The notes under the pieces: model-generated
Told to the model about the DNA's origin: nothing
The model's input: only the letters and a program-made list of their open reading frames with translations
Databases searched by the model: none
Position numbers and translations under genes: made by a program
Shown here: in pieces, positions 1 to 64,000 of the stretch
Layout of the letters: each line of letters begins with the position of its first letter
Numbering within the stretch: the stretch's first letter is position 1
Source of the DNA: Firmicutes bacterium HGW-Firmicutes-14
Lineage (GTDB): Bacteria > Bacillota > Thermincolia > Thermincolales > UBA2595
Direction of reading: 5' to 3'
Assembly: GCA_002840275.1 (NCBI GenBank)
Contig: PHAB01000012.1
Coordinates: 1-64,000 of the forward strand
Length of the DNA: 64,000 bases

Positions 1-1938
1 ATTTTTCAGCCGTCCGGCCGCCGGGGAAAGGTTGCCGAAGGCAAGACCCTGCTGGAAGCCTCATATGAACTCGGTGTAGAAATAGAAGCGCCGTGCGGGG
101 CTCATAAGGTCTGCGGAAAATGTAAAGTTAAGGTGGAGACGGGTTTTTTCGAGAAGTTCAATATCGATTCCCGGGTTGAGAACCTGTCACCCCTGACGGA
201 AGAAGAGAAAGAAATGCTGAAGCCTGAGGAAATAGAAAATAATTTCCGCCTGGCATGTTCCACCCGGATTCAGGGTGACATACTGCTGTATGTACCGGAA
301 GAGAGCCGCAAAGCCGACCAGGTCGTACTGGATACCGGTAAGGAGCGGGTATTTAAACTGAATCCGGCGGTTAAAAACTACTATGTGCAAATGCAGAAGG
401 CTACCCTGGAAGACCACCGGGACGACCTGCAGCGTTTGCAGGATGCCCTGAAAGACCAGTTCGGACTGGAAAACCTCGCTATGGATTACTTTATTCTGAG
501 AGAACTGCCCAATATTATCAGGGAACAGGACTGGAAGGTAACGGCCACGGTGCTTTATGACCGGGAAATCATTGATGTCAGGCCCGGTTTTGTCCAGAAG
601 TGGTACGGCATCGGGATAGATGTGGGAACTACTACCGTAGCGGCATACCTTTGTGATATGAATACAGGACAGATGCTAGTCAAGGACGGGATGATGAACC
701 CGCAGGTAAGGTACGGGGAAGACGTCCTGTCCAGGATTACCTATGCCATGATGAATGAAGACGGGCGGGATAAACTGCATGATGCCATTATTGAAGGGAT
801 TAACACCCTGGCTGCCCGGATGACCGAAAAAGCCGGACTTAAACCTGAAGATGTTGTGGAAATCACCCTGGTGTTCAATACCGCCATGCACCACTGCCTG
901 CTGAACCTGGAACCGAAATTTATGGGCCGGGCCCCCTTTGCCCCGGCCATCAGCGCTCCCTTTGATGTTAAAGCCCGTGATTTGGGGATAAAAATAAACA
1001 AGTGTGCCAATATCCATGTCCTGCCGGTGGAAGCCGGATTCGTCGGACCAGACAATGTCTCCGTGCTGATTGCGGAAGAACCGTACAAACAGGATGAAGA
1101 AATCCGCCTGATCATAGATATCGGGACCAACGGAGAAATCGACCTGGGCAACAGGAACAGACTGCTCTGCACCTCCTGTGCCACCGGCCCGGCCCTGGAA
1201 GGGGCTCAGATCAAATTTGGGATGAGGGCCGCCCCGGGAGCCATCGAAAAACTCAGGATTGACCCTGAAACCCTGGAATGCACCTACCGGGTAATCGGTG
1301 ATGAAAACTGGCATGGCCGGGGCAGTAAGGGAAATGCCAAGGGTATCTGCGGTTCCGGCATCATTGATATGGTGGCTGAGGTATTTAAAGCCGGAATCAT
1401 CAACAAATCAGGGAAATTTAACATGAAACTGGAAACAGACCGTATCCGCAGGGATGAGAACGGCAAAGCCGAGTATGTAATGGTATATGCGGAAGACAGC
1501 GGTATCGGCAAAGACATCACTGTTACCCAGGGAGATATCAGGGCCGTACAGCTGGCCAAATCAGCCCTGTATTGCGGTGCCAAGATTCTGATGAGGAAAC
1601 TCGGGACAGACAAAATAGACCGGGTAACCCTGGCGGGAGCCTTTGGCAGTTTTATCGACAAAGAATCCTCCATGGTTATCGGGATGTTCCCTGATTGTGA
1701 CCTGGACAGGGTTGCGGCCGTGGGGAACGCGGCCGGTGACGGGGCTCAGGCAGCCCTGCTGGATAAAGACAAGAGGATAGAAGCCCGGGATGTGGCAGCA
1801 AAAGTAGACTTTGTGGAAACCGCCGTAGAACCTGACTTCCAGGAACTGTTTGCTGCGGCCATGGCGTTCCCTCACCAAACCGACGATTTCCCCAGCATCC
1901 AGCATATCCTGGACAAAATCCCCGGTTACAAGAAATAG
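1..1938 (+). CDS. RamA-like corrinoid activation ATPase (5' partial)
   Basis: ATP-dependent reductive activator that returns oxidised Co(II) corrinoid proteins to Co(I); DUF4445/ASKHA family. The frame is open from base 1, so the true start lies outside the window. The N-terminus has a [2Fe-2S] ferredoxin cysteine pattern (CGAHKVCGKCKV, about residues 32-43 of the visible part). The ATPase half has ASKHA phosphate motifs GIDVGTTT and IDIGTNGE and a late GAFGSF motif. An N-terminal 2Fe-2S domain is the bacterial layout, whereas Methanosarcina RamA carries 4Fe-4S clusters at the C-terminus. It heads the methylamine cluster and would serve its three corrinoid proteins. It ends in UAG (1936-1938), in the same frame as the next gene, in an organism that appears to decode UAG as pyrrolysine; see findings. 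Confidence 0.92.
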   Translation: MFQPSGRRGKVAEGKTLLEASYELGVEIEAPCGAHKVCGKCKVKVETGFFEKFNIDSRVENLSPLTEEEKEMLKPEEIENNFRLACSTRIQGDILLYVPEESRKADQVVLDTGKERVFKLNPAVKNYYVQMQKATLEDHRDDLQRLQDALKDQFGLENLAMDYFILRELPNIIREQDWKVTATVLYDREIIDVRPGFVQKWYGIGIDVGTTTVAAYLCDMNTGQMLVKDGMMNPQVRYGEDVLSRITYAMMNEDGRDKLHDAIIEGINTLAARMTEKAGLKPEDVVEITLVFNTAMHHCLLNLEPKFMGRAPFAPAISAPFDVKARDLGIKINKCANIHVLPVEAGFVGPDNVSVLIAEEPYKQDEEIRLIIDIGTNGEIDLGNRNRLLCTSCATGPALEGAQIKFGMRAAPGAIEKLRIDPETLECTYRVIGDENWHGRGSKGNAKGICGSGIIDMVAEVFKAGIINKSGKFNMKLETDRIRRDENGKAEYVMVYAEDSGIGKDITVTQGDIRAVQLAKSALYCGAKILMRKLGTDKIDRVTLAGAFGSFIDKESSMVIGMFPDCDLDRVAAVGNAAGDGAQAALLDKDKRIEARDVAAKVDFVETAVEPDFQELFAAAMAFPHQTDDFPSIQHILDKIPGYKK

Positions 1939-1968
1939 CCAAAAATTAATGGATTGCAGGTGAAAATG

Positions 1969-2937
1969 ATGTTTAAACTGGAGAAACCCCAAAAAGTGTG
2001 CCAGATAGGCAGTTTCAAGGTTGGCGGCCAGTACGGTGAAAACCCGCCGCTCCTGATATCATCAATGTTTCATAATGGAGACAGGATATTGGAGAGCAGG
2101 AAGGAAGGCAAGTGGGATAAGGCCAAAGCGGAAGAATATGTGAAGAGACAGGAAGCCCTGGAAGATATGACAGGCATCCCCTCCATTGTGGCCATGGTGG
2201 CCAATTCCCGGGATGAGATGGCCAGGTATATCGACTGGTTCACAAGTATCAGTGACAGGCCCTTCGGTATAGACATGTGGGTGGAAAAACCCAGGCTGGA
2301 AGCAGCGGAATATGTGGCCCAAAAAGGCCTGCAGGACCGGCTGGTGTACAACAGCATCACCCCCTGGGACAAGGACATCCCCGGTCAGGTGGCAAAGCTT
2401 AGGGAACTGGGCATCAAACATGTGATAGTCCAGGCCTATGACGTTACCGACCCGTCGCCCCAGGGCAGGCTGACCAGTTTTAATAAGATGATGGAATCAG
2501 TTGGTGAAGGGACCTTTGAATCAGTGCTGGTAGATACCTCGGTAATGAACCTGCCGGCCATCGCCTTCTCAGGAGTGGCCAACAGGATTGTTAAGGAAGC
2601 CACCGGCTGGCCCTGTGGTGTGGCCAGTTCCAATGGCACATATATGTGGAAGGAAGCCCGGGAGCTGTTCGGTACCGACGGTTTTGCCGCCATGAATGCT
2701 GCCGGTCAGGGATGTTCGGCCCTGTTCTGGACCGACTTCATCTTCTACGGGCCGATAGTGGCCGCCCCCAGGATGTTCCCGGCCGTAGTATCCGGCGCCG
2801 TTATGGCTGCCACCATGGGATTCTATGAGACGGGCAGGCTGCCATCCAATGAGAACCATCCCCTTTACAAATTCTTTGGCGAGTTTGCCGAAAAACTTAA
2901 AGGCGGAGATGAGCAGTCCCTGCCGGTACATGATTAA
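1969..2937 (+). CDS. MtrH/MtgA-type methylcorrinoid:tetrahydrofolate methyltransferase
   Basis: MtrH-family TIM-barrel protein of 322 aa. Bacterial members such as MtgA of Desulfitobacterium move the methyl group from a methyl-corrinoid protein to tetrahydrofolate, which is the likely exit route for methylamine carbon here. The start at 1969 (MFKLEK) matches the usual family N-terminus and has an AGGTG 7 nt upstream; in-frame starts at 1954, 1960 and 1966 cannot be excluded. Family-like segments include VGGQYGENPPLL near the N-terminus and CGVASSNGTYMW in the C-terminal half. It lies 30 nt after the RamA-like gene in the same frame, so UAG readthrough would join the two. The acceptor (THF) is inferred from family knowledge. 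Confidence 0.88.
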   Translation: MFKLEKPQKVCQIGSFKVGGQYGENPPLLISSMFHNGDRILESRKEGKWDKAKAEEYVKRQEALEDMTGIPSIVAMVANSRDEMARYIDWFTSISDRPFGIDMWVEKPRLEAAEYVAQKGLQDRLVYNSITPWDKDIPGQVAKLRELGIKHVIVQAYDVTDPSPQGRLTSFNKMMESVGEGTFESVLVDTSVMNLPAIAFSGVANRIVKEATGWPCGVASSNGTYMWKEARELFGTDGFAAMNAAGQGCSALFWTDFIFYGPIVAAPRMFPAVVSGAVMAATMGFYETGRLPSNENHPLYKFFGEFAEKLKGGDEQSLPVHD

Positions 2938-2990
2938 AACCGGTACATGATTAAAATCAGCAATTCCAGAATAAAACGGAGGTATAGATA

Positions 2991-4040
2991 ATGAATGCAA
3001 AGGAAAGAGTCATAAACCAGCTGCTGGGCAAAGAAGTTGACCGTCCGGCCTGTTACAGCGGTATGGGCAATGTAACCACTGCCGGTCTGGAACAGTTTGG
3101 CTACAAATTTGCCAGGGTTCACGGAGACGCCAAAATGATGGCTGATACCGCTGCATCGTCCCACAAGCTTTTCGGCTTTGAATGTGCGATAGTGCCGTAT
3201 GACCTGTGCCTGGAAGCCGAAGCCATCGGCTGTGTGATGAACCCCTATGAACAGGTTGACCAGCTCCTGTACCCCACAATTAAAGAAAAGGTCTGCCATT
3301 CGGAAGACGAAATGGAAACCTTCCCCATCCCTGATGATGTGGCTTCCCGCGGCCGGGTGCCTTTAGTCTGTGAGGCTATCAGACTGCTGCAGGCAGATAT
3401 CGGGAGTGAAGTGGCCATAGGGACATATGTGCTTGGACCCTTCACCCTGGCCGGACAGTTAATGGACTTAAACGACCTGTTCAAACTGTCCTTCAAGAGC
3501 CCGGCCAAGGTCAATGCCATGCTGGACCGCCTGTCAGAAGCCACCATCAAGATAGCCAGGGCCCTCAGGGATGCCGGCGCCGATTATATCTGCATCAGGG
3601 AAATGGGTGCTACCACCGATGTTTTAAGTCCCAAGGTATTCCAAAAGGTAATCTTCCCCCATCTGAAAAAGGTCAGGGATGCCCTGGCTGATGTGCCGAC
3701 CATCCTGCATATCTGCGGCGGTACCAACAAGATTATGAATATCCTGAAGGATGTGGGCTGTAACGCCATATCGGTGGAAACCAAGAACGACCTGGCCAAA
3801 AGCCGGGAAGATATCGGATATGAGCCGCTCCTCTTCGGGAATGTGGATGCCTATAACATACTGGTAACGGCCGCCCCGGAAGATGTGGAAAAGGCAGTGC
3901 TGGCCGCCCTGGAAGGCAGCTGTGACTCCATATGGCCCAGTTGTGACATCTGGCCCACAGCGCCGATTGAAAACCTTAAAGCAATGACAGAAACCGTGAA
4001 GAAATACGGGGCAGAAAAATGGGTCCGCAAGAACAGGTAA
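2991..4040 (+). CDS. MtaA/MtbA-type corrinoid methyltransferase (UroD fold)
   Basis: A 349-aa protein of the uroporphyrinogen decarboxylase-like superfamily, methylcobamide:coenzyme M methyltransferase branch. The HICGG motif (about residue 239) and a C-terminal cysteine in PSCDIWPTAPIENL fit the zinc-binding H-x-C...C set of MtaA/MtbA. In methanogens this enzyme methylates coenzyme M. A Gram-positive acetogen-type host is not expected to use CoM, so the real acceptor is open: it may relay methyl groups to THF or another thiol, or act in demethylation. It has a good ribosome site (ACGGAGG) 8 nt before ATG 2991 and sits between the MtrH-type gene and the first corrinoid gene, so it is part of the same operon. 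Confidence 0.85.
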   Translation: MNAKERVINQLLGKEVDRPACYSGMGNVTTAGLEQFGYKFARVHGDAKMMADTAASSHKLFGFECAIVPYDLCLEAEAIGCVMNPYEQVDQLLYPTIKEKVCHSEDEMETFPIPDDVASRGRVPLVCEAIRLLQADIGSEVAIGTYVLGPFTLAGQLMDLNDLFKLSFKSPAKVNAMLDRLSEATIKIARALRDAGADYICIREMGATTDVLSPKVFQKVIFPHLKKVRDALADVPTILHICGGTNKIMNILKDVGCNAISVETKNDLAKSREDIGYEPLLFGNVDAYNILVTAAPEDVEKAVLAALEGSCDSIWPSCDIWPTAPIENLKAMTETVKKYGAEKWVRKNR

Positions 4041-4069
4041 AACAAAAAAACTTAAGGGAGGCAAATAAA

Positions 4070-4693
4070 ATGAGCAACGAAAAAGAAATCCTGCAAAAAC
4101 TCAGGGATGGGGTAGTTGAATACGACAATGACATGGTTATCGAGGCTTCCAATGAAGCACTGGCCCAGGGAATTGACGCTGAAAAAGCCATATTTGACGG
4201 GCTGGTGGCCGGAATTGAAGAAATTGGCCGCCTTTACGAGCTGGAAGAAATCTTTGTGCCGGAAATGCTCCTGGCTGCTGATGCCATGTATGCCGGGCTG
4301 AACATCCTGAAGCCCCATATGGAGAAAAAGGGTGACGGGGGAACCAAAGGCCATGTGATCATGGGTGTGGTTCAGGGCGATGTGCATGACATCGGCAAAA
4401 ATATAGTCAAGATGATGTTTGATGTGGCCGGGTTTGAGGTCCATGACCTGGGCCGGGACGTGCCTTTGGAGGACTTTATTGAGGAACAGCTGAACACCAA
4501 TTCCGACCTGGTCTGCCTGTCAGCCATGATGACCACCACCATGGTCGGGATGCCGGAGATTATCAGGAAGCTCAAGGAGAAAAACCCCAAGGTCAAGATT
4601 ATGATAGGCGGGGCCCCGGTCAATGAGAACCTGGCCAGCCAGTGGGGAGCCGACGGGTATGCCAAAGATGCCAATAACGCAGGATGCTATTAA
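4070..4693 (+). CDS. Corrinoid (B12-binding) methyl-carrier protein, C-terminus frameshifted
   Basis: MtbC/MttC/MtgC-type corrinoid protein: a helical cap followed by a Rossmann B12-binding domain, with cobalt-ligating His106 in the DVHDIGKN motif. It accepts the methyl group from an amine methyltransferase and passes it on. ATG 4070 has AGGGAGG 8 nt upstream; a longer upstream frame is not supported. The reading frame ends early at 207 aa (...DANNAGCY). Directly downstream the alternative frame encodes DAINMVSSLRNL and stops at 4721, which looks like the family's normal last helix, so a small indel near 4675-4685 has probably cut the C-terminus. The B12 site itself is intact. The two paralogues in this cluster are 212 and 214 aa. 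Confidence 0.88.
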   Translation: MSNEKEILQKLRDGVVEYDNDMVIEASNEALAQGIDAEKAIFDGLVAGIEEIGRLYELEEIFVPEMLLAADAMYAGLNILKPHMEKKGDGGTKGHVIMGVVQGDVHDIGKNIVKMMFDVAGFEVHDLGRDVPLEDFIEEQLNTNSDLVCLSAMMTTTMVGMPEIIRKLKEKNPKVKIMIGGAPVNENLASQWGADGYAKDANNAGCY

Positions 4694-4770
4694 TATGGTT
4701 AGCTCTTTGAGGAACCTGTAATCTTTTTAAATTACAAATGTAATCAGGTTTCTGTCACCTAAAAATTCGA

Positions 4771-4786
4771 TTACATATGGAATCAA
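4771..4786. promoter_or_regulatory. Palindrome, possible activator site
   Basis: GATTACATATGGAATC is a nearly perfect inverted repeat (GATT...AATC around CATATG) about 155 bp upstream of the sigma-54 promoter. Together with the 4831-4856 palindrome it may be an upstream activator sequence for one of the sigma-54 regulators encoded at 13454-17264. The assignment is inferred from position and symmetry only. Confidence 0.35.
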
Positions 4787-4830
4787 AACAGCGTTAGCGG
4801 AGACGTGTTGTCTCTCTATGATTCGCCGGA

Positions 4831-4856
4831 GCTGGAATCAATTTTTTGATTCCAGC
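4831..4856. promoter_or_regulatory. 26-bp palindrome, candidate enhancer (UAS)
   Basis: Arms GCTGGAATC and GATTCCAGC are perfectly complementary around an 8-nt AT-rich centre. The repeat lies about 70-95 bp upstream of the sigma-54 promoter, a typical distance for an enhancer-binding protein site. It is not followed by a T-run, so it is a poor terminator, although it could also form a hairpin in RNA from the upstream genes. The GGAATC/GATTCC half-site recurs at 4781-4786. Confidence 0.45.
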
Positions 4857-4925
4857 AAGAATCAATAAAGGGTATAAATTACCTGCCGGGGCGTGGAAAC
4901 CTAGAGAACAAAGCCTTTTAAAAAA

Positions 4926-4943
4926 TTGGCATCAATATTGCAT
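4926..4943 (+). promoter_or_regulatory. Sigma-54 (-24/-12) promoter
   Basis: TTGGCATCAATATTGCAT matches the sigma-54 consensus (TTGGCAC, N5, TTGCA) almost exactly, with GG at 4928-4929, GC at 4940-4941 and the required 10-nt gap. Transcription would begin near 4953, about 85 nt before the second corrinoid gene. It would drive the corrinoid-mttB-mttC-mtbB block, and two sigma-54 activators are encoded downstream. Confidence 0.75.
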
Positions 4944-5037
4944 TTACATAATTAGCGGGGACTTTCAAAAGGGGGTGACCTGCTCAAGAAGGCATTTTCC
5001 CGATTTGAACAATAATTTGGAGGTGAAATTATTTAAA

Positions 5038-5676
5038 ATGGGTAAAGAAGATATCCTCAAAAGAGCTATGAACGCAGTTATTGACGGGGATGAGGATGCT
5101 GCTATAGCAGCGGCAAATCAGGCTATTACAGAAGGGCTGAATCCCGTTGAGGTAATATCCGAGGGACTTTCCGCCGGAATGACCAAAGTCGGTGATTTGT
5201 TCAACAATGAAGAAATTTCCCTGCCCTTTGTCATAGTTGCTGCCGATGCCATGACCAAGGCCATTGCTATCCTTGAACCACATATTCCTCCGGAACACAA
5301 AGGGGAAAAAGAAGGGACCGTAGTTATGGGTACGGTAGAAGGAGACATTCACGACATAGGCAAAGGAATCGTATGTACAATGTTGAGAGTGTATGGTTTT
5401 GAAGTCCATGACCTGGGACGGGATGTCCCTGTACAGGCGTTTATCGACAAAGCCAAAGAAGTTAATGCGGACATTATCGGTTCTTCAACTTTGATGACAA
5501 CCACCCTGCCTGGACAGAAAGCTCTCCAGGAAGCTATTGCAGCTGAAGGGCTGAAGGTCAAAACCATGGTCGGCGGAGCTGCCACTAACCAGCAGTGGGC
5601 TGACAAAATAGGGGCTAATGCTTATGGAGAAAATGCTACCGATGCGGTCCAGAAAGCAAAAGAACTGGCCCAATAA
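5038..5676 (+). CDS. Corrinoid methyl-carrier protein (MttC/MtbC family)
   Basis: Second corrinoid protein of the cluster, 212 aa, with a methionine-synthase-like cap (about residues 1-85) and a B12-binding domain. The motif DIHDIGKG places the cobalt ligand at His105, and GSSTLMTTT and MVGGAA are later B12-fold motifs. It is the first gene behind the sigma-54 promoter. ATG 5038 is preceded by GGAGGTGA with a long 11-nt gap; the frame is open further upstream to 4846, but that stretch contains the promoter and is not coding-like. Its place before mttB suggests it carries methyl groups from trimethylamine or dimethylamine; which partner it serves cannot be read from sequence. Confidence 0.92.
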   Translation: MGKEDILKRAMNAVIDGDEDAAIAAANQAITEGLNPVEVISEGLSAGMTKVGDLFNNEEISLPFVIVAADAMTKAIAILEPHIPPEHKGEKEGTVVMGTVEGDIHDIGKGIVCTMLRVYGFEVHDLGRDVPVQAFIDKAKEVNADIIGSSTLMTTTLPGQKALQEAIAAEGLKVKTMVGGAATNQQWADKIGANAYGENATDAVQKAKELAQ

Positions 5677-5701
5677 TAATTTAAGACGGAGGTGAAGGTA
5701 A

Positions 5702-7174
5702 TTGAAACGAGGACTTCATGCCGGTTTAGATGAACGGCGCGGTTTTTGCCTTAATATGTTCAGTAACGATGAACTTGAAGAAATCCATTACGCGACCCTG
5801 GAAGTGCTGGAAAATGTGGGGATACTGGTCTTCTGTGATGAAGCCCTGGAGATTCTGGACGGGGCCGGCGCAGATGTTGATAAGACTAATAATACGGTAA
5901 GGTTCCCCCAATGGCTGGTAGAAGATGCAATCAGGTCGGCACCGAGAAAAATCCTGCTTGCAGGCCGCGATCCCAAACATGACATGGTCTGTGAAGGCAG
6001 GAGGGTGGGCTTTACCAACTTCGGAGCAGGGGTCATGATAGTTGATCCCTATACCGGAGAAATGAAGGAAACCACCAAAAAGGATGTTGGGCAGACAGCC
6101 CTTGTCTGTGACGCCCTGGATACTGTTGATATTTATTCAAGTGCTGTGGTGGGAAGGGATATGCCTGAAGCAACAGTGGACCTGCATGAGGCAGAAGCCT
6201 TCCTGTCCAATACGACTAAACACTGCCAGCATATCGACCTCACCGGCGGCGCCGGTGCCAGGGGATTTCTGGAGATGGGTGCTGCCATCGTCGGCGGGAT
6301 GGAGGAACTTCATCGCAGGCCTGTGATTTCAGCTCTGGTCTGCCCCGTAAGTCCGCTCCAACTCCATACCAATACCTGTGAAATAATAATCGAATTTGCC
6401 AAGGCAGGCGTCCCTGTAAATATCTTGTCAATGGCTATGTCGGGAGCCTCTTCCCCCATCACCCTGGCCGGGACCCTTGTAACCCATAATGCCGAGGTGT
6501 TGGCCGGCATCGTATTGGCCCAATCCACCCGCAAGGGATCTCCAATTATGTACGGAAGTTCAACAACAACCTTTGACCTGACATATGTTACTGCACCCGT
6601 GGGTGCACCGGAACTGGGGATGATTAACGCCGGAGTTGCCGAACTGTCCAACTTCTACAGACTTCCCAGCTATGTGGCAGGTACCTAGGGTGACTCCAAG
6701 CTTTCTGATGCTCAAGCCGGTCATGAAAAGACCATCACCGCACTGCTGCCGGCCCTGGCCGGAGCCAACCTGATTTACGGCATGGGCATGCTTGAGCTTG
6801 GAGTGACATTCAGCTTCGCTCAACTCCTTATCGACGATGAGATTGCTTCCATGGTTAAACGTGTAGTGCAGGGCATTACCGTAAACGATGAGACACTGGC
6901 TGTTGATATTATCAAAAATGTCGGAGCCGGGAAAGATTTCCTGGGACAGCGGCATACGAGAGATTTCATGGCCAGAGAGCAGTCTAAACCCAAACTGATT
7001 GACAGAAGGATGAGGGGCGCATGGTCCAGCCGCGGAGGAAAATCCATGGCTGAGCGGGCTAATGATAAAGCTATCGAAATCCTTGAAAACCATAAACCCG
7101 TACCTCTGCCGGAGGATGTCCAGAAAAGGTTCAGGGAAATCATAGAACGCGCTGAATCAGAACACGGCGTATAA
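5702..7174 (+). CDS. mttB: Trimethylamine:corrinoid methyltransferase with pyrrolysine (UAG 6686-6688)
   Basis: MttB demethylates trimethylamine and methylates its cognate corrinoid protein, using pyrrolysine as the active-site residue. The frame starts at TTG 5702, six nt after GGAGGTGA, and meets UAG at codon 329 (6686-6688) in the context YVAGT-UAG-GDSKLSDA. It then runs on to UAA 7172-7174, giving 490 aa, the usual MttB length. The sequence after UAG (HEKT..LPALAGANLIYGMG) is conserved MttB, not junk. The paralogue at 12009-13475 has its UAG at the same codon, 329. The gene lies between two corrinoid genes and ends 14 nt before the next start. Product identity follows from the family; function needs the host's pylT/pylS. 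Confidence 0.95.
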
Positions 7175-7188
7175 AAGGTGGTGAAATT

Positions 7189-7833
7189 ATGAGCAGGGAA
7201 GAATTAATAGAGCAGGCTGCCCAGTCTATTGTTGAGGCTAACAAGGATCTGGCGGTGGAAATTGCCAATAAAGCTATAGCTGAAGGCATTGACCCGGTTG
7301 ATATGATTAACAACGGCTATTCGGAAGGAATGGCCAGGTGTGGAGACCGGTTTGACAGGGGTGAAATGTTCCTGCCGGAACTGATTGTGGCATCTGATGC
7401 CATGGTGGCAGCAATCAGTGTTCTCGAAGAAGCCATGCCGGCGGAAAACCGCGCTGAAAAACTTGGGACAGTGGTATTAGGTACTATCGAAGGCGATGTC
7501 CACGATATCGGTAAGGGAATTGTTGCAACCATGCTCAGGGTATATGGTTTTGAGGTCCATGACCTGGGCCGGGATGTTCCTATCAGCTCGTTTGTGGCTA
7601 AGGCAAAGGAAGTCAATGCTGACATCGTCGGCTCCTCGGCCCTGATGACGACCACCCAGGTTGGACAGAAAGCCCTTGAGGAGGCTCTTAAGAACGCCTG
7701 CCTCAGGGATAAGGTTAAGACGATGGTGGGAGGAGCTGTGGTCACCCAGCGCTGGGCTGACAAGATAGGGTCCGACCTTTATGCAGAAAATGCTTCCGAA
7801 GCGGTAATTAAGCTTAAAGAACTTTTCAGTTAA
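7189..7833 (+). CDS. mttC: Corrinoid methyl-carrier protein (MttC-like)
   Basis: Third corrinoid protein, 214 aa, closely similar to the 5038-5676 protein over its full length. Cobalt-binding His105 lies in DVHDIGKG; GSSALMTTT and MVGGAV follow. It has a GGTGG ribosome site before ATG 7189. It lies directly between mttB and mtbB, which is the arrangement of mttC in methylotrophic methanogens, so it is most likely the trimethylamine corrinoid carrier. Assignment to MttC rather than MtbC rests on gene order only. Confidence 0.9.
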   Translation: MSREELIEQAAQSIVEANKDLAVEIANKAIAEGIDPVDMINNGYSEGMARCGDRFDRGEMFLPELIVASDAMVAAISVLEEAMPAENRAEKLGTVVLGTIEGDVHDIGKGIVATMLRVYGFEVHDLGRDVPISSFVAKAKEVNADIVGSSALMTTTQVGQKALEEALKNACLRDKVKTMVGGAVVTQRWADKIGSDLYAENASEAVIKLKELFS

Positions 7834-7857
7834 AAAGTATGCCAGAAGGAGGTGTGG

Positions 7858-9261
7858 ATGTTGAAGAAATACCTGACTCGGATGGGTGACGGCGAGAGGG
7901 TGGAAATGACTGCCGACGAAATCAGACGGGATTTCGAACTTGGGACCAATGATGCGGCAGACCGGGGAAAAATAGCGCCCCTGACCCAGGATGACCTGGA
8001 CCGGCTTCTCGAAATCTTTACCAATCCAAATAAGGTTGTCAGTGTTGAACCGGGTAATGAAGTACCACTGACCCATGATATCGGCACCCTGAGGTTAATG
8101 GGTGACCAGGGTAACAGCGGGGTTGGAATTCCCCTAAGCAGGGTTCAGGGTATTCAGGTTCATGAAAGAGCCTTTGCCTGTGATACCATGGAACTTGGGC
8201 ATATCGATTACAGCTTTAAGCCGGTAAAGCCCGTGATAGCCATGGAACAGCAGGAGCTGGAAAACGCTCTGTTGTCTACTATTGTACCCCTTTTCTATGG
8301 AGCCATGCCAAACCTGGGTTTGTACTACAGCCCGGACGGGCCTTTTGGCAACCCGTCGGATCTCCTTCCGATGGGCAAGATACAGGAAGCCCGTGAAGCC
8401 CAGGAAGGCGCTGTGGAACACGCTACCAGGGACATGATCTACATAGCTGAGAAGCTGGCTGCTGTAGGAGCGGACGGAATCAATTTTGACACGACCGGAG
8501 CGGCAGGGGATACCGATATGAAGGCTACCCTTCATGCGGTGGAATATCTGAAGGCCAATACAAACCTTGCCGTAGAAGTGGGAATGGCCGGCGAATTTGT
8601 GCTGGGTATGCACGGCGGTCTGGAATATGATGGAGTAAGAATAGCCGGACTTTACCCACACCAGCAGGTCAAGCTTGTTGAAAAGGCCGGGGCTGATATA
8701 TTCGGACCGGTGGTTAACACTAACACCAGTAAGTCCATGGCTTGGAACCTGGCCAGGGCTGTGACCTTTATCAAGGCCTGTACGGAAGTGGCTAACATAC
8801 CCATACATGTTAATATGGGTATGGGTGTAGGGGGATCCCCCGTATTTGAGACTCCCCCTGTCGACAGTGTGACCAGGGCCTCCAAGGCCATGGTGGAAAT
8901 TGCCAAAGTCGACGGGTTGTAGGTAGGCGTAGGTGACCCCTTCGGGATGCCGATAGCTCACGGAATGGCAGCGGGAATGGGCGGAATCAGGACTGCCGGA
9001 GATCTGGTGGCCCGCATGCAGATGACCCGCAAGATGCGGATCAGAGAAGCAAAAGCCTATGTTGCCGAGAAGCTAAAAGTTTCCCCGACCGACCTGTCAA
9101 ATGAGCATGTGATGAGGGAAGTCCGCGAGGAGTTGGACATCGGAATCATTACATCAGTGCCGGGTTGTGCCAAGGGCATAGAAGCCAAAGCCAGGATTGC
9201 CGAACTGCTGGGAATTGAAATAGCAAGTGTTAAGAGGCTTAAAAATAAGGTTAACTTTTAA
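7858..9261 (+). CDS. mtbB: Dimethylamine:corrinoid methyltransferase with pyrrolysine (UAG 8920-8922)
   Basis: MtbB transfers a methyl group from dimethylamine to a corrinoid protein. From ATG 7858 (AGGAGG five nt upstream) the frame reads [15 protein letters not shown], matching the family N-terminus, and meets UAG at codon 355 (8920-8922) within [19 protein letters not shown]. It continues to UAA 9259-9261, a total of 467 aa, the full family length. The flanks of the UAG are the known pyrrolysine neighbourhood of MtbB. GTG 7852 is an alternative start with poor spacing. No monomethylamine enzyme (mtmB) is present in the window, so the final demethylation step is not accounted for here. Confidence 0.95.
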
Positions 9262-9307
9262 TCGAAACTAGTTACCCCCCAAAGACAGAATATATCCCCG
9301 TGAAACG

Positions 9308-9330
9308 GGCTCCGGTCTCAGGCCGGAGCC
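9308..9330 (+). terminator. GC-rich hairpin after mtbB
   Basis: GGCTCCGG and CCGGAGCC form a perfect 8-bp stem with a 7-nt loop, 46 nt after the mtbB stop. No T-run follows, so it may be an RNA-stabilising or processing hairpin rather than a full intrinsic terminator. Confidence 0.45.
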
Positions 9331-9378
9331 TGACACCAAACAGTATCATGTGAAATTTATTCCGGGGCGGTGGTCGGT

Positions 9379-9936
9379 TTGACTCAAAAAAGAAATGATA
9401 TCCTGGGAGACCTGTTTAAATCTCTGGTGAAAAGTTCAGGGGCTGACCTTTATGAACTGGACATCCGGAAGATTAACCCGAGGGAGAGCGTCCGGATGAA
9501 GTGTCTGGTCCCTCTATGTGAATATTATGGAATCTCTAAAGTCTGTCCACCGCATATACCGGGTGTAGCAGAATTCAGAGAGGCATTAAAGGACTTCAAC
9601 AGGGCTTTTCTGGTGGCATTACGGGAAAAGGCTGACCACATTGAAAAATATCACGTCGATTTCCGCGCTGAACTCAAATTGGCTGATATTGTTTCAAGGC
9701 TTGAACTGGCAGCATTTCAAAAGGGTGAATACCAGGCTGTTGGGTTAACTGTGGGCGGATGCAAATTTTGTCCCGAATGTGCTCCCGGCAATGAGCCGTG
9801 CCGGCACCCTTTTAAAGCACGTCCAAGTCCTGAAGGCTTTGGTATTGATATAACCGAACTGGCCCGGGAAGCCGGAGTGCCGGTAGAATGGCCGCCGGAA
9901 CAGTATGTTACCTTCATGGGATTGGTTCTAATTTAA
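9379..9936 (+). CDS. DUF2284 predicted metal-binding protein
   Basis: A 185-aa protein with the DUF2284 cysteine pattern: an N-terminal group (CLVPLCEYYGISKVCPPH, about residues 46-63) and a second cluster (CKFCPECAPGNEPCRHP, about 129-145) near the C-terminus, consistent with a bound metal or Fe-S cluster. The function of the family is unknown; members often lie near corrinoid methyltransferase genes, as here after mtbB. TTG 9379 is preferred because the GGGGCGG ribosome site lies 8 nt before it; GTG 9370 overlaps that site. It may share the methylamine transcript if the 9308-9330 hairpin is read through. Confidence 0.8.
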   Translation: MTQKRNDILGDLFKSLVKSSGADLYELDIRKINPRESVRMKCLVPLCEYYGISKVCPPHIPGVAEFREALKDFNRAFLVALREKADHIEKYHVDFRAELKLADIVSRLELAAFQKGEYQAVGLTVGGCKFCPECAPGNEPCRHPFKARPSPEGFGIDITELAREAGVPVEWPPEQYVTFMGLVLI

Positions 9937-10011
9937 GCCGGGGTGTTGATAATTTCATTTGGAGATGCTTTGCGGAGCTGTTATCCTAAAAAAAAAATAC
10001 CTTTATAACGC

Positions 10012-10043
10012 TTTTTAAGCCGTGTTTTTGCATGGCTTAAAAA
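10012..10043 (+). terminator. Probable intrinsic terminator before moxR
   Basis: TTTTTAAGCC and GGCTTAAAAA pair perfectly around a 12-nt loop; a short T-rich tail follows. It would separate the methylamine operon from the MoxR/VWA pair, so those may have their own promoter or be attenuated. Confidence 0.5.
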
Positions 10044-10073
10044 TGCTTTTCCAAAAAACGGGGGTGGAAACGG

Positions 10074-11012
10074 ATGCTGGAGTTGTACGCGAAAATCAAA
10101 GAGGGCGTTATTGGCAGGAATAATGAGATAAAAGCAATACTGGCCGCCATGGATGCCGAAAAACACATCTTATTGGAAGGACCTCCCGGAACATCCAAAT
10201 CAACCTTGCTCCGGAGTATTTCCAGGGAGGCTGAAATTCCATTTTATATTGTTGAAGGAAATATTGACCTCACACCGGCTAAACTGGTGGGCCACTTTAA
10301 CCCTGCCAAGGTAATGGCTGATAATTACCAGCCGGAATACTTTGAAAAAGGACCTCTTACAAGGGCTATGCTGGAAGGCGGTATTCTTTATATTGAGGAA
10401 TTCAACAGGATGCCGGCAGATGTTTCCAATGTTCTTATTACCCCGATGGAAGAAGGGGAGATGTATATACCGAGGTATGGGCTTGTCAGGGCAGTCCGTC
10501 CCTTTACCGTAATTTCGGCCCAAAACCCTTATGATGACGTTGGTACAGTCCGGGTAAGCAGGGCCTTTATGGACCGCATATGCCTGATTAAAATGGGCTA
10601 CCAAAGTGAGGAAGAAGAACAGGATATTGTGAAACAGAGGACAGGTCATGACAATCTCCGAATTATAGCCCAGGCTGTAAAACTGGTTCGGAAGACCAGG
10701 GAGCATCCTGACATCAAACTGGGCGCATCTGTCCGGGCTGCAATTGACATGGTGGACATTTTTGCCAGTCTGCAGAAACTGGGGGACCGGGACAATGAAA
10801 ATTTCCTGACGGCTGCCGGTATGGCTCTGGCCAACAAAATCTGGTTGAACGAAATCACAGCCAGAACCCCTGACGAAATCATCGCCGACATCTGGAATTC
10901 CATGAAAATCCAGTATAAGAAAGATGAGAGCGGACAAAAATTAACTGCCGGTGAAGGAGAAAAGGGCAGAGACGAACAGGAAAGGCAAAAAAAAAAGCTG
11001 AACGTTTTGTAG
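10074..11012 (+). CDS. MoxR-family AAA+ ATPase
   Basis: A 312-aa MoxR-type ATPase with Walker A GPPGTSKST (about residues 40-48), Walker B ILYIEEFNR (about 103-111) and a sensor region around SAQNPYDD. MoxR ATPases work with VWA-domain partners to mature, load cofactors into or remodel other proteins, and the next gene encodes such a partner. The C-terminus is charged (GEGEKGRDEQERQKKK) and reads into a run of ten A before UAG 11010-11012. A -1 shift at that run would join this protein directly to the VWA protein. Its position between mtbB and the second mttB suggests a role in assembling or activating the methyltransferase system, but this is inference. Confidence 0.88.
   Translation: MLELYAKIKEGVIGRNNEIKAILAAMDAEKHILLEGPPGTSKSTLLRSISREAEIPFYIVEGNIDLTPAKLVGHFNPAKVMADNYQPEYFEKGPLTRAMLEGGILYIEEFNRMPADVSNVLITPMEEGEMYIPRYGLVRAVRPFTVISAQNPYDDVGTVRVSRAFMDRICLIKMGYQSEEEEQDIVKQRTGHDNLRIIAQAVKLVRKTREHPDIKLGASVRAAIDMVDIFASLQKLGDRDNENFLTAAGMALANKIWLNEITARTPDEIIADIWNSMKIQYKKDESGQKLTAGEGEKGRDEQERQKKKLNVL
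10987..10997 (+). other. A10-G slippery sequence at MoxR/VWA junction
   Basis: Ten A followed by G. In the moxR frame the last seven bases (10991-10997) read A AAA AAG, the same heptamer as the E. coli dnaX -1 frameshift site. Coding-like sequence in the -1 frame begins at this point (AERFVGNRFLDE) and continues without a stop into the VWA gene, which has no ATG, GTG or TTG before 11102. Ribosomal -1 slippage, transcriptional slippage, or a one-base sequence error would all fit. Confidence 0.55.
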
Positions 11013-11101
11013 GAAACAGGTTCCTGGATGAGACAATAACCAATGCCTCTTATTATTATCGGGTTGCATCCTACCTTAATACCCATCCGGATGAACTGCC
11101 C

Positions 11102-11866
11102 GTGTTTTTTGAAAAGGCGGATTCCCTCGAGGTATTTGCCAGCATTTTCGGCATGCTGAAGCCTGGGATAAGGTCCCTGGCCGTAAAAATTGCCAGCCGC
11201 CTGATAATTAAAATCGCCAAACAGATTGCCGATACCGGCTACCGGTCCGGAAGCCTCAAACTGGTCAGGGGTTTTTCAGACGGCACTGAAATAGAACTTG
11301 ATAAAAGCCTGGAAAACTATGTTGAAGCACCTGAGAGGGGCATTTTGGATAACATTGTATCCTATACCCGGCAGCGGGAGAGAAGGGCCTTTGTAATTAT
11401 GCTGGACCACAGCTATTCCATGAGAGGAATCAAGATTATTCTGGCGGCTATTACAGCTGCTTCCATCGCCCAGCATTTCAAGAGGGACTATGCTATCCTG
11501 GCATTCAGCAACAGGGTTTCGACCCTCAAATCGATAGATGATAAGACCGGACCGGAGATTGTTCTGGAAAGGATGTTTGCCCTGGAACTCCAGGGAGATA
11601 CCGATATCAACCTGGCGTTGAATGAGGGATTAAGGCAGGTGCAGAATTTCGATCTGAAAAAAGGCCTTATTCTTACTGACGGCGCCTGGAATCAGGGGGA
11701 GGACCCCCTTCAGACGGCAGCCCGGTATGATAAGTTAAGTGTTATAGGTTTTCCGCCTGCCAAGCAGGAAAAAATACGGCTCCTCGCATTGAAGGGAAAA
11801 GGGGAATTCTCCTTTGTCGAAGATGAAACCCAGGTCGCGGAAGCTATTCTGAGGTGCTTGAACTGA
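11102..11866 (+). CDS. VWA-domain protein (MoxR partner)
   Basis: At least 254 aa with a von Willebrand A domain in the C-terminal half. The MIDAS-like motif is DHSYSMRG (DxSxS, about residue 103); later motifs are LQGDTDI and LTDGAWNQGEDP. GTG 11102 is the first canonical in-frame start, but about 35 coding-like residues lie upstream (from AERFVGNRF at about 10997) with no start codon of their own. Normal translation may therefore come from -1 frameshifting out of moxR, or the start is non-canonical. Such proteins act as metal-dependent adaptors for MoxR ATPases. It is followed by a 142-nt gap and the second mttB. Confidence 0.8.
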   Translation: MFFEKADSLEVFASIFGMLKPGIRSLAVKIASRLIIKIAKQIADTGYRSGSLKLVRGFSDGTEIELDKSLENYVEAPERGILDNIVSYTRQRERRAFVIMLDHSYSMRGIKIILAAITAASIAQHFKRDYAILAFSNRVSTLKSIDDKTGPEIVLERMFALELQGDTDINLALNEGLRQVQNFDLKKGLILTDGAWNQGEDPLQTAARYDKLSVIGFPPAKQEKIRLLALKGKGEFSFVEDETQVAEAILRCLN

Positions 11867-12008
11867 GCTAAGTTACCATTGATTAATATACCTCTATGGG
11901 ATATACTTAGGATTATAAATAATAGCATTTCTTAATAGTGCCCATAACATTTGATTACATCATATGACAATTAATAAGATTTCATATTTTGTAACAGGGG
12001 GAACCGAT
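11867..12008 (+). other. Intergenic region before second mttB
   Basis: A+T-rich gap. It contains a possible -10 (TATAAA within GGATTATAAATAAT near 11912-11925) but no sigma-54 -24/-12 pair that I can find. The last bases carry the AGGGGG ribosome site of mttB (11996-12001). Confidence 0.3.
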
Positions 12009-13475
12009 GTGAAGAAAGGCCAAAGAATCTCATCATCAGGCTGGCTGGGGCTTGGGCTGAAGACCCTTACCCCGGGAGAATTGGACGACATCCACGGGGC
12101 AACTCTGAAAACCCTTCATTACTCGGGTATGAAGGTGTTTAGCCAAAGGGCCCTTGAGATATTTGCCGACGGCGGGGCGGATGTTGATTTTAAAAACCTT
12201 ATGGTCCGAATACCACCCTATATGATAGAGGAGGCCATTGATTCGGCGCCCTCATGCATCATTCTGGCCGGCAGGGATCCTGAAAATGACGTATTTGTCG
12301 GCGGGAAAAGAGTTCACTTTACCACTTTCGGCGCCGGGTGCAGGTTTATGGACACTCATACCGGCAAAGTAGCCCCCTCTACCAAGTCAGATATTGAGCT
12401 TTCGGCTCTGGTGTGTGACGCCATGGACAGTGTCGATATATTCACCAGCCCCATGGTGGCTACAGACATGCCTGTGGAGACAGCCGGTCTGCATGAGGCA
12501 GAGGCCTTTTTACTTAACACTTCTAAGCACTGCCAGCATGACCGCCTGTGTGACGGAATGGAGGCCAGGTTTTTTTTCGAAATGGCCTCAACCATTGCCG
12601 GTGGCCCGGAGAAACTGAGGGAGCGGCCTATTGTTTCAACTATGGTCTGCCCGTCAAGCCCTCTTCAGCTTCATAAGGGAACTGCAGAAATAATCATGGA
12701 ATCGGCCGATGCGGGTGTTCCGGTGAATATACTTTCAATGGTCATGGCCGGTGCGACTGCCCCGGTCACCCTGGCTGGGACACTGGTGGTCCATAATGCT
12801 GAGGTGCTGGGCGGGCTGGCACTGCATCAACTGACTAACCGGGGGGCCCCGGTTATTTACGGCAGTTCCTCAACTATATTTGATATGAACTGTATCACTG
12901 CTCCTGTGGGAGCGCCGGAACTTGGTATGATAGGTGCGGCAGCTGCTCAACTGGCAAACTTCTACCTGCTTCCCAGCTACGTCGGCGGAACCTAGGGAGA
13001 CTCAAAACTTACCGATATCCAGATCGGCCATGAAAAATCCCTTACAACCATTATACCGGCATTGGCAGGGGCCAACCTGATATATGGCATGGGGATGATG
13101 GAAATGGGGGTTACCTTCAGTTTAGTACAGCTGATGATTGACGATGCCATTGTTAATGACGTCAAAAAGATGATTGTCTCAGACGTTGGTGTGGATAATA
13201 TATCTTCTCGGGAATGGCTTGATAAACATCATGGGAGAGGATTCCCGCTGAGATACTGGTCACCTCACAAGTTAAGGGGCAGGGAGGTACCGTTTCATGG
13301 ATCAAGACTTGACGGGAGGATTGATATTACTGACAGAGCCGACCAAAGGGTCCAGACAATACTGAATAATCACCGTCTGAAGCAGCTGCCTCAGGCAACC
13401 ATAAAAAAAATCAGAGAAATAATCATAGAAGCAGGGGAAAGGAGGAAGTGGCTTTGCTTACAGCAAGAGATTTAA
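12009..13475 (+). CDS. mttB: Second trimethylamine methyltransferase with pyrrolysine (UAG 12993-12995)
   Basis: Paralogue of the 5702-7174 enzyme, 488 aa. GTG 12009 (AGGGGG 7 nt upstream) gives MKKGQR, which aligns with MKRGLH of the first copy; the ATG at 11964 would add 15 unmatched residues. UAG falls at codon 329, the same codon as in the first copy, in the context YVGGT-UAG-GDSKLTDI, and the frame runs on through conserved MttB sequence to UAA 13473-13475. The copies differ enough to be old duplicates or separately acquired. This one has no adjacent corrinoid gene, but its 3' end overlaps a sigma-54 activator gene. It may have a different amine substrate. Confidence 0.94.
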
Positions 13476-15535
13476 TGCTTTTGAATCCCCCTTTTCTGTA
13501 CGTATATAACAAGATAAGCCACGCTCGGGTCATTTTCACCCACAGCAGGCTGAAAAGTATCCCTGTTTTGCACAAAAACGGGACGCTGGCCGGTACCCTG
13601 GACCGGAACCTCATCCGGCAGGAACACCTGCCCAAGGATTCCCTGATAGAGAATTACGTTGATTCAACGTCAATGACATTGCAGGAAGAAGACCCTATAT
13701 CAATCCTTTCTACTATTGAAGAGGACCGTTATAATACTGTCCTGCCTGTATTATCGGCCGGTGGGACTATGGCGGGGATAATCCCGGACCCGGGTTTTTT
13801 GAAAGATGTTTTGGCAGATATATTAAAATGCTCAAAATCAGTTGCGGTTCACGATAAAAAGGAACTGGATACCTACGGAATTATCACTATTAATGACGAC
13901 GGAGAAATAATATCTTTCAACAAGAACGCCGAAAAGATTCTTGGTCTAAAAGGTAAAGATATTTACGGAATCCATATAAATAAAGTTATCCATGATTCCA
14001 AACTGGTGGAAGTGGTTAAAAAGGGACAAACCCAACTAAAGGCCAAGATGCAGGCTGACCAGGTAATCCTTTGCAGCAACAGGTTCCCCCTTTATAAAGG
14101 TGATAAAATAGCTGGAGCTATAGGTATTTTTGAGGACATATCCGAAAAGGAGCACCTCAATGAAAACCTCCGAAATCTCCGGGGCCTTAACCTGGAGATG
14201 GTCGGGATTCTGGAATCCATTAATGACGGGATAGTACTGATCGATAATAATGGAATAATTATCAGGACAAACTCTTCTTTCGAACAGATTTCGGGACTGT
14301 CAGCCAACCATATACTTGGCACAAATTACGATTCCCTGGTTGAGAAGGGAAGTCTTCCCGCCTCTGTATTTTGGGGGGTCCTGGAGAAGAAAAAACCGTT
14401 TCACGTTATTGAAACAATCAAGGGCCGGGATTTTCTGGTTATTGCCAGGCCCGTATTTGACGGTGACGGCAAGCTGATGAAGGTTGTAATTACCCTGAAG
14501 GATATTTACCGGCTGAATGAACTTATTTTAAATATTCAGATGACCCATGAAGTGGCCTCCCGGTACTATATCGAATCTGAAGCGGAACAGGAAAAATACC
14601 AGCAGGATGACTTGGTAGCCAGCAGTATGGCCATGAGGAGAGTAGTATCTCTTGCCCACAAGGTGGCCAAGGTAGATTCCAATGTACTGGTTATCGGGGA
14701 AACAGGCGTAGGTAAGGAGGTTGTAGCCCGGTCCATTCATAACTGCAGCCACCGGATGGACGGCCCGTTTATCAAGCTGAACTGTGGGGCTATTCCCGAA
14801 CCTTTGCTGGAATCCGAACTGTTTGGTTATGAGCCCGGAGCTTTTACCGGGGCAAAAAAAGAAGGGAAACCCGGGCTAATTGAACTGGCTGACGGGGGTA
14901 CCCTGTTCCTTGATGAAGTCGCGGACCTGCCCCTTAATCTCCAGGTCAAGCTCCTGAGAGTCCTCCAGGAAAGGGAGGTTATCCGGATTGGCGGCACTGT
15001 GAACAAAAAGGTTGATTTTCGCCTGATAGCGGCAACGAATCAGGAACTTGAAAAAATGGTCAAGGAAAACACATTCCGGGAAGATCTCTTTTACAGGCTC
15101 AATGTTGTGCCTGTTTTTATCCCGCCCCTCAGGGAAAGAAAAGAAGATATTGTTCCACTTATCATTTTCTTTTTGAATAAGTTCAACAAAAAATACGGGT
15201 TGGCCAAGAAAATATCTCCCGAGGTGATTCAGAGTTTGCTTAAGTACGACTGGCCGGGTAATATCAGGGAACTGGAAAACACCATTGAACGGTTGGTTGT
15301 GACAAGTGACAGCAGCCTGGTTTCTGCTGAGGACATGAAACAAAACACCCGGATTTCCGAAGCGGAGGAAAGTTCAGCGAAAATGCTGTCAAAAGTTCTT
15401 GAAGAAACGGAGAAGAACCTTATATACCAGGCTTTGGGTCAATGCAAGACCACCAGGGAAATGGCTGACACCCTTGGTATAAGTCAATCGGCAGTGGTTA
15501 AAAAAATGAAGAAGTACGGTATCGAAAAATCATGA
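13454..15535 (+). CDS. Sigma-54-dependent activator with CBS pair and two PAS domains
   Basis: Enhancer-binding protein of 693 aa. Order: a CBS-like pair (about residues 3-120), PAS (about 137-245), PAS (about 252-350), AAA+ sigma-54 activation domain (about 390-620) with Walker A GETGVGKEV and the sigma-54 contact loop GAFTGA (about residue 461), and a C-terminal Fis/TyrR-like helix-turn-helix (TTREMADTLGISQSAVVKKM). TTG 13454 is preferred because GGAGG lies 8 nt upstream; GTG 13448 is too close to it. It overlaps the end of the second mttB by 22 nt, so the two are co-expressed. The likely target is the sigma-54 promoter at 4926-4943; the CBS or PAS parts may sense a nucleotide, redox state or amine. 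Confidence 0.9.
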   Translation: MLTARDLMLLNPPFLYVYNKISHARVIFTHSRLKSIPVLHKNGTLAGTLDRNLIRQEHLPKDSLIENYVDSTSMTLQEEDPISILSTIEEDRYNTVLPVLSAGGTMAGIIPDPGFLKDVLADILKCSKSVAVHDKKELDTYGIITINDDGEIISFNKNAEKILGLKGKDIYGIHINKVIHDSKLVEVVKKGQTQLKAKMQADQVILCSNRFPLYKGDKIAGAIGIFEDISEKEHLNENLRNLRGLNLEMVGILESINDGIVLIDNNGIIIRTNSSFEQISGLSANHILGTNYDSLVEKGSLPASVFWGVLEKKKPFHVIETIKGRDFLVIARPVFDGDGKLMKVVITLKDIYRLNELILNIQMTHEVASRYYIESEAEQEKYQQDDLVASSMAMRRVVSLAHKVAKVDSNVLVIGETGVGKEVVARSIHNCSHRMDGPFIKLNCGAIPEPLLESELFGYEPGAFTGAKKEGKPGLIELADGGTLFLDEVADLPLNLQVKLLRVLQEREVIRIGGTVNKKVDFRLIAATNQELEKMVKENTFREDLFYRLNVVPVFIPPLRERKEDIVPLIIFFLNKFNKKYGLAKKISPEVIQSLLKYDWPGNIRELENTIERLVVTSDSSLVSAEDMKQNTRISEAEESSAKMLSKVLEETEKNLIYQALGQCKTTREMADTLGISQSAVVKKMKKYGIEKS

Positions 15536-15860
15536 TGGACGACAGGGTCAAAAATCTCTGGTCAAAACAAGTTAAATGTGGTAAAATTTTAAATACAAAA
15601 AAAATCTTACAAAAAAAAAATCGGTGGGAAATTACATGTTAATATAACAATATTTTTAATAGCAGTGGCGCTTGCAAAGAATATTACTTTGTTGGGCGCT
15701 TTTTTGTCTTTTTGCCACCGGCTGCTGATGATACCTTGGTATTTACGGTGCAGCCCGGGGCGGTGGCGGAAAAATACCGTGTAAGAGGGTAATTGGGGGA
15801 ATGTTTTTGAATAAATCTTAATAAGGGGAGTTATGTCTCCTAAGAAGGGATGTTGGCAGT
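15536..15860 (+). other. Intergenic region between the two sigma-54 activators
   Basis: 325 nt without a gene. It holds two long A-runs (about 15597-15619), T-rich stretches after GGGCGC near 15690-15715 that could end transcription of the upstream gene, and a candidate sigma-54 promoter at 15736-15752. No ORF of note. Confidence 0.4.
15736..15752 (+). promoter_or_regulatory. Weak candidate sigma-54 promoter
   Basis: TTGGTATTTACGGTGCA has the GG-N10-GC spacing (GG 15738-15739, GC 15750-15751) but deviates from the consensus at the inner positions. It is about 110 nt upstream of the second activator gene. Confidence 0.3.
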
Positions 15861-17264
15861 ATGGTGGCAGACAGCGGCTCAGACCTTATGATGTTGATAA
15901 ACGGTCTCAATTACGAACTAATATGTATTCTTGAATCAATTACCGAGGGCATTATGATAATGGACCAAAACGGGAATGTTTTAAAGGTGAATTCTGCATT
16001 TGAAAAACTGGTAGGTATACCGGCTGACAAATGCCTGGCTTCGAATGTCAAGGATATCGCCGAACTTGGCGCTGTGGCCGGGAAAGCTTTTCGGGATTTA
16101 TATGAAAATAAACGGGATTTTCATATGATTGTCAGCTATGGCGGGCGGGATATTGTAGTTATTGGGAAAGCATTTCTGGATAACGACGGCAGTATTCTCA
16201 GTGCTTCAGTGGTTTTCAGGGATATTGAAAACTTCAATGAACTTGTGTACAGCCTCTTAAGGACCAGGGATATGGCGGCCCGTTTGACCCCGGAATTTAT
16301 GAACTCTTCGAATGATGCCGATATCGTTGCCGAAAGTTCGGCAATGAAAGAAGTCATTCATCGGGCCTTCAAGGTTGCAGGTGTTGATTCCAGTGTCCTT
16401 TTGACAGGGGAAACCGGGGTCGGCAAGGAGGTTGTGGCTAAAATCATTCATAAACACAGCAGAAGGGCTGGGAGTTCTTTTGTTAAAATCAACTGTGGGG
16501 CTATTCCCGGCGAACTGCTGGAGTCCGAGCTCTTTGGTTATGAACCGGGTTCATTTACCGGGGCCAGACCGGGGGGTAAGCCAGGATTGATTGAACTGGC
16601 CAACAGGGGTACCCTGTTTTTGGATGAGATTGCCGAACTGCCATTTAAATTGCAGTCAAAGCTGCTGCGAGTAATTCAGGAACGGGAAATCATGCGGATA
16701 GGTTCAACAGGGACAAAAAAAGTTGATTTCCGCTTGATTGCCGCCACTAATAAAAATTTACGGGATTTAACATCGGGGAAAGTTTTCCGGGAGGACCTTT
16801 TCTACCGGATCAATGTGGTTCCAATCCATATCCCCCCGCTGAGGGAAAGGAAAGAAGATATCGTACCCTTTGTTGCTTATTTCCTGCATATATTTAACAC
16901 TAAGTACCGTCTGCATAAACGCATCACTCCTGTTGTTATCCAGAAGTTTCTGGAGTACGACTGGCCCGGTAACGTCAGGGAACTGCAAAATGTAGTGGAG
17001 CGGCTCCTGGTAACCAGCAGTTCGAATCTTATTATGGATGGGGAGATTTTTAAACCTTCCTACCCCGGAAAGCTTCCCGACAAGGCCCTTCCCAAGCTGA
17101 GAAAGGTGCTTGAGAAGACTGAAAAGGAGTTTATTCTGGGGGTTGTCCAGAGATACAAAACAACAAGGGAAATGGCTGAAGCAATGGGTATCAGCCAGTC
17201 TGCAGTCGTAAAGAAAATGCACAAATACGGGATTGAAAGGACAACCTTCTATCTTGAACCGTAA
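15861..17264 (+). CDS. Sigma-54-dependent activator with one PAS domain
   Basis: A 467-aa paralogue of the preceding activator without the CBS pair and first PAS. Order: PAS (about residues 10-115), AAA+ domain (about 160-395) with Walker A GETGVGKEV (about 182) and the contact loop as GSFTGA, and a C-terminal helix-turn-helix (TTREMAEAMGISQSAVVKKM) nearly identical to that of its neighbour. The matching HTH helices imply that both proteins bind the same DNA site. GAFTGA to GSFTGA is a tolerated variant in the family, but it could weaken activation. ATG 15861 is preceded by AAGGGA. Confidence 0.9.
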   Translation: MVADSGSDLMMLINGLNYELICILESITEGIMIMDQNGNVLKVNSAFEKLVGIPADKCLASNVKDIAELGAVAGKAFRDLYENKRDFHMIVSYGGRDIVVIGKAFLDNDGSILSASVVFRDIENFNELVYSLLRTRDMAARLTPEFMNSSNDADIVAESSAMKEVIHRAFKVAGVDSSVLLTGETGVGKEVVAKIIHKHSRRAGSSFVKINCGAIPGELLESELFGYEPGSFTGARPGGKPGLIELANRGTLFLDEIAELPFKLQSKLLRVIQEREIMRIGSTGTKKVDFRLIAATNKNLRDLTSGKVFREDLFYRINVVPIHIPPLRERKEDIVPFVAYFLHIFNTKYRLHKRITPVVIQKFLEYDWPGNVRELQNVVERLLVTSSSNLIMDGEIFKPSYPGKLPDKALPKLRKVLEKTEKEFILGVVQRYKTTREMAEAMGISQSAVVKKMHKYGIERTTFYLEP

Positions 17265-17329
17265 ATTTGCAGGGTCACATCCACCCAACCTGGCATAGAC
17301 TGTTAAAAAATACTATTGGATGTGATTCC

Positions 17330-17731
17330 ATGGGAGTTTCATATGCTAGGGCCGGGACACTGTATATTACTCTTGCCACAGAAAAAGAAATATACTTCCC
17401 GGGGGAACCTGTCAGGATGTACTTGGCCAAGACGAATTTCTCGCTGTTGCCGGTTACCCTGAGGTACCCGACTACCCAGCGATACGATTTTAGTATAACC
17501 GGGCCGGGAGGCGAGATATGGCGCTGGTCAGCCGACAGGCTGTTTAACCCCGTAATCGAACAGGTTATTCTGGGTCCTGGTCAGCACCGGTTGTATGCTG
17601 CGGAATGGCCCCAGACAACTCATTCCGGAGAGAGGATAAGCCCGGGAGTTTACAGGGTAACGGGATGGAACACCTTTAGCGGATTTGGGTTATATCCTGC
17701 TCCTTCAGTACTTATAAGGATTATTAGTTAA
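17330..17731 (+). CDS. BsuPI-domain protein (proteinase-inhibitor-like)
   Basis: About 133 aa resembling the intracellular proteinase inhibitor BsuPI domain: an immunoglobulin-like fold with YFPGEPVRM near the N-terminus, a polar middle (YDFSITGPGGEIWRWS) and the typical ISPGVYRVTG motif. ATG 17330 fits the domain start; the frame is open to 17267 but the added residues are not domain-like, and no strong ribosome site is seen. No signal peptide is visible. It follows the second activator by 65 nt. Function is unknown beyond the domain resemblance. Confidence 0.65.
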   Translation: MGVSYARAGTLYITLATEKEIYFPGEPVRMYLAKTNFSLLPVTLRYPTTQRYDFSITGPGGEIWRWSADRLFNPVIEQVILGPGQHRLYAAEWPQTTHSGERISPGVYRVTGWNTFSGFGLYPAPSVLIRIIS

Positions 17732-17763
17732 AAATTTCCTTCAGAATGCGGGAAAGTTCGGGA

Positions 17764-17792
17764 TTGACAAGAACTGAGGATTTTAATAAGAT
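17764..17792 (+). promoter_or_regulatory. Sigma-A promoter of the cobalamin riboswitch
   Basis: TTGACA at 17764-17769, a 17-nt spacer and TAAGAT at 17787-17792. Transcription would start near 17800, about 40 nt before the conserved riboswitch core. Confidence 0.6.
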
Positions 17793-17837
17793 TAGGATAT
17801 AAAATGTTTCCTCAAAAACTTTTATAGTTACTTAAGA

Positions 17838-18040
17838 ATTTGATATTGTAATCCGGCAGGTGCCCGAATGAGGGAGAATAGGGAATCAGGTGATAATCCT
17901 GAGCGGTCCCGCCACTGTATGTGGGTAGCAAAACGCAGATCAGCCACTGGTCCTCGGACTGGGAAGGCGCGTTGAGCGGTAACCCGCGAGCCAGGAGACC
18001 TGCCTGCCCGGATTGACTGATCCCGCGTGAGACGGGAGAA
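17838..18040 (+). promoter_or_regulatory. Cobalamin (B12) riboswitch
   Basis: Shows the conserved cobalamin riboswitch elements in order: GGTGCCCG near the 5' end, GAATAGGGAATCAGGTG, the CCCGCCACTGTA segment, a second GCCACTGG, GGGAAGGCGCG, and GAGCCAGGAGACCTGCC near 17988-18005. The closing helix pairs the CCGGCAGGTGCC region with GCCTGCCCGG (18001-18010). It is followed by an intrinsic terminator, so it should switch transcription of the downstream ECF transporter off when the cell has adenosylcobalamin or a related corrinoid. Confidence 0.93.
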
Positions 18041-18057
18041 GTAAACTGGAATGATGG

Positions 18058-18090
18058 AAAAGTTCCAGCCTATTATGGCTGGAACTTTTT
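18058..18090 (+). terminator. Riboswitch expression-platform terminator
   Basis: AAAAGTTCCAGCC and GGCTGGAACTTTT pair around TATTAT and end in a T-run. CTGGAA at 18047-18052 can compete for the TTCCAG arm, giving a simple antiterminator. Confidence 0.85.
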
Positions 18091-18115
18091 ATTATTAAAA
18101 GGGGTGTACAATTCA

Positions 18116-19615
18116 ATGGAGCCTTTTGTTGAGGTTTTCCTCAAAAAAGTTGCCTTTCCCGGTGACGAAAAACCAGCCCTGTCCGGTATAGAACTCAGGA
18201 TTGAAAAAGGTGAATTCATTGTTATAACAGGACCCGCTGCATCGGGCAAGTCGGTTCTTTGCCACTGCCTGACCGGGGCTGTCCCTCATTTCTACCCTGC
18301 CTTTCAGGATGGGTTTGTAAGGATTGGGGATACGGTCCTGTCAGAACTTTCCCTGCCCCGGATAGCGGGGAAAGTAGGTTATATGATGCAGGACCCGCAG
18401 AACCAGTTATTCAGTACCACCGTTGGGGAAGACGTGGCCTTTGGTCCGGGGAACATGGGCCTGCCACGCCGGGAAGTGAGGAAGAGGGTTAGGGAAGCTT
18501 TGGAATTCGTGGGGTTATCAGGTTTTGAAAACCGCCTGCCGGAGACACTGTCCGGGGGTGAAGCCCAGCGGGTTGTGCTGGCAGGCGTGTTTTCCCTGAA
18601 ACCGGAATTCCTTGTCCTTGACCAGCCGGCCGCTGAACTGGATCCGGCAGGAAGAAAGGATATTTATGACAGGCTGGGGGAACTGAGCAGGTCTGGTAAA
18701 TCCACTATTATTATGGTTTCCGAAAGACCGGAGGAGCTTGTACAGCATGCAAATCGCTACCTGGTAATGGAGGAAGGGAGGATTGTCCGGGATTCTTCGT
18801 CACCTCCGGTTCAGGGTCCTTATCCGGGCATTCCGGCAATATTCAGGAAGAAACAGACCGTGGAACCCGGTCAGGAGGCTGCATCACTGGAGAACTGTAC
18901 ATATACATATCCGGATGGCAGGGCAGGATGCCTGGATACTGACCTCCGCCTCTTCAGGGGGCAAATGGTGGCCCTGATGGGTCTCAACGGGTCGGGTAAG
19001 ACAACAGTGGCCAAACATTTCAACGGCTTGCTCCGCCCGGCATCGGGTACGGTCAGGGTTCTGGGCCGGGAAATATCTGATATTGACCTTCACATATTAT
19101 GCCGGAAAGTGGGCTTCCTGTTCCAAAACCCGGATTTCCAGATCTTTGCCGGCACAGTGGAAGAGGAGGCAGCTTTTGGCTTAAAAATACAGAGACTTCC
19201 GCCAGAACAAATAACAGACAGGGTTGAAGACGTTTTGAAGGGTGCCGGTCTCCTTCAGATGAGAAAGGTTCATCCCCATAGGCTAAGCAGAGGTCAGAGG
19301 CAGATGCTGGCATTGGCTTCAGTTTTGGCTGCAGAGCCCGAAATTGTCATTGCAGATGAGCCCACTGCAGGCTTAAACTATTCCCAGACCTGTCAAATCA
19401 TGGATAATCTGGCCCGGTTGGCAGATGAAGGGAAGGCAGTGCTTCTGGTAACCCATGACGTCATGCTGACAGCCTGTTATGCCCACCGCCTTGTGGCCAT
19501 GCACCGGCACCGGGTCCAATTGGACCTGCCCGTGTCCCAACTGCCGGTTTATACGACCGAACTGCAGAAGATTGGCCTCGATTTCTCGCCTGCATTTGCC
19601 GGATGGTCTGCCTGA
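18116..19615 (+). CDS. ECF transporter double ATPase (EcfA-EcfA' fusion)
   Basis: A 499-aa ABC ATPase with two complete nucleotide-binding domains. Domain 1 (about residues 3-230) has Walker A GPAASGKS and signature LSGGEAQRV. Domain 2 (about 255-485) has Walker A GLNGSGKT and signature LSRGQRQML. A single-chain pair is typical of dedicated ECF transporters such as YkoD. ATG 18116 fits the AAGGGGTG ribosome site better than GTG 18104. It is the first gene after the B12 riboswitch, so its substrate is probably cobalamin or a corrinoid precursor. It energises the T and S proteins encoded next. Confidence 0.88.
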   Translation: MEPFVEVFLKKVAFPGDEKPALSGIELRIEKGEFIVITGPAASGKSVLCHCLTGAVPHFYPAFQDGFVRIGDTVLSELSLPRIAGKVGYMMQDPQNQLFSTTVGEDVAFGPGNMGLPRREVRKRVREALEFVGLSGFENRLPETLSGGEAQRVVLAGVFSLKPEFLVLDQPAAELDPAGRKDIYDRLGELSRSGKSTIIMVSERPEELVQHANRYLVMEEGRIVRDSSSPPVQGPYPGIPAIFRKKQTVEPGQEAASLENCTYTYPDGRAGCLDTDLRLFRGQMVALMGLNGSGKTTVAKHFNGLLRPASGTVRVLGREISDIDLHILCRKVGFLFQNPDFQIFAGTVEEEAAFGLKIQRLPPEQITDRVEDVLKGAGLLQMRKVHPHRLSRGQRQMLALASVLAAEPEIVIADEPTAGLNYSQTCQIMDNLARLADEGKAVLLVTHDVMLTACYAHRLVAMHRHRVQLDLPVSQLPVYTTELQKIGLDFSPAFAGWSA

Positions 19616-19633
19616 AAGAGGAGGGGAAAAATT

Positions 19634-20407
19634 TTGGCTCTATTTGAAAGTTGCCGTCCCAGGGGAACATGGATTGATCAGCTGGATCCGCGCACAAAAC
19701 TGGCATGGATGGGTCTTATGACTATCCTTGCCCTGACCGTTTCTGATATAAAAATACTGGTTTTCCTGCCTTTGACGGTACTGGCTTCCGGCCTGGCTGC
19801 AGGGCTGCCCTTCCGGAGTTTTAAACATCCTTTACTTATCCTGATATTTACAGGGGTACAGATTGTAATACTTCAGGTCCTTTTTTCCACTGAGGGGCAG
19901 GTGGTTGCCGCACTGGGGCCTGTTAAAGTATTCAGTGGGGCCTTCTCCCCGGCGTGGGAGGCGTTTCTCCGTCTGAGTGCAATGATGCTGGCAACCATGC
20001 AATTCCTTCGCTGGACTCCACCGGAAGACCTTACACTGTGGCTGGTTACGACCAGGGTTCCTTACAGGTATGCTATGCTTGTCGGGCTGGCTATGCGGTT
20101 TCTGCCTTTAATGGAACAGGAATTGGGAGCAATCATGGAAAGCCAAAGATCGAGGGGCCTGCCTATGAAAAACATCCGGCAAAAAATAAAAAGTCTGATT
20201 CCGGTTGCCCTGCCTTTCCTTTACCGCTCCTTCCGCCGGGCAAATGAAACGGCGCTGGCTATGGAGCTGAGGGGTTTTGGGTACAATTCCCGGAGGACAT
20301 TTCTGCGGCAACTGAATATAACCCTGGCAGAGATTATAGCCATAGTGTTAATGGGGACAGTTGCAACATGGAATATATGGCTTAAAATCGAGTCTTTATG
20401 GCTTTGA
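19634..20407 (+). CDS. ECF transporter T component (EcfT/CbiQ family)
   Basis: A 257-aa membrane protein with about five hydrophobic segments and the T-component coupling motif ESQRSRGL followed by a second (A)xRxxG-type motif in MELRGFGYN. These motifs contact the ATPases. TTG 19634 has GAGGAGGGG 8 nt upstream. It sits 18 nt after the ATPase gene and 56 nt before the S-component gene. Confidence 0.86.
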   Translation: MALFESCRPRGTWIDQLDPRTKLAWMGLMTILALTVSDIKILVFLPLTVLASGLAAGLPFRSFKHPLLILIFTGVQIVILQVLFSTEGQVVAALGPVKVFSGAFSPAWEAFLRLSAMMLATMQFLRWTPPEDLTLWLVTTRVPYRYAMLVGLAMRFLPLMEQELGAIMESQRSRGLPMKNIRQKIKSLIPVALPFLYRSFRRANETALAMELRGFGYNSRRTFLRQLNITLAEIIAIVLMGTVATWNIWLKIESLWL

Positions 20408-20463
20408 AATATGGTTTCTGTTCCAGAATTGTTAAAAAGTAAATTACGGAGGTTGATTTAATT

Positions 20464-21036
20464 ATGAGTATGATTCAACAGGAACGAATAGTTTATTCCT
20501 TAAGTGGCACAAAGACATTCTGGCGCACAGACACCCGGGCGCTGGTGGGAGCTGTTATCCTGGGTGTTGTCTCCATGCTTCTGCAACAGGTTTCGATCAG
20601 GCTGGACCAGGTTATCTGGCCGCCGCTTATCATATTGGGAGGTATTGCCTGGGCCACTTTTACCGGGCTGATAACCCTCATTTTCCGGCAGCCTGCGGGC
20701 ATCATTATGGGAGAAACCCAGGCATTTATTGCAATTGCCACAGGATTATCCCCGGTTGCCTTGTTTTTTGTCCCCGCGAATCTATTAAGTTCTCTGGCAT
20801 ATTCAGTGGTAGCTCAAAAGCTTTCCATGCAAAAGTGGAGTCATCATTTTATAGCCCAGCTGGCGACAAATATCGTCGGTAATATTTGTGTGGCCTTCGG
20901 ATTATACAGTATCCTTAAGCTTCCAGTTCAGGTAGTCATAATTTCCTCGGCTGTTACTGCCGGAGCAGGAATCATAGGAGCGACAATTCTGACCAAACTG
21001 GCGGTAAATGCCCTCCGCCGTTCAGGATTAATCTGA
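20464..21036 (+). CDS. ECF transporter substrate-binding S component
   Basis: A 190-aa, very hydrophobic protein with about five or six membrane segments, ATG 20464 after GGAGGTTG. Its size, gene order (ATPase, T, S) and transmembrane pattern fit an ECF S component of the YkoE or CbrT type. The B12 riboswitch 2.4 kb upstream argues for a cobalamin or cobinamide substrate; a thiamine-precursor type (YkoE) is the main alternative. The substrate is inferred from regulation, not from a motif. Confidence 0.7.
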   Translation: MSMIQQERIVYSLSGTKTFWRTDTRALVGAVILGVVSMLLQQVSIRLDQVIWPPLIILGGIAWATFTGLITLIFRQPAGIIMGETQAFIAIATGLSPVALFFVPANLLSSLAYSVVAQKLSMQKWSHHFIAQLATNIVGNICVAFGLYSILKLPVQVVIISSAVTAGAGIIGATILTKLAVNALRRSGLI

Positions 21037-21072
21037 AAATGAACAATAGGAAATTAAAGGAGGTTTTAATTA

Positions 21073-21363
21073 ATGCAGGCGAAAACGGGAATAACTGTGT
21101 ATCCCGAAAAATGCCGCGGCTGCCGCAGGTGTGAGATGGCATGCTCGTGGAATACCGGTGGCCTGACAAACCCCAGGATGGCCGGAATACAAATCTGGAA
21201 AACAGAGGACCAGGGCAGGGATTTACCGGTATTTAACCAGACCTGCCTGGATCAGTTCTGTGGCAAAGAACACCCTGAAAAACGAGGTTCGGGGATTCCC
21301 CTTTGTGTTTCCACCTGTTTATTTGGAGCGCTTAAAGTGGAGGAGGCGGGGGAAAATGGATAA
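21073..21363 (+). CDS. 4Fe-4S ferredoxin-like subunit
   Basis: A 96-aa iron-sulfur protein. CRGCRRCEMAC (about residues 14-24) forms one cluster motif, and the later cysteines (C58, C63 and CVSTC about 77-81) give the rest of a 4Fe-4S or incomplete second cluster. The gene overlaps the next one by 8 nt, so it is the probable electron-transfer partner of the aldehyde ferredoxin oxidoreductase. The ribosome site AAAGGAGG precedes ATG 21073. It lies only 36 nt after the S-component gene. Confidence 0.82.
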   Translation: MQAKTGITVYPEKCRGCRRCEMACSWNTGGLTNPRMAGIQIWKTEDQGRDLPVFNQTCLDQFCGKEHPEKRGSGIPLCVSTCLFGALKVEEAGENG

Positions 21364-23275
21364 GGGGTGGTATGGCTGGGCCGGCCGAATTCTGAGAGTT
21401 AATTTAACAACCAAGGAGATTATAACAGAGCCTCTGGACCGCGGATTGGCAAGGGCTTATCTCGGGCAATCGGGCATAAATGCCCGGCTTTTATTTGATC
21501 TGACAGGTCCTGATGTTGACCCCCTGAGCCCGGATAACCCACTAATCTTTGGAGTCGGGCCGCTGACCGGCAGCCTGGCGCCATGTTCCGGCCGTTTTAC
21601 GGTTACAAGCAAGTCACCGCTGACCGGCATATTCGGGGATTCAAACTGCGGGGGCCACTGGGGTCCTGAACTTAAAAATGCCGGTTATGACCATATAGTA
21701 ATCACGGGAAAGGCAGAACACCCCGTTTACTTATGGATTAATGATGACCGAGTTGAACTGCGGGATGCGTGCCATCTGTGGGGTAAAACCACCTGGGAGA
21801 CCGATGACCTGATTAAAACCCAGCTGGCCCAGCCTACCGCCCAGGTGGCCTGTATCGGACCGGCGGGGGAAAACCTGGTCCGGTTTGCAGCTATAATCTG
21901 TAACCTGGCCAGGGCTGCGGCCCGCACGGGAGTGGGGGCAGTTATGGGCTCCAAAAATCTAAAGGCCATTGCCGTCAAGGGTAACCGGGGTATGGCTGTG
22001 GCTGAACCGGAAAAGTTCTGGGAGGTAGTCCAGCAGAGTGTCAAAGATATTCAGAATGACCCCCTTTATGAGGTAGCCAGCACCTTTGGAACCACTGCCA
22101 TTACCGGGCTGGCTCAAATGCTTGGTTTCCTGCCTACCCGCAACTTCCAGGCATCTGTTTTTGAGGAGGCTGAGAATCTGCGGGGAGAAGTCTTGCTGCA
22201 GAAGCACGTCACCAAACATAAGGGGTGTTTTAACTGCCCTGTCAGCTGCAGCCGCTTCTACAAGGTTGAGGAAGGTGAATATGCCGGTACCCTGGGCGAG
22301 GGGCCGGAATATGAAAGTATCACTGCCCTGGGATCTAAATGCGGAAATGGGGACCTCCCTTCTATCCTTCATGCAAATACCCTCTGTAACCGGCTTGGTC
22401 TTGATACCATCTCTACCGGCAATGTGATCGCCTGGGCTATGGAGGCATATCAGAGAGGAATAATCAAGACTGATGATGATGGTGTTAATAAATTTGAATG
22501 GGGAAACCATAATGCAGTTGTTGAAACTATTTACAAAATTGCCCTGCGCCAGGGTCTGGGTGACATTCTGGCTGAAGGGGCCCTGCGGGCTGCGCGAAAA
22601 CTGGGTGGTGAAGACTTTGTGGTACATAGCAAAGGCATGGACTACCCGGCAGTGGATGTCCGCGGGACAAAGGGCATGGCCCTGTCTTTTGCTGTTTCTC
22701 CCCGCGGGGGAGACCATCTGAAGGGATTGCCCCTGTATGAAGTAGCCCCGGAAATATACCAAAAAGATATAAAGGAAGAGGTTGGGATAGATATTACCCC
22801 TGCTTACTGGGCCGAATACGAAACCAAAGCCCGGTTGATGTCCTGGCACGAAAACTGGCATTGTGTTGTTGATTCTCTTGGATTATGCAAACTGGAGGGA
22901 ATTGCCATAAAGCCGTTAAAACCGAGGCATTTCCAACAGCTTCTTAAGGCAGCTACAGGCTGGGACATAACAGTTGAGGAGCTGGAGAAAATCGGGGACC
23001 GTATCTGGAACCTGGAGCGCCTGTTTGGGGTCAGGGAAGGAATTCGCAGGCAGGACGACCTTCCTCCCCACCGCCTATATAATGAACCGGTTGCCAACGG
23101 ACCGTCAGTGGGGGAAAAGCTGGACCATGAGAAATTTGAGGGAATGCTTGATGAATATTATGACCTGCGGGGATGGGACAGGGAGACGGGAATCCCCCTC
23201 CGGGGCAAAATGCTGGAATTGGGTCTGGAAAAAGACTTAGACGCTGTTGCCGGATCCGGGACGGTGGTACCATGA
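21356..23275 (+). CDS. aor: Aldehyde:ferredoxin oxidoreductase (tungsten/molybdopterin)
   Basis: A 639-aa AOR family enzyme that oxidises aldehydes to acids (or the reverse) with ferredoxin. Family motifs: GRILRVNLT at the N-terminus, GGHWGPELKNAGYDHIVITG, the cofactor-binding RAAARTGVGAVMGSKNLKAIAVKG stretch near residue 185 (shown here as separate parts RTGVGAVMGSKN and LKAIAVKG), the 4Fe-4S motif CFNCPVSC (about residue 290) and the late cysteine in LGLCKLEG. ATG 21356 starts in the MDKGWYGWAGR context; an upstream frame to 21260 belongs to the ferredoxin gene. It overlaps ferredoxin by 8 nt and the MoaD-like gene by 4 nt, so the three form one unit. Confidence 0.93.
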   Translation: MDKGWYGWAGRILRVNLTTKEIITEPLDRGLARAYLGQSGINARLLFDLTGPDVDPLSPDNPLIFGVGPLTGSLAPCSGRFTVTSKSPLTGIFGDSNCGGHWGPELKNAGYDHIVITGKAEHPVYLWINDDRVELRDACHLWGKTTWETDDLIKTQLAQPTAQVACIGPAGENLVRFAAIICNLARAAARTGVGAVMGSKNLKAIAVKGNRGMAVAEPEKFWEVVQQSVKDIQNDPLYEVASTFGTTAITGLAQMLGFLPTRNFQASVFEEAENLRGEVLLQKHVTKHKGCFNCPVSCSRFYKVEEGEYAGTLGEGPEYESITALGSKCGNGDLPSILHANTLCNRLGLDTISTGNVIAWAMEAYQRGIIKTDDDGVNKFEWGNHNAVVETIYKIALRQGLGDILAEGALRAARKLGGEDFVVHSKGMDYPAVDVRGTKGMALSFAVSPRGGDHLKGLPLYEVAPEIYQKDIKEEVGIDITPAYWAEYETKARLMSWHENWHCVVDSLGLCKLEGIAIKPLKPRHFQQLLKAATGWDITVEELEKIGDRIWNLERLFGVREGIRRQDDLPPHRLYNEPVANGPSVGEKLDHEKFEGMLDEYYDLRGWDRETGIPLRGKMLELGLEKDLDAVAGSGTVVP

Positions 23276-23589
23276 CCGGTAATCCTGTTATCGGGACGCC
23301 CGTTACGGTGACAGTCAGGTACTACGTGCTTTTTTGTATTGCCGCCGGCTATTGCAGAGAGGAGGAGTTTCGATTGGAGCCGGAACCCCGAATGGCAGAC
23401 CTGGTTGAGGTAATCTGTCAGAAATATGGGGATGAATTTCGGCATAAAATTTTTTCCCGGGAAGGGACACTTAAATCCACTGCCTGGTTCATATTGAATG
23501 GGATAAAACTTGCCGAAGACCCTTTATCCACCAAATTAAAAAACGGTGATATTTTGATTCTATCATCTCCGCTGCTGGTTGGAGGTTAA
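23272..23589 (+). CDS. MoaD/ThiS-like ubiquitin-fold protein
   Basis: A 105-aa beta-grasp protein ending in the sulfur-carrier tail SSPLLVGG. The C-terminal Gly-Gly is the site that is adenylated and thiocarboxylated in MoaD. Translationally coupled to aor (ATGA overlap at 23272-23275), it probably supplies dithiolene sulfur to the tungstopterin cofactor of the oxidoreductase. The tail begins with ILILSSP; the N-terminal part (residues 1-12) is not conserved. Confidence 0.82.
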   Translation: MTGNPVIGTPVTVTVRYYVLFCIAAGYCREEEFRLEPEPRMADLVEVICQKYGDEFRHKIFSREGTLKSTAWFILNGIKLAEDPLSTKLKNGDILILSSPLLVGG

Positions 23590-23615
23590 AAGATTTGGAT
23601 AATCACGGGTTAGAT

Positions 23616-23660
23616 AATCACGGAAATGAGCAATAAGCTGTTCCCGTGATTCTTTTTTTG
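23616..23660 (+). terminator. Intrinsic terminator after the aor operon
   Basis: AATCACGG and CCGTGATT form a stem over a 20-nt loop, followed by CTTTTTTTG. It closes the riboswitch-ECF-aor transcript. Confidence 0.75.
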
Positions 23661-23721
23661 TATAACATCAGTTCTCAGGCAGATAATATAATAGGCAGAA
23701 AAAAAGACAGGAGTGTTTAAA

Positions 23722-24393
23722 TTGGAACTACCCCGTTTCAAACGCATTCCGGCCCATATCGGCATAATTCCTGATGGGAACAGGCGGTGGGCTGAAGACA
23801 GGGGGATGACACGGGACTGTGGATACAGGTATGGCATTGAGCCTGGAATACAGCTTTATCATCTCTGCCTGGCCCTGGGAATAAGAGAACTGACTTTCTA
23901 TGGATTCACTCAGGACAATACAAAAAGGCCTCCTGCTCAAAAGGAGGCCTTTAAAAAGGCATGTGTCGAAGCAGTTCGCCGGTTGGCGGCATGTGATGCA
24001 GCTCTACGGGTAATTGGTAACACAAACTCCCCGTCTTTTCCGGTGGAACTGATTCCTTTTACTACGCGAGCGATATTTGGCAACGGGTCAATCAAAATAA
24101 ATTTCCTGGTTAATTATGGGTGGCAGTGGGATCTGAAATACGGCCTGGCAAAAGCGGGAGAAAAACCTGACCGGCGTAAAGGGATCCAAAGACAAATTGC
24201 CTCCTCGGATGTTTCCAGGGTCGACCTGATTATCCGCTGGGGAGGCCGCCGGAGGTTGAGCGGTTTTCTGCCGGTCCAGTCAATATATTCGGATTTCTAT
24301 ATCATAGATGATTACTGGCCTGATTTTAAGCCCCGGCACTTCTTTGATGCCATTGGGTGGTATGAATCCCAGGATATCACCCTGGGCGGGTAA
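23722..24393 (+). CDS. Undecaprenyl diphosphate synthase-like prenyltransferase
   Basis: A 223-aa cis-prenyltransferase with the catalytic motif GIIPDGNRRWA (about residue 13) and a C-terminal DLIIRWGGRRRLSGF that corresponds to the usual RTSGE(x)RLSNF region; the TSGE part is replaced by WGGR. It is shorter than the housekeeping UppS (about 250 aa), so it may be a second, specialised prenyltransferase. TTG 23722 has AGGAG 8 nt upstream; GTG 23713 overlaps that site. It is convergent with the cardiolipin synthase gene. Confidence 0.8.
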   Translation: MELPRFKRIPAHIGIIPDGNRRWAEDRGMTRDCGYRYGIEPGIQLYHLCLALGIRELTFYGFTQDNTKRPPAQKEAFKKACVEAVRRLAACDAALRVIGNTNSPSFPVELIPFTTRAIFGNGSIKINFLVNYGWQWDLKYGLAKAGEKPDRRKGIQRQIASSDVSRVDLIIRWGGRRRLSGFLPVQSIYSDFYIIDDYWPDFKPRHFFDAIGWYESQDITLGG

Positions 24394-24400
24394 AAGCCGG

Positions 24401-25879
24401 TTACAGGATCGGCGACAGCAGGCGTGCTGCAGACTGCCGGATTTTACTTCGCAGGGGTCTCTTGGCCAGTGTCTCCAGTTCAACCCGTATTGACCTGGAG
24501 AGGTCTTTAGCAAAATCAGAGTCAAGCCTTTCTACCAGTTCCCTGTCGTAGAGCATGGCATTTACTTCGAAATTCAGCTGGAAGCTGCGCATATCCAGGT
24601 TAGCGGAGCCCAGGGAGGCTACTTCACCGTCAACAGATACTATTTTGGCATGGATGAAACCGGGTTGGTACAGGTATATCTCGATTCCTGCCTCCAGCAA
24701 TTCTTCAAAATAGCTTTGGGAAGCCCAGAATACGATTTTATGGTCAGGTTTCCCCGGTAAGATAATCTGAATACTTACCCCGCTTAAAGCCGCTGTCTTG
24801 AGGGCCAGGGAAATACCTTCATCAGGAATAAGATAAGGAGTGGTAATCCTGATGGAATTTTGGGCAGAGTTTATCAGGGCAAAATAGGATTGCCGTACCG
24901 CCTCCCAGTCGGAGTCAGGACCGCTGGCGGCAACCTGGACCAGCTTACCTTCGAAACTCTCAATATCGGGGAAATATGCCCGGTCAGTCCGGTTAGGCAG
25001 TCTTTCCCTGCTGACAAATTCCCAGTCAAAAAAGAAAATAGCCTGGAGAAAATGTACTGCCGTGCCTGCCAGCATAAGGTGGGTGTCCCGCCACTTGCCA
25101 AGTTTTGGGTGGTAACCCAGGTATTCGTCACCGACATTCAGTCCTCCCAGGAAACCTACCCTGCCGTCGATAACAATAATCTTTCTGTGATTGCGGTAAT
25201 TCAGCTTGTTATTGATAAATGGCAGAATTACGGGCAGAAAGGGCTTGATTTGAACACCGTTATCCTTCATATCCCTGATAAATTTCTTGGACAGGGACCA
25301 ACTTCCCACAGCGTCATATATAACCCTGACCCTGACACCGGTCCTGGCTTTTTGAATCAAAATCTCTTTTAACCGCTTCCCGATGTTGTCATCCCGAAGT
25401 ATATAATATTCCAGGTGGATATGATTTTCGGCTTTTTCCAGTTCCTCAAAGATCCTTTCAAAGGCATAGCACCCGTCTGACAGCACCTCGGCCCGGTTGC
25501 TCCTGGTGAAAGGTGCATTGGCGTTGTTCAGGAGCAGGCTGATCAGTCTCTTCTTGGATCCCCACTGCTCCTCGGTCAAACACTGGTTATTTTCTATACA
25601 TTCTATCTGGCGGTTGACAATGGACTCCAGGTATTTCATTTCATTGATGTACTTGGTCCGTATTATTTTCCGCTTGCGCAGGTTCTGGCCAACCATAAGG
25701 TATATCAGAAAGCCAAGGATAGGAAAGACATTTAACACCGCAAGCCAGGCAATGGTCTTATATGGATTCTTCTTTTCCATGAAAATCATAAAACCTACCA
25801 CAACAATGAGGATTGAGGTAGATACAGAGTATACCCACAGCAGTGTTTCACCGTAAGCTGACCAGAAAGATGTCCACAT
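24401..25879 (-). CDS. cls: Cardiolipin synthase
   Basis: A 492-aa membrane phospholipase-D family enzyme that joins two phosphatidylglycerols to make cardiolipin. Two N-terminal membrane segments (about residues 12-60) precede two catalytic HKD motifs, HRKIIVIDGRVGFLGGLN (about 234) and HAKIVSVDGEVASLGSAN (about 412). Both catalytic histidines and lysines are present and the length is typical. Confidence 0.93.
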   Translation of the reverse strand: MWTSFWSAYGETLLWVYSVSTSILIVVVGFMIFMEKKNPYKTIAWLAVLNVFPILGFLIYLMVGQNLRKRKIIRTKYINEMKYLESIVNRQIECIENNQCLTEEQWGSKKRLISLLLNNANAPFTRSNRAEVLSDGCYAFERIFEELEKAENHIHLEYYILRDDNIGKRLKEILIQKARTGVRVRVIYDAVGSWSLSKKFIRDMKDNGVQIKPFLPVILPFINNKLNYRNHRKIIVIDGRVGFLGGLNVGDEYLGYHPKLGKWRDTHLMLAGTAVHFLQAIFFFDWEFVSRERLPNRTDRAYFPDIESFEGKLVQVAASGPDSDWEAVRQSYFALINSAQNSIRITTPYLIPDEGISLALKTAALSGVSIQIILPGKPDHKIVFWASQSYFEELLEAGIEIYLYQPGFIHAKIVSVDGEVASLGSANLDMRSFQLNFEVNAMLYDRELVERLDSDFAKDLSRSIRVELETLAKRPLRSKIRQSAARLLSPIL

Positions 25880-25996
25880 TTACGTATTCCTCCGAACAGA
25901 ATACTGCAATTTTACTTAATATTAACAGAAAAGACAAAAGAATAAAAGCGGCTAAGGAAACTTACTTCCAATGGAGTTAAAACCCCCATTGGATAA

Positions 25997-26989
25997 TCAG
26001 TCAAGTTCTTCCAGAGAAGCAAATGTATAACCTTCAGCCCTTATGCCCTTGATAATATCGTTAAGGGCTTCTGTATTTGACTGGGATACGGCATGGAGAA
26101 GGATTACCGCTCCCGGATGAAGGTTGTCCATGACATGTCCGAGGGCAGCTTCTTTACCCGGCTGTTTGTCAACTTCCCAGTCCCGGTAAGCCATACTCCA
26201 GAAAACAGCGGAATAACCCAGTTCGTTGAGTTCGGTAAGGACCCTGGAGTTATATTCCCCTTTGGGAGGCCGGATAAACTTCATATTTACCCCGGTCAAA
26301 TCCCGGACCATGTCGTGGGTGGTTTTAATTTCCTGCCTGATTTCCCGGTCGGTTATTGTGGGCAGGCTGGGGTGGGTAGTGGTATGGTTCCCGATTATGT
26401 GACCTTCAGCTGCCATTCTTTTGACCAGGTCCGGCTGTTTTTTTGCGAAATCGCCGGTGACAAAGAATGCTGCCGGAACGGCGTTATTCTTGAGGGTGTC
26501 GAGTATCCGGGGGGTATACCCGTTTTCATATCCTTCATCAAAGGTAAGGCATACTTTTTTTTCAGAACCCTTTCCCAGGAATACTCCCTTATTCTTTAGG
26601 GTTTCCACCGCTTTGGTTTCAACTTCCGGAGGCCTGTGTTCCGGGTTGCGCTTAAACCACCAGCTAAAAATGGTCTTATCCTGTTGTTCGGGGGGAAGGT
26701 CATTATTAATGTCTTTAACAACCCCGGGTGAATCACTGTCTTGGCTTCCGGGGGTATTTGTCCGGTCACCGGGGTCATCACTCACCTGTCCCCCGGTTTG
26801 GCCGTCCTTTTCCTCATCCCCGTTTCCAGGTATGGGGGAATTACTGCCTGGGGAAGATATGGGGTCTTTTGCCAGGGGTGACGACGGTTCCTCGTTTGAG
26901 GCCATCAGGAATTTTGCCAGATGTGTCCCGCCGACCGTGGATATGCCTAATATGGTGATAAGAAAGATAACTGCCGCAAATTTTTTCAT
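25997..26989 (-). CDS. pdaA: PdaA-like polysaccharide deacetylase
   Basis: A 330-aa secreted or membrane-anchored carbohydrate esterase 4 protein. An N-terminal hydrophobic segment (about residues 5-25) is followed by a Ser/Pro/Gly-rich linker (30-95) and the NodB domain. LTFDEGYENGYTPR, GHIIGNHTTTHPSLP and FIRPPKGEY are the PdaA versions of the CE4 motifs, with Glu in place of the second Asp of TFDD. PdaA makes the muramic delta-lactam of spore cortex, which fits the nearby spore genes. The C-terminal LHPGAVILLHAVS motif also matches. Confidence 0.88.
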   Translation of the reverse strand: MKKFAAVIFLITILGISTVGGTHLAKFLMASNEEPSSPLAKDPISSPGSNSPIPGNGDEEKDGQTGGQVSDDPGDRTNTPGSQDSDSPGVVKDINNDLPPEQQDKTIFSWWFKRNPEHRPPEVETKAVETLKNKGVFLGKGSEKKVCLTFDEGYENGYTPRILDTLKNNAVPAAFFVTGDFAKKQPDLVKRMAAEGHIIGNHTTTHPSLPTITDREIRQEIKTTHDMVRDLTGVNMKFIRPPKGEYNSRVLTELNELGYSAVFWSMAYRDWEVDKQPGKEAALGHVMDNLHPGAVILLHAVSQSNTEALNDIIKGIRAEGYTFASLEELD

Positions 26990-27158
26990 ATTAACACTCC
27001 TATTGTGGTTCTAAGTAATATTGTGTCTAAAGGTATTTCGTTTAAATACCGGTAAAATCCTTTTGGCAAAAACATCCTTTGCCGGTATTTTGCACACCGG
27101 ATATGGGATAGGAATATGATAGTAACATTAAGAGGAATTTTGGAGTGGGGATGACCGA

Positions 27159-27851
27159 ATGATTCTCCAGGCAGAAAAAGCGGCATTACCGTCTTGTCCG
27201 GTTATCAGAAAAGGTAACAAGGGACTGGCAGTGAAAAAACTCCAGAAGATGCTGGCAGATGCGGGAATTGACCCGGGGCAGGTTGACGGCGTTTTTGGAG
27301 TTGTTACCGAGAAGGCTTTAAAGGTTTTCCAGAAACGGGCCGGATTGCCCCAAAACGGTATTTCGGATGAAAGAACCTGGGCTTCTCTTTTGGCGTTGAA
27401 ACAGGTCCAGGTGGCGAAGCAGGTCCCGGTAAAGAAAGACAACGTTATGACCCCAGTCCCGGAAAAGGTTTTTGTTGGGTTTGACGGGTGTGAAGTATAC
27501 TGCTTTAATGACCGGACCGGCCGGCAATTATGGAAGACATCAGTGGACAGGGAATTAAGGCCTGTAAGGGCGGCAGACAGTAAACGGGTTTATGTTATTG
27601 ACAGGTCCCAGAAGGTTTATGCCCTGAACAGAAACAGCGGGCAAATTGTATGGTCTCTGCGGGTTCTGGGGAGTGGAGTCCCGGCCCGGGAAGAGGACGC
27701 CCCGGTGCCCGTTTTGGTTGGCAGTACCCTCCTTTTGATGGCCCCGGGTGGTGAAAGGATTATTGCTGCCCTCGACCCAAAAAACGGTGAAATAATGTCG
27801 GAAGACAAAATAATATGGGGCCGTTATATAAGGGGATACAGGGTCCCCTGA
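27159..27851 (+). CDS. Peptidoglycan-binding domain plus PQQ-like beta-propeller protein
   Basis: A 230-aa protein. Residues about 14-72 form a PG_binding_1 domain (LRKGNKG-type start, VDGVFGVVTEKALKVFQ). Residues about 100-225 hold two or three PQQ/YWTD-like propeller strands (GCEVYCFNDRTGRQLWK, KVYALNRNSGQIVWS, IIAALDPKNGEI). No signal peptide is evident. A complete propeller needs more blades, so it may oligomerise or be a fragment of one. The function is unknown; a wall-associated or spore-related sensor is possible. Confidence 0.7.
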   Translation: MILQAEKAALPSCPVIRKGNKGLAVKKLQKMLADAGIDPGQVDGVFGVVTEKALKVFQKRAGLPQNGISDERTWASLLALKQVQVAKQVPVKKDNVMTPVPEKVFVGFDGCEVYCFNDRTGRQLWKTSVDRELRPVRAADSKRVYVIDRSQKVYALNRNSGQIVWSLRVLGSGVPAREEDAPVPVLVGSTLLLMAPGGERIIAALDPKNGEIMSEDKIIWGRYIRGYRVP

Positions 27852-27867
27852 GAAGAATGTGTTTGGA

Positions 27868-27896
27868 GCGCGCATTAAAAGATGCGCGCATTTTCT
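27868..27896 (+). terminator. Intrinsic terminator
   Basis: GCGCGCAT and ATGCGCGC pair perfectly around TAAAAG and are followed by ATTTTCT. Confidence 0.75.
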
Positions 27897-28008
27897 CTGA
27901 TATTAGAAAACAATGATAACATGAAATTTGTATGAAAGAGACATATTAACTACCAAACAGTGAAATAAGTGCCAGGACAAACAGTGAATGACGGAAGGAG
28001 GTAACGGT

Positions 28009-28185
28009 TTGCAGCACAAGGATAAAAGGTATAACGAAAAGGAAGACCCTGAAAGAAAATATATTGGTAAAACCAATTTACCTGATTACGGAGTCCCGTC
28101 AGGGATACAGCTCACGGAGAACCTCAACGAGGAAATAACAGAGGCGGTAAAGAGGGAGACCCCTGAAATACCGCCGGAAAAATAA
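28009..28185 (+). CDS. Small charged protein, unknown function
   Basis: 58 aa, very hydrophilic and rich in Glu, Lys and Pro. TTG 28009 follows a strong AAGGAGGT ribosome site by 6 nt; ATG 27988 is in frame but lies upstream of that site. It stands alone between two intrinsic terminators, so it is likely a monocistronic gene. I do not recognise it; its size and charge resemble small sporulation or soluble stress proteins. Confidence 0.6.
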   Translation: MQHKDKRYNEKEDPERKYIGKTNLPDYGVPSGIQLTENLNEEITEAVKRETPEIPPEK

Positions 28186-28218
28186 ATTATAGCCGGTTTA
28201 GTCTGAAGATTTAAGGAT

Positions 28219-28258
28219 AAAAGCTGCCTTTATTTGGTTAGGCAGCTTTTGATTTTTT
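28219..28258 (+). terminator. Intrinsic terminator
   Basis: AAAAGCTGCCT and AGGCAGCTTTT form an 11-bp stem with a 10-nt loop, followed by GATTTTTT. Confidence 0.8.
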
Positions 28259-28323
28259 CCCAATAATTACGAACAACACGTCATAAGAATAAGTGATGAA
28301 ACATTCAGGGGGGGCCATGGTCA

Positions 28324-29673
28324 GTGAAAATAATTTCCATCAGGTATGTAATCCCCATAATGTTTTTTGCAATAATAAGTTTTTTGTTTTTTTATGCAGA
28401 TGTACGGACCGTATCACCGGAAACGGTTGATGCAGGTGTCGAAGTGGCAATAAATTTCCTGTTACCCATTAAACATACGGGCAGTCCCCCAAGGGTTACG
28501 GTTATTCCGGAATACCCTTCAACACCGGTAAGTTTCAGTGTCAGGCAGGCCGGTCCCGCGACCATCGTTATCAGGATGAAACAAGAGGGTTATCCCCAGG
28601 GCCAGTTGCTGAAATTCTCAGTGGAGGATGTCTCCACAGTGATTCCCTTGCTGAAAAAGACTGCCAGGGGACAGGTCCGCCCAAAAGTGGGGATAAAGCT
28701 TATATCTCAGGGACAAATTGCAGTTATCCCTTCAAGGGGTCCGGTACAGTTACAGTTTAATACCCCTGTGGAGTACAAAACCTTTAGGAAATATACCGTC
28801 CTTCCCGTACCGGGAAAAATTTTACCTCTAAATTGTTCAGTAGAGGGAGTTGAATTTACCGATTATAGCCGCTGGGAGTTTTTCCCGGATAAGCCTTTCG
28901 TTCATGGAGAACAGTATAAGATTACACTCGGGGCCGGAATCAGAAGTCTGGGGGGAAGTCAGACCGACCGGCCGGTGGAAGTGAGTTTTACTGCCGCTGA
29001 ACCCCCAAAGGTTATTCGAACAGAACCTGCAGGGGGCGAGAAAAAGGTTGTACTTTACCGCCCCGTTGAATGTGAATTGGACCGTGAAGTTGAATCTGCC
29101 CTGATAAGGATAACTGACCCCTCTGAAGACATCATGGTACCGGGCCGGACCATTGTTGAGGGAAAACGGGTCGTATTCCGGCCGGTAAGGGCCTTTCTGC
29201 CGGGGAAAACCTATAAAGTCTTCCTTGCAGCTGATTCAAAGGACCATGAGCCTTTAGGGGAATATTCATTTTCTTTCAGTACTGTGGAAATGGGTAATAA
29301 ATACTGGGTTGATGTCAGGCTTGGAGACATACATACGGTCAAGGTTTACCGGGGAGACATCCTTGTCCGTCACATGGTTGCATCAGGAGGCAGGGAAGCA
29401 ACCCCGACTCCGATTGGCTCCTTTTATACTCAGGACAGGGGGCATAGTTTCTGGTCACCCAGGTTTGGCGAAGGGGCTACCTACTGGGTACGACTGGTAG
29501 GCCAGGTGCTGGTCCACTCTGTACCTAAAGATGACCGGTGGAAGACCAAAGAAGATGAACATGCCAGGCTGGGCTTGCCTGCCAGCCACGGCTGTATCCG
29601 GCTTGACGAGAAAGATGCCCGTTGGTTCTATGAAAACATACCTATGGGCACCCTGGTCATAATCCATGAATAG
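28324..29673 (+). CDS. L,D-transpeptidase (YkuD) with Ig-like N-terminal repeats
   Basis: A 449-aa envelope protein. One N-terminal membrane segment (about residues 7-25) anchors it, two or three Big_5-like domains (about 60-325; for example EPAGGEKKVVLYRPVE) follow, and the C-terminal YkuD domain (about 330-449) has the catalytic SHGCIR motif with Cys424. It forms 3-3 peptidoglycan cross-links or attaches proteins to the wall. GTG 28321 is not preferred; the ATG-like start at 28324 follows GGGGGG. It ends in UAG, 12 nt before spmA, so it may be co-transcribed with the spore maturation genes. Confidence 0.88.
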   Translation: MKIISIRYVIPIMFFAIISFLFFYADVRTVSPETVDAGVEVAINFLLPIKHTGSPPRVTVIPEYPSTPVSFSVRQAGPATIVIRMKQEGYPQGQLLKFSVEDVSTVIPLLKKTARGQVRPKVGIKLISQGQIAVIPSRGPVQLQFNTPVEYKTFRKYTVLPVPGKILPLNCSVEGVEFTDYSRWEFFPDKPFVHGEQYKITLGAGIRSLGGSQTDRPVEVSFTAAEPPKVIRTEPAGGEKKVVLYRPVECELDREVESALIRITDPSEDIMVPGRTIVEGKRVVFRPVRAFLPGKTYKVFLAADSKDHEPLGEYSFSFSTVEMGNKYWVDVRLGDIHTVKVYRGDILVRHMVASGGREATPTPIGSFYTQDRGHSFWSPRFGEGATYWVRLVGQVLVHSVPKDDRWKTKEDEHARLGLPASHGCIRLDEKDARWFYENIPMGTLVIIHE

Positions 29674-29685
29674 TCGGGGGGTGAC

Positions 29686-30282
29686 TTGCTTATCAACAGG
29701 GTTTTCGGTTTTCTTGTCATAATAAGCATTATTATTGCTATATTTACAGGGAAGGTAAGTGTTATTTCCGTCGAAGCCGTTACTGCTGCCGGGGAAGGTG
29801 TAAAAAAAGTCTTTGGACTTATAGGGATTCTTACCCTTTGGCTGGGAGTGGCCAAAATAGCAGAACGGTCCGGGCTTCTGAAAATAATTACCGGTGTCCT
29901 CCACCCGCTGGTGGGTTGGTTATTCCCCACCATTCCGAAGGGTCACCCGGCTATGGGGGCAATCCTGATGAACCTGACAGCAAATATGTTTGGGTTCGGC
30001 AGTGCGGCAACTCCTTTTGGTCTAAAAGCCATGGAGGAACTGCAACGGCTCAACCGCAACCGGTACAGTGCCAGTGAGGCAATGTGTACTTTTCTGGTAA
30101 TAAATGCTACCAGTATAACTTTTATGCCAAGCACCATCATTGCCCTGCGTATCAATGCAGGTTCTGCCAACCCTATGGAAATTGTGGGCACCACGTTTTT
30201 TGCCAGCTGTGTCTCTACCTGTGTGGCTATAACTGCTGATTATTGCTGCCGTGTGTATTACCGAAGAAGGGGACGGATTTAA
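29686..30282 (+). CDS. spmA: Spore maturation protein A
   Basis: A 198-aa membrane protein with the nucleoside-recognition (Gate) fold: about five hydrophobic segments and the motifs FPTIPKGHPAMGAILMNL and LNRNRYSASEAMCTF. SpmA and SpmB help dehydrate the spore core. TTG 29686 has a G-rich ribosome site (GGGGGGTG) before it. The stop overlaps the spmB start (TAATG at 30280-30284). Confidence 0.93.
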   Translation: MLINRVFGFLVIISIIIAIFTGKVSVISVEAVTAAGEGVKKVFGLIGILTLWLGVAKIAERSGLLKIITGVLHPLVGWLFPTIPKGHPAMGAILMNLTANMFGFGSAATPFGLKAMEELQRLNRNRYSASEAMCTFLVINATSITFMPSTIIALRINAGSANPMEIVGTTFFASCVSTCVAITADYCCRVYYRRRGRI

Positions 30283-30818
30283 TGCAATACCGGTTTTTAA
30301 GTACTGTAGGTAACTGGTTTATCCCCCTGTTCCTGCTTGCCGTGTTTCTGCACGGCACTTATAAGCGGGTACCCCTGTTCGATACCTTTGTTGAGGGCGC
30401 CAGGGAGGGTTTTTTCCTGGCCATAAAACTGCTTCCTTATGTTGTCGGCATTTATGTGGCTGTTGAAATCTTCCGGGGTTCCGGGTCAATGGAGTTTTTA
30501 TTTGCTCCAATTCAGTCTCTCCTGGAATTTCTGGGGCTGCCGGGTGACATTCTTCCCCTGATGGTTGTCAGGCTGATGTCAGGGGCTGCGGCCCTGGGCC
30601 TTACTTCTGACCTGCTTGATAAGTTCGGCCCTGATTCATTTGCCGGCCGGCTGGCCTCGACCCTTGACGGCTGTACTGATACAGTCCTCTATATCATGGC
30701 CCTGTATTTCGCGTCTGTAGGAATAAAAGATCCCCGCTATTCCCTGCCGGTAGGTATTGCGGCAGCTTTATCCGGGTTTGTTGCGTCGGTGATAATATGC
30801 AAGATGGTCTTTTCTTAA
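30282..30818 (+). CDS. spmB: Spore maturation protein B
   Basis: A 178-aa membrane protein of the same Gate family as SpmA, with motifs FVEGAREGF, KLLPYVVGIYVAVEIFR and VRLMSGAAALGL. It is translationally coupled to spmA by a TAATG overlap. The two act as a pair in spore maturation. Confidence 0.93.
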   Translation: MQYRFLSTVGNWFIPLFLLAVFLHGTYKRVPLFDTFVEGAREGFFLAIKLLPYVVGIYVAVEIFRGSGSMEFLFAPIQSLLEFLGLPGDILPLMVVRLMSGAAALGLTSDLLDKFGPDSFAGRLASTLDGCTDTVLYIMALYFASVGIKDPRYSLPVGIAAALSGFVASVIICKMVFS

Positions 30819-31112
30819 CCCTTATGCTAATCCAGGTCTGCTACAGCCTGGTCCTGGCCGCCAGGTTCTGTTTTCTGGCAGGTGACAAACAGGACAAAAT
30901 CTGATATCTTAGTAGGTGTGCAGAAATGATTTCTTACCTGGAACAGAGGAGCCAGGTAGTCGGGGGCATGGACGCGGTTGAACAGCTGCGTGAGGGAGAT
31001 GTGATGGAAAAGGTGACTGTAAAAGACTTCTAATAGAGGAACTTAATTCAGACAGCTGTTGATCAAAACCCGTGGTGTTTTCACACTGCGGGTTTGTTTC
31101 AGGGGGATGGTT
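30819..31112 (+). other. Intergenic region after spmB
   Basis: About 290 nt. It holds short inverted repeats (CCAGG/CCTGG around 30833-30870) and a decayed cyclophilin fragment (30953-31033). The ribosome site of the MBL hydrolase gene (AGGGGG) is at 31101-31106. Confidence 0.4.
30953..31033 (+). pseudogene. Remnant of a cyclophilin-type peptidyl-prolyl isomerase C-terminus
   Basis: The frame ending at UAA 31031-31033 reads VVGGMDAVEQLREGD and VMEKVTVKDF, which resembles the last about 26 residues of bacterial cyclophilins (VVEGMDVVDKI...GD-type endings). Sequence upstream of 30953 in the frame is unrelated and stops at 30902-30904. No start codon or core of the enzyme is left. Confidence 0.5.
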
Positions 31113-31802
31113 ATGACCGGTAAAGTGTCAAAGTTCAGATTATTGTTTGTTTTGATATTGCTGGTTTCAGTCACCGGCTGTAAGGCTGCGGCGGCTGTTT
31201 ATCCTCTTCCCGGCGGGGAAGGGGCAAATTCATATATTGTGGCCGGCAGGGATAAAGCTGCTGTGATTGACCCGGTATCATCTGAAGAAATAATTGCCGT
31301 GCTGAGGAAAAAAGGATTGCAGCTGCAGTATGTGATCCTGACCCACGGCCATTTTGACCATATATTGGGAGTGGAGGAACTGGTTAAGGAATATCCGGAA
31401 GCCCGGGTTATGGTCCATCCCGGAGATGAAGACAAACTTGCTGACCCGGTAAAGAATGTTTCCCGCTCTTTTGGACAAGAAATAACAGTAAGAGTGAATA
31501 CCGTGCCTCTAACCGGGGAGACAGAACTTGATTTGGGCGGGGTTACCCTGGAAGTTATGGAAACCCCCGGCCATACAGGGGGAAGTATCTGCATAAAAAC
31601 GGGAAAGATTGTTTTTACAGGGGATACCCTTTTCAGGGGGTCAGTAGGCAGAACAGACCTGGGGGACGGCAGTCCTTCAGATTTGACCGCTTCCCTGAAA
31701 AAGATTATGGAACTGCCTGGCGAAACCAGAGTACTGCCAGGGCACGGAGAAACCACCACCATTGGTGAAGAAAAAGAGGACAACCCGTTCCTGCAGGAAT
31801 AG
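31113..31802 (+). CDS. MBL-fold metallo-hydrolase lipoprotein (glyoxalase II-like)
   Basis: A 229-aa metallo-beta-lactamase-fold hydrolase with a lipoprotein signal (VSVTGC lipobox near residue 20). Metal motifs: THGHFDHI (HxHxDH), ETPGHTGG and a late LPGHGETT histidine. It resembles GloB-type thioesterase/hydrolases, but export to the membrane surface is uncommon. ATG 31113 is 6 nt after AGGGGG; ATG 31107 is too close. It ends in UAG. Confidence 0.82.
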   Translation: MTGKVSKFRLLFVLILLVSVTGCKAAAAVYPLPGGEGANSYIVAGRDKAAVIDPVSSEEIIAVLRKKGLQLQYVILTHGHFDHILGVEELVKEYPEARVMVHPGDEDKLADPVKNVSRSFGQEITVRVNTVPLTGETELDLGGVTLEVMETPGHTGGSICIKTGKIVFTGDTLFRGSVGRTDLGDGSPSDLTASLKKIMELPGETRVLPGHGETTTIGEEKEDNPFLQE

Positions 31803-31830
31803 GGAAGGTTTGGAGAGAGGAGTTTTGGCA

Positions 31831-32706
31831 TTGTTTCATTTGAAGGAATGGCAGGACGGCTGGTTAAAAGTATATGAATTTTTTGATGACATTGGGACTG
31901 CTGCCAGGTTTGTCCCTGAGAGGGGAGGTATCCTGACAGAGTTTGCTCTGGAAGGCATTCCCGTTTTTTATCTTGACCGGGATACACTACATGACCCCGG
32001 TAAGAATATCCGGGGAGGCAACCCGGTTCTCTTCCCTGTCTGCGGGCCGCTGGAGGAGGGCAGGTATACCCTTGAGGACAGACGGCAGTTCGAAATGAAA
32101 CAGCACGGCCTGGCCCGGAACCTTCCCTGGACGGTAACAGAAGCGCGGTGTGAAGAAGAAAAGGCAGTACTGAAAATGAGACTGGAAAGCAGTGAAGAAA
32201 CCAAAAGGGCCTACCCCTTTGATTTCAGCCTTGATTTTACATATATAGTTGAACGGGGGGCAATTACAGTCCGGCAGAAGTATTATAACGGCTCACCCGG
32301 ACAAATGCCGTTTTATGCCGGGCTTCACCCGTATTTTCTTACCCGGGGAGACAAGGCAGTATCCCTTCACATTCCTGCAGAAGGCTGTTATGACATAATA
32401 AGCGGTCAAAAAGCAGATATTAATGGTATACCCGGTTTCAAGGCGGAACCTGAAACGAACCTGATCTTTTTCGGACTTAAATCTGACCAGGCCTGGTTTA
32501 AACGCTCTGACGGCTTAAGGGTTACGGTCAGGTATGACAGGTCATTTAAATACATAGTCCTCTGGACCCTGCAGGACCGGGACTTCCTGTGCATTGAACC
32601 ATGGATGGGCAGCAATTTTGATATGAACAGGGGGAATGCCAGGCTGCTCGGGCCCGGTGAGGAGTTATCTGCCGAAGTGTCTTATTTGTTCGAACAACTG
32701 CCTTGA
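31831..32706 (+). CDS. Aldose 1-epimerase family protein
   Basis: A 291-aa protein of the galactose mutarotase-like superfamily. Motifs: FPVCGPL, KQHGLARNLPW (the conserved substrate-binding region with His), PFYAGLHPYF and CIEPWMGSNF. The TTG at 31831 is chosen because GAGAGGAG lies about 8 nt upstream; longer frames overlap the MBL gene. The exact sugar substrate is not known. Confidence 0.82.
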   Translation: MFHLKEWQDGWLKVYEFFDDIGTAARFVPERGGILTEFALEGIPVFYLDRDTLHDPGKNIRGGNPVLFPVCGPLEEGRYTLEDRRQFEMKQHGLARNLPWTVTEARCEEEKAVLKMRLESSEETKRAYPFDFSLDFTYIVERGAITVRQKYYNGSPGQMPFYAGLHPYFLTRGDKAVSLHIPAEGCYDIISGQKADINGIPGFKAEPETNLIFFGLKSDQAWFKRSDGLRVTVRYDRSFKYIVLWTLQDRDFLCIEPWMGSNFDMNRGNARLLGPGEELSAEVSYLFEQLP

Positions 32707-32861
32707 AAGAGCCGCGTTATAACCCTGTAAAACCGTATTTGGTCCGCCACATCCTGCTGTTCAGTCTGTCTGGGAAGGATTCCTGGTTAACCTGTAGAAA
32801 ATATTGGCATTTACGTTTTGATTCGGGTACAATTTTAGTTCGGTACCAGGAGGAGATAAGG

Positions 32862-33185
32862 ATGAAAATGCCACAATATACGCGTTCCGGCAGGAAAGCT
32901 GCAGGGACGGAGACAGGGGTAAAGCATACCGCGGTTCAGGTGACGGAACCGGTTAGGGGTTGGGGTCTGGAATGGAAATATGCCATTCAACGGGTCAACA
33001 ACAGTATTGCATGGTTTGTCGATGAATTAAACGGCCCGGGAGAGGATTGCCATTATACGGTACACATTGATAAGGAAGGCAGACAGATATTTTGTGAGAT
33101 ATTTAACAATGAAATGACCCTTATCGGCAAAGTGACTTATAAGTTCAACCAGTTCATTGGAACTTTGGGAAAACAAGCGCCATAA
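32862..33185 (+). CDS. Conserved-looking protein of unknown function, 107 aa
   Basis: Starts at ATG 32862 with AGGAGGAGA upstream. The N-terminal 35 residues are basic and polar; residues about 40-105 look like a small alpha/beta domain (NNSIAWFVDELN, YTVHIDKEGRQIFCEIFNN). No signal peptide or membrane segment. Not recognised. It has its own upstream gap of 155 nt and is convergent with the DUF218 gene. Confidence 0.6.
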   Translation: MKMPQYTRSGRKAAGTETGVKHTAVQVTEPVRGWGLEWKYAIQRVNNSIAWFVDELNGPGEDCHYTVHIDKEGRQIFCEIFNNEMTLIGKVTYKFNQFIGTLGKQAP

Positions 33186-33263
33186 AGGGCGCTAATGTCT
33201 GACTTAGAATAAATATGCCAGCTGATTATGACTACCGGTCAACAAGCCATTATGGGACACCCT

Positions 33264-33935
33264 TCAAATTTTGGTGTCTTTTGTGGCTCTGCCATCACCT
33301 GCAATAGGTATTTCCGGGCCAAGGTACCTGGGTTTCATGTGGAGGGCTACCTGGGCCACCGCTTTTGTCCTGGCAAGAAATTCACGGAACTGCAGGTAGT
33401 TTTCCCCCGCATATGTTCTTTTGTCAGCAGGGACTCCTGATGCCTCTAACCCGATTTTCCGGGCGATATAAAGAGCCCTGGGCAGGTGGAATTCCTGGGT
33501 TACTATGACCGCGGTTTTAACCCTGAACACATCCCTGGCCCTGTACATGCTGTCATAAGTGCTGAACCCGGCATGGTCCATGAATATATCTTCTTCCGGC
33601 ACGCCGCGTTCCAAGGCATATGTGCGCATATGGTTAACTTCATCGTAATTTGTCTGGCCATGGTCACCGGTAAGAAGCAGCTTTTTTACTTTCCCCGCCC
33701 GGTACAGTTCAATACCGGTTTCCATCCGGTCCGCCAGGACCTGGGACAGGGTCCCGTTCTCATACACCCGTGCTCCCAAGACAATGGCTGTCTCAGCCTG
33801 TGGGGCATCACCCGGAATGTAAACACCCTCTTTTCCGGACTTGTGGATGGTGAAATTGGAATACAGGGTAAATGCCGTAATAAGTGTGAACAAAGCCAAT
33901 AAAAACCGGACAGCTTTCTTATAAAACATTATCAA
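33264..33935 (-). CDS. SanA/YdcF-like DUF218 membrane protein
   Basis: A 223-aa protein with one N-terminal membrane segment (about residues 8-25) and a DUF218 domain: TAIVLGARV, LLLTGDHGQTNYDEV and VTQEFHLPRALYIA. SanA-type proteins affect envelope permeability and vancomycin sensitivity; the biochemical reaction is unknown. Confidence 0.85.
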   Translation of the reverse strand: MIMFYKKAVRFLLALFTLITAFTLYSNFTIHKSGKEGVYIPGDAPQAETAIVLGARVYENGTLSQVLADRMETGIELYRAGKVKKLLLTGDHGQTNYDEVNHMRTYALERGVPEEDIFMDHAGFSTYDSMYRARDVFRVKTAVIVTQEFHLPRALYIARKIGLEASGVPADKRTYAGENYLQFREFLARTKAVAQVALHMKPRYLGPEIPIAGDGRATKDTKI

Positions 33936-33984
33936 ACCCCCGGCAGGTAATATAATTAAAGCAGGTTATCTGGGTTGAAGCCCA

Positions 33985-34698
33985 TTATCCAATAAGCCTG
34001 TAAACATCTTTCGAGGTTGCATATACCATGACTCCAATTAGCAGGAGCCATCCCAGCAGGGAGAGGGGCAGCCTCACCTTAACCGATTTAGGCCACAGCT
34101 TTTCCATAACAGTCATTATAATCTGTCCCCCGTCCAGGGCCGGGACAGGCAGCAGGTTAAGTATAGCCAGGTTAATACTCAGAAATGCTGTCAGGGCCAA
34201 TAAGCCTTCCCAACCCGAACCGATTATCCGGCTGCCCTCAGATACAATCCCCACTACCCCTGAAAGCTGCTGGGGCTCGGTAAATATCATGGGGATAGAC
34301 GAGATTATCCTTTCGATGTAGACTGCTGCCTGCAGGAACGGATGAATAATGATTCCCGGCAGTGACGGGCCTCCGGTGAACACATTAAAAAACGCCAGTA
34401 CAGGTATAACGAAGACCAGGTTGGCTGCAGGGCCTCCGAGGTAAAAAAGGACCCTTTTGCCGGGAGAGATACTGAAAAAATCTTCTTCAGATTCAAGATG
34501 AGGCAGGACATACCCGCCCAAAGGTATAAGGGATATACAGAAATCTGTGCCTCGCCTTTTAATTCCTCCCAGTCGCGGCCCTAGTCCGATAGAAAACCTT
34601 TCAACCGGGATTCCGGCCAGCCGTGCGGCAATAAAATGCCCTGCTTCATGGACCAGCAGGATTAATCCCAGTATAAAACATACAACAACATAGTTCAT
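33985..34698 (-). CDS. M50-family site-2 zinc metalloprotease
   Basis: A 237-aa polytopic protease with HEAGHF (HExxH, about residues 18-23) in the first membrane helix and a C-terminal PVPALDGGQ motif supplying the third zinc ligand (NLLPVPALDGG). It has no PDZ domain, which makes it shorter than RseP or SpoIVFB-PDZ forms. It probably cleaves membrane-embedded regulatory proteins; the target is unknown. Confidence 0.87.
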   Translation of the reverse strand: MNYVVVCFILGLILLVHEAGHFIAARLAGIPVERFSIGLGPRLGGIKRRGTDFCISLIPLGGYVLPHLESEEDFFSISPGKRVLFYLGGPAANLVFVIPVLAFFNVFTGGPSLPGIIIHPFLQAAVYIERIISSIPMIFTEPQQLSGVVGIVSEGSRIIGSGWEGLLALTAFLSINLAILNLLPVPALDGGQIIMTVMEKLWPKSVKVRLPLSLLGWLLLIGVMVYATSKDVYRLIG

Positions 34699-34866
34699 TT
34701 AATTTCCTCCCAAAGACCGATAACTTATAAATTCAACAAATTTGACATATTTCCTGTTAAAATGTGATGGAAATCATCGTTGATTTCTATTGGATTGGAT
34801 AAAATAAAGAGGGGATAAACCTTTTCTGTTCGATTGATACTAACAACAATTGAAAGGAGTGGTAAA

Positions 34867-36051
34867 ATGCCAAGTGTGAAGGTAGCAGACGGTATATACT
34901 GGGTTGGAGCGGTAGACTGGAATATCAGGTATTTTCACGGCCCCGCTTATTCCACCCACAGGGGCACGACTTATAATGCCTACCTGATAATGGATGAACA
35001 GATAACCCTGGTGGATACTGTTTACAGGCCTTTTGCCGGGGACCTGTTAAGACATATCAGGGAGGTGGTTGATCCCTCGAGGATAAACAATGTAATCATA
35101 AACCATATAGAAACAGATCACTCCGGTTCCCTGCCGGTTATCATGGACCTTGTTCCCAATGCCAGGATCTATTGCACCCAGAGGGGAAAGGAAGGCCTGG
35201 AAAAACACTATTTCGGTGACTGGGATTATAATGTTGTTAAAACAGGTGACGAACTAAAAATAGGCAAAAAAACGATTTCATTTATCGAAGCACCTATGCT
35301 GCATTGGCCGGACAGCATGTTTTCTTATGTGAAGGAAGATGCCGTCCTTATGCCCAATGATGCTTTCGGGCAGCACATAGCGACCAATTTCCGGTTTGAT
35401 GACGAGGTTGATATAGATGAAGTGATGGATGAGGCAGCCAAGTATTATGCAAATATTCTCCTCCCATTCAGCCCTCTGGTGCTGAAAAAGATTGATGAAG
35501 TAACCAAGCTGGGTATTGATATAAAAATGATCTGCCCCAGCCACGGAATTATCTGGAGGAAGGACCCGGGCCGGATAATCAATGCCTACCTGAAATGGGC
35601 CAAGGGTGAAGCTGAGCGCAAGGTTATTGTGGTTTATGATACCATGTGGGAAAGTACGGAGAAAATGGCCAAAGCGATCCTAGCCGGATTAACCGCTGCC
35701 GGGGTTACGGCAAAGCTGTTTAAACTGTCTGTTTCCGACCGGAATGACATAATTAAGGAAATGATTAATGCCAGGGCGGTGATAGTTGGTTCACCCACCA
35801 TCAACAATGACATCTTACCTACAATTGCTCCGCTGCTGGATGATATGAAGGGCCTAAAACCCAGGAATAAGCTAGGCCTGGCTTTTGGTTCCTATGGCTG
35901 GGGCGGGGGAGCGGTAGGTACAATCGAAGGCAGGCTGAAGGATGCAGGGCTGGAAATCATCAGTGAACCTGTTACGGTTAAATGGGTGCCAACCCCTGAG
36001 GAACTTGATAAATGTTATGAAGCAGGGAAGATGGTGGCCGAAAAACTATAG
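34867..36051 (+). CDS. fprA: A-type flavoprotein / flavodiiron protein
   Basis: A 394-aa soluble oxygen or nitric-oxide reductase. The N-terminal beta-lactamase-like domain has the diiron motif HIETDH (H80-x-E82-x-D84-H85); the C-terminal flavodoxin domain (about 250-394) binds FMN (VVYDTMWESTEKMA). ATG 34867 has AAAGGAG 8 nt upstream. It protects anaerobes from oxygen, matching the desulfoferrodoxin at 62148. It ends in UAG. Confidence 0.92.
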   Translation: MPSVKVADGIYWVGAVDWNIRYFHGPAYSTHRGTTYNAYLIMDEQITLVDTVYRPFAGDLLRHIREVVDPSRINNVIINHIETDHSGSLPVIMDLVPNARIYCTQRGKEGLEKHYFGDWDYNVVKTGDELKIGKKTISFIEAPMLHWPDSMFSYVKEDAVLMPNDAFGQHIATNFRFDDEVDIDEVMDEAAKYYANILLPFSPLVLKKIDEVTKLGIDIKMICPSHGIIWRKDPGRIINAYLKWAKGEAERKVIVVYDTMWESTEKMAKAILAGLTAAGVTAKLFKLSVSDRNDIIKEMINARAVIVGSPTINNDILPTIAPLLDDMKGLKPRNKLGLAFGSYGWGGGAVGTIEGRLKDAGLEIISEPVTVKWVPTPEELDKCYEAGKMVAEKL

Positions 36052-36125
36052 ATGCGCCTCAGGAATCAATATGACCATTTACCTCCAAATTATTCCTGTT
36101 CACCATACCCTTTAACAACCGGCTG

Positions 36126-36203
36126 ATGGAAAGAGGGGAAGAAGTGCCGCTGAAGCTCTTACCCAACGATAAATTGTGCATCACTTGCCAGCTAAAGGAA
36201 TAA
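36126..36203 (+). CDS. Possible 25-aa CxxC micro-ORF
   Basis: ATG 36126 to UAA 36201-36203 encodes 25 aa ending in DKLCITCQLKE. No strong ribosome site precedes ATG, although GTG 36144 has AGAGGGGA close by. It lies in the fprA 3' region just ahead of the terminator. Weak evidence; it could be chance. Confidence 0.25.
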   Translation: MERGEEVPLKLLPNDKLCITCQLKE

Positions 36204-36207
36204 ACAG

Positions 36208-36260
36208 ATACCGGAGGAAACCTGCTGCCAGGTCCGGCAGGTCCTCCGGTATTTGCTTTT
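36208..36260 (+). terminator. Intrinsic terminator after fprA
   Basis: ATACCGGAGGA and TCCTCCGGTAT pair perfectly, with an inner CCTGC/GCAGG stem, followed by TTGCTTTT. The region from 36052 to 36356 otherwise contains only the possible micro-ORF. Confidence 0.75.
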
Positions 36261-36356
36261 CAGACCGGAGGACCCATAGGTCTTGAAGACATGCCCCCGA
36301 TAGATTATAATTAGGGGTATGACGAAAAAGGAGAACAAATAAGGGAGAACTGTGGA

Positions 36357-37856
36357 ATGAAATACATAAGCACAAGGAACAATTATCCCAGGGTTGATTC
36401 TGCGGAAGCAATAAAAATGGGAATGGTACCCTCCGGTGGGTTATTTGTCCCGGAAGAAATTCCTGTCATTGATAATAAAAGGCTTGCAGCCCTCGCGGGT
36501 AAGAGCTACGGGGAGGTTGCCCGGGAAATTCTTGGCCTTTACCTCACTGATTATTCACCGGGGGAAATAGATGACTGTATCGCCGGGGCATACAATCAGG
36601 AGAACTTTGATCACCCTGATATGGCGCCTTTGCACAAGCTTGATGAAGGCACATATATTCTCGAACTGTGGCACGGGCCCACGGCTGCTTTTAAGGATAT
36701 GGCCCTCCAGATTATGCCTCATTTTTTATCCAGGGCAGTAACTAAAGTGGGTTCGGATAAAGAAATCGTTATTCTGGTCGCAACATCCGGAGATACCGGG
36801 AAAGCCGCCCTGGAAGGATTTAAAAATGTACCCGGGATCAAAATCATCGTGTTTTACCCCCATGAAGGGGTAAGCAAAGTGCAGGAACTCCAGATGACCA
36901 CCACTGACGGGGACAATACATATGTGGTTGCTGTCAGGGGCAATTTTGACGACTGTCAGAATGCGGTAAAGGAGATATTCGGTGATGAGGAATATAATAA
37001 ATTCCTGGCGGAGAAGGGATATGAACTCTCCTCAGCCAACTCCATAAACTGGGGCCGGCTCCTTCCCCAGATTGTCTATTATTTCTGGGCTTACCTTGAC
37101 CTGGTGAACAAGGGGGCAGTTGAACCCGGTGGGAAAATAAATTTTGTAGTGCCAACAGGCAATTTTGGGAACATTTTGGCCGCTTATTATGCTTACAGGA
37201 TGGGTCTGCCTGTCAATAAACTGATATGTGCTTCAAATATTAACAAGGTATTGACGGACTTTTTCAATACCGGGATTTATGACAGGAACAGGGAGTTTAT
37301 CAAGACAGCCAGCCCTTCCATGGATATCCTTATATCCAGCAACCTGGAGCGGTTCCTGTTTGAGGCGGCCGGCCATGACGGGGACAAAATAAGGGAATGG
37401 CTGGGACAGCTGGCCTCCCGGGGTATGTTCCGGGTAGACAGGGAGACTATGGATGAGATAAGCAGGATACTTAGTGCCGGGTATGCCGGTGAGGAAGATA
37501 CCCTCTGGACCATACGGGAGGTATTCCGCAGATATGGCTATATTGTCGACACCCATACCGCGGTAGGATTGAAGGTCTATTTCGATTATGTTAAACAAAC
37601 AGGTGACAGGACCTTTACTGTACTTGATGCCACCGCCAGCCCGTTCAAGTTTAACAGGGCTGTGCTCGAAGCTGTCGAGGGTCCCGGGGCTGTACAGGGC
37701 AGGGATGAGTTTGAAACCCTGCGGGAACTCAGCCGGATCACCGGGATGGAAATACACCCGGGGCTTAAGGCCCTGGACAGGAAGGCTGTGAGACATGACC
37801 GGGTGATCGGAAAAGATGAGGTAAAAGCTGCTGTTGAAGAGATACTTGGGATATAA
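36357..37856 (+). CDS. thrC: Threonine synthase
   Basis: A 499-aa PLP enzyme that converts O-phosphohomoserine to threonine. The PLP lysine is K113 in TAAFKDMA; ATSGDTGKAAL is the phosphate-binding region and VPTGNFGNILAAYYA follows. Length matches the long ThrC class. It is preceded by AGGGAGAA and lies directly before the first tRNA fragment: the stop at 37856 is 9 nt before the repeat. Confidence 0.95.
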   Translation: MKYISTRNNYPRVDSAEAIKMGMVPSGGLFVPEEIPVIDNKRLAALAGKSYGEVAREILGLYLTDYSPGEIDDCIAGAYNQENFDHPDMAPLHKLDEGTYILELWHGPTAAFKDMALQIMPHFLSRAVTKVGSDKEIVILVATSGDTGKAALEGFKNVPGIKIIVFYPHEGVSKVQELQMTTTDGDNTYVVAVRGNFDDCQNAVKEIFGDEEYNKFLAEKGYELSSANSINWGRLLPQIVYYFWAYLDLVNKGAVEPGGKINFVVPTGNFGNILAAYYAYRMGLPVNKLICASNINKVLTDFFNTGIYDRNREFIKTASPSMDILISSNLERFLFEAAGHDGDKIREWLGQLASRGMFRVDRETMDEISRILSAGYAGEEDTLWTIREVFRRYGYIVDTHTAVGLKVYFDYVKQTGDRTFTVLDATASPFKFNRAVLEAVEGPGAVQGRDEFETLRELSRITGMEIHPGLKALDRKAVRHDRVIGKDEVKAAVEEILGI

Positions 37857-37863
37857 TAAAGCG

Positions 37864-37922
<59 letters not shown>

Positions 37923-38096
37923 AAATGATACATTTAAAGGTAGTGGATAAACCACTACCTTTTTTGTATTTATTTTTCCCCTCAATTGAATGGCATTACT
38001 ATTTTAATTTGTGCACATTGATTATTGCCAAAAAATAGCAGGATTCGACTTTATGAGGTCGAATTATATCTTAACTCAATATAAATGAGGTGTGGT

Positions 38097-38349
38097 ATGG
38101 TTATCGAGTGTTTTAATTGTGAAGAGATTGATGTTCCTTATAAATTTATAAGAAATAATCTATTGGTAGTGTTGGAAAACGAAGAGGATTACCAAAAGTT
38201 TTTTTCAGAATTTAAAATTTTACTTTTTAAAGAAGTTACTATCCAGAACATCCTATGAGTGGTTGCACGAGTTACCGGTAAATGGTGTTTTAGAGGAAAA
38301 GAAAAAGAACCTTTTGAAAAGTTCGAAAGTTGATTTCTGTCACCAATAA
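38097..38349 (+). pseudogene. Frameshifted small ORF of unknown function
   Basis: ATG 38097 (GAGGTG upstream) encodes about 53 aa with MVIECFNCEEIDVPYK and stops at UGA 38256-38258. The next frame continues coding-like sequence (SYEWLHELPVNGVLEEKK) to UAA 38347-38349. An indel near 38245-38255 would rejoin the halves to about 83 aa. A+T-rich; part of the island between the tRNA fragments. The protein is not recognised. Confidence 0.5.
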
Positions 38350-38707
38350 CTACAAAGGAATGACGAATTACATATTAGAAGATGGTTTAGCGGCTACCCA
38401 TCTAGCATCAACCAGATATAACTTATGTAGACTTGAAAATAGGGAGACAATACTTGGTCAACTTGACAACCAGGATGAAATTTACTTAATTCACGAGAGA
38501 GATAATTTTTATGATGAATACGCTGTTGCAGTATATTATAAAGACTATAAATTAGGTTACATACCACGTAAAATCAATGAGGAGGTATCTTGTTATTTAG
38601 ATTTATTTCACGATTACCAAATAGAAGTAACCAAAATCAATGTTGTTGATATAGACAAATATATCGAAATAATTTTTAACATTTCTTTTGTTGATGTTTC
38701 TGGATAG
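38330..38707 (+). CDS. HIRAN-domain-like protein
   Basis: About 125 aa (TTG 38330; ATG 38360 is an alternative). The core HERDNFYDEYAVAVYYKDYKLGYIPRK matches the HIRAN pattern (shown in parts: HERDNFYDEYAVAVYY, then KLGYIPRK), a module linked to DNA-end binding in helicases and found alone in mobile elements. It is A+T-rich compared with the neighbourhood and overlaps the broken ORF upstream. Ends in UAG. Confidence 0.6.
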   Translation: MISVTNNYKGMTNYILEDGLAATHLASTRYNLCRLENRETILGQLDNQDEIYLIHERDNFYDEYAVAVYYKDYKLGYIPRKINEEVSCYLDLFHDYQIEVTKINVVDIDKYIEIIFNISFVDVSG

Positions 38708-38880
38708 TTGTTACATTCATTTCACAACATTTATTTTAGAACCTCAAAGAATAAGTTGAAAGCTACGGTGGAACCCATATTCATACAGATATTGCCCTTA
38801 ATGAGAAAGATAATATTATTGATTAAATAGTATTAAAGAGGTATAATATGATTAAAATATTACTATAAGGAGCTGATACC

Positions 38881-39171
38881 ATGCAGATTAAACCGTCCGC
38901 CAGCATCAGGCAGAATTACAACGAAATTGCCGCATTGTGCAAGTCTTCTGGTGAGCCTGTGTATCTTACTAAAAATGGCGAGGGCGATCTTGTGGTTATG
39001 GATATAGATGCGTTTGCCCGCCGTGAAAAAATGCTGAAGCTGCGGGAAGAGCTGCTGGCCGTTGAGGAAGACCGTCTGGCAGGACGTGCAGGAGTTACGC
39101 CGGACGAATTGAATAAATATCTGGAAGATATTATCGATGAGGTAGACCATGGAAAAAAAACCTCAATATAA
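38881..39171 (+). CDS. Type II antitoxin, Phd/YefM (RelB-like) family
   Basis: A 96-aa protein with a typical Phd/YefM N-terminus (SASIRQNYNEIAALCKSSGEPVYLTKNG) read here as SASIRQNYNEIAALC and EPVYLTKNGEGDLVVMD, which binds DNA, and an acidic helical tail that caps the toxin. AAGGAG lies 8 nt upstream of ATG 38881. It overlaps the toxin gene by 23 nt, the usual coupling. Confidence 0.88.
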   Translation: MQIKPSASIRQNYNEIAALCKSSGEPVYLTKNGEGDLVVMDIDAFARREKMLKLREELLAVEEDRLAGRAGVTPDELNKYLEDIIDEVDHGKKTSI

Positions 39172-39466
39172 GGTGATTGTTTCCGAACGTGCCCGTCAAA
39201 TGCTGGCGGGTCATGTTCGGTTTATGGCGCAAAAAAACCCTTCCGCTGCTAGCGAAGTCAAAAATCAACTGATGGATGCAATCCGTTCCCTTCACCAAAT
39301 GCCGGAGCGGTGTCCGTTTCTGGATGCCGACTTTATACCGCTCAATAAATATCATAAGATGTTCGTAAAGAAATGGTTTTTGATTCTGTATCAAATCAGG
39401 GATCAGATTGTGTATATTGACTATATTGTTGATTGCAGGCAGGATTATCAGTGGCTGGTGCGATGA
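39149..39466 (+). CDS. Type II toxin, RelE/ParE family
   Basis: A 105-aa basic protein of the RelE/ParE superfamily: YKVIVSERARQMLAGHVRF, then HQMPERCPF and FLILYQIRDQIVYIDYIVDCRQDY. The likely activity is mRNA cleavage on the ribosome or gyrase inhibition. It is translated from ATG 39149 inside the antitoxin gene. The pair would stabilise the island. Confidence 0.88.
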   Translation: MEKKPQYKVIVSERARQMLAGHVRFMAQKNPSAASEVKNQLMDAIRSLHQMPERCPFLDADFIPLNKYHKMFVKKWFLILYQIRDQIVYIDYIVDCRQDYQWLVR

Positions 39467-39569
39467 AAACGTGAAAATTACCTTTGAAGGCCTGTACATG
39501 CAATGTGTTGGGGTACGCAAAATATTAATTAAACAGACCCTCAAAGGGTGCATAAGTTGCATATGTCGC

Positions 39570-39626
39570 GAGAGCGCTTGAATGGCATTCAAGAGATCAG
39601 GGGTTCGAGCCCCCTCGTCTCCACCA
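39570..39626 (+). repeat. tRNA-Ala(GGC) 3' fragment, att-like direct repeat copy 2
   Basis: 57 nt with the same extent as copy 1, 52/57 identical, with a perfect T-stem (AGGGG/CCCCT) and CCACCA at the end. As in copy 1 the 5' part of the tRNA is missing. The two copies are 1.7 kb apart in direct orientation and enclose the toxin-antitoxin pair and HIRAN gene. Confidence 0.75.
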
Positions 39627-39678
39627 ATGAATATCGACACACCTGTTTGGGTATGTTTATTTCTTTCATTGGGGGCGA

Positions 39679-39815
39679 AAAGGGGTAGATATATTCCTTC
39701 GGGCGGGCTACAACTCAACCGGCCTTAAGTGTCCTCTATTTGCTCACCACTCAGCTATCGCTTCGTGGGCCGGTTGACGTCAGACTCCGCCTTCCGGAAC
39801 ATATCTACCTCTTTT
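39679..39815. repeat. Long imperfect inverted repeat
   Basis: Left arm from AAAGGGGTAGATATATTCC to CAACCGGCC (about 39679-39723) pairs with a right arm from GGCCGGTTG to GGAACATATCTACC (about 39768-39810), roughly 70% complementary, leaving a loop of about 45 nt. It lies just outside the second tRNA fragment. No gene is seen from 39627 to 40033. It may be a MITE or a structured element end. Confidence 0.55.
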
Positions 39816-40033
39816 CTAATGCATGAAAAAACATACCCGAGGTGTGGCTCGTTTTGGTGGAGACAAGGCATCGAGCCACCGGCCTCTTTGGGGAGAGGGG
39901 AAAAAATATATCGCAAGGGAGAATCGTGCTTGCCCTGTAGATATTGTTTTTTAGAGACTCAAAACATCTTTCGGATTGCGTATTAAACATAAACAATACG
40001 GCTTATTGAGGGTTAGATATGGTGTTGGGGTAA

Positions 40034-40135
40034 ACGAAGTATTATCTATTACGCCACCAACATCCGCCACAAAGAGAGCTTGAACGGGCACTACGTTATA
40101 AAGAAGATTATGAAAGAAGGTGCGAGGATGAGTAA
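40034..40135 (+). pseudogene. Truncated HigB/RelE-type toxin (C-terminal remnant)
   Basis: The frame open from 40034 ends at UAA 40133-40135 and reads PPQRELERALRYKEDYERR, which resembles the C-terminus of phage-derived Gp49/HigB toxins. The rest of the toxin is gone; a stop at 40031-40033 and non-coding sequence lie before it. It overlaps the antitoxin start by 8 nt, as intact higBA pairs do. Confidence 0.6.
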
Positions 40136-40412
40136 AGCAGGAGCAAAGTTTTCCGAAGTGAAGGAGCTTTTATTGAAAGACGAAGAATTCAAAGCGGAGT
40201 ACGAAAAGCTAAAACCCCGGTATGATGTGATTTCCCAAATTATTGAGGCAAGAACAAGCCAAAATATTACACAGGAAGAATTGGCACTCCGGGTTGGTAC
40301 TCGGAAATCTAATATCAGTCGATTGGAAAGCGGAACGTATAATCCATCCCTTGACTTTCTGGCTAAAGTTGCCCGATCCCTTGGGAAAGAGGTACAGGTT
40401 ACATTAAAATAA
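40128..40412 (+). CDS. XRE-family antitoxin (HigA-like)
   Basis: A 94-aa protein with a C-terminal HTH-XRE domain (QNITQEELALRVGTRKSNIS, then RLESGTYNPSLDFLAKVA). ATG 40128 overlaps the end of a toxin remnant; ATG 40110 is an alternative start. With its toxin truncated it is an orphan antitoxin, which could still repress its own promoter or neutralise a related toxin elsewhere. Confidence 0.8.
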   Translation: MSKAGAKFSEVKELLLKDEEFKAEYEKLKPRYDVISQIIEARTSQNITQEELALRVGTRKSNISRLESGTYNPSLDFLAKVARSLGKEVQVTLK

Positions 40413-40458
40413 ACCATTGGGAATACCTTTTATATAATTAGCATATCTTTAACCACGT

Positions 40459-40532
40459 GCGGCAAGAAGTCTCCCGCCTCTAAGCCACCTTGCTCATGCT
40501 AGTGAGAGCGTAGGCGGGAGATGAATTGCCGC
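40459..40532 (+). mobile_element. Orphan IS200/IS605-type end hairpin (omega-RNA 3' end-like)
   Basis: GCGGCAA-GAAG-TCTCCCGCCT pairs with AGGCGGGAGA-TGAA-TTGCCGC, leaving a 4-nt internal loop on each side and a 32-nt apical part. Hairpins of this form (GGCAAGAAGTC...GGAGATGAATTGCC) are familiar at the 3' end of tnpB in IS200/IS605 and IS607 elements, where they form the omega RNA scaffold and element end. No tnpA or tnpB is in the window. Confidence 0.55.
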
Positions 40533-40651
40533 CTTTTTCCGAAATAACCATTTTACTCCAGATAAACATTGATAACCAGCTTAAATCATGGTAAAATGGG
40601 AACGTAAGTTCGTATTCCGCGTTGAAAGCCAGGGTGAAAAGCCTTGAATAA

Positions 40652-41875
40652 AGCATACTGATTACAGGCACTCTTTCTGCAAAATTAAGAAAACAGGTTC
40701 TCCATTCACAACAGAGGGAGGCCGAAGTTACTGCTCTTTATGCTTTAAGCCGGGATATCGCGGCAGTTCCCGACTTGGATTCTGTATTGGAAAGCATAAT
40801 CCGAAAGGTCGCTGATACTGTTGAAGGAGAAGTTGTGCTGTTGTTACCCGGAATGAACGGCACCCTGGAAGTAAAAGGACATTCCAAATCCGGTGGGAAC
40901 ATGTTCCCGGACGAAGGTGAGCTGGCGTTAGCTACTTGGGTCTTTGAACAGGGGCAAAAAGCAGGATGTGGTACTCAAACTCTTAGCGATGTAACAGGGT
41001 TATATTTACCGCTGCTAACTGAACAAGGCGTTCAGGGTGTTTTGGTTGTTTGCCTGAACAATCAGGATTACTTTCAACCGGAACAGATACGTTTATTAGA
41101 AGCCTTTGCAGGTTTGGCAGCACTGGCAGTAAACAGAGTTAAACTGGCAGAAAAGACCCGGGTTGCCCAAACTCTTGTTGAATCAGAACGTTTGCGCACA
41201 GCTCTGTTTAATTCCCTCTCCCGCGATTTGCGTACACCCTTGGCATCTATCATAGGGGCAGTATCAAGCCTTTTAGAAGAAGATGTATATAGCCCCGCTG
41301 CCCGCCGTGATTTGCTGCAAACCATCCAACAAGGTGCATTACGTATGCATAGGTTTGTAACCAACTTATTAGACATGGCCGGATTGGAAAGTGGTATGCT
41401 CAAACTGAAGAAAGAATGGTGTGATGTCCAGGATGTAATCGGTGTAGCTGTCAGCCGGTTGAGTGAATCACTAGGGTCCAGACCATTAAAAATTGATATC
41501 TGGCATGAACTGCCGCTTGTCCAGGCCGACTTTGTTTTAATCGAACAGGTTATGAAAAACCTGTTGGATAATGCATTAAAATACTCTGAACCGAACAGTG
41601 AAATATCTGTATCGGCTCAGGCAAAGGGAGAATGGCTGGAGATTACTGTAACTGATAAAGGTTCAAGAATTCCTGAGAAAGACTTGGGTAAAATTTTTGA
41701 TAAGTTTTACCGGATAAAGTCTCCTATCCAGGTTAGTGGCACCGGATTGGGGTTGGCAATCTGTAAAGGGATTATTGAAGCCCATGGAGGAGAGATTTGG
41801 GCCAGGAATACCAGCGAAGGCGGTGTGGCAATTATTTTCACCCTTCCCTTAACATTGCCAGTTCATCCGGTTTAA
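40652..41875 (+). pseudogene. kdpD: Truncated KdpD sensor kinase with phospho-acceptor His changed to Arg
   Basis: The frame begins in the middle of what would be KdpD's fourth membrane segment (ILITGTLSAKLRKQ) after a stop at 40649-40651, and continues through GAF (about 40740-41130), HisKA and HATPase domains (NLLDNALKYS, GTGLGLAICKGI). The whole N-terminal KdpD/UspA part and three membrane helices are missing, and there is no start codon near the first residues. The H-box reads NSLSRDLRTPL, so the phospho-accepting histidine of SHDLRTP is Arg (CGC at 41222-41224). The catalytic domain is otherwise intact. It lies downstream of the island scar, with no kdpE or kdpABC nearby. The last 38 nt overlap the convergent pseudouridine synthase gene. 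Confidence 0.82.
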
Positions 41876-42584
41876 GTTCCCTGATATCACCGGGATTCAG
41901 GGTAGGGTCCAGCTGCAGTTGTCCCATGGCAATTCTTTTCAGGTAGATGACCTGCATGCCAAAGGCCGCAAACATCCTTTTCACCTGATGGAACTTTCCT
42001 TCATATATGGTCAATTCAACTTCAGACATGGTCAATCTGGCTTCACCGGCATTTCCCGCAGCTCTGATCACCAGTTGTGAAGGCATGGTATTATATCCGT
42101 CATCCAGGATTATTCCTGCTGAAAAGGCTTCAATATGTTTGTCGGAAACATGCCCGTCAACTTTCACATAATAGGTCTTGGGAATATGCTTTTTGGGGGC
42201 CAGGAGATCATGGGCCAGCTTACCGTCATTAGTGAGCAGGAGCAGCCCTTCGGTGTCCCTGTCGAGTCTCCCCACCGGAAACAGTTTATAGTGGCTGAAC
42301 TCTTCAGGGATAAATTCCATAACCGTTGGTTCTCCGGAATCTTCGGTTGAGGTGATATAGCCAGAAGGTTTATTCAGTATCAGGTAAACTAACTCCCTGT
42401 AAATAACTTCCACCATATCGACGGTCACCCGGTCCTTCTCCGGCGCAACATGAACCGAACTGTCTTTGATTACTTCCCCGTTGACCGTGACCTTACCCTG
42501 CCTGACGATCTTTTTTATTTCTTTTCGTGAACCATATCCCGCTGCAGCCAGGAATTTATCCAGGCGCACAGTTTTTGCCATCAT
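41838..42584 (-). CDS. RsuA/RluB-family pseudouridine synthase
   Basis: A 248-aa rRNA pseudouridine synthase with an N-terminal S4 RNA-binding domain (VRLDKFLAAAGYGSRKEIKK) and the catalytic motif GRLDRDTEGLLLLTNDG with the active Asp. It modifies 16S or 23S rRNA; which of RsuA or RluB it is cannot be told here. Length is typical. Confidence 0.9.
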   Translation of the reverse strand: MMAKTVRLDKFLAAAGYGSRKEIKKIVRQGKVTVNGEVIKDSSVHVAPEKDRVTVDMVEVIYRELVYLILNKPSGYITSTEDSGEPTVMEFIPEEFSHYKLFPVGRLDRDTEGLLLLTNDGKLAHDLLAPKKHIPKTYYVKVDGHVSDKHIEAFSAGIILDDGYNTMPSQLVIRAAGNAGEARLTMSEVELTIYEGKFHQVKRMFAAFGMQVIYLKRIAMGQLQLDPTLNPGDIRELKPDELAMLREG

Positions 42585-42642
42585 TTATCAACCCTTACTT
42601 GACAATTTTCCGTTTGACAGCTTTATTTACCCGGTCCCTGAC

Positions 42643-44028
42643 CTAATCCAGCCACCGCCAGCCGGAAGGGTAATAATTGTTAAACCGGTCCCTTAATATC
42701 TTGGCCCACCCAAGAGGGAACCCATCCACACATACCAGGTTCCACCCGTATTCCCCGGTCATTTCCAGGGTTTCTCCCTTAAGGTAGCGGATGACCTCCT
42801 GAGAATCTGAGGGGAAATCCAATACTCTTTTGGCATGTTCTTTTTTCAGGCCCAGGGCCAGCGGCGCACCCGGTTTGAACCTGTCTTTCTGCAGTTCACC
42901 CAGGAACCAGCCAGGGCGTACTACCTTTAGCCCGCGCAGGTCCGGTGCTCCTTCCGGCGCCAGGTAAAGTTTACTGTAATGCTGGATAAGAGACCCCTGA
43001 AAAACTTCTTCGGGTTTAATTTCCAGAGAATCCTGCACAAAATCGTTGTAACCTTCCAGGTTTGCCACCGGAGGAGGAGGGGACCTGTATTCAGTGACAG
43101 CGTCCTCACAATCTTCCCTTTTTTTCAGCAGGGTGACAAAGTGGCCTTCTCCCTTAATTCTGTGGGGCCACAGGCGTATGCTCCTGTCCAGGCTGTCTCC
43201 CGCATCCGCCCAGTCCGGGCGACCCGGTGCCAACCCCTCGATATCTTCGATTGTTTCTATATGCATAACTTCAAATTCGGGATTATCTTTAATGAAGGTA
43301 TCAATCATACCTTCATTTTCTTCAGGAGAAAAAGTGCAGGTGGAATATACGAGGCGGCCACCCGGTTTAAGCATTACCGGGACTTGTTTCAGGATACTTC
43401 TCTGCATTCCGGTGCATTTGTCAATGGAAAAGTCTCCCCAGCTCCTGACGGCCAGGGGGTCTTTGCGGAACATCCCTTCACCGGAACAGGGGGCATCGAT
43501 AACGATTTTATCAAAGTATCCGCTGAAATGCTTAGCCAGCCTTTTGGGCAGTTCATGGAGGACTACACAGTTGGTAACACCAAACATCTCCAGGTTGCGG
43601 ACCAGTCCCTTTATCCGCTCAAAATTCACATCATTGGCTACCAGGACCCCTTCGCCTGCCAGTCTTGCGGCAATTTGGGTAGATTTTCCGCCCGGAGCCG
43701 CACAGAGATCCAGAATTTTTTCACCCGGTCTGGGGTCAAGCACCGATACAGTTATCATGGCACTGGGTTCCTGGATATAATACAGGCCGGCGTGGTAGTA
43801 GGGGTGTTTGGCCGGACGGTCTTCTTCACTGATGTAAAAACCTTCATGGGCCCAGGGGACGGGACTCAGGCTGAAGGGTGAAATTTGCCTGAAGTCTTCC
43901 ACCGGGACTTTAAGGGTATTCACTCTCAGGCCGTAATGTCTTGCCTCGTCATATGAGGCCATAAAATCTTCAAATTCATTTACCAGTATCCGACGCATGC
44001 GGTTAACAAAAGCTTCCGGAAGTCTCAT
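42643..44028 (-). CDS. NOL1/NOP2/Sun-type rRNA m5C methyltransferase (RsmF-like)
   Basis: A 461-aa SAM-dependent RNA cytosine methyltransferase. SAM-binding motif LCAAPGGKSTQIA, catalytic cysteines in DAPCSGEGMFRKD and VYSTCTFSPEENEG, and a C-terminal RsmF-type extension (PUA-like, about residues 330-461). The start at 44028 (MRLPEAF) has AAGGAGT about 6 nt upstream; a longer frame to 44133 is not domain-like. Confidence 0.9.
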   Translation of the reverse strand: MRLPEAFVNRMRRILVNEFEDFMASYDEARHYGLRVNTLKVPVEDFRQISPFSLSPVPWAHEGFYISEEDRPAKHPYYHAGLYYIQEPSAMITVSVLDPRPGEKILDLCAAPGGKSTQIAARLAGEGVLVANDVNFERIKGLVRNLEMFGVTNCVVLHELPKRLAKHFSGYFDKIVIDAPCSGEGMFRKDPLAVRSWGDFSIDKCTGMQRSILKQVPVMLKPGGRLVYSTCTFSPEENEGMIDTFIKDNPEFEVMHIETIEDIEGLAPGRPDWADAGDSLDRSIRLWPHRIKGEGHFVTLLKKREDCEDAVTEYRSPPPPVANLEGYNDFVQDSLEIKPEEVFQGSLIQHYSKLYLAPEGAPDLRGLKVVRPGWFLGELQKDRFKPGAPLALGLKKEHAKRVLDFPSDSQEVIRYLKGETLEMTGEYGWNLVCVDGFPLGWAKILRDRFNNYYPSGWRWLD

Positions 44029-44177
44029 GCCATACTCCTTTGAACAGCAAATTTTTTCTGTAGGCTTTTTTTTGCAGTATTTTTCTTCGCAGTATACAGA
44101 GATTATTATACAGAAACTTCCTTCTAAAAGCAAAACATCTTATTAAAGGCCAACTATTTAACCGGGCTTCACGGGTG

Positions 44178-45128
44178 TTATACCCTTATGGCTGCCTCTT
44201 CCACCACATCCACATCCTTAAGGCCTTTCAGCCCTTTCAGCAGGTTGAAAAGGGCCCGGTCCTTGTTTTTGGCCTCGACCATTACATCAAAATCTGTATC
44301 ATGTTCGCGGGCTTCGAGAAGAAAGCTATAAAAGGAATCGACTTCAATATCATCGGCATGAGCCCGGCAGTTCTTTTCACTCTTGGGGCTGGAAAAATGT
44401 ACTTTTGGCAGCCTTCCTTTCCAGGTCCCGAAAACCCCTGGAAGCAGGTCGCCGGTTTTCTCACCGTTATTAAGACAAAGGTGGTGATGGACATCCATGA
44501 CCATAGGGATACCCAGTTCATTACAGATGCCCAGCACGTCGGCTGCGGTGAATGACCTGTCATCGTTTTCCAGGAGAAGGCGCTCCTTTATTGTCTTTGG
44601 AAGGTTGCGGAAGTTTTCCTTAAAACGTTGTATCGAAGAATCACGGGACCTGTAAAGGCCCCCCACATGGATCACCATTTCAGCGGCATCCAGGTCCATG
44701 GCCTGAAAAAGGTTGTCATGGTATTCCAGGTCCCTGAGGGAAGATTCCAGGACCTCGGGTTTTGGGCTGTTTATCAGGGTGAAGTGGTCAGGATGGGAAC
44801 TGATCCTCATCTTGTTATCCCTGACAATTTTTCCGATTTTATCCCATTCTTCAGCAAAATCGCCTGTATAATCCCAGTCTGAAACTATGGGATGAGTGGC
44901 AAGGGGGACCAGCCTGGATGTAAAGCGGAAAAGGTGTATATTATGGGCGGCATTATAATATAACAAACGCATGGTATTGGTAAGGTTTTCCCGGGTAATC
45001 CGGCGAAGCCTGTTAATCCTTGCCTCAGCCCCTTCGATTCGTTCCAGGTTTTTGACGGTAATGGTTTTGGAAGGTGAACAGTTTTCCAGCTCAAGGGACA
45101 TGGCCACATAACCGAATCTCACCAGCAT
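44178..45128 (-). CDS. uvsE: UV DNA damage endonuclease
   Basis: A 316-aa TIM-barrel UVDE-family endonuclease that nicks DNA 5' to UV photoproducts. Motifs: VRFGYVAMS at the N-terminus, RISSHPDHFTL, VIHVGG, LLENDDRSFTAADVLGIC, VMDVHHHLC and KVHFSSPKSEK carry the metal-binding His, Glu and Asp residues. Length matches the family. Confidence 0.93.
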   Translation of the reverse strand: MLVRFGYVAMSLELENCSPSKTITVKNLERIEGAEARINRLRRITRENLTNTMRLLYYNAAHNIHLFRFTSRLVPLATHPIVSDWDYTGDFAEEWDKIGKIVRDNKMRISSHPDHFTLINSPKPEVLESSLRDLEYHDNLFQAMDLDAAEMVIHVGGLYRSRDSSIQRFKENFRNLPKTIKERLLLENDDRSFTAADVLGICNELGIPMVMDVHHHLCLNNGEKTGDLLPGVFGTWKGRLPKVHFSSPKSEKNCRAHADDIEVDSFYSFLLEAREHDTDFDVMVEAKNKDRALFNLLKGLKGLKDVDVVEEAAIRV

Positions 45129-45174
45129 TTTGTGTGCTCCTGTTCTTTTTCAATATAAATTCATGTGCTTATAA

Positions 45175-45297
45175 GGGTTGATATATACAACGGAATTACT
45201 CTTGGTTCCATTATGCGCCTCTAAGGCGAAATCACTGATTACGCCTTAGAGGCGCAACAATGGAACCAAAGGCAAATCCTTTTGTATATATCAACCC
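45175..45297. repeat. MITE-like 123-bp palindrome
   Basis: Terminal arms GGGTTGATATATACAA and its perfect complement (16 bp) enclose further paired segments (TTGGTTCCATT, GCGCCTCTAAGGCG) that close on a 13-nt loop. The whole sequence can fold into one long hairpin. It sits in the divergent gap between uvsE and the response-regulator gene. No clear target-site duplication is seen. Its form suggests a non-autonomous MITE. Confidence 0.6.
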
Positions 45298-45498
45298 TCA
45301 TTACACGTTATTTTATACAACTATTTAAAAAGACTTTTAAAACAAAACAGGGCAACCGTACCTGAAGGGACACCAGATTGTAATGCACAAGCAGAAAGTT
45401 AACAGTGCCTGTAAGGACCTGGGGGCTTGTGATATAATAATAGTGACCAAAACCCACTAAGATAAAGTAAGTTTCCCTGATGAACGGAGGTATAAACT
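45298..45498 (+). promoter_or_regulatory. Upstream region of the two-component operon
   Basis: About 200 nt. TATAAT at 45433-45438 is a perfect -10; the -35 is poor (TGTAAG around 45410-45415). GGAGG at 45486-45490 is the ribosome site for GTG 45499. Confidence 0.45.
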
Positions 45499-46188
45499 GT
45501 GACCCTGAAAATCTTGCTTGTCGATGATGAAGAACTGTTTGTAAAAGGCCTGGCCAGGAGCCTTGCCAATGAGGGGTATGAAACAGTGGCGGCATATGAC
45601 GGGGAGAGTGCAAGGACTAGATTTAAATCAGAAAATGTTGACCTGGTGATCCTTGATATAATGCTTCCAGAGGTTGATGGCCTGACCCTGTGCCGGGAAT
45701 TTCGTTCCGTTTCCGAGGTTCCTATTATTATGCTAACTGCCAGGGGAGATGATATTGACAAGATCATTGGATTGGAGATGGGGGCTGATGATTACCTGGC
45801 CAAACCATTTAATATGAGAGAGCTCCTTGCCAGGATAAAGGCGGTTCTGAGGCGGCTAAAACGGGAGAAAAATGTTTCAGCGAAACAAATTTCCAGAAGG
45901 GGAATGGAAATCGATACAGATAAGCACAGGGTTACGGTAAACGGGGGAGAAATAGAACTTACCGGTAAGGAATATGAGCTGTTGGCCCACATGGCCGGTT
46001 CCCCGGGCAGGATATTTACAAGGGAAAAACTCCTGGAAGATATATGGGGTTATGATTATATAGGTGAGGACAGGACTGTTGATGTACACATCCGCAGGCT
46101 GAGGGAAAAGGTCGAACCGGAACCCGGCAAGCCCCGGTACATTATGACCAAATGGGGTGTGGGCTACTATTTCAATGATGAGGAGTAA
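45499..46188 (+). CDS. OmpR/PhoB-type response regulator
   Basis: A 229-aa response regulator: receiver domain (about residues 1-120, phospho-acceptor Asp53 in VILDIMLP, Thr in MLTARGDD, Lys in DYLAKPF) and a winged-helix DNA-binding domain (about 130-225; GYDYIGEDRTVDVHIRRLREKVE). GTG start with GGAGG 8 nt upstream. It is coupled to the kinase gene, which starts 5 nt after its stop. Confidence 0.94.
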   Translation: MTLKILLVDDEELFVKGLARSLANEGYETVAAYDGESARTRFKSENVDLVILDIMLPEVDGLTLCREFRSVSEVPIIMLTARGDDIDKIIGLEMGADDYLAKPFNMRELLARIKAVLRRLKREKNVSAKQISRRGMEIDTDKHRVTVNGGEIELTGKEYELLAHMAGSPGRIFTREKLLEDIWGYDYIGEDRTVDVHIRRLREKVEPEPGKPRYIMTKWGVGYYFNDEE

Positions 46189-46193
46189 CAATT

Positions 46194-47594
46194 ATGCGAA
46201 TTCGCCTGGGTTGGAAACTGGGCCTGACATACCTGATTCTCATTGTCCTGACTATGGCGGTTTTCGGCTACTTTACCATGGATTTTTTTGAAACAAGTTT
46301 TCTGAATGAGCGAAAAGCCGCCTTGTTTACCCATGCAAGTATAATGGCCAACAGTGCTGCGCCATATTTGGGCAATGAAGAACAGAACTCTTATCTGAAC
46401 TACCTGGCTAGGGAGTTTGGGGACAGGGTCGGCAACAGGTTTATGGTATTGAATAAATCGGGCCGTGTCATCGCTGACTCGGCCGGAGAGTTCAGGGGCC
46501 GCACCCTGGGCCACCCGGAGATTCAGACAGCCCTCAGGGGGCAAAACTCTGCCGCCCCCTATTTTGAACCCGAATACGGCTGGGTTCTGTACCTGGCTGT
46601 CCCGGTAAATTCGGGACAGCAGGTGGTTGGGGCCGTCTTCTTATCGGCTGACATTAACCAGCTTGTCAGGCAGCTGGATGAGATCCGCAGGAGCCTCATC
46701 TGGTTTTCTGTCATCAGTGGACTGGTAGTTTTTCTGATCAGCCTGTTTTTAGGCAGGTTTCTTACCCGTCCTCTGAAAAGACTGATAGTTGCAGCCGGGA
46801 AAATAACTGCCGGTGATTACGGATACCGGGTAAGGGAACTGGGCGGAAATGATGAACTGGGGGAATTGACCAGGGTCTTCAATGAGATGAGCTCCAGGAT
46901 CAGGGAAGAGGATAATATCCGAAAGAGGTTTGTGGCAGATGCCTCCCATGAGTTAAAAAGCCCTGTTGCCGCTATAAAAGCCCTGCTTGAATCGTGGCCG
47001 GGGGCAGGACAGGCCGGCCCCGGCGAAACTTTGGAACTGGTTGAGGACCTGAAGTTTGAGGCCGATAAGCTGGGAAAATTGGTTGAGGATTTACTTGTCC
47101 TGAGCCGAATTGAGGGAAATATAAAGCAGCTGAACCTGGAAGAAACCTCTGTGGGAGAGCTGGTTGAAGCTGTCAGAAGGACAGCTGTTCCTATGGCCAG
47201 GAACAAAGGCCTGGAAGTGGTTACAAAACACGGTGGGGATGTTTACTGGCACCTTGACGGGGATAAGATGTTCCGGGCGCTCTTGAACCTGGTTGATAAC
47301 GGGATTAAATATTCAGCCGGACCCGGTACGGTTGTCCTGGGATTCAGGATTGACGACGGGAAACTGGTTTTCCATGTAACAAACACCGGTGAGGGGATCC
47401 CACCTGAAGAAACTGGCAACATATTTAACCGTTTTTACAGGGTGGATAAGGCCAGATCAAGGAAAACGGGGGGCTGGGGGCTTGGGCTGGCCATTGTAAA
47501 GGAAATCGTTGAACTTCACCGGGGAGAGATATCTGTGACCAGTGAACCGGGAGGTATGACGGTATTTACTGTGGAACTTCCCGGCGTTTCTTGA
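46194..47594 (+). CDS. Membrane sensor histidine kinase
   Basis: A 466-aa kinase: membrane segment (about 10-30), an extracellular sensor loop (about 30-165), a second membrane segment (about 168-188), HAMP (about 190-240), HisKA with His252 in ADASHELKSPV, and HATPase (N-box NLVDNGIKYS, G-box GGWGLGLAIVKEI). It resembles PhoR/YycG kinases and forms a pair with the preceding regulator. Two lipoproteins follow. Confidence 0.93.
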   Translation: MRIRLGWKLGLTYLILIVLTMAVFGYFTMDFFETSFLNERKAALFTHASIMANSAAPYLGNEEQNSYLNYLAREFGDRVGNRFMVLNKSGRVIADSAGEFRGRTLGHPEIQTALRGQNSAAPYFEPEYGWVLYLAVPVNSGQQVVGAVFLSADINQLVRQLDEIRRSLIWFSVISGLVVFLISLFLGRFLTRPLKRLIVAAGKITAGDYGYRVRELGGNDELGELTRVFNEMSSRIREEDNIRKRFVADASHELKSPVAAIKALLESWPGAGQAGPGETLELVEDLKFEADKLGKLVEDLLVLSRIEGNIKQLNLEETSVGELVEAVRRTAVPMARNKGLEVVTKHGGDVYWHLDGDKMFRALLNLVDNGIKYSAGPGTVVLGFRIDDGKLVFHVTNTGEGIPPEETGNIFNRFYRVDKARSRKTGGWGLGLAIVKEIVELHRGEISVTSEPGGMTVFTVELPGVS

Positions 47595-47688
47595 AACTTA
47601 ACAAATCCGTAACATTTTGTCATACCAGTGTAATAACTGGACTGTATATTAGAAAAAAATGGAGTTTATAATGACAGAGGTGTTCAAC

Positions 47689-49041
47689 ATGGTTTTCGAA
47701 AAACCGGTTAAATTTAATCTGCTGAAATTTGTATTAGCTGGTGTTGTCCTAACGTTACTGCTTGTTGGGGGATGTGCCTTCTCCCGGTCCGGCGGTTCCG
47801 GGGGAAATGCCGGCGACAAGGGTAATCCTGCCATTAACCCCCGGCCCGATAAAGGCAGTGAAGACCAGGACAAATCATCCACAGGTTCCGGAAATTTAAG
47901 ATTTGTGCGGGAGATTGACCTTCTAAAAGAAGGGCTTCATATCGATTCCCTTGATTATGCCGCTGATGGAGGTGCCCTTATATCACCGGACAGCAGGAAG
48001 GTGGCATTGAGCGGATTTAAGTATTCTGCAGATGAGGGCACAGAACCGGAATCCCGGCTGGCAGTGGCGGACCTTACCACAGGTAAGGTTCAGGTCGTTG
48101 ACACCGGCCCGTTTATCCGGGTTCTGGAATGGTCACCTTCAAGCGGGAAGATATTGTACAGGAAGTTTGAGAGCCTTTACGTGGCTGATATCAATGGGAA
48201 CAGCCCGCTGGAGATTTCCGGCAGCTCTTATCACGGTTCATTTAGCCCAGACGGTAAGATGATAGCATACTCGGAGCGGGACAACGGGATTTTTACCGTC
48301 AAGGCAGACGGGAATGATAAGAAACAGGTTACGTTTAAGAAGGGTGACTGGTATCCTGTATGGTATCCTGATGGAAAAAACCTGTTTTACTTTGCAGACA
48401 GGGATGTTAACCTGGGTGACGGGGCAGGGCAGCTTCAGGGGCTTGGCAGGGTAAATCTTGAGACAGGTAACAGGGAAGATATCCTGTCCGATGAAACCGG
48501 GAAGTATCGCAGGGCTTCATGGGTTGTCCCCGGCAAGGTTCTTCACATAAACAAGGGATGGGATGACGGTTATTTTGAAATTATGGTAAACCTGGAAACC
48601 GGTAAAATCACCGACCTGGGGGAAAACAGTGAAAACAATTATTCAACGGCTATAGACAGGGCTAACGGCCTGGTGTATAAGGCTGATAGTAAAAGGGTTG
48701 TTGCCCTGGATGGCAGTGGGAATGAGGTATCATCCTTCCCGTTTGACAAGCCGGTTGATGACAGGTTCCTGACTAATTTCGGCTACTCGGTGTCCCCGGA
48801 CGGGAGGCTGCTGGCATATCTCTTTGGTGAAAAAGGGTCATATGCTGACAGTAATATTAAAGGACGGAAGGTTTGGGTGGTAAAATATGACGGTACAGGG
48901 ACAACTGAACTGACTGCGGATTACGGGGATTTCACAACACCTGTATGGACCCGCGGCAGCAGCCACCTGGTAACCACAGAGCAGAAAGGCGGGCAGGAGA
49001 GCAAGTTTGTTATCCGGGTCACTCCGGTCCCGTCAAGTTAG
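47689..49041 (+). CDS. TolB-like beta-propeller lipoprotein
   Basis: A 450-aa lipoprotein. Hydrophobic signal with lipobox LLVGGC (about residue 26), a Gly/Ser-rich linker, then about six WD40/TolB-like propeller blades (GSFSPDGKMIAYSE, VWYPDGKNLFYFA, YSVSPDGRLLAYLF). ATG 47689 is chosen for the AGAGGTG 6 nt upstream; the frame is open to 47659. It follows the two-component genes by 94 nt and may be under their control. The function is unknown. Confidence 0.78.
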   Translation: MVFEKPVKFNLLKFVLAGVVLTLLLVGGCAFSRSGGSGGNAGDKGNPAINPRPDKGSEDQDKSSTGSGNLRFVREIDLLKEGLHIDSLDYAADGGALISPDSRKVALSGFKYSADEGTEPESRLAVADLTTGKVQVVDTGPFIRVLEWSPSSGKILYRKFESLYVADINGNSPLEISGSSYHGSFSPDGKMIAYSERDNGIFTVKADGNDKKQVTFKKGDWYPVWYPDGKNLFYFADRDVNLGDGAGQLQGLGRVNLETGNREDILSDETGKYRRASWVVPGKVLHINKGWDDGYFEIMVNLETGKITDLGENSENNYSTAIDRANGLVYKADSKRVVALDGSGNEVSSFPFDKPVDDRFLTNFGYSVSPDGRLLAYLFGEKGSYADSNIKGRKVWVVKYDGTGTTELTADYGDFTTPVWTRGSSHLVTTEQKGGQESKFVIRVTPVPSS

Positions 49042-49073
49042 GTCATAGTGAAAATAAACGGAGGTGATTCATA

Positions 49074-49679
49074 GTGAAAATGAAGTGGAAGAAGCTTTCC
49101 GGAATAATTGTGCTGGTTTTCCTGACCGCTGTTATTGTTTCCGGCTGCAGCCTGACAGGGAGCAAGGATAAGGAGGAAATGGGTGCCGGTGACCGGACCC
49201 CTGTCGAAGAAAACGGCAGCGAATCCGAAACCCCGCCCGTTAACCCGCAGCCGACCACGGAAAAAGTTGAACTGACCCTGTATTTTGGTGATGACCAGGC
49301 CATGTACTTAAAACCGGAAAAACGTACAGTGGAAAAGGGTGGAATGCCGGTGGCAGAACTCCTGGTACAGGAACTCATCAAAGGCCCGGAAACCGACGGC
49401 CTGCATAAAACTATTCCTGACCGTACAAAACTAATCTCCCTGGAAATAACCGATGGTGTGGCCTATGTCAATTTCTCCAAAGAGGCAAAGACCAATCACT
49501 GGGGAGGAAGCGCCGGAGAAGCCATGACCGTACAATCAGTGGTCTGTACCCTGGCCCAGCTGCCGGAAATAGACCAAGTCCAGTTTCTGATTGACGGTGA
49601 AAAAGAGGAGTCCATCTGGGGCCACGGTTATACCGCTGAACCGATTTCCCCGGCACAGGATATAATTAAAGGCGAATAA
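49074..49679 (+). CDS. GerMN-domain lipoprotein
   Basis: A 201-aa lipoprotein (lipobox VSGCS near residue 24) with a C-terminal GerMN domain: LTLYFGDDQAMYLKPEKR, LVQELIKGPE, and the VCTLAQLPEIDQVQFLIDG stretch (read in parts: VCTLAQLPEID and QVQFLIDGE). GerMN occurs in the germination protein GerM and in LpqB next to two-component systems. GTG 49074 has GGAGGTGA 5 nt upstream. It is 32 nt after the propeller gene, so the two likely form a unit with the two-component genes. Confidence 0.88.
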   Translation: MKMKWKKLSGIIVLVFLTAVIVSGCSLTGSKDKEEMGAGDRTPVEENGSESETPPVNPQPTTEKVELTLYFGDDQAMYLKPEKRTVEKGGMPVAELLVQELIKGPETDGLHKTIPDRTKLISLEITDGVAYVNFSKEAKTNHWGGSAGEAMTVQSVVCTLAQLPEIDQVQFLIDGEKEESIWGHGYTAEPISPAQDIIKGE

Positions 49680-49713
49680 AGGAATCTGTTGATGATAAGG
49701 TCAAAATAAGACC

Positions 49714-49764
49714 TGAAGGGTGTGTTCCGCAGAGTTGTTGCCGCTCGGAGGAATACACCCTTCA
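49714..49764. terminator. Hairpin between convergent genes
   Basis: TGAAGGGTGTGTTCC and GGAATACACCCTTCA pair with one mismatch around a 21-nt loop. It sits between the GerMN gene and the convergent DUF815 gene and can act on both strands, though T-runs are short. Confidence 0.55.
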
Positions 49765-49804
49765 CGTATTATTATCTAGGAAGAGACTTTGTCAACAGGC
49801 ACCT

Positions 49805-51202
49805 TTAGAACCTTCTCTTTTTCTTTTCACCGGTAAGCCAGTCAACAAACTGGCGTGCTGTCCTGCCGGACCGTCCGTTGTACCTCATCTCCCACTGCAG
49901 GGCCAGGCGGTGAAGTTCTTCCCTGGGAAGTTGTAACCCGGCCTGCTGGGCCAGGGTCTCTGTGATAGCAAGGTATTCTGACTGAGAAGGGGAAGTAAAA
50001 GTAACAGTAATGCCGAACCTGTCTGCCAGGGAAAGTTTCTCCTGCATGGTATCCTGGATTCTAATTTCATCACCGGTTGAATGAGATTCCCTGTCACTGA
50101 AAAACTCTTTCACCAGGTGACGCCGGTTAGAGGTGGCGTAAATCAATATATTCTGCGGCTGGGCTTCTAAACCGCCTTCCAGAATTGCTTTAAGGTATTT
50201 ATAATCAGACTCATTTTCTTCAAAAGAGAGGTCATCTACGAATACAATGAATTTCTGGGCACGCCCTCTCAGGAGCTGAATTATTCGGGGAAAATCGCTC
50301 AGGTTTTGCTTGGGCACCTCTACAAGCCTCAATCCCTGCCTGCCGAATTTGTGCAGAAGTGCTTTTACTGTTGATGATTTTCCTGTCCCCCGTTCCCCAT
50401 ATAAGAGGATATTGTTTGCGGGAAGGCCCTGCAGCAGTTTCTCAGTATTATCAATTACAGTTTTACGTTCATTGTTATAGCCCACCAGGCTGTTAAAGGT
50501 AATAGGGTCCGGTTTCTCTATACCTTGCAGATAAGCCCCGGTTTCAGAGGAATCCCACCTGAAGGCCAGGTGCCTGCCAAAAATACCGGCACCGTTTTCC
50601 CTGTAAAACTGAGCCACATCAGGAAGTTTAGATTGCCAGTCATCAGTTTTGAGAAGATCATTAGCGAGAGTGATATCGGGATCTACCCCCGCTTCTTTGA
50701 TGGGAGTGTGACCCGGTGCCAGGTCCCAGCCGGGCCAGGATTCAAAAGACGGAAGTTCGGCAACCCAGGGAACCAGATCCATGAGTTTGCTTCTGACCAT
50801 GTGGCGTATGCTCCGGGCATCAAGGGCTGAAACGGCCCCGATATTTCGGAGGTCAAGCCCGGCAGCCTTCTTTAAGCCGGCATCCAGTTCGTGGAATTGT
50901 TTTGTTTCACACTGCCTGCTAAAGGTATTGTCATCCCCCAGGACCAGGGACAGAAGATGGTACTGCCAGGGGTCACCGTTGAAGCCGGGAGGAACGTCTG
51001 TTTCCAGAAGCCTGTGGGTTAGCTCAAAATATGTATCAGTAAGACGTTCCGGAGAAGGTTTGTCATCTATAGTGAGTTCAACGGCATCCATTAATAATTT
51101 AAAGATTCCGTCACTAAGAAGCCTGCGGTAAACTGAAAGCTGCCTGCCGGCAAAATATACGCCGGTAAATTTCATTTTCAGGGCTGAATCCGGGCGGAAC
51201 AT
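49805..51202 (-). CDS. DUF815-family AAA ATPase
   Basis: A 465-aa protein with an uncharacterised N-terminal half and a C-terminal DUF815 ATPase domain: Walker A YGERGTGKSSTVKAL (about residue 273), Walker B IVFVDDLSFEENESDYKYLK and the sensor-like ATSNRRHLVKEF. The function of the family is unknown. It stands alone on the minus strand. Confidence 0.85.
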   Translation of the reverse strand: MFRPDSALKMKFTGVYFAGRQLSVYRRLLSDGIFKLLMDAVELTIDDKPSPERLTDTYFELTHRLLETDVPPGFNGDPWQYHLLSLVLGDDNTFSRQCETKQFHELDAGLKKAAGLDLRNIGAVSALDARSIRHMVRSKLMDLVPWVAELPSFESWPGWDLAPGHTPIKEAGVDPDITLANDLLKTDDWQSKLPDVAQFYRENGAGIFGRHLAFRWDSSETGAYLQGIEKPDPITFNSLVGYNNERKTVIDNTEKLLQGLPANNILLYGERGTGKSSTVKALLHKFGRQGLRLVEVPKQNLSDFPRIIQLLRGRAQKFIVFVDDLSFEENESDYKYLKAILEGGLEAQPQNILIYATSNRRHLVKEFFSDRESHSTGDEIRIQDTMQEKLSLADRFGITVTFTSPSQSEYLAITETLAQQAGLQLPREELHRLALQWEMRYNGRSGRTARQFVDWLTGEKKKRRF

Positions 51203-51380
51203 TATACCCCTCCTTTTTGATGTTTTTTGAGCGGCACGAGAATAAAAATCTGATATTTTGGCGAGCAGTATAAGACTATGTTCGACATTGGCGGGTTAAA
51301 TCCCTGCGGGAACCGGGCAGCATAAAAAAAAGCAGATGGAGCTTAAAACTCCACCTGAAGTAAGTTCCCTTTATGTGTGA

Positions 51381-52205
51381 TTAACGCTGCGGCTGGTTCT
51401 GTCTTCCGGTGTAAACTTGCGGGTTTGGATTCCCCTGGGGAGCTGCGGGCCCCTGATAACCGGGCCCTTGGTGGCCAAACCCCTGGTACCCGGGCCCCTG
51501 GGGGAAACCGGGTCCCTGGGAAAAACCGGGTCCCTGGGGGCTGTTAAACTGTGGAGGATTAGGACTGTGAAGCTGCTGACCAACATAATTTCCCGGCTTG
51601 GAAAGGTTAAAGTACAACCTCGCATCCTCATCCACACCCCAGTCCCTGTTGGACCCCGTGTCCTGAATTTTTTGGAAGCATTCCCTGAACATCGTATTAT
51701 GGGCTTCTTCCCGGTTCAACAGGAAATCTATGGTATACCGGACATGTTGGTCATTTATCTGCCGGTGCAGGTATTCATATACAACTTTTGCCCTCTGTTC
51801 GGCTGCAATGTTAGAAAGCAAATCTGCCACCAGGTCACCCGTCACATTGACATAGGCCGCAGTCCAGAGCTGCCCTGAGGCATTGGTTAGCATTGGGTTC
51901 AACCCTGAGAGGACATGGGCTTCTATGTTTCCTGCAGATGCCTGGGCAGCAGCCGGGTCATGGCCGTTAAGCATGTTGATAGTCGTAGCCACCATCTCCA
52001 TATGGCTGAGCTCTTCGGCTGCAATGTCGAGGAAGATGTCCTTTATTGCCGGGTCCTTGATTCTGAAACTCTGGGAAATATACTGCATTGCTGCCTTGAG
52101 CTCTCCCTGTGGTCCGCCCAGCTGTTCCTGAAGCATGGCAGCATAGTTGGGATTGGGTCGTTCGATCTGAACCGCTTCTAAAAGTGGTTTTTCATGTTTG
52201 AACAT
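51381..52205 (-). CDS. Manganese-catalase-like (CotJC-type) protein with GPG-repeat tail
   Basis: A 274-aa ferritin-like protein of the Mn-catalase family. Metal-site residues: Glu in GELKAAMQY, EELSHME and the later NREEAHNTMF. Residues about 215-265 are a low-complexity tail with repeats of GPG (QGPGFSQGPGF, QGPGYQG) unlike a usual Mn-catalase. CotJC proteins are spore coat components, which fits a sporulating host. AGGAGGA lies before the start at 52205. The tail may serve assembly into the coat. Confidence 0.85.
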   Translation of the reverse strand: MFKHEKPLLEAVQIERPNPNYAAMLQEQLGGPQGELKAAMQYISQSFRIKDPAIKDIFLDIAAEELSHMEMVATTINMLNGHDPAAAQASAGNIEAHVLSGLNPMLTNASGQLWTAAYVNVTGDLVADLLSNIAAEQRAKVVYEYLHRQINDQHVRYTIDFLLNREEAHNTMFRECFQKIQDTGSNRDWGVDEDARLYFNLSKPGNYVGQQLHSPNPPQFNSPQGPGFSQGPGFPQGPGYQGFGHQGPGYQGPAAPQGNPNPQVYTGRQNQPQR

Positions 52206-52408
52206 AAAATTTTCCTCCTAACAAAATTTATAGTTAGTATTTGTGAAGTTATCAGCTATTATTTACGATTGGAAGCATTAGTATAATTTTTTGCCTGTGC
52301 GTATCCTGGTATTTTAAACAGGAGATTCTGAAAAATTATAGAATATCGATGGTAACCCGAATTAGTTTTAAATCTGTTGGGTGAGTTCTCGCAGGAGAGG
52401 GCACTGAT

Positions 52409-53332
52409 ATGGGACCTGTGTGTATTTTGAACCCGTCTGCCGGCCGGGGAACAGCCGGCAGGAAATGGAAGAGGCTCAGGGAAGGCCTTAAGAGACAGGG
52501 TTATGATGTAGAAACCCTTGTCACAACAGGTCCGGGTGATGCTGCCAGGCTGACAGGGCAGGTCATATCCCAGGGGGCCAAAGTAATTATTGCCGGCGGC
52601 GGGGACGGTACCGCCGGCCAGATAGCGGGAGCGGCAGCTTGGTCCGGTGCTGCTGTGGTCCTGGCCCCTTTGGGAACCGGAAATGACCTGGCAAAGGGAC
52701 TGGGGATTCCCTTAAACCGGACACTGTGGGTAAAACGATTCCCGACGCTGGTTTATAGAAAAATTGATATTGGAATGGTAAATGGACAGCCCTTTGTTAA
52801 TCAGACCGGTGTTGGTTTTGATGCACGGGTGGCCCGTAAAGCTAATTTAGGAATTGGTCCTTTTACCGGAAGCTTGGCTTACCTGGCATCAGTTGTCTCG
52901 TGCCTGAGGGACCTGAACCCGTCAGAAGTGGAAATAAGAGTTGAGGAATTCACCCTGCAGCTGAAAATACTACTTGCGGCATTTGCCAACAGCCGGTATG
53001 TGGGTGGGGGGCTGAACCTGGTGCCGGCGGCGGTGCCGGACGACGGTGTACTGAACCTGGTTATTATAGAAGAGGTGTCTGCAGCTGAGCTTCTAAAGTC
53101 TTTTCCCCTGATATTTTCCGGGCGTCATGTAGACCATCCGGCCGTAAGCCATTGGCGCGGAAAGAGCTTTACCCTTAATTGCGGTAAACCGGAATACATT
53201 CATATTGACGGGGAAATCCAAAAGGCCGATAGACTGGAAATCAGTGTTAAACCCAGATGTCTGAACATGCTTGTGCCCCCGGAAAGTCTAAAGAGACTGA
53301 AAGCTATAAAGAAGCTGGAACCGGCAACATGA
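52409..53332 (+). CDS. Diacylglycerol kinase-like lipid kinase (YegS/DagK family)
   Basis: A 307-aa lipid kinase with NPSAGRGTAGRKW, the nucleotide motif IAGGGDGTAGQIAG, and PLGTGNDLAKGLG. It phosphorylates diacylglycerol or another lipid in phospholipid turnover; the exact substrate is not defined. Length is typical. Confidence 0.92.
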   Translation: MGPVCILNPSAGRGTAGRKWKRLREGLKRQGYDVETLVTTGPGDAARLTGQVISQGAKVIIAGGGDGTAGQIAGAAAWSGAAVVLAPLGTGNDLAKGLGIPLNRTLWVKRFPTLVYRKIDIGMVNGQPFVNQTGVGFDARVARKANLGIGPFTGSLAYLASVVSCLRDLNPSEVEIRVEEFTLQLKILLAAFANSRYVGGGLNLVPAAVPDDGVLNLVIIEEVSAAELLKSFPLIFSGRHVDHPAVSHWRGKSFTLNCGKPEYIHIDGEIQKADRLEISVKPRCLNMLVPPESLKRLKAIKKLEPAT

Positions 53333-53431
53333 CAATAATACCCTTGAAAAATTATCAGCCCAGAATACAAAATTCGACAAAAAAATTAGGCCATGGGTGA
53401 TAGAATAGAAGTATTATAGAAGGAGGGATTT

Positions 53432-55201
53432 ATGATGGGAACCGGGACAGGCAGATACAGACTGGTGATCTTTGGCATAGTTATCCTGGTGGCGGTTTTC
53501 AGCCTGGCCACAGTGGTGTTGGCTGCAGCGGGCCCGGCAGGAGATACTCCCGGCAGATACATCGTTATTTTTGATGATGAGGATGCAAAACAGGGTACAA
53601 AACAGTTTATAAAACAAAAAGGCGGGAAAGTTCTGGCAGACTTCCGGATTGTATCCGGCATGACCGTCGAGATAGGAGCTGACAAGGTTTCCGGTCTGAA
53701 GAAACTGAAGGGGGTCAGGGAAGTTGGCCCTGACGTCAAAGTTTATGCTCTTGATACTGAACTGGAAAGGTCCTGGGGTGTCAAACGTATTGGCGCCGGA
53801 ACGGTACATGGGTACAACACAGGCAGCGGCACAAGTGTGGCAGTTGTGGATACCGGAATTGATTATACACATCCTGACCTGGATGCTAATTATGCCGGGG
53901 GTTATGACTTTGTAAACAATGACTTCGACCCGATAGATGATAATGGGCACGGCACCCACGTGGCAGGCATTATTGCAGCTGAGGATAATGATTCAGGGGT
54001 AGTGGGTGTTGCTCCGGGGGCTTCCGTTTATGCTCTTAAGGTGCTGGATTCCAGTGGCAGCGGTTACTTGAGTAATATAATAGCTGCCCTGGACTGGGTT
54101 TTTATCGAGAATCAGAATAATCCGGGGAGATGGGTAGTAAATATGAGCTTAGGAAGCTCCTCTGGATCTGATGCATTACATGCAGCCATCATCAAAGCCT
54201 ATGATGCGGGTATTATCCTTGTTGCTGCTGCAGGCAATTCCGGCCGGCCAAACGGAAAGGGTGATTCCATAGAATACCCTGCCCGTTATCCTGAGGTAAT
54301 TGCAGTTGGTGCTACTGACAGTCTTGACGTAAGGGCTCGTTGGTCAAGTACCGGTGATCTGTTGGAACTTAGTGCTCCCGGAGTCGGGATTTTGTCCACT
54401 GTTCCGGGCGGGTATGCATCATACAGCGGTACTTCCATGGCTTCACCCCATGTGGCCGGGACAGCTGCCCTCGTCCTGTCCGGGGAGAGCCTTACTGACC
54501 TGGATGGAGACGGGTCAGTTAACAATGAAGACCTAAGATTCCTCCTCCGGCAGACGGCAGAAGACCTGGGGGCAGCGGGGAAGGACAATTTATATGGCTA
54601 TGGCCTTGTTGATGCTGATGAAGCTGCACTTCCTGTGTTGGCGGCAGGCACCATTTCCGGCACGGTAACTGACAGTTCAACAGGTATCGGCATAGCCGGG
54701 GCCGTTATAACCGATGGCACAAGGTCGGTAAACACGGATGAATCCGGCAATTACGTCATTAACGATGTGCCCCCGGGAGAATATACGGTTATTGTATCTG
54801 CTCCCGGTTACCAGAGCGCATCTAAAACTGTAACGGTCCAGGAAGCCCTCACCAGCACTGCGGATTTTATATTAAATGAATCTGTTATATCACAAGCGAC
54901 AGTTGACAGTATCAAATATGCTACTATAGGTGGCAAGAACTCTGCCGCTCACCTGCTGGTTACTGTTTCTGTTGTCGATGGGTCAGGAAATCCGGCGGCC
55001 GGTGCATATGTTTCTATCACCCTGTGCCTGGATGGTTCCGTATATTCTACAAATACAGGCACAACCGGGTCAGGCGGTACGGTTAGTTTTAAAGTACCTA
55101 ACGCCCCGCCGGGAACTTACACCACAACGGTTACCGGTGTCACCGCAGAGGGGCTGACCTGGGACGGTGTAACCCCGGAAAATTCTTTTGTCAAGAACTA
55201 G
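53432..55201 (+). CDS. Secreted subtilisin-like serine protease with calcium-loop and accessory domains
   Basis: A 589-aa S8 protease. Signal peptide (about residues 1-33), I9-type propeptide (about 45-105), catalytic domain (about 118-360) with Asp140 (VVDTGID), His173 (NGHGTHVAG), the oxyanion Asn in AAAGNSG and Ser335 (GTSMASPHVAG). A segment with DLDGDGSVNNEDL (about 352) looks like a dockerin-type or EF-hand calcium loop just after the protease core, followed by a carboxypeptidase regulatory-like domain (about 405-480) and an Ig-like C-terminal domain. GGAGG precedes ATG 53432. It ends in UAG. Confidence 0.93.
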   Translation: MMGTGTGRYRLVIFGIVILVAVFSLATVVLAAAGPAGDTPGRYIVIFDDEDAKQGTKQFIKQKGGKVLADFRIVSGMTVEIGADKVSGLKKLKGVREVGPDVKVYALDTELERSWGVKRIGAGTVHGYNTGSGTSVAVVDTGIDYTHPDLDANYAGGYDFVNNDFDPIDDNGHGTHVAGIIAAEDNDSGVVGVAPGASVYALKVLDSSGSGYLSNIIAALDWVFIENQNNPGRWVVNMSLGSSSGSDALHAAIIKAYDAGIILVAAAGNSGRPNGKGDSIEYPARYPEVIAVGATDSLDVRARWSSTGDLLELSAPGVGILSTVPGGYASYSGTSMASPHVAGTAALVLSGESLTDLDGDGSVNNEDLRFLLRQTAEDLGAAGKDNLYGYGLVDADEAALPVLAAGTISGTVTDSSTGIGIAGAVITDGTRSVNTDESGNYVINDVPPGEYTVIVSAPGYQSASKTVTVQEALTSTADFILNESVISQATVDSIKYATIGGKNSAAHLLVTVSVVDGSGNPAAGAYVSITLCLDGSVYSTNTGTTGSGGTVSFKVPNAPPGTYTTTVTGVTAEGLTWDGVTPENSFVKN

Positions 55202-55221
55202 TCTTTTAGATTATTCGCACA

Positions 55222-55259
55222 TAAAAGCACAGAGCCCCTTCCGGGGTCTGTGCTTTTAC
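55222..55259 (+). terminator. Intrinsic terminator after the subtilase gene
   Basis: TAAAAGCACAGAGCCCC and GGGGTCTGTGCTTTTA pair almost perfectly around TTCC. The rest of 55202-55375 has no gene. Confidence 0.8.
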
Positions 55260-55375
55260 GGTTTCTGGTTTCATTGTTTTTACCCTGTCAAAATCCATGG
55301 GCAGGAGTTTTGGCCGCAAACATAGAATCTTGTCTAACCAAAAGTAAATCTGAACTTTAATGGGAGGACAGCATT

Positions 55376-57055
55376 ATGTCCCTTTTTACACATTACAGTA
55401 CCGGCTATAGGGAGCGGTACCGCCAAATTATTGCGGTTTTACTGAAACATGGTTTCGGCTATTTCCTGCTGGAATTGGGCCTGGGAAACCTGGTTCCCCT
55501 GCACAAGGGCATAATGGGCCACGAACCCCAGGACCATGCTTATACCAAGCCTGAGCACCTGCGCCTGGCTTTTGAGGAACTGGGTACAACCTTTATTAAA
55601 CTTGGCCAGGTGCTGAGTACCCGGGCTGACCTCTTATCACCCGAATTTCTCAAAGAATTGGCTAAACTTCAGGTGTCTGTACCCCCTATTTCTTATGAAA
55701 CTGTGTGTGAAGAAATAGAAAGGGAATTAGGACTTGAAATAAATATACTGTTTGCTGAATTTGATGAGAATCCCATGGCGGCTGCCTCCATCGGCCAGGT
55801 TCACAGGGCCAGGCTGCATACCGGTGAACAGGTCGTAATAAAAGTTCAGCGGCCGGGAGTATCCAATCTGGTCAATACAGACCTGGAAATACTTCGTCAC
55901 CTTGCCGGGCTTATCACCAAAAGGACTTCCCTTGGTCAGATTGCCGACCTTAATTCACTGCTGGATGAGTTCGCTTATACCCTGAGGAACGAGCTCAGCT
56001 ATTTCCAGGAAGGACGCAACGCGGACCAGTTCAGGGAGAATTTCGCCGGTAACGACCGGGTTCGTATTCCAATGGTATACTGGGACCTGACTACCAGTAA
56101 GGTCATAACGTTTGAGGAACTCCACGGATATAATATAACTGAAGTGGACAAACTTGACGAGCGTGGCATTGACCGGCACCGCCTGGCTGCTGAATGTACC
56201 ATGGCTTATATGAAGATGGTCTTTGAGGACGGTTTTTTTCATGCTGACCCGCACCCTGGGAATATTCTTGTCGAAGAGGACGGGCATATTAACCTGATTG
56301 ATTTTGGCATGGTGGGCCATTTGGATGAAGAGACCAGGGAACAATTGATGTACCTGTTCCTGGCGGTAGCAGCCAATGACGCTGACGGGGTTGTTGAAGC
56401 CACCCTTAACATGGGTGCCTCTGCGGGTAATGTTAAGAGGGAAGACATAAAAAAAGATATTAAGCTGTTCCTGGCGAGGTATTACGGGCTCAGCCTGAAG
56501 GAAATCAACATGGCTCACGTCATTAATGAAATTATGAATGTTGCCTATAACCGGCGTCTGCGTCTGCCGGCAAACCTTTCGGTACTGGGTAAAACCATGC
56601 TGATGTGTGAAGGCTTGGGCCGCCAGCTGGACCCCGAATTCAATTTATTGGAAGTAATTGTCCCCTATGCAAAGAGGATGTTGGTAAAACAATACAGTCC
56701 GGAGCGGATATGGCGCAAAACTGTAAAAACTGCGTATCAGGTAGTCAGGCTTATGACCCGTATGCCGGAACAGCTGACCAAGCTGATGTACCGCCTCCAG
56801 GACAATAATTTTGTTATAGGGATGGATTTCCGGAATACCGAAAATATAATTCATGAGATGAATTCGATGGTTAACCGGATGTCCCTGAGCATCCTGGCGG
56901 CTGCTTTTATACTTTCCCTTTCCCTGATACTTACTGTGGCCTTCCCGCAGGAATGGCAAAATGTACTGGCCTGGTTTTTCGCTTTGGGTTTTGTTATGGC
57001 CAGCCTTCTGGGAATTACCCTGATTATTTCAATCTGGCGGTCAGGGCGGCGGTGA
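55376..57055 (+). CDS. UbiB/AarF-type ABC1 atypical kinase
   Basis: A 559-aa ABC1-family protein-kinase-like ATPase with the Ala-rich AAASIGQVHRA loop, catalytic-lysine motif VVIKVQRPG, DPHPGNIL and NLIDFGMVG, then two C-terminal membrane helices (about 500-555). In other bacteria these support ubiquinone synthesis; an anaerobic host would more likely use it in menaquinone or lipid-related metabolism. GGGAGGA precedes ATG 55376. It is convergent with the ABC exporter genes. Confidence 0.92.
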   Translation: MSLFTHYSTGYRERYRQIIAVLLKHGFGYFLLELGLGNLVPLHKGIMGHEPQDHAYTKPEHLRLAFEELGTTFIKLGQVLSTRADLLSPEFLKELAKLQVSVPPISYETVCEEIERELGLEINILFAEFDENPMAAASIGQVHRARLHTGEQVVIKVQRPGVSNLVNTDLEILRHLAGLITKRTSLGQIADLNSLLDEFAYTLRNELSYFQEGRNADQFRENFAGNDRVRIPMVYWDLTTSKVITFEELHGYNITEVDKLDERGIDRHRLAAECTMAYMKMVFEDGFFHADPHPGNILVEEDGHINLIDFGMVGHLDEETREQLMYLFLAVAANDADGVVEATLNMGASAGNVKREDIKKDIKLFLARYYGLSLKEINMAHVINEIMNVAYNRRLRLPANLSVLGKTMLMCEGLGRQLDPEFNLLEVIVPYAKRMLVKQYSPERIWRKTVKTAYQVVRLMTRMPEQLTKLMYRLQDNNFVIGMDFRNTENIIHEMNSMVNRMSLSILAAAFILSLSLILTVAFPQEWQNVLAWFFALGFVMASLLGITLIISIWRSGRR

Positions 57056-57056
57056 G

Positions 57057-58886
57057 TTACCCCTCTAGGGAATTGCGTTTAAACTGGCTGTTATACAGGT
57101 TGTAATAGAAACCTTCTGCCTCAACGAGTTCCTCATGGGTACCCCGTTCGATTATTTCACCGTCGTTTATTACCAGTATCCGGTCAGCCTGGCGGATTGT
57201 ACTCAAACGGTGGGCGATGACGAAACTGGTCCTGCCTTTCATCAGGGATAGCATAGCCTGCTGGATATGCATCTCGGTTCGTGTATCCACACTGCTGGTA
57301 GCTTCATCAAGGATAAGGATTGCCGGATCAGCCAGAACTGCCCTGGCAATTGTCAGGAGCTGGCGCTGCCCCTGACTGAGATTGCTGCCTTCTTCCGACA
57401 GGACAGTATCATAACCTTCAGGCAGCCGGAGGATGAAGGATTCAGCATTGGCCAGCCGGGCTGCCTCCTCAACTTCGGGGTCAGTTGAATTAAGCCGCCC
57501 ATACCTGATATTCTCTCTGACCGTATCAGAGAAAAGGTAACTATCCTGTAATACGATCCCCAACGAAGAACGCAGGCTGTCTTTTTTTAAATCGCGTATA
57601 TCTTCCCCGTCAACATAGATGGCTCCGCTGTTCACATCATAGAATCGGGTCAGCAGGTTGACAATGGTTGTCTTACCGGCGCCGGTCGGGCCTACCAGGG
57701 CGACAGTTTCCCCCGGTTCAGCCTCAATATTAATATTTTTCAGGATAGGGACTCCATCTTTATACCCAAAGGTCACATCCCTGAAGATAACCTCCCCGGC
57801 GACGTTTTTCAGGACATGGGCGCCGGGCCTGTCTGCGATTTCCGGTACTTCATCCATCACCTCAAAAACGCGTTCAGCGCCGGCGAGGGCAGCCTGCATC
57901 ATGTTAAACTGGTTAGCAATATCATTAATTGGCCGGGCGAATTGCCTGGAATAATTCAGAAATGCCGCAATGACCCCTATAGTTATCGTGCCTTTTACCG
58001 CCATCCAGCCCCCGGCAAAGGCAACCAGGGCAAAACTAAGGTTATTGATCATGTTCATAATGGGCATGACCAGGCCGGAAAAGGTCTGTGCCCGGATTGC
58101 GACTTCTCTCAACCTGCCATTAACGGCATTGAAATTCCTTACTGATTCTTCTTCCCGGCCAAATGCCTTAACGACCTTTTGGCCCGAGATTGTTTCTTCA
58201 ATAAGGCCGTTAAGCTGTCCCAGTTCTTTTTGCTGTGCTGTGAAGTAGTTCCTGGACCGCCTGGCTATTTTCCCGACAGGAAACACCCCTGCCGGAATGG
58301 CAGCAAGGCTGATCAAGGCCAGGATGGGACTAAGGTAAATCATCATGACAATTGACCCGGCTACTGTTATGATGCTGGAGAAAAGCTGGGTAGTACTCTG
58401 GCTTAAGGTGTTGTTAATCATCTCCACATCGTTGGTCAGCCGGCTCATCAACTCCCCGTGGGGCTGACGGTCAAAGAATTTTAGGGATAATGCCTGCATT
58501 TTTTCGAACAGGTCTGTTCGCAGTTCTTTCAATGTTCTCTGGGCTGCCCCGGCAATAAAATACATTTGAAACCATGTCATCAGTGCAGTCAACAGGTATA
58601 TCACCAGCAGGGCAGAGGCAACTGCTGCCAGCCTGTCAAAATCGACCTGGCCCGGCCCTTTTGCCATGGCATCGATCCCCAGACCAATCAGGTACGGCCC
58701 GGCAAGGGTTAAAACCGCAGCGGCAACTACTGCCAGGAATGTCAGTATCAAATGAGTTTTCTGACGTCCCAGGTATTGCCACAGCCTTTTTAATGTGCGC
58801 CAGGAGTTTTTTGCCCTGACCTTGGGTCCAAAAGGGCCCTTGGGTATATTTGCCGGCAGGTTATGGGTTTTCTTTCCCGCAGTCAT
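57057..58886 (-). CDS. ABC exporter half-transporter (subunit 2)
   Basis: A 609-aa type-I exporter: membrane domain (about residues 35-345) with six helices and an ATPase domain (about 370-600) with Walker A GPTGAGKTT, signature LSQGQRQLL and Walker B ILILDEATSSVD. It starts 1 nt before the stop of the upstream exporter gene on this strand, so the two are translated together as a heterodimer. Confidence 0.93.
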   Translation of the reverse strand: MTAGKKTHNLPANIPKGPFGPKVRAKNSWRTLKRLWQYLGRQKTHLILTFLAVVAAAVLTLAGPYLIGLGIDAMAKGPGQVDFDRLAAVASALLVIYLLTALMTWFQMYFIAGAAQRTLKELRTDLFEKMQALSLKFFDRQPHGELMSRLTNDVEMINNTLSQSTTQLFSSIITVAGSIVMMIYLSPILALISLAAIPAGVFPVGKIARRSRNYFTAQQKELGQLNGLIEETISGQKVVKAFGREEESVRNFNAVNGRLREVAIRAQTFSGLVMPIMNMINNLSFALVAFAGGWMAVKGTITIGVIAAFLNYSRQFARPINDIANQFNMMQAALAGAERVFEVMDEVPEIADRPGAHVLKNVAGEVIFRDVTFGYKDGVPILKNINIEAEPGETVALVGPTGAGKTTIVNLLTRFYDVNSGAIYVDGEDIRDLKKDSLRSSLGIVLQDSYLFSDTVRENIRYGRLNSTDPEVEEAARLANAESFILRLPEGYDTVLSEEGSNLSQGQRQLLTIARAVLADPAILILDEATSSVDTRTEMHIQQAMLSLMKGRTSFVIAHRLSTIRQADRILVINDGEIIERGTHEELVEAEGFYYNLYNSQFKRNSLEG

Positions 58887-58887
58887 G

Positions 58888-60615
58888 CTAGGCCACCTCC
58901 GTACCCAACTGGGAATGATAGATATCCCGGTAAACCTCGCTGGACTGCATTAATTCCCTGTGGGCGCCGGACGCTGCTATCTGGCCGTCTTCCAGAACCA
59001 GGATTTTATCGGCCTCCAAAACAGTTGATATGCGCTGGGCTATAACAATACGGGTGGAATTTTCCATAAGGGTTTTCAGGGCCTCCTGAATACGTGATTC
59101 GGTAGCCACATCCACAGCGCTGGTGCTGTCATCCAGGATAAGGATGGCAGGTTTTTTTATTATTGCCCTGGCAATAGCTATTCTCTGTTTTTGGCCCCCT
59201 GAAAGGTTTACACCGCGCTGGCCTATTAAAGTATCATAGCCTTCAGGCAGTTTTATGATAAATTCATGGGCCTGTGCCGCTTTCGCCGCCTCCTCCACTT
59301 CCTTATCTGAAGCATTATCCCGGCCCCAGCGGATGTTCTCCCTGACAGTACCCGAAGATAACATTGATTCCTGGAGAACCATACCTATTCCCCGGCGCAG
59401 TGTATCCAGCCTGATATCCCTCACATCAATGCCGTCGATCAATACCCGGCCTTCGGAAGGCTCATAGAATCGCGGAATCAGGTTAACCAGGGTGGATTTA
59501 CCTGAACCTGTAGCACCAAGAACAGCAACGGTTTCCCCTGGCATAGCGGTAAAGGTAATGTGCCGCAGAACCGGTTCACCTCCGGCCCCTTCATACCGGA
59601 AGGAAACATTGTCAAAATCAATGCGTCCCGATTTAATGGATAATGCGGAGGCGTTTTCTCTGTCCCTGATTTTTGTTTCCATATCCAGGACCTCTCCTAT
59701 CCGGTCTGCCGATACCTTGGCCCGGGATACCATCATCAGCATAAACCCCACTATCATTAAGGCAAACAGTATCTGGGTCATATAGTTGATAAAAGCCATT
59801 ACTTCTCCAACCTGCATATTTCCAGTGTCAACCCGGCCGCCGCCAAACCATATTACCGCCAGAATGCTGAAGTTAAGTACCAGCAGCATGACAGGCATAA
59901 TAATACTGACAATCCTTATCGCCTGGATGCTCACATCTGTGAATTCGTCATTGACAGTCCCAAACCGCCTGATTTCATAATCGGACCGGACAAAAGCCTT
60001 CACAACCCGGACGCCGGAAAGGTTTTCCCGCATCACCGTGTTTACCCTGTCCAGTCCTTTCTGTACCCTGGCGAAAAGAGGGAAGCCTTTATGAATAATA
60101 AAAGCCAGCGCCAAGACCAGAACCGGTACGGTAGCCAACAAAATCATTGCTAACCCCGGGTTAATGGCGACAGCCATGATTAATCCTCCGATACTCAGCA
60201 GGGGAGCGCGCACCAGAATTCGAAGCATGGTAAGAACCACGTTTTGCACCTGCAATATATCATTGGTCAGCCTGGTTATAAGTGAAGCGGTCTGAAGCCT
60301 ATCCAATTCCGTGAAAGAAAAGGTCTGAACTTTTTTATAAAGGTCTGACCTCAGGTCAGTACCGAAACTCTGGGCGGCTATACTGGAAAAAAACACACAG
60401 CCAAAGCCCCCGAGAACACCGATCAGGGTAACTCCAATCATAATCGAACCTATTCGCATGATATATCCCAAGTCTCCGCGGGCAATTCCGTTATCAACGA
60501 TATCAGCCATCAATTTTGGCTGCAGCAGTTCAGTAACTACCTGAAACAGCATTAAAAGCGGCGCCAGCAGCGCTGCCTTCCAATATGGTTTTAAATAGCC
60601 GGCCAGTTTGTTCAT
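58888..60615 (-). CDS. ABC exporter half-transporter (subunit 1)
   Basis: A 575-aa type-I exporter subunit with six membrane helices (about 15-310) and an ATPase domain with Walker A GATGSGKST, signature LSGGQKQRI and Walker B ILILDDSTSAVD (Asp in place of the usual catalytic Glu after ILILD, suggesting that this half has a degenerate catalytic site as in asymmetric heterodimers). It lies between the MarR gene and its partner in one transcript, a probable multidrug or lipid exporter. Confidence 0.92.
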   Translation of the reverse strand: MNKLAGYLKPYWKAALLAPLLMLFQVVTELLQPKLMADIVDNGIARGDLGYIMRIGSIMIGVTLIGVLGGFGCVFFSSIAAQSFGTDLRSDLYKKVQTFSFTELDRLQTASLITRLTNDILQVQNVVLTMLRILVRAPLLSIGGLIMAVAINPGLAMILLATVPVLVLALAFIIHKGFPLFARVQKGLDRVNTVMRENLSGVRVVKAFVRSDYEIRRFGTVNDEFTDVSIQAIRIVSIIMPVMLLVLNFSILAVIWFGGGRVDTGNMQVGEVMAFINYMTQILFALMIVGFMLMMVSRAKVSADRIGEVLDMETKIRDRENASALSIKSGRIDFDNVSFRYEGAGGEPVLRHITFTAMPGETVAVLGATGSGKSTLVNLIPRFYEPSEGRVLIDGIDVRDIRLDTLRRGIGMVLQESMLSSGTVRENIRWGRDNASDKEVEEAAKAAQAHEFIIKLPEGYDTLIGQRGVNLSGGQKQRIAIARAIIKKPAILILDDSTSAVDVATESRIQEALKTLMENSTRIVIAQRISTVLEADKILVLEDGQIAASGAHRELMQSSEVYRDIYHSQLGTEVA

Positions 60616-60651
60616 TCAAATCACTCCTGCGTATATTTTAAGGGCTAAATG

Positions 60652-61083
60652 TTACATGCGGTTTAGGTTGTTCCGCATGCATATCAGGAATCGCTTCATT
60701 AAAACCTTTTCTTCTTGGGTGAATCCTTCGAAAGATTCCTCATATATGGTATTCAGGACCTGTTTGACCTTAGGACGGAATTTTTCTGCCCGTTCTGTCA
60801 GAAACACCCTGGAAACCCGTAGATCCTCAGGGTCCGGTTTGCGTTCAACCCAACCGGCCTTTTCCATCCTTTTCAACATAACAGTTATTGTAGCAGGCTT
60901 AAGCCCCAGCATTTCTGCAAATTCTTTTTGGCTGCGCCCGTCTTTTTTCCAGAGCATGAATAAAATAGGCGGCTGGCCGGGATAGATTCCCAATTCTCCC
61001 AGCAGTTTCTGGGTCCGGTGATGATGGAGCCTCATTACTTGGGCAAACAAAAATTCCAATGATTCATTGTCATAAAAATTCAT
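60652..61083 (-). CDS. MarR-family transcriptional regulator
   Basis: A 143-aa winged-helix repressor: LGIYPGQPPILFMLWKKDGRSQKEFAEMLG (seen here as GQPPILFMLWK and SQKEFAEMLGL) is the HTH start and the wing follows in VERKPDPEDLRVSRVFLTE. It is the first gene of an operon with the two exporter genes (36 nt gap). A palindrome just upstream of its start is the likely operator. Confidence 0.92.
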   Translation of the reverse strand: MNFYDNESLEFLFAQVMRLHHHRTQKLLGELGIYPGQPPILFMLWKKDGRSQKEFAEMLGLKPATITVMLKRMEKAGWVERKPDPEDLRVSRVFLTERAEKFRPKVKQVLNTIYEESFEGFTQEEKVLMKRFLICMRNNLNRM

Positions 61084-61097
61084 ATAGCTACCTTCTT

Positions 61098-61117
61098 TTA
61101 GTTAGTCGGCTAATCAT
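61098..61117. promoter_or_regulatory. Probable MarR operator
   Basis: TTAGTTAGTCGGCTAATCAT holds the inverted repeat TTAG-TCGG-CTAA, a usual form of MarR boxes in clostridia-related bacteria. It lies between the marR -10 and its start codon, where binding would block the operon. Confidence 0.55.
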
Positions 61118-61122
61118 ATGCG

Positions 61123-61154
61123 ATTATAATAATACTTTATCTGTTAGAAGTCAA
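61123..61154 (-). promoter_or_regulatory. Promoter of the marR-exporter operon
   Basis: On the minus strand TTGACT (61154-61149), a 17-nt spacer and TATTAT (61131-61126). The operator lies just downstream. Confidence 0.55.
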
Positions 61155-61189
61155 CAGCAAGAAATTTTCTGTTTATTGTCATTTTTTTA

Positions 61190-61218
61190 TTGACATATGA
61201 AAATTAGGGCATTATAAT
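61190..61218 (+). promoter_or_regulatory. Consensus sigma-A promoter
   Basis: TTGACA (61190-61195), a 17-nt spacer and TATAAT (61213-61218), a perfect consensus. It reads towards the siroheme-type reductase gene, with a leader of about 115 nt. Confidence 0.8.
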
Positions 61219-61339
61219 AAAACTATACCAAATGAGTGAACAATGCGAGCTGCGCAAAATTTTTTAAGAACAAACTATACCTAAACGGTAAACAAATCGT
61301 TTTGAAAATCAATTTGATTAAAAATACATAAATGGGGGT

Positions 61340-62065
61340 ATGAAAATGACAGCTGAAAACATGAAAAAGGACATTCCGGAACTGGGAGCAATTGTGCAGA
61401 GGGACAGGGAAACCTATGCCATTGCCCCGCATTTGCCAGGCGGAATCACTAATACAGCCACTTTGAGGAAACTGGTGGATATTGGTGAGAAATACGGCTG
61501 TAAGCTGGTTAAGGTAACTTCAGCCCAGCGCATTGCCCTGGTAGGTTTAAAAGAAGAGGACCTGGAAAATATATGGACAGAGCTTGAAATTGACAAGGGC
61601 TCTGCCATAGGGTTCTGTGTAAGGAGTGTGAAAATATGCCCGGGCATAGATTTTTGTAAAAGGGCGAAACAGGATTCAGTGGGTGTGGGTCTGGCTATTG
61701 ATAAGAAATATCATGGGATGCCTCTGCCCAACAAATTTAAAATCGGTGTCAGCGGATGCCCAAATTCCTGTGCTGAGAGTGCGGTCAAGGATATTGGTAT
61801 AATAGGTGCAGCAAAAGGTTTTAAAATCTTGGTTGGCGGAAATGCGGGCGGCCAGCCCAGGATAGCGGAGACCATATATGAAGACAAAACCGCGGATGAA
61901 GCCCTGAAAATTGTAGATGATATTATCACATTGTACGAAAAAGCAGCCAGTAAGGGGCAGAGGCTGAGCAAATTTATCGATAAAATAGGAGTTGAAAACC
62001 TGGTCAGGTATATTGATGCCCCGGTCGGGGATAAGGAAAGAATACTGGTGGAAATAAAAGAGTAA
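61340..62065 (+). CDS. Small nitrite/sulfite reductase-like siroheme Fe-S protein
   Basis: A 241-aa protein matching one half of the nitrite/sulfite reductase family: an N-terminal ferredoxin-like half-domain (about 15-85) and the 4Fe-4S/siroheme motifs CPGIDFC (about residue 97) and GCPNSC (about 138). It is much shorter than the dissimilatory enzymes and has no partner subunit nearby. Proteins of this type are common in strict anaerobes; the reaction is unknown. ATG 61340 or 61346 (spacing favours 61346). It has a strong promoter and is 82 nt ahead of desulfoferrodoxin. Confidence 0.8.
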   Translation: MKMTAENMKKDIPELGAIVQRDRETYAIAPHLPGGITNTATLRKLVDIGEKYGCKLVKVTSAQRIALVGLKEEDLENIWTELEIDKGSAIGFCVRSVKICPGIDFCKRAKQDSVGVGLAIDKKYHGMPLPNKFKIGVSGCPNSCAESAVKDIGIIGAAKGFKILVGGNAGGQPRIAETIYEDKTADEALKIVDDIITLYEKAASKGQRLSKFIDKIGVENLVRYIDAPVGDKERILVEIKE

Positions 62066-62147
62066 AACAGCTGATGTTGGATAACAACTGTTATATCCCT
62101 GATTGCGGATGTTCGAAGTGTGCTGAATAAAAAAGGAGGAATCTGTT

Positions 62148-62525
62148 ATGACAGAACTGAATCAGATTTATAAATGTGATGGGTGTGGAAATATAGTTGA
62201 AGTGGTTCATACAGGCAACGGTCAGTTGGTTTGCTGTGAAAAACCGATGCAGCAGAAAAAAGCCAATGACCAGGATGCCGTAGTGGAAAAACATGTCCCG
62301 GTGGTAGAAACTACTGACAGTGGATTAAAAGTGACCGTTGGGAGCGTGATTCACCCGATGGAGGAGAAGCATTACATTGAATGGATTGAAGTTATCACCG
62401 ATAACAGGGTTTACCGTAAATACCTCAAACCCGGCCAGGAGCCTGTGGCTGAGTTTTGCCCGGTTGGTGATATTTTGGAGGTCAGGGAATATTGTAACCT
62501 GCACGGTTTATGGAAAACCAGCTGA
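62148..62525 (+). CDS. dfx: Desulfoferrodoxin (superoxide reductase)
   Basis: A 125-aa two-domain superoxide reductase. The N-terminal desulforedoxin centre uses CDGC and CC (about residues 9-12 and 28-29), and the catalytic Fe site uses His in EKHVP, HPMEEKHY and Cys/His in CNLHGLW. It reduces superoxide to hydrogen peroxide in anaerobes. AAGGAGGA lies before ATG 62148. Confidence 0.95.
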   Translation: MTELNQIYKCDGCGNIVEVVHTGNGQLVCCEKPMQQKKANDQDAVVEKHVPVVETTDSGLKVTVGSVIHPMEEKHYIEWIEVITDNRVYRKYLKPGQEPVAEFCPVGDILEVREYCNLHGLWKTS

Positions 62526-62583
62526 CAACGGGAAAAGGGTGGACGGCTGTGATGGGTATTGAATAATTTGCTAAATATTAACG

Positions 62584-62613
62584 GGCTGCGGATATAGTAA
62601 ATTATCCGCAGCC
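62584..62613. terminator. Bidirectional terminator
   Basis: GGCTGCGGATA and TATCCGCAGCC pair perfectly around TAGTAAAT between the convergent dfx and cytochrome genes. Confidence 0.7.
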
Positions 62614-62652
62614 TGCTTGCTTGTGCCTGCACTTGCCGGTATATGGGTAAAG

Positions 62653-63777
62653 CTATTCCACATAAGGAGCTTTAGGTACAGCTGCCTTAGTCTGATCAGG
62701 TTTAAAGGTATGGCTGCGGATATCAGCTTCAGTGGCACTCTTAGCCCGTTTTGGCATATAATTATCAAGGTATGGTTTCTGCAGCTTCACATTGGCCGCA
62801 ACTTGACCTTCCTTATGGCATGATTCACAAAGTTGGTCCACAGGCCGCTTTAACGGAATTTCACCTTTAGGACCTTTGGATTCATGAGGTGCGTGGCAAT
62901 AATCGCAAGAAGCTGCCTCTTTGGCATAGTGTTTACTTTGGATAAAATCATTGTATTGTTGATGATGCTTTTTAGAAGCTCCGTCCGGGAAGAAAGCCGG
63001 TTTTTCCTTGGCCAATTCTTCTTGAGACGGTGTTAATGGTTTCATGAATTTGGCAAAGTCCCCGCCTGGGATATAGCCCAGGGCATCTTCGCGGACGCCC
63101 TTTTCTTCCGGCCCGCGGACGTGGCACTGACCACAGGTTTCAATTTTTTGTTTATAACTGAGTTTTGCAGGGTTAATAATTTTCTCCTGCGTGTTAGAAG
63201 CATGTTTTGCTCCAGGGCCGTGACAGGCTTCACAACCAATACCTGCTTCGTTTATTTTCGCCCCCAATTCTTTCTGATAACCTGTCGTATGACAAGCAAT
63301 ACATATATCTTCCCAGTGGCGATGTTCTTGATTCCAGTCATCAGCGTGATAGGGCTGCCAGGAACTGGTTTCAATTATCCATTCAGCCGGCAGGATAAGG
63401 AAATTATCATCTTTTTTGACAACATAACGTTGTTTCCATTGGGAACCGATAGTATAAACAATATCTTCTTTTTTGAAATCCTTGGCTGTTTCAAAGGGAT
63501 TACCTGTTTTAGAAAAGTTGCCAATGATAACACCTGCTTGTTTTGCATCTTGAACCATTTTACGGTGCAGGTTGTTTTCCCAACCGTCATAGATTTCTCC
63601 ATGGCAGCCCTGGCATTTTTCAGAACCTGCATAACCGGCCTGTTCGGCCACCGGAGGATTTGGTTCTTCTTTAGCCGGGCGTTCTTCCGCCGGTTTCTTG
63701 GCACAACCACCCAGCCAAAGGGAGACAAGGACACAAAGAGTTGTTAAAAACAGTAAAAGAGTTTTGTTTCCTTTCAA
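62653..63777 (-). CDS. Hexaheme c-type cytochrome lipoprotein
   Basis: A 374-aa exported protein with six CXXCH heme-binding motifs (CQGCH, CIACH, CEACH, CGQCH, CDYCH, CESCH) and a lipoprotein signal (lipobox LGGC near residue 25). It resembles the cytochrome c554/multiheme family. Anchored outside the membrane, it could pass electrons to external acceptors such as minerals or to a reductase. AGGAGG precedes the start at 63777. No other heme gene is nearby. Confidence 0.9.
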   Translation of the reverse strand: MKGNKTLLLFLTTLCVLVSLWLGGCAKKPAEERPAKEEPNPPVAEQAGYAGSEKCQGCHGEIYDGWENNLHRKMVQDAKQAGVIIGNFSKTGNPFETAKDFKKEDIVYTIGSQWKQRYVVKKDDNFLILPAEWIIETSSWQPYHADDWNQEHRHWEDICIACHTTGYQKELGAKINEAGIGCEACHGPGAKHASNTQEKIINPAKLSYKQKIETCGQCHVRGPEEKGVREDALGYIPGGDFAKFMKPLTPSQEELAKEKPAFFPDGASKKHHQQYNDFIQSKHYAKEAASCDYCHAPHESKGPKGEIPLKRPVDQLCESCHKEGQVAANVKLQKPYLDNYMPKRAKSATEADIRSHTFKPDQTKAAVPKAPYVE

Positions 63778-64000
63778 AATGTTGCCTCCTTAAGTCAGCG
63801 TATAGTTTAGTGTTAATATTTCCAGATGTATTTTTATTACTCATGACGGCAAAAGTTGGCATTGAGAAGACGAAAGCTGGGAGTTTGCGAACACAAGAAA
63901 AGGCTATTGGAGAATTTCCTATAGCCCACTATTATCTCGTATTTTACTGAACTAACGCCTTGTTAGGTTGGTTTAAGCATGTTGAAGTGTCGCCGGTACC
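63778..64000. other. Upstream region of the cytochrome gene (window edge)
   Basis: 223 nt without a supported gene. The cytochrome ribosome site is at about 63781-63789 on the minus strand. No promoter is clear enough to call. Confidence 0.4.

Follow-up and report, generated by a model that had tools for sequence, protein, structure and literature searches.

An in-frame UAG codon very probably read as pyrrolysine in a trimethylamine methyltransferase gene of a Bacillota bacterium with divided pyl loci

As shown in Table 1, a run of methylamine genes lies in the window, which is the whole 64,000-nucleotide stretch of DNA that was analysed (C23:1-64000; C23, C15 and the like denote contigs). 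The window belongs to a draft genome of 3.65 Mb in 67 contigs (99.96% complete, 2.25% estimated contamination). Since Spo0A is present (412 bits, over the cut-off), the organism is most likely an endospore-forming member of Bacillota. The mttB1 frame consists of 328 codons, a lone TAG (6686-6688), 161 sense codons, and a TAA (7172-7174). The translation agrees with a preliminary description of this DNA, in which the frame from TTG 5702 was said to be broken only by the UAG and the product to be 490 residues long; the 162 codons that it counted past the UAG do continue the frame, but this number includes the terminal stop. The TTG start is plausible, because a GGAGGT ribosome-binding site lies immediately upstream and the alignment with Methanosarcina barkeri MttB begins at residue 4. 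The readthrough product scores 759.4 bits against TIGR02369, the profile of pyrrolysine-type trimethylamine methyltransferases (curated cut-off, 525 bits), over profile positions 2-469 of 469. It also matches Pfam MTTB.

Table 1. Features of the methylamine gene run, in window coordinates
Feature	Position	Strand	Remarks
RACo/AcsV-like corrinoid reductive activator	133..1938	+	profile matches; ends in TAG
MtrH/MtgA-family methyltransferase	1954..2937	+	NF002142 361 bits, over cut-off
MtaA/MtbA-like (URO-D fold) methylcobamide methyltransferase homologue	2991..4040	+	profile matches
corrinoid protein (methyltransferase cognate type)	4019..4693	+	TIGR02370 216 bits
corrinoid protein (MttC/MtbC type)	4846..5676	+	TIGR02370 235.6 bits, over cut-off
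mttB1, pyrrolysine-type trimethylamine:corrinoid methyltransferase	5702..7174	+	TTG start, 490 aa with Pyl329; TIGR02369, PF06253
in-frame TAG read as pyrrolysine (probable), mttB1 codon 329/490	6686..6688	+	aligned with M. barkeri MttB Pyl334
Rfam PYLIS_3 match starting at mttB1 TAG	6686..6785	+	85.3 bits
corrinoid protein MtbC	7189..7833	+	TIGR02370 259 bits
mtbB1, pyrrolysine-type dimethylamine methyltransferase split by TAG	7852..9261	+	TIGR02368
in-frame TAG of mtbB1, codon 357	8920..8922	+	Rfam PYLIS_2 match 8920-9019
mttB3, more diverged pyrrolysine-type MttB with in-frame TAG	11964..13475	+	
in-frame TAG of mttB3	12993..12995	+	same alignment column as mttB1 codon 329

Is mttB1 one gene or two? 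An ATG at 6782 opens a frame of 130 amino acids, and the two halves flanking the TAG might be made as separate proteins from two start sites. But this ATG, 31 codons downstream, is the earliest possible start codon past the TAG, so that the C-terminal part is not a separate downstream gene, and a protein starting there would lack the strongly conserved sequence that follows the pyrrolysine position. A split of this kind is not known in the MttB family, and I consider two proteins extremely improbable. As for the PYLIS matches at the mttB1 and mtbB1 TAG codons, they are not counted as proof of an RNA signal, because the conserved coding sequence alone may account for them. No cis element is required for the decoding of UAG as pyrrolysine in Escherichia coli (PMC8211752).

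Cognate corrinoid genes flank mttB1 on both sides (TIGR02370 proteins at 4846-5676 and 7189-7833), and the product of the upstream one is the likely methyl acceptor for MttB1. The MtrH/MtgA-family protein is likely to catalyse the methyl-corrinoid:tetrahydrofolate step. The second methyltransferase in the trimethylamine systems of bacteria has yet to be characterised (PMC8318568); the MtrH-like and MtaA-like genes of this run are candidates for it. The two halves of mtbB1 match TIGR02368 at positions 2-355 and 365-464. The neighbours of mttB3 are MoxR/VWA-type genes and a sigma-54 activator gene. Scans for promoters and terminators gave nothing beyond chance expectation. After the TAG of the RACo gene (junction at 1936-1954), the MtrH gene continues in the same frame without a further stop, and UAG readthrough would make a RACo-MtrH fusion. 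This arrangement is probably fortuitous, since it recurs in other pairs of adjacent genes. Further long open stretches past an in-frame TAG (RACo/MtrH, YkuD/Gate, and others on C15 and C37) were rejected as pyrrolysine proteins; they resemble neighbouring genes that share a frame, with a start codon no more than 18 codons away. Elsewhere in the window, a cobalamin riboswitch (17841-18021) precedes genes for an ABC ATPase and CbiQ cobalt transport, which fits a corrinoid-heavy metabolism. Two 3′ tRNA-Ala(GGC)-like fragments (37861-37920 and 39559-39623), about 1.7 kb apart, resemble attachment sites that would bound a small insertion, in which a HIRAN-domain ORF is accompanied by small toxin-antitoxin-like genes.

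The preliminary description had called for an alignment with Methanosarcina MttB. In the phmmer alignment (residues 4-486, E 1.7e-142), codon 329 falls opposite the X (pyrrolysine) of M. barkeri MttB (PDB 7xcl; also 7xcm and 7xcn), the residue named Pyl334 in the structure paper (PMC9842639). The same paper implicates Tyr364, and this partner is kept as Y359 in mttB1 and is invariant among the four Pyl-type paralogues of the genome. Each of the four has a single TAG, and the four TAG codons share one alignment column. Between mttB1 and mttB2, the differences at codon positions 1/2/3 are 0.32/0.18/0.68 before the TAG and 0.25/0.17/0.57 after it. Both parts thus change in the manner of protein-coding sequence. 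Across seven related genomes, one TAG and no more is present in each of the 17 main hits over the TIGR02369 cut-off, as judged by TAG count (the exact column was verified in the genome of the window), while the non-Pyl MttB homologues below the cut-off have none.

It might be argued that the TAG is a nonsense mutation or a sequencing error, and that mttB1 is a pseudogene or a non-pyrrolysine homologue. Most genes of the MttB superfamily lack pyrrolysine (PMC6778437), and so does a homologue in this genome (C23:94522-95928). The non-pyrrolysine homologues of the MtgB type (PDB 2qne and 9yce) belong to the same family as mttB1 by sequence (E about 4e-69), but they have no TAG or pyrrolysine and act on glycine betaine, not trimethylamine; mttB1 has TAG at codon 329 where an ordinary residue is expected for this type. 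A chance mutation or error is very unlikely in view of the shared column in four paralogues, the coding constraint on the C-terminal part, the similar arrangement of mtbB in three copies, and a complete set of pyl genes.

The pyl genes themselves were found outside the window. It was predicted in the preliminary description that pylT, pylS, and pylBCD exist elsewhere in the genome, and their complete absence was named as evidence against pyrrolysine. The full set is present: pylT, pylSn, pylSc, pylB, pylC, and pylD. PylSn (TIGR03912, 117 bits), PylSc (TIGR02367, 320 bits), the two PylB copies (459 and 457 bits), PylC (397 bits), and PylD (193 bits) all exceed the curated cut-offs. The claim that a bacterial system is uncommon holds in general but not locally, since PylSc is over the cut-off in four of the eight other sampled genomes of the same family. 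On the minus strand of C15, pylT1 (5989-6060), pylSn, pylSc, pylB1, and pylD form a cluster that is missing pylC and adjoins a trimethylamine N-oxide permease gene and the TAG-containing mttB4. The sole copy of pylC lies on C19 directly behind a second pylB (pylB2). A second tRNA-Pyl gene, pylT2 (C23:83682-83753), precedes a corrinoid-mttB2-mtbB2 run and is separated from its first gene by 66 bases. Thus, a single pyl cluster, which is usual and not strictly required, is absent, although C15 and C19 could still be neighbours in this draft assembly.

ARAGORN identified tRNA-Pyl with the anticodon CTA (CUA) at C15:5989-6060 and C23:83682-83753, and none in the 64-kb window. The tRNA-Pyl alignment has 22 pairs, in which 98.2% of cells are paired and six pairs show double changes, i.e., a compensated cloverleaf. 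The pylT1 sequence is identical to the pylT of genome G006, and a single base separates it from those of G004, G007 (cluster C3), and G008. In contrast, 8 of the 72 positions of pylT2 deviate from pylT1; one pair of the anticodon stem is altered on both sides, and pairing is lost at 3-66 in the acceptor stem and at 11-19 in the D stem. Judging from these changes, pylT2 may be weaker or under relaxed selection. Could an ordinary amber-suppressor tRNA insert another amino acid at the mttB1 UAG? The tRNA search covered the window and selected loci, which leaves some room for such a tRNA. Still, the genome encodes two tRNA-Pyl and a dedicated synthetase, and the position is that of the catalytic pyrrolysine of the MttB family, so another amino acid would be most surprising here.

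How did the pyl genes become divided? The first 330 bases of C19 contain the 3′ end of mtmB behind which pylSn and pylSc survive as short scars, and this stretch is 84-90% identical to the intact genes of cluster C3 of the relative G007. In the PylB tree, PylB2 of C19 is sister to the PylB of that cluster (support 100/98), and PylB1 of C15 lies outside the main copies of the family (92/96). The relative G007 has one intact pylT-Sn-Sc-B-C-D cluster and a second, partial one with pylT2, pylSn, a PylSc remnant, pylB2, and pylC2. The remnant, of 48 residues (L078:9360-9503, on G007:C22), is another example of a duplicate pyl cluster in decay. Since G007 has a whole and a partial cluster, duplication or acquisition followed by complementary loss looks likely here as well. 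The simplest reading of the draft assembly is that the genome of the window once had two pyl clusters; C19 would have lost pylT, pylSn, pylSc, and pylD, and C15 would have lost pylC. This split over three partly duplicated and partly decayed loci, as it appears in the draft assembly, is the unusual part of the finding.

Other methylamine methyltransferase genes are scattered over the genome. Besides mttB4 near the pyl cluster on C15, the second corrinoid-mttB2-mtbB2 run is found on C23, and the stretch with mttB2 and its neighbours has a lower G+C content (0.42) and a less typical composition (correlation 0.90), as expected of acquired DNA. An in-frame TAG is present in three copies of mtbB. 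In mtbB2 (G000:C23:86749-88149, where G000 is this genome; L010:2749-4149), TAG serves as the internal pyrrolysine codon and again as the terminator, with TGA directly after it. The third mtbB (G000:C37:69689-71086) is remote from the remaining methylamine genes and has an mttB remnant upstream. The last 27 residues of MtmB are encoded at two contig ends (G000:C19:1-81 and C10:3473-3553); thus, at least two near-identical copies of mtmB were probably lost at an assembly repeat.

The assignment of the mttB1 UAG to pyrrolysine is well supported at the sequence level by the readthrough, the conserved column, and the complete pyl set. It is very likely (about 95%) that mttB1 encodes a genuine pyrrolysine MttB in an endospore-forming bacterium, with UAG 329 decoded by its own pyl machinery. 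The direct basis consists of the sequence, the conservation of the TAG, the complete complement of pyl genes, and the gene neighbours, from which I infer pyrrolysine incorporation, the substrate, the methyl acceptor, and the regulation. PylB, PylC, and PylD would make pyrrolysine from two lysines, and the split synthetase (PylSn and PylSc) would charge it onto tRNA-Pyl (CUA). The ribosome would insert pyrrolysine at codon 329 in competition with the release factor. MttB1 would bind trimethylamine on the pyrrolysine imine and pass the methyl group to the neighbouring corrinoid protein, and MtbB would carry on with dimethylamine. While the methyl group goes to coenzyme M in the case of M. barkeri MttB, the MtrH/MtgA-like or MtaA-like methyltransferase of this bacterial run would move it on, probably to tetrahydrofolate. 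RACo would re-reduce the corrinoid. Two points speak against pyrrolysine. UAG is also the ordinary stop codon of about 20% of genes, and the sequence does not explain how UAG 329 escapes termination. Moreover, the pyl genes are on separate contigs of a draft with 2.25% estimated contamination, although C15 and C19 resemble the remainder of the genome in composition (correlation 0.98).

A bacterial pyrrolysine MttB with its own pyl machinery is already known from Desulfitobacterium, Acetohalobium, and Bilophila. These systems and that of DCMF (PMC3941956, PMC8211752, PMC7593587, PMC6778437) likewise have split PylSn/PylSc, a CUA pylT, pylBCD, and TAG-containing methylamine methyltransferases, with UAG still a common stop codon. 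The order pylSn-Sc-B, also found here, is one of two gene orders described for bacteria (PMC3941956). Unlike in the known bacterial systems, pylC lies outside the pylT-Sn-Sc-B-D cluster, beside a second pylB, and a methylamine gene run has a second, divergent pylT in front of it. Methanomassiliicoccus luminyensis also has pyl genes in more than one copy (PMC3941956). However, the products of its two clusters are mutual closest relatives, while the two partial and complementary loci described here differ in ancestry according to the PylB tree.

From 572 kb, 405 ORFs with a length of 150 codons or more were sampled; TAG terminates 86 of them (21%), including seven whose TAG is in fact the pyrrolysine codon of a methyltransferase. 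The idea that backup stops near UAG-terminated genes act as a safeguard found no support; the median distance to the next stop is 15 codons for UAG, against 10 for UAA and UGA (p 0.07). Since about 20% of the sampled genes end in UAG without a sign of backup stops, decoding probably depends on regulation. This fits the published views that regulation, rather than avoidance of the codon, keeps pyrrolysine restricted in bacteria (PMC3941956) and that Acetohalobium reads UAG as pyrrolysine only while growing on trimethylamine (PMC8211752). A more specific model, code expansion under operon-linked control with two half-clusters each lacking an essential step, seems rather doubtful. In this model, the location of pylT2 upstream of the corrinoid-mttB2-mtbB2 run could make the suppressor supply rise with the transcription of the methylamine genes. 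If true, a cell with UAG at the end of about one-fifth of its genes could thereby restrict the times at which this codon stands for pyrrolysine.

In practice, gene callers without the pyrrolysine code would fragment mttB and mtbB, and the trimethylamine pathway would be overlooked. According to PMC8211752, it has yet to be explained how pyrrolysine decoding is kept in check in bacteria that often use UAG as a stop. This genome is a natural case for that question: its pyl loci are partial, its two tRNA-Pyl genes differ in quality, and ordinary UAG terminators occur within the same gene runs. The mtbB gene that uses UAG as both a sense codon and a terminator adds to that case.

Follow-up and report, generated by a model that had tools for sequence, protein, structure and literature searches.

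Gene Content of the Locus

The window, i.e., the whole stretch of 64,000 nt that was analysed, contains a pyrrolysine-dependent methylamine:corrinoid methyltransferase operon in which a MoxR-type AAA+ ATPase gene and a VWA coding region are situated between a DUF2284 gene and a second MttB-type methyltransferase gene (Table 1). The PylS gene of this genome is located on another contig. In most close relatives, the pair likewise has MtbB, corrinoid protein, MttB, or DUF2284 genes as neighbours. Other gene contexts were observed for the clade of in-frame fusions described below and for the group of G618 and G636. In case of the latter two (L081 and L082), the frame-shifted pairs adjoin genes that were judged by eye to be glycolate-oxidase-like (GlcD/E/F-type), and thus the recoded pair also occurs outside methylamine operons.

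Two VWA remnants were also noticed. Outside the window, a remnant of 35 aa with 63% identity to the VWA part of the window is located at G000:C23:92958-93062 (L089), within a further cluster of methylamine methyltransferase genes that lies on the contig of the window. Furthermore, a Thermincola-type relative has a second, disrupted copy of VWA that lacks a MoxR partner, near positions 254546-255016 of G007:C2 (L088).

Table 1. Features of the methylamine operon and of the MoxR–VWA junction; positions refer to the window.
Feature	Position	Strand	Basis and remarks
RACo-type corrinoid activation protein	133..1938	+	Pfam RACo_C_ter, middle, linker
MtrH-like methyltransferase	1954..2937	+	Pfam
URO-D/MtbA-like methyltransferase	2991..4040	+	Pfam
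Two corrinoid proteins (4019-4693, 4846-5676)	4019..5676	+	Pfam B12-binding
MttB, trimethylamine methyltransferase, in-frame UAG (pyrrolysine)	5702..7174	+	Pfam MTTB on downstream part; translation through TAG
Corrinoid protein	7189..7833	+	Pfam B12-binding
MtbB, dimethylamine methyltransferase, in-frame UAG (pyrrolysine)	7852..9261	+	Pfam Dimeth_Pyl on both parts; translation through TAG
DUF2284 predicted metal-binding protein	9370..9936	+	Usually adjoins moxR-VWA
MoxR-type AAA+ ATPase	10074..11012	+	0 frame, 312 aa, stop TAG 11010-11012; ORF and Pfam
VWA-frame open stretch 5' of the slip site	10955..10996	+	Without ATG, GTG, or TTG
Slip site A10-G	10987..10997	+	A AAA AAG (10991-10997) in 0-frame register; sequence
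VWA (CoxE-like) coding part	10997..11866	+	-1 frame, 289 codons and stop TGA
0-frame stop TAG	11010..11012	+	Arises from GTA-G of a conserved Val-Gly
Second MttB-type methyltransferase, in-frame UAG	11964..13475	+	Pfam MTTB; translation through TAG

Reading Frames and Domains at the Junction

Read directly from the sequence, the A run of the junction comprises exactly 10 residues (10987-10996) and is followed by G at position 10997. The codons of the MoxR frame at the run are CAA AAA AAA AAG CTG AAC GTT TTG TAG; the end of moxR over A10-G, with A AAA AAG in the register required for a -1 slip, is thus directly visible, as it was given in the preliminary description. The next 0-frame stop after this TAG is a TAA at 11037-11039. 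The VWA frame opens at 10955, following a TGA at 10952-10954, and is closed by the TGA at 11864-11866. Its first ATG, GTG, or TTG is the GTG at 11102, located 105 bases 3' of the run and inside conserved sequence, which bears out the earlier statement that VWA coding sequence begins at the run in the -1 frame with no start before 11102. For a -1 slip at the run, a fusion of 308 + 289 = 597 aa was computed, which is the length of about 597 aa proposed earlier. Two further A10 runs of the window are intergenic (9988-9997 and 15611-15620), the first one just 5' of moxR. Among the relatives, the junction run is often the sole A/T run of at least 9 in the whole retrieved locus (10-20 kb).

The MoxR half is matched by Pfam AAA_5 (1.8e-22, 80 bits) and AAA_3 (1.7e-15, 57 bits), contains the Walker A (GPPGTSKS) and Walker B (ILYIEE) motifs expected of a MoxR AAA+ protein, and matches the structures of NorQ and CbbQ by sequence. 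The VWA half is matched by VWA_CoxE (4.7e-11, 43 bits at a cut-off of 26.4) and VWA (29 bits). According to the alignment, it carries the MIDAS pattern DxSxS...T...D of CoxE-type proteins as DHSYS, GDTD, and DGAWN. Its relatives are 60-79% identical, and it aligns without a break to the natural in-frame fusion P0003. Membership in the ChlD/CobS/cobaltochelatase group was considered and rejected: the fusion scores 33.6 bits with TIGR02442 against a cut-off of 779, and no match to TIGR02031 was obtained at 1e-5. Due to these scores far below those required by the chelatase models, the MoxR-VWA family is not ChlD.

Conservation of the A Run and of the Frame Offset

The nearest homologues were collected from the family and phylum of the window and from public genomes, among them MAGs of Thermincola ferriacetica and of Desulfobacterales, followed by wider searches; the genomes compared are mostly drafts or MAGs. 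In all 21 genomes in which the pair is shifted, an in-register slippery run of A8-A12 ends the MoxR frame and the VWA part continues in the -1 frame, never in the +1 frame, i.e., the offset of VWA minus MoxR is 2 mod 3 in 21/21. The slippery site looked for in orthologues is therefore present at the same place, and the suspicion that the number of A residues might simply be wrong, raised in the preliminary description, is not supported, since the same -1 offset recurs with A8-A12 in 21 distinct genomes. The shifted set includes the distant members G463, G618, G636, G761, G848, G958, G959, and G1072, which share 40-49% (MoxR) and 31-33% (VWA) identity with P0003, as far as both halves were measured. 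Some shifted members are GC-rich (0.62 in G463 and 0.58 in G618), and a run of the A10 type is unlikely to persist by chance in such genomes.

An assembly or sequencing error in a truly one-frame fusion, or else a recent pseudogene, could leave a comparable picture, since indel errors do arise in homopolymers such as the one affected, and relatives fused in one frame do exist. However, errors would scatter over +1 and -1, whereas the offset is always -1 in 21 genomes whose runs differ in length and phase. The 0-frame stop is kept, and both halves are intact and under constraint. Error or decay is thus largely refuted by conservation, and we regard it as very improbable indeed.

Selection Downstream of the Run and at the 0-Frame Stop

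Directly 3' of the run, the DNA evolves under purifying selection for the VWA frame. For the 35 codons following the run, pS values of 0.46-0.73 compare with pN values of 0.01-0.16 in six well-aligned pairs (pairs of G007, misaligned by one codon, were left out). In the window, this selected stretch stands 5' of any usable start codon. Within the run, Lys codons are spelled AAA beyond the usage of the gene (log10 P ~ -9.8), and the third position of the codon preceding the first complete AAA is A in 12 of 16 cases versus 4.8 expected (P 3e-5); due to the treatment of lineages as independent, which they are not fully, both P values somewhat overstate the case. In several genomes, VWA-frame stops occur at or shortly 5' of the run (in G303 and G304, a TAA immediately adjoins it), which excludes access to the VWA frame from the 5' side in these genomes.

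These observations bear on a reading with two ordinary, translationally coupled genes, in which VWA would be translated from an internal or non-standard start after termination of MoxR. The homologues of two Rhodococcus plasmids indeed have separate MoxR and VWA genes, and G004, G008, G301, and G636 offer an ATG or GTG at a distance of 23-39 bases 3' of the run. Nevertheless, conserved residues (R-Y/F-VG-x-x-FL) precede any start, the first VWA-frame start in the window lies as far as 105 bases 3' of the run and within conserved sequence, G303 and G194 have no start for 150 bases or more, and in G303 and G304 the VWA-frame stop touches the run. As no start codon is shared among the relatives, an internal VWA start was rejected, and we consider two coupled genes improbable.

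The 0-frame stop is itself conserved. In 11/11 frameshifters with the conserved Val-Gly motif, Val is spelled GTA, and this GTA-G spelling creates the UAG of the MoxR frame; in the in-frame fusion G302, Val is GTG and the stop is lost, whereas it is kept in 11/11 of the former. In relatives that have PylS, MoxR ends almost without exception in UAG. Since MttB and MtbB of the neighbourhood carry in-frame UAG codons and the genome has PylS, the UAG at 11010-11012 might be read as pyrrolysine, giving MoxR-Pyl with a short tail. This would be compatible with recoding, and UAG decoding may interact with the frameshift. UAG ends MoxR in 12 of the 21 frameshifters; all of these but G1110 and G1120 were checked for PylS, and the 10 that were checked have it. 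The predicted tails, however, are short and unlike one another, distant members and G194 end in UAA or UGA, and the UAG is forced by the spelling of Val-Gly. Moreover, pyrrolysine decoding would change the MoxR product little, because the next 0-frame stop usually follows within a few codons. We presume that a reading of this UAG as pyrrolysine is unlikely, although less so than two separate genes.

Relatives without the Frameshift

A one-frame fusion occurs in five relatives, three of them with a retained run (G302 with A10, G747 with A9, and G850 with A10) and two, G305 and G003, without any junction run. In case of G302 and G850, slipping by -1 at the A10 that they have kept would lead to a stop within two codons. 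Because of this early stop, these two could make free MoxR by a reverse use of the run, by analogy with the way in which E. coli dnaX makes gamma. In G579 (L054) and G1131 (L098), MoxR and VWA share one frame and are separated by a single UGA, situated at different places in the two genomes; reading through the stop codon and a late start of VWA on its own are both conceivable here. Ordinary separate genes, the arrangement that was sought as a counterexample, were found in the two Rhodococcus plasmids with 34-41% identity and only there, whereas the nearer exceptions are the in-frame fusions and the in-frame UGA cases.

In a tree of 22 fused sequences, four state changes were counted, with the shift as the commonest state in both deep parts. 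As several branches are long or open, any state assigned to the root of the MoxR-VWA tree is a reading and no proof.

Probable Recoding and the Slip Step

Taken together, the interpretation of the preliminary description is supported: judging from the sequences, moxR and VWA very probably constitute one recoded gene with a programmed -1 frame transition yielding free MoxR and MoxR-VWA. What the comparison shows is that the A run, the -1 offset, an early 0-frame stop, and selection for the VWA frame persist over the 21 genomes. Part of the expression would end at the 0-frame UAG and deliver the free MoxR AAA+ ATPase, and the other part would slip by -1 at A10-G and deliver the 597-aa fusion. 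Both products are presumably made in the cells.

The term "dnaX-like" that was applied to the site at first has to cover ribosomal as well as transcriptional slippage, the latter having been reported for dnaX of Thermus, and frameshifted chlD is the better analogue. Ribosomal and transcriptional slippage would yield the same two proteins, and long runs fit both. We give ribosomal slippage at A AAA AAG alone about an even chance, transcriptional slippage alone a distinctly smaller one, and a joint action of both the smallest. In case of transcriptional slippage, alone or in addition to ribosomal slippage, RNA polymerase would add an A, so that in part of the mRNAs the fusion reads as a single frame. 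With the same two products made at another step, this would be a form of recoding and no alternative to it. We regard its participation as quite conceivable, though somewhat short of even.

Several features point to RNA polymerase. Runs of 8-12 exceed the need of a heptamer, and the extra length looks selected; depending on the genome, the run ends at codon position 1, 2, or 3; and three in-frame fusions retain A9-A10. Conserved ribosomal stimulators are lacking as well: in 19 junctions, neither a consistent downstream hairpin nor an upstream Shine-Dalgarno-like signal (SD z-score) was found. Such stimulators are common in programmed -1 frameshift genes and are not required with long A runs. 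On the other hand, any run of at least 9 also holds an in-register slippery heptamer, and the run of G009 is only A8. Longer runs also raise frameshifting in E. coli constructs, where chelatase cassettes with A11, A9, and A7 gave 63, 40, and 10% frameshift, the efficiency growing with run length (PMC3711429).

Comparison with Known Systems

The dnaX gene with its tau and gamma products resembles the present case in that slippage within a stretch of A residues yields two forms of an AAA+ subunit that share one complex, as is presumed here. The slip is ribosomal at A AAA AAG in E. coli and transcriptional at A9 in Thermus. The E. coli shift shortens the product, whereas the shift of MoxR-VWA would lengthen it, and no conserved SD or hairpin was found at the MoxR-VWA junctions. 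A closer likeness is given by fs-chlD of the Mg/Co chelatases, in which one gene yields the small and medium chelatase subunits, i.e., AAA+ and AAA+-VWA, through a poly-A -1 slip (PMC3711429, PMC9227772). In that system, in-frame fused relatives exist and the gene is annotated as two genes, too. The family described here differs from it by its AAA_5/GvpN-like and VWA_CoxE domains and by its operon.

Pairs of a MoxR AAA+ protein with a VWA adaptor are also represented by NorQ/NorD, CbbQ/CbbO, and CoxD/CoxE, which are encoded by separate genes with their own starts, whereas the adaptor is here probably fused to MoxR through recoding. The NorQ hexamer binds one NorD (NorQ6:NorD1; PMC9976466) and acts via the VWA domain of NorD in metal insertion (PMC13036017). 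By analogy, free MoxR and MoxR-VWA may assemble together into a single hexamer with the VWA (MIDAS) domain on a minority of its subunits. The NorQ6:NorD1 precedent supports such a mixed ring without showing it, and it is plausible that the shift sets the ratio of ATPase to adaptor. A mixed ring is not needed everywhere, because G305 and G003, which lack a junction run, make only the fusion.

Due to the position of its gene in a pyrrolysine-dependent tri- and dimethylamine operon with MttB, MtbB, corrinoid proteins, and a RACo-type activator, where it is also situated in most close relatives, the client of MoxR-VWA is, judging by gene association, probably the corrinoid/pyrrolysine methyltransferase machinery. 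The complex would then remodel or reactivate the methyltransferases of its own operon. We know of no need for an AAA+ chaperone in the maturation or reactivation of methylamine:corrinoid methyltransferases. No mention of a MoxR-VWA component of pyrrolysine methylamine operons was found in the literature searched, and no description of a MoxR/VWA pair with frameshift or slippage was found in the openly licensed literature. The fusion is easily missed, because pipelines annotate two genes, or MoxR and a truncated VWA.

It is tempting to speculate, if only tentatively, that an ancient and widely conserved recoding switch determines the composition of a MoxR ring, with only a minority of subunits bearing a tethered VWA domain, and that this machine matures or reactivates methylamine:corrinoid methyltransferases in pyrrolysine-using bacteria. 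MoxR-VWA would then be the second AAA+/VWA family, besides ChlD, to make a motor and a motor-plus-adaptor by slippage at an A run, which would suggest that AAA+/VWA rings repeatedly face the problem of subunit ratio and solve it by recoding. It also indicates that the pyrrolysine-dependent metabolism of methylamines may involve a chaperone that has so far gone unrecognised.
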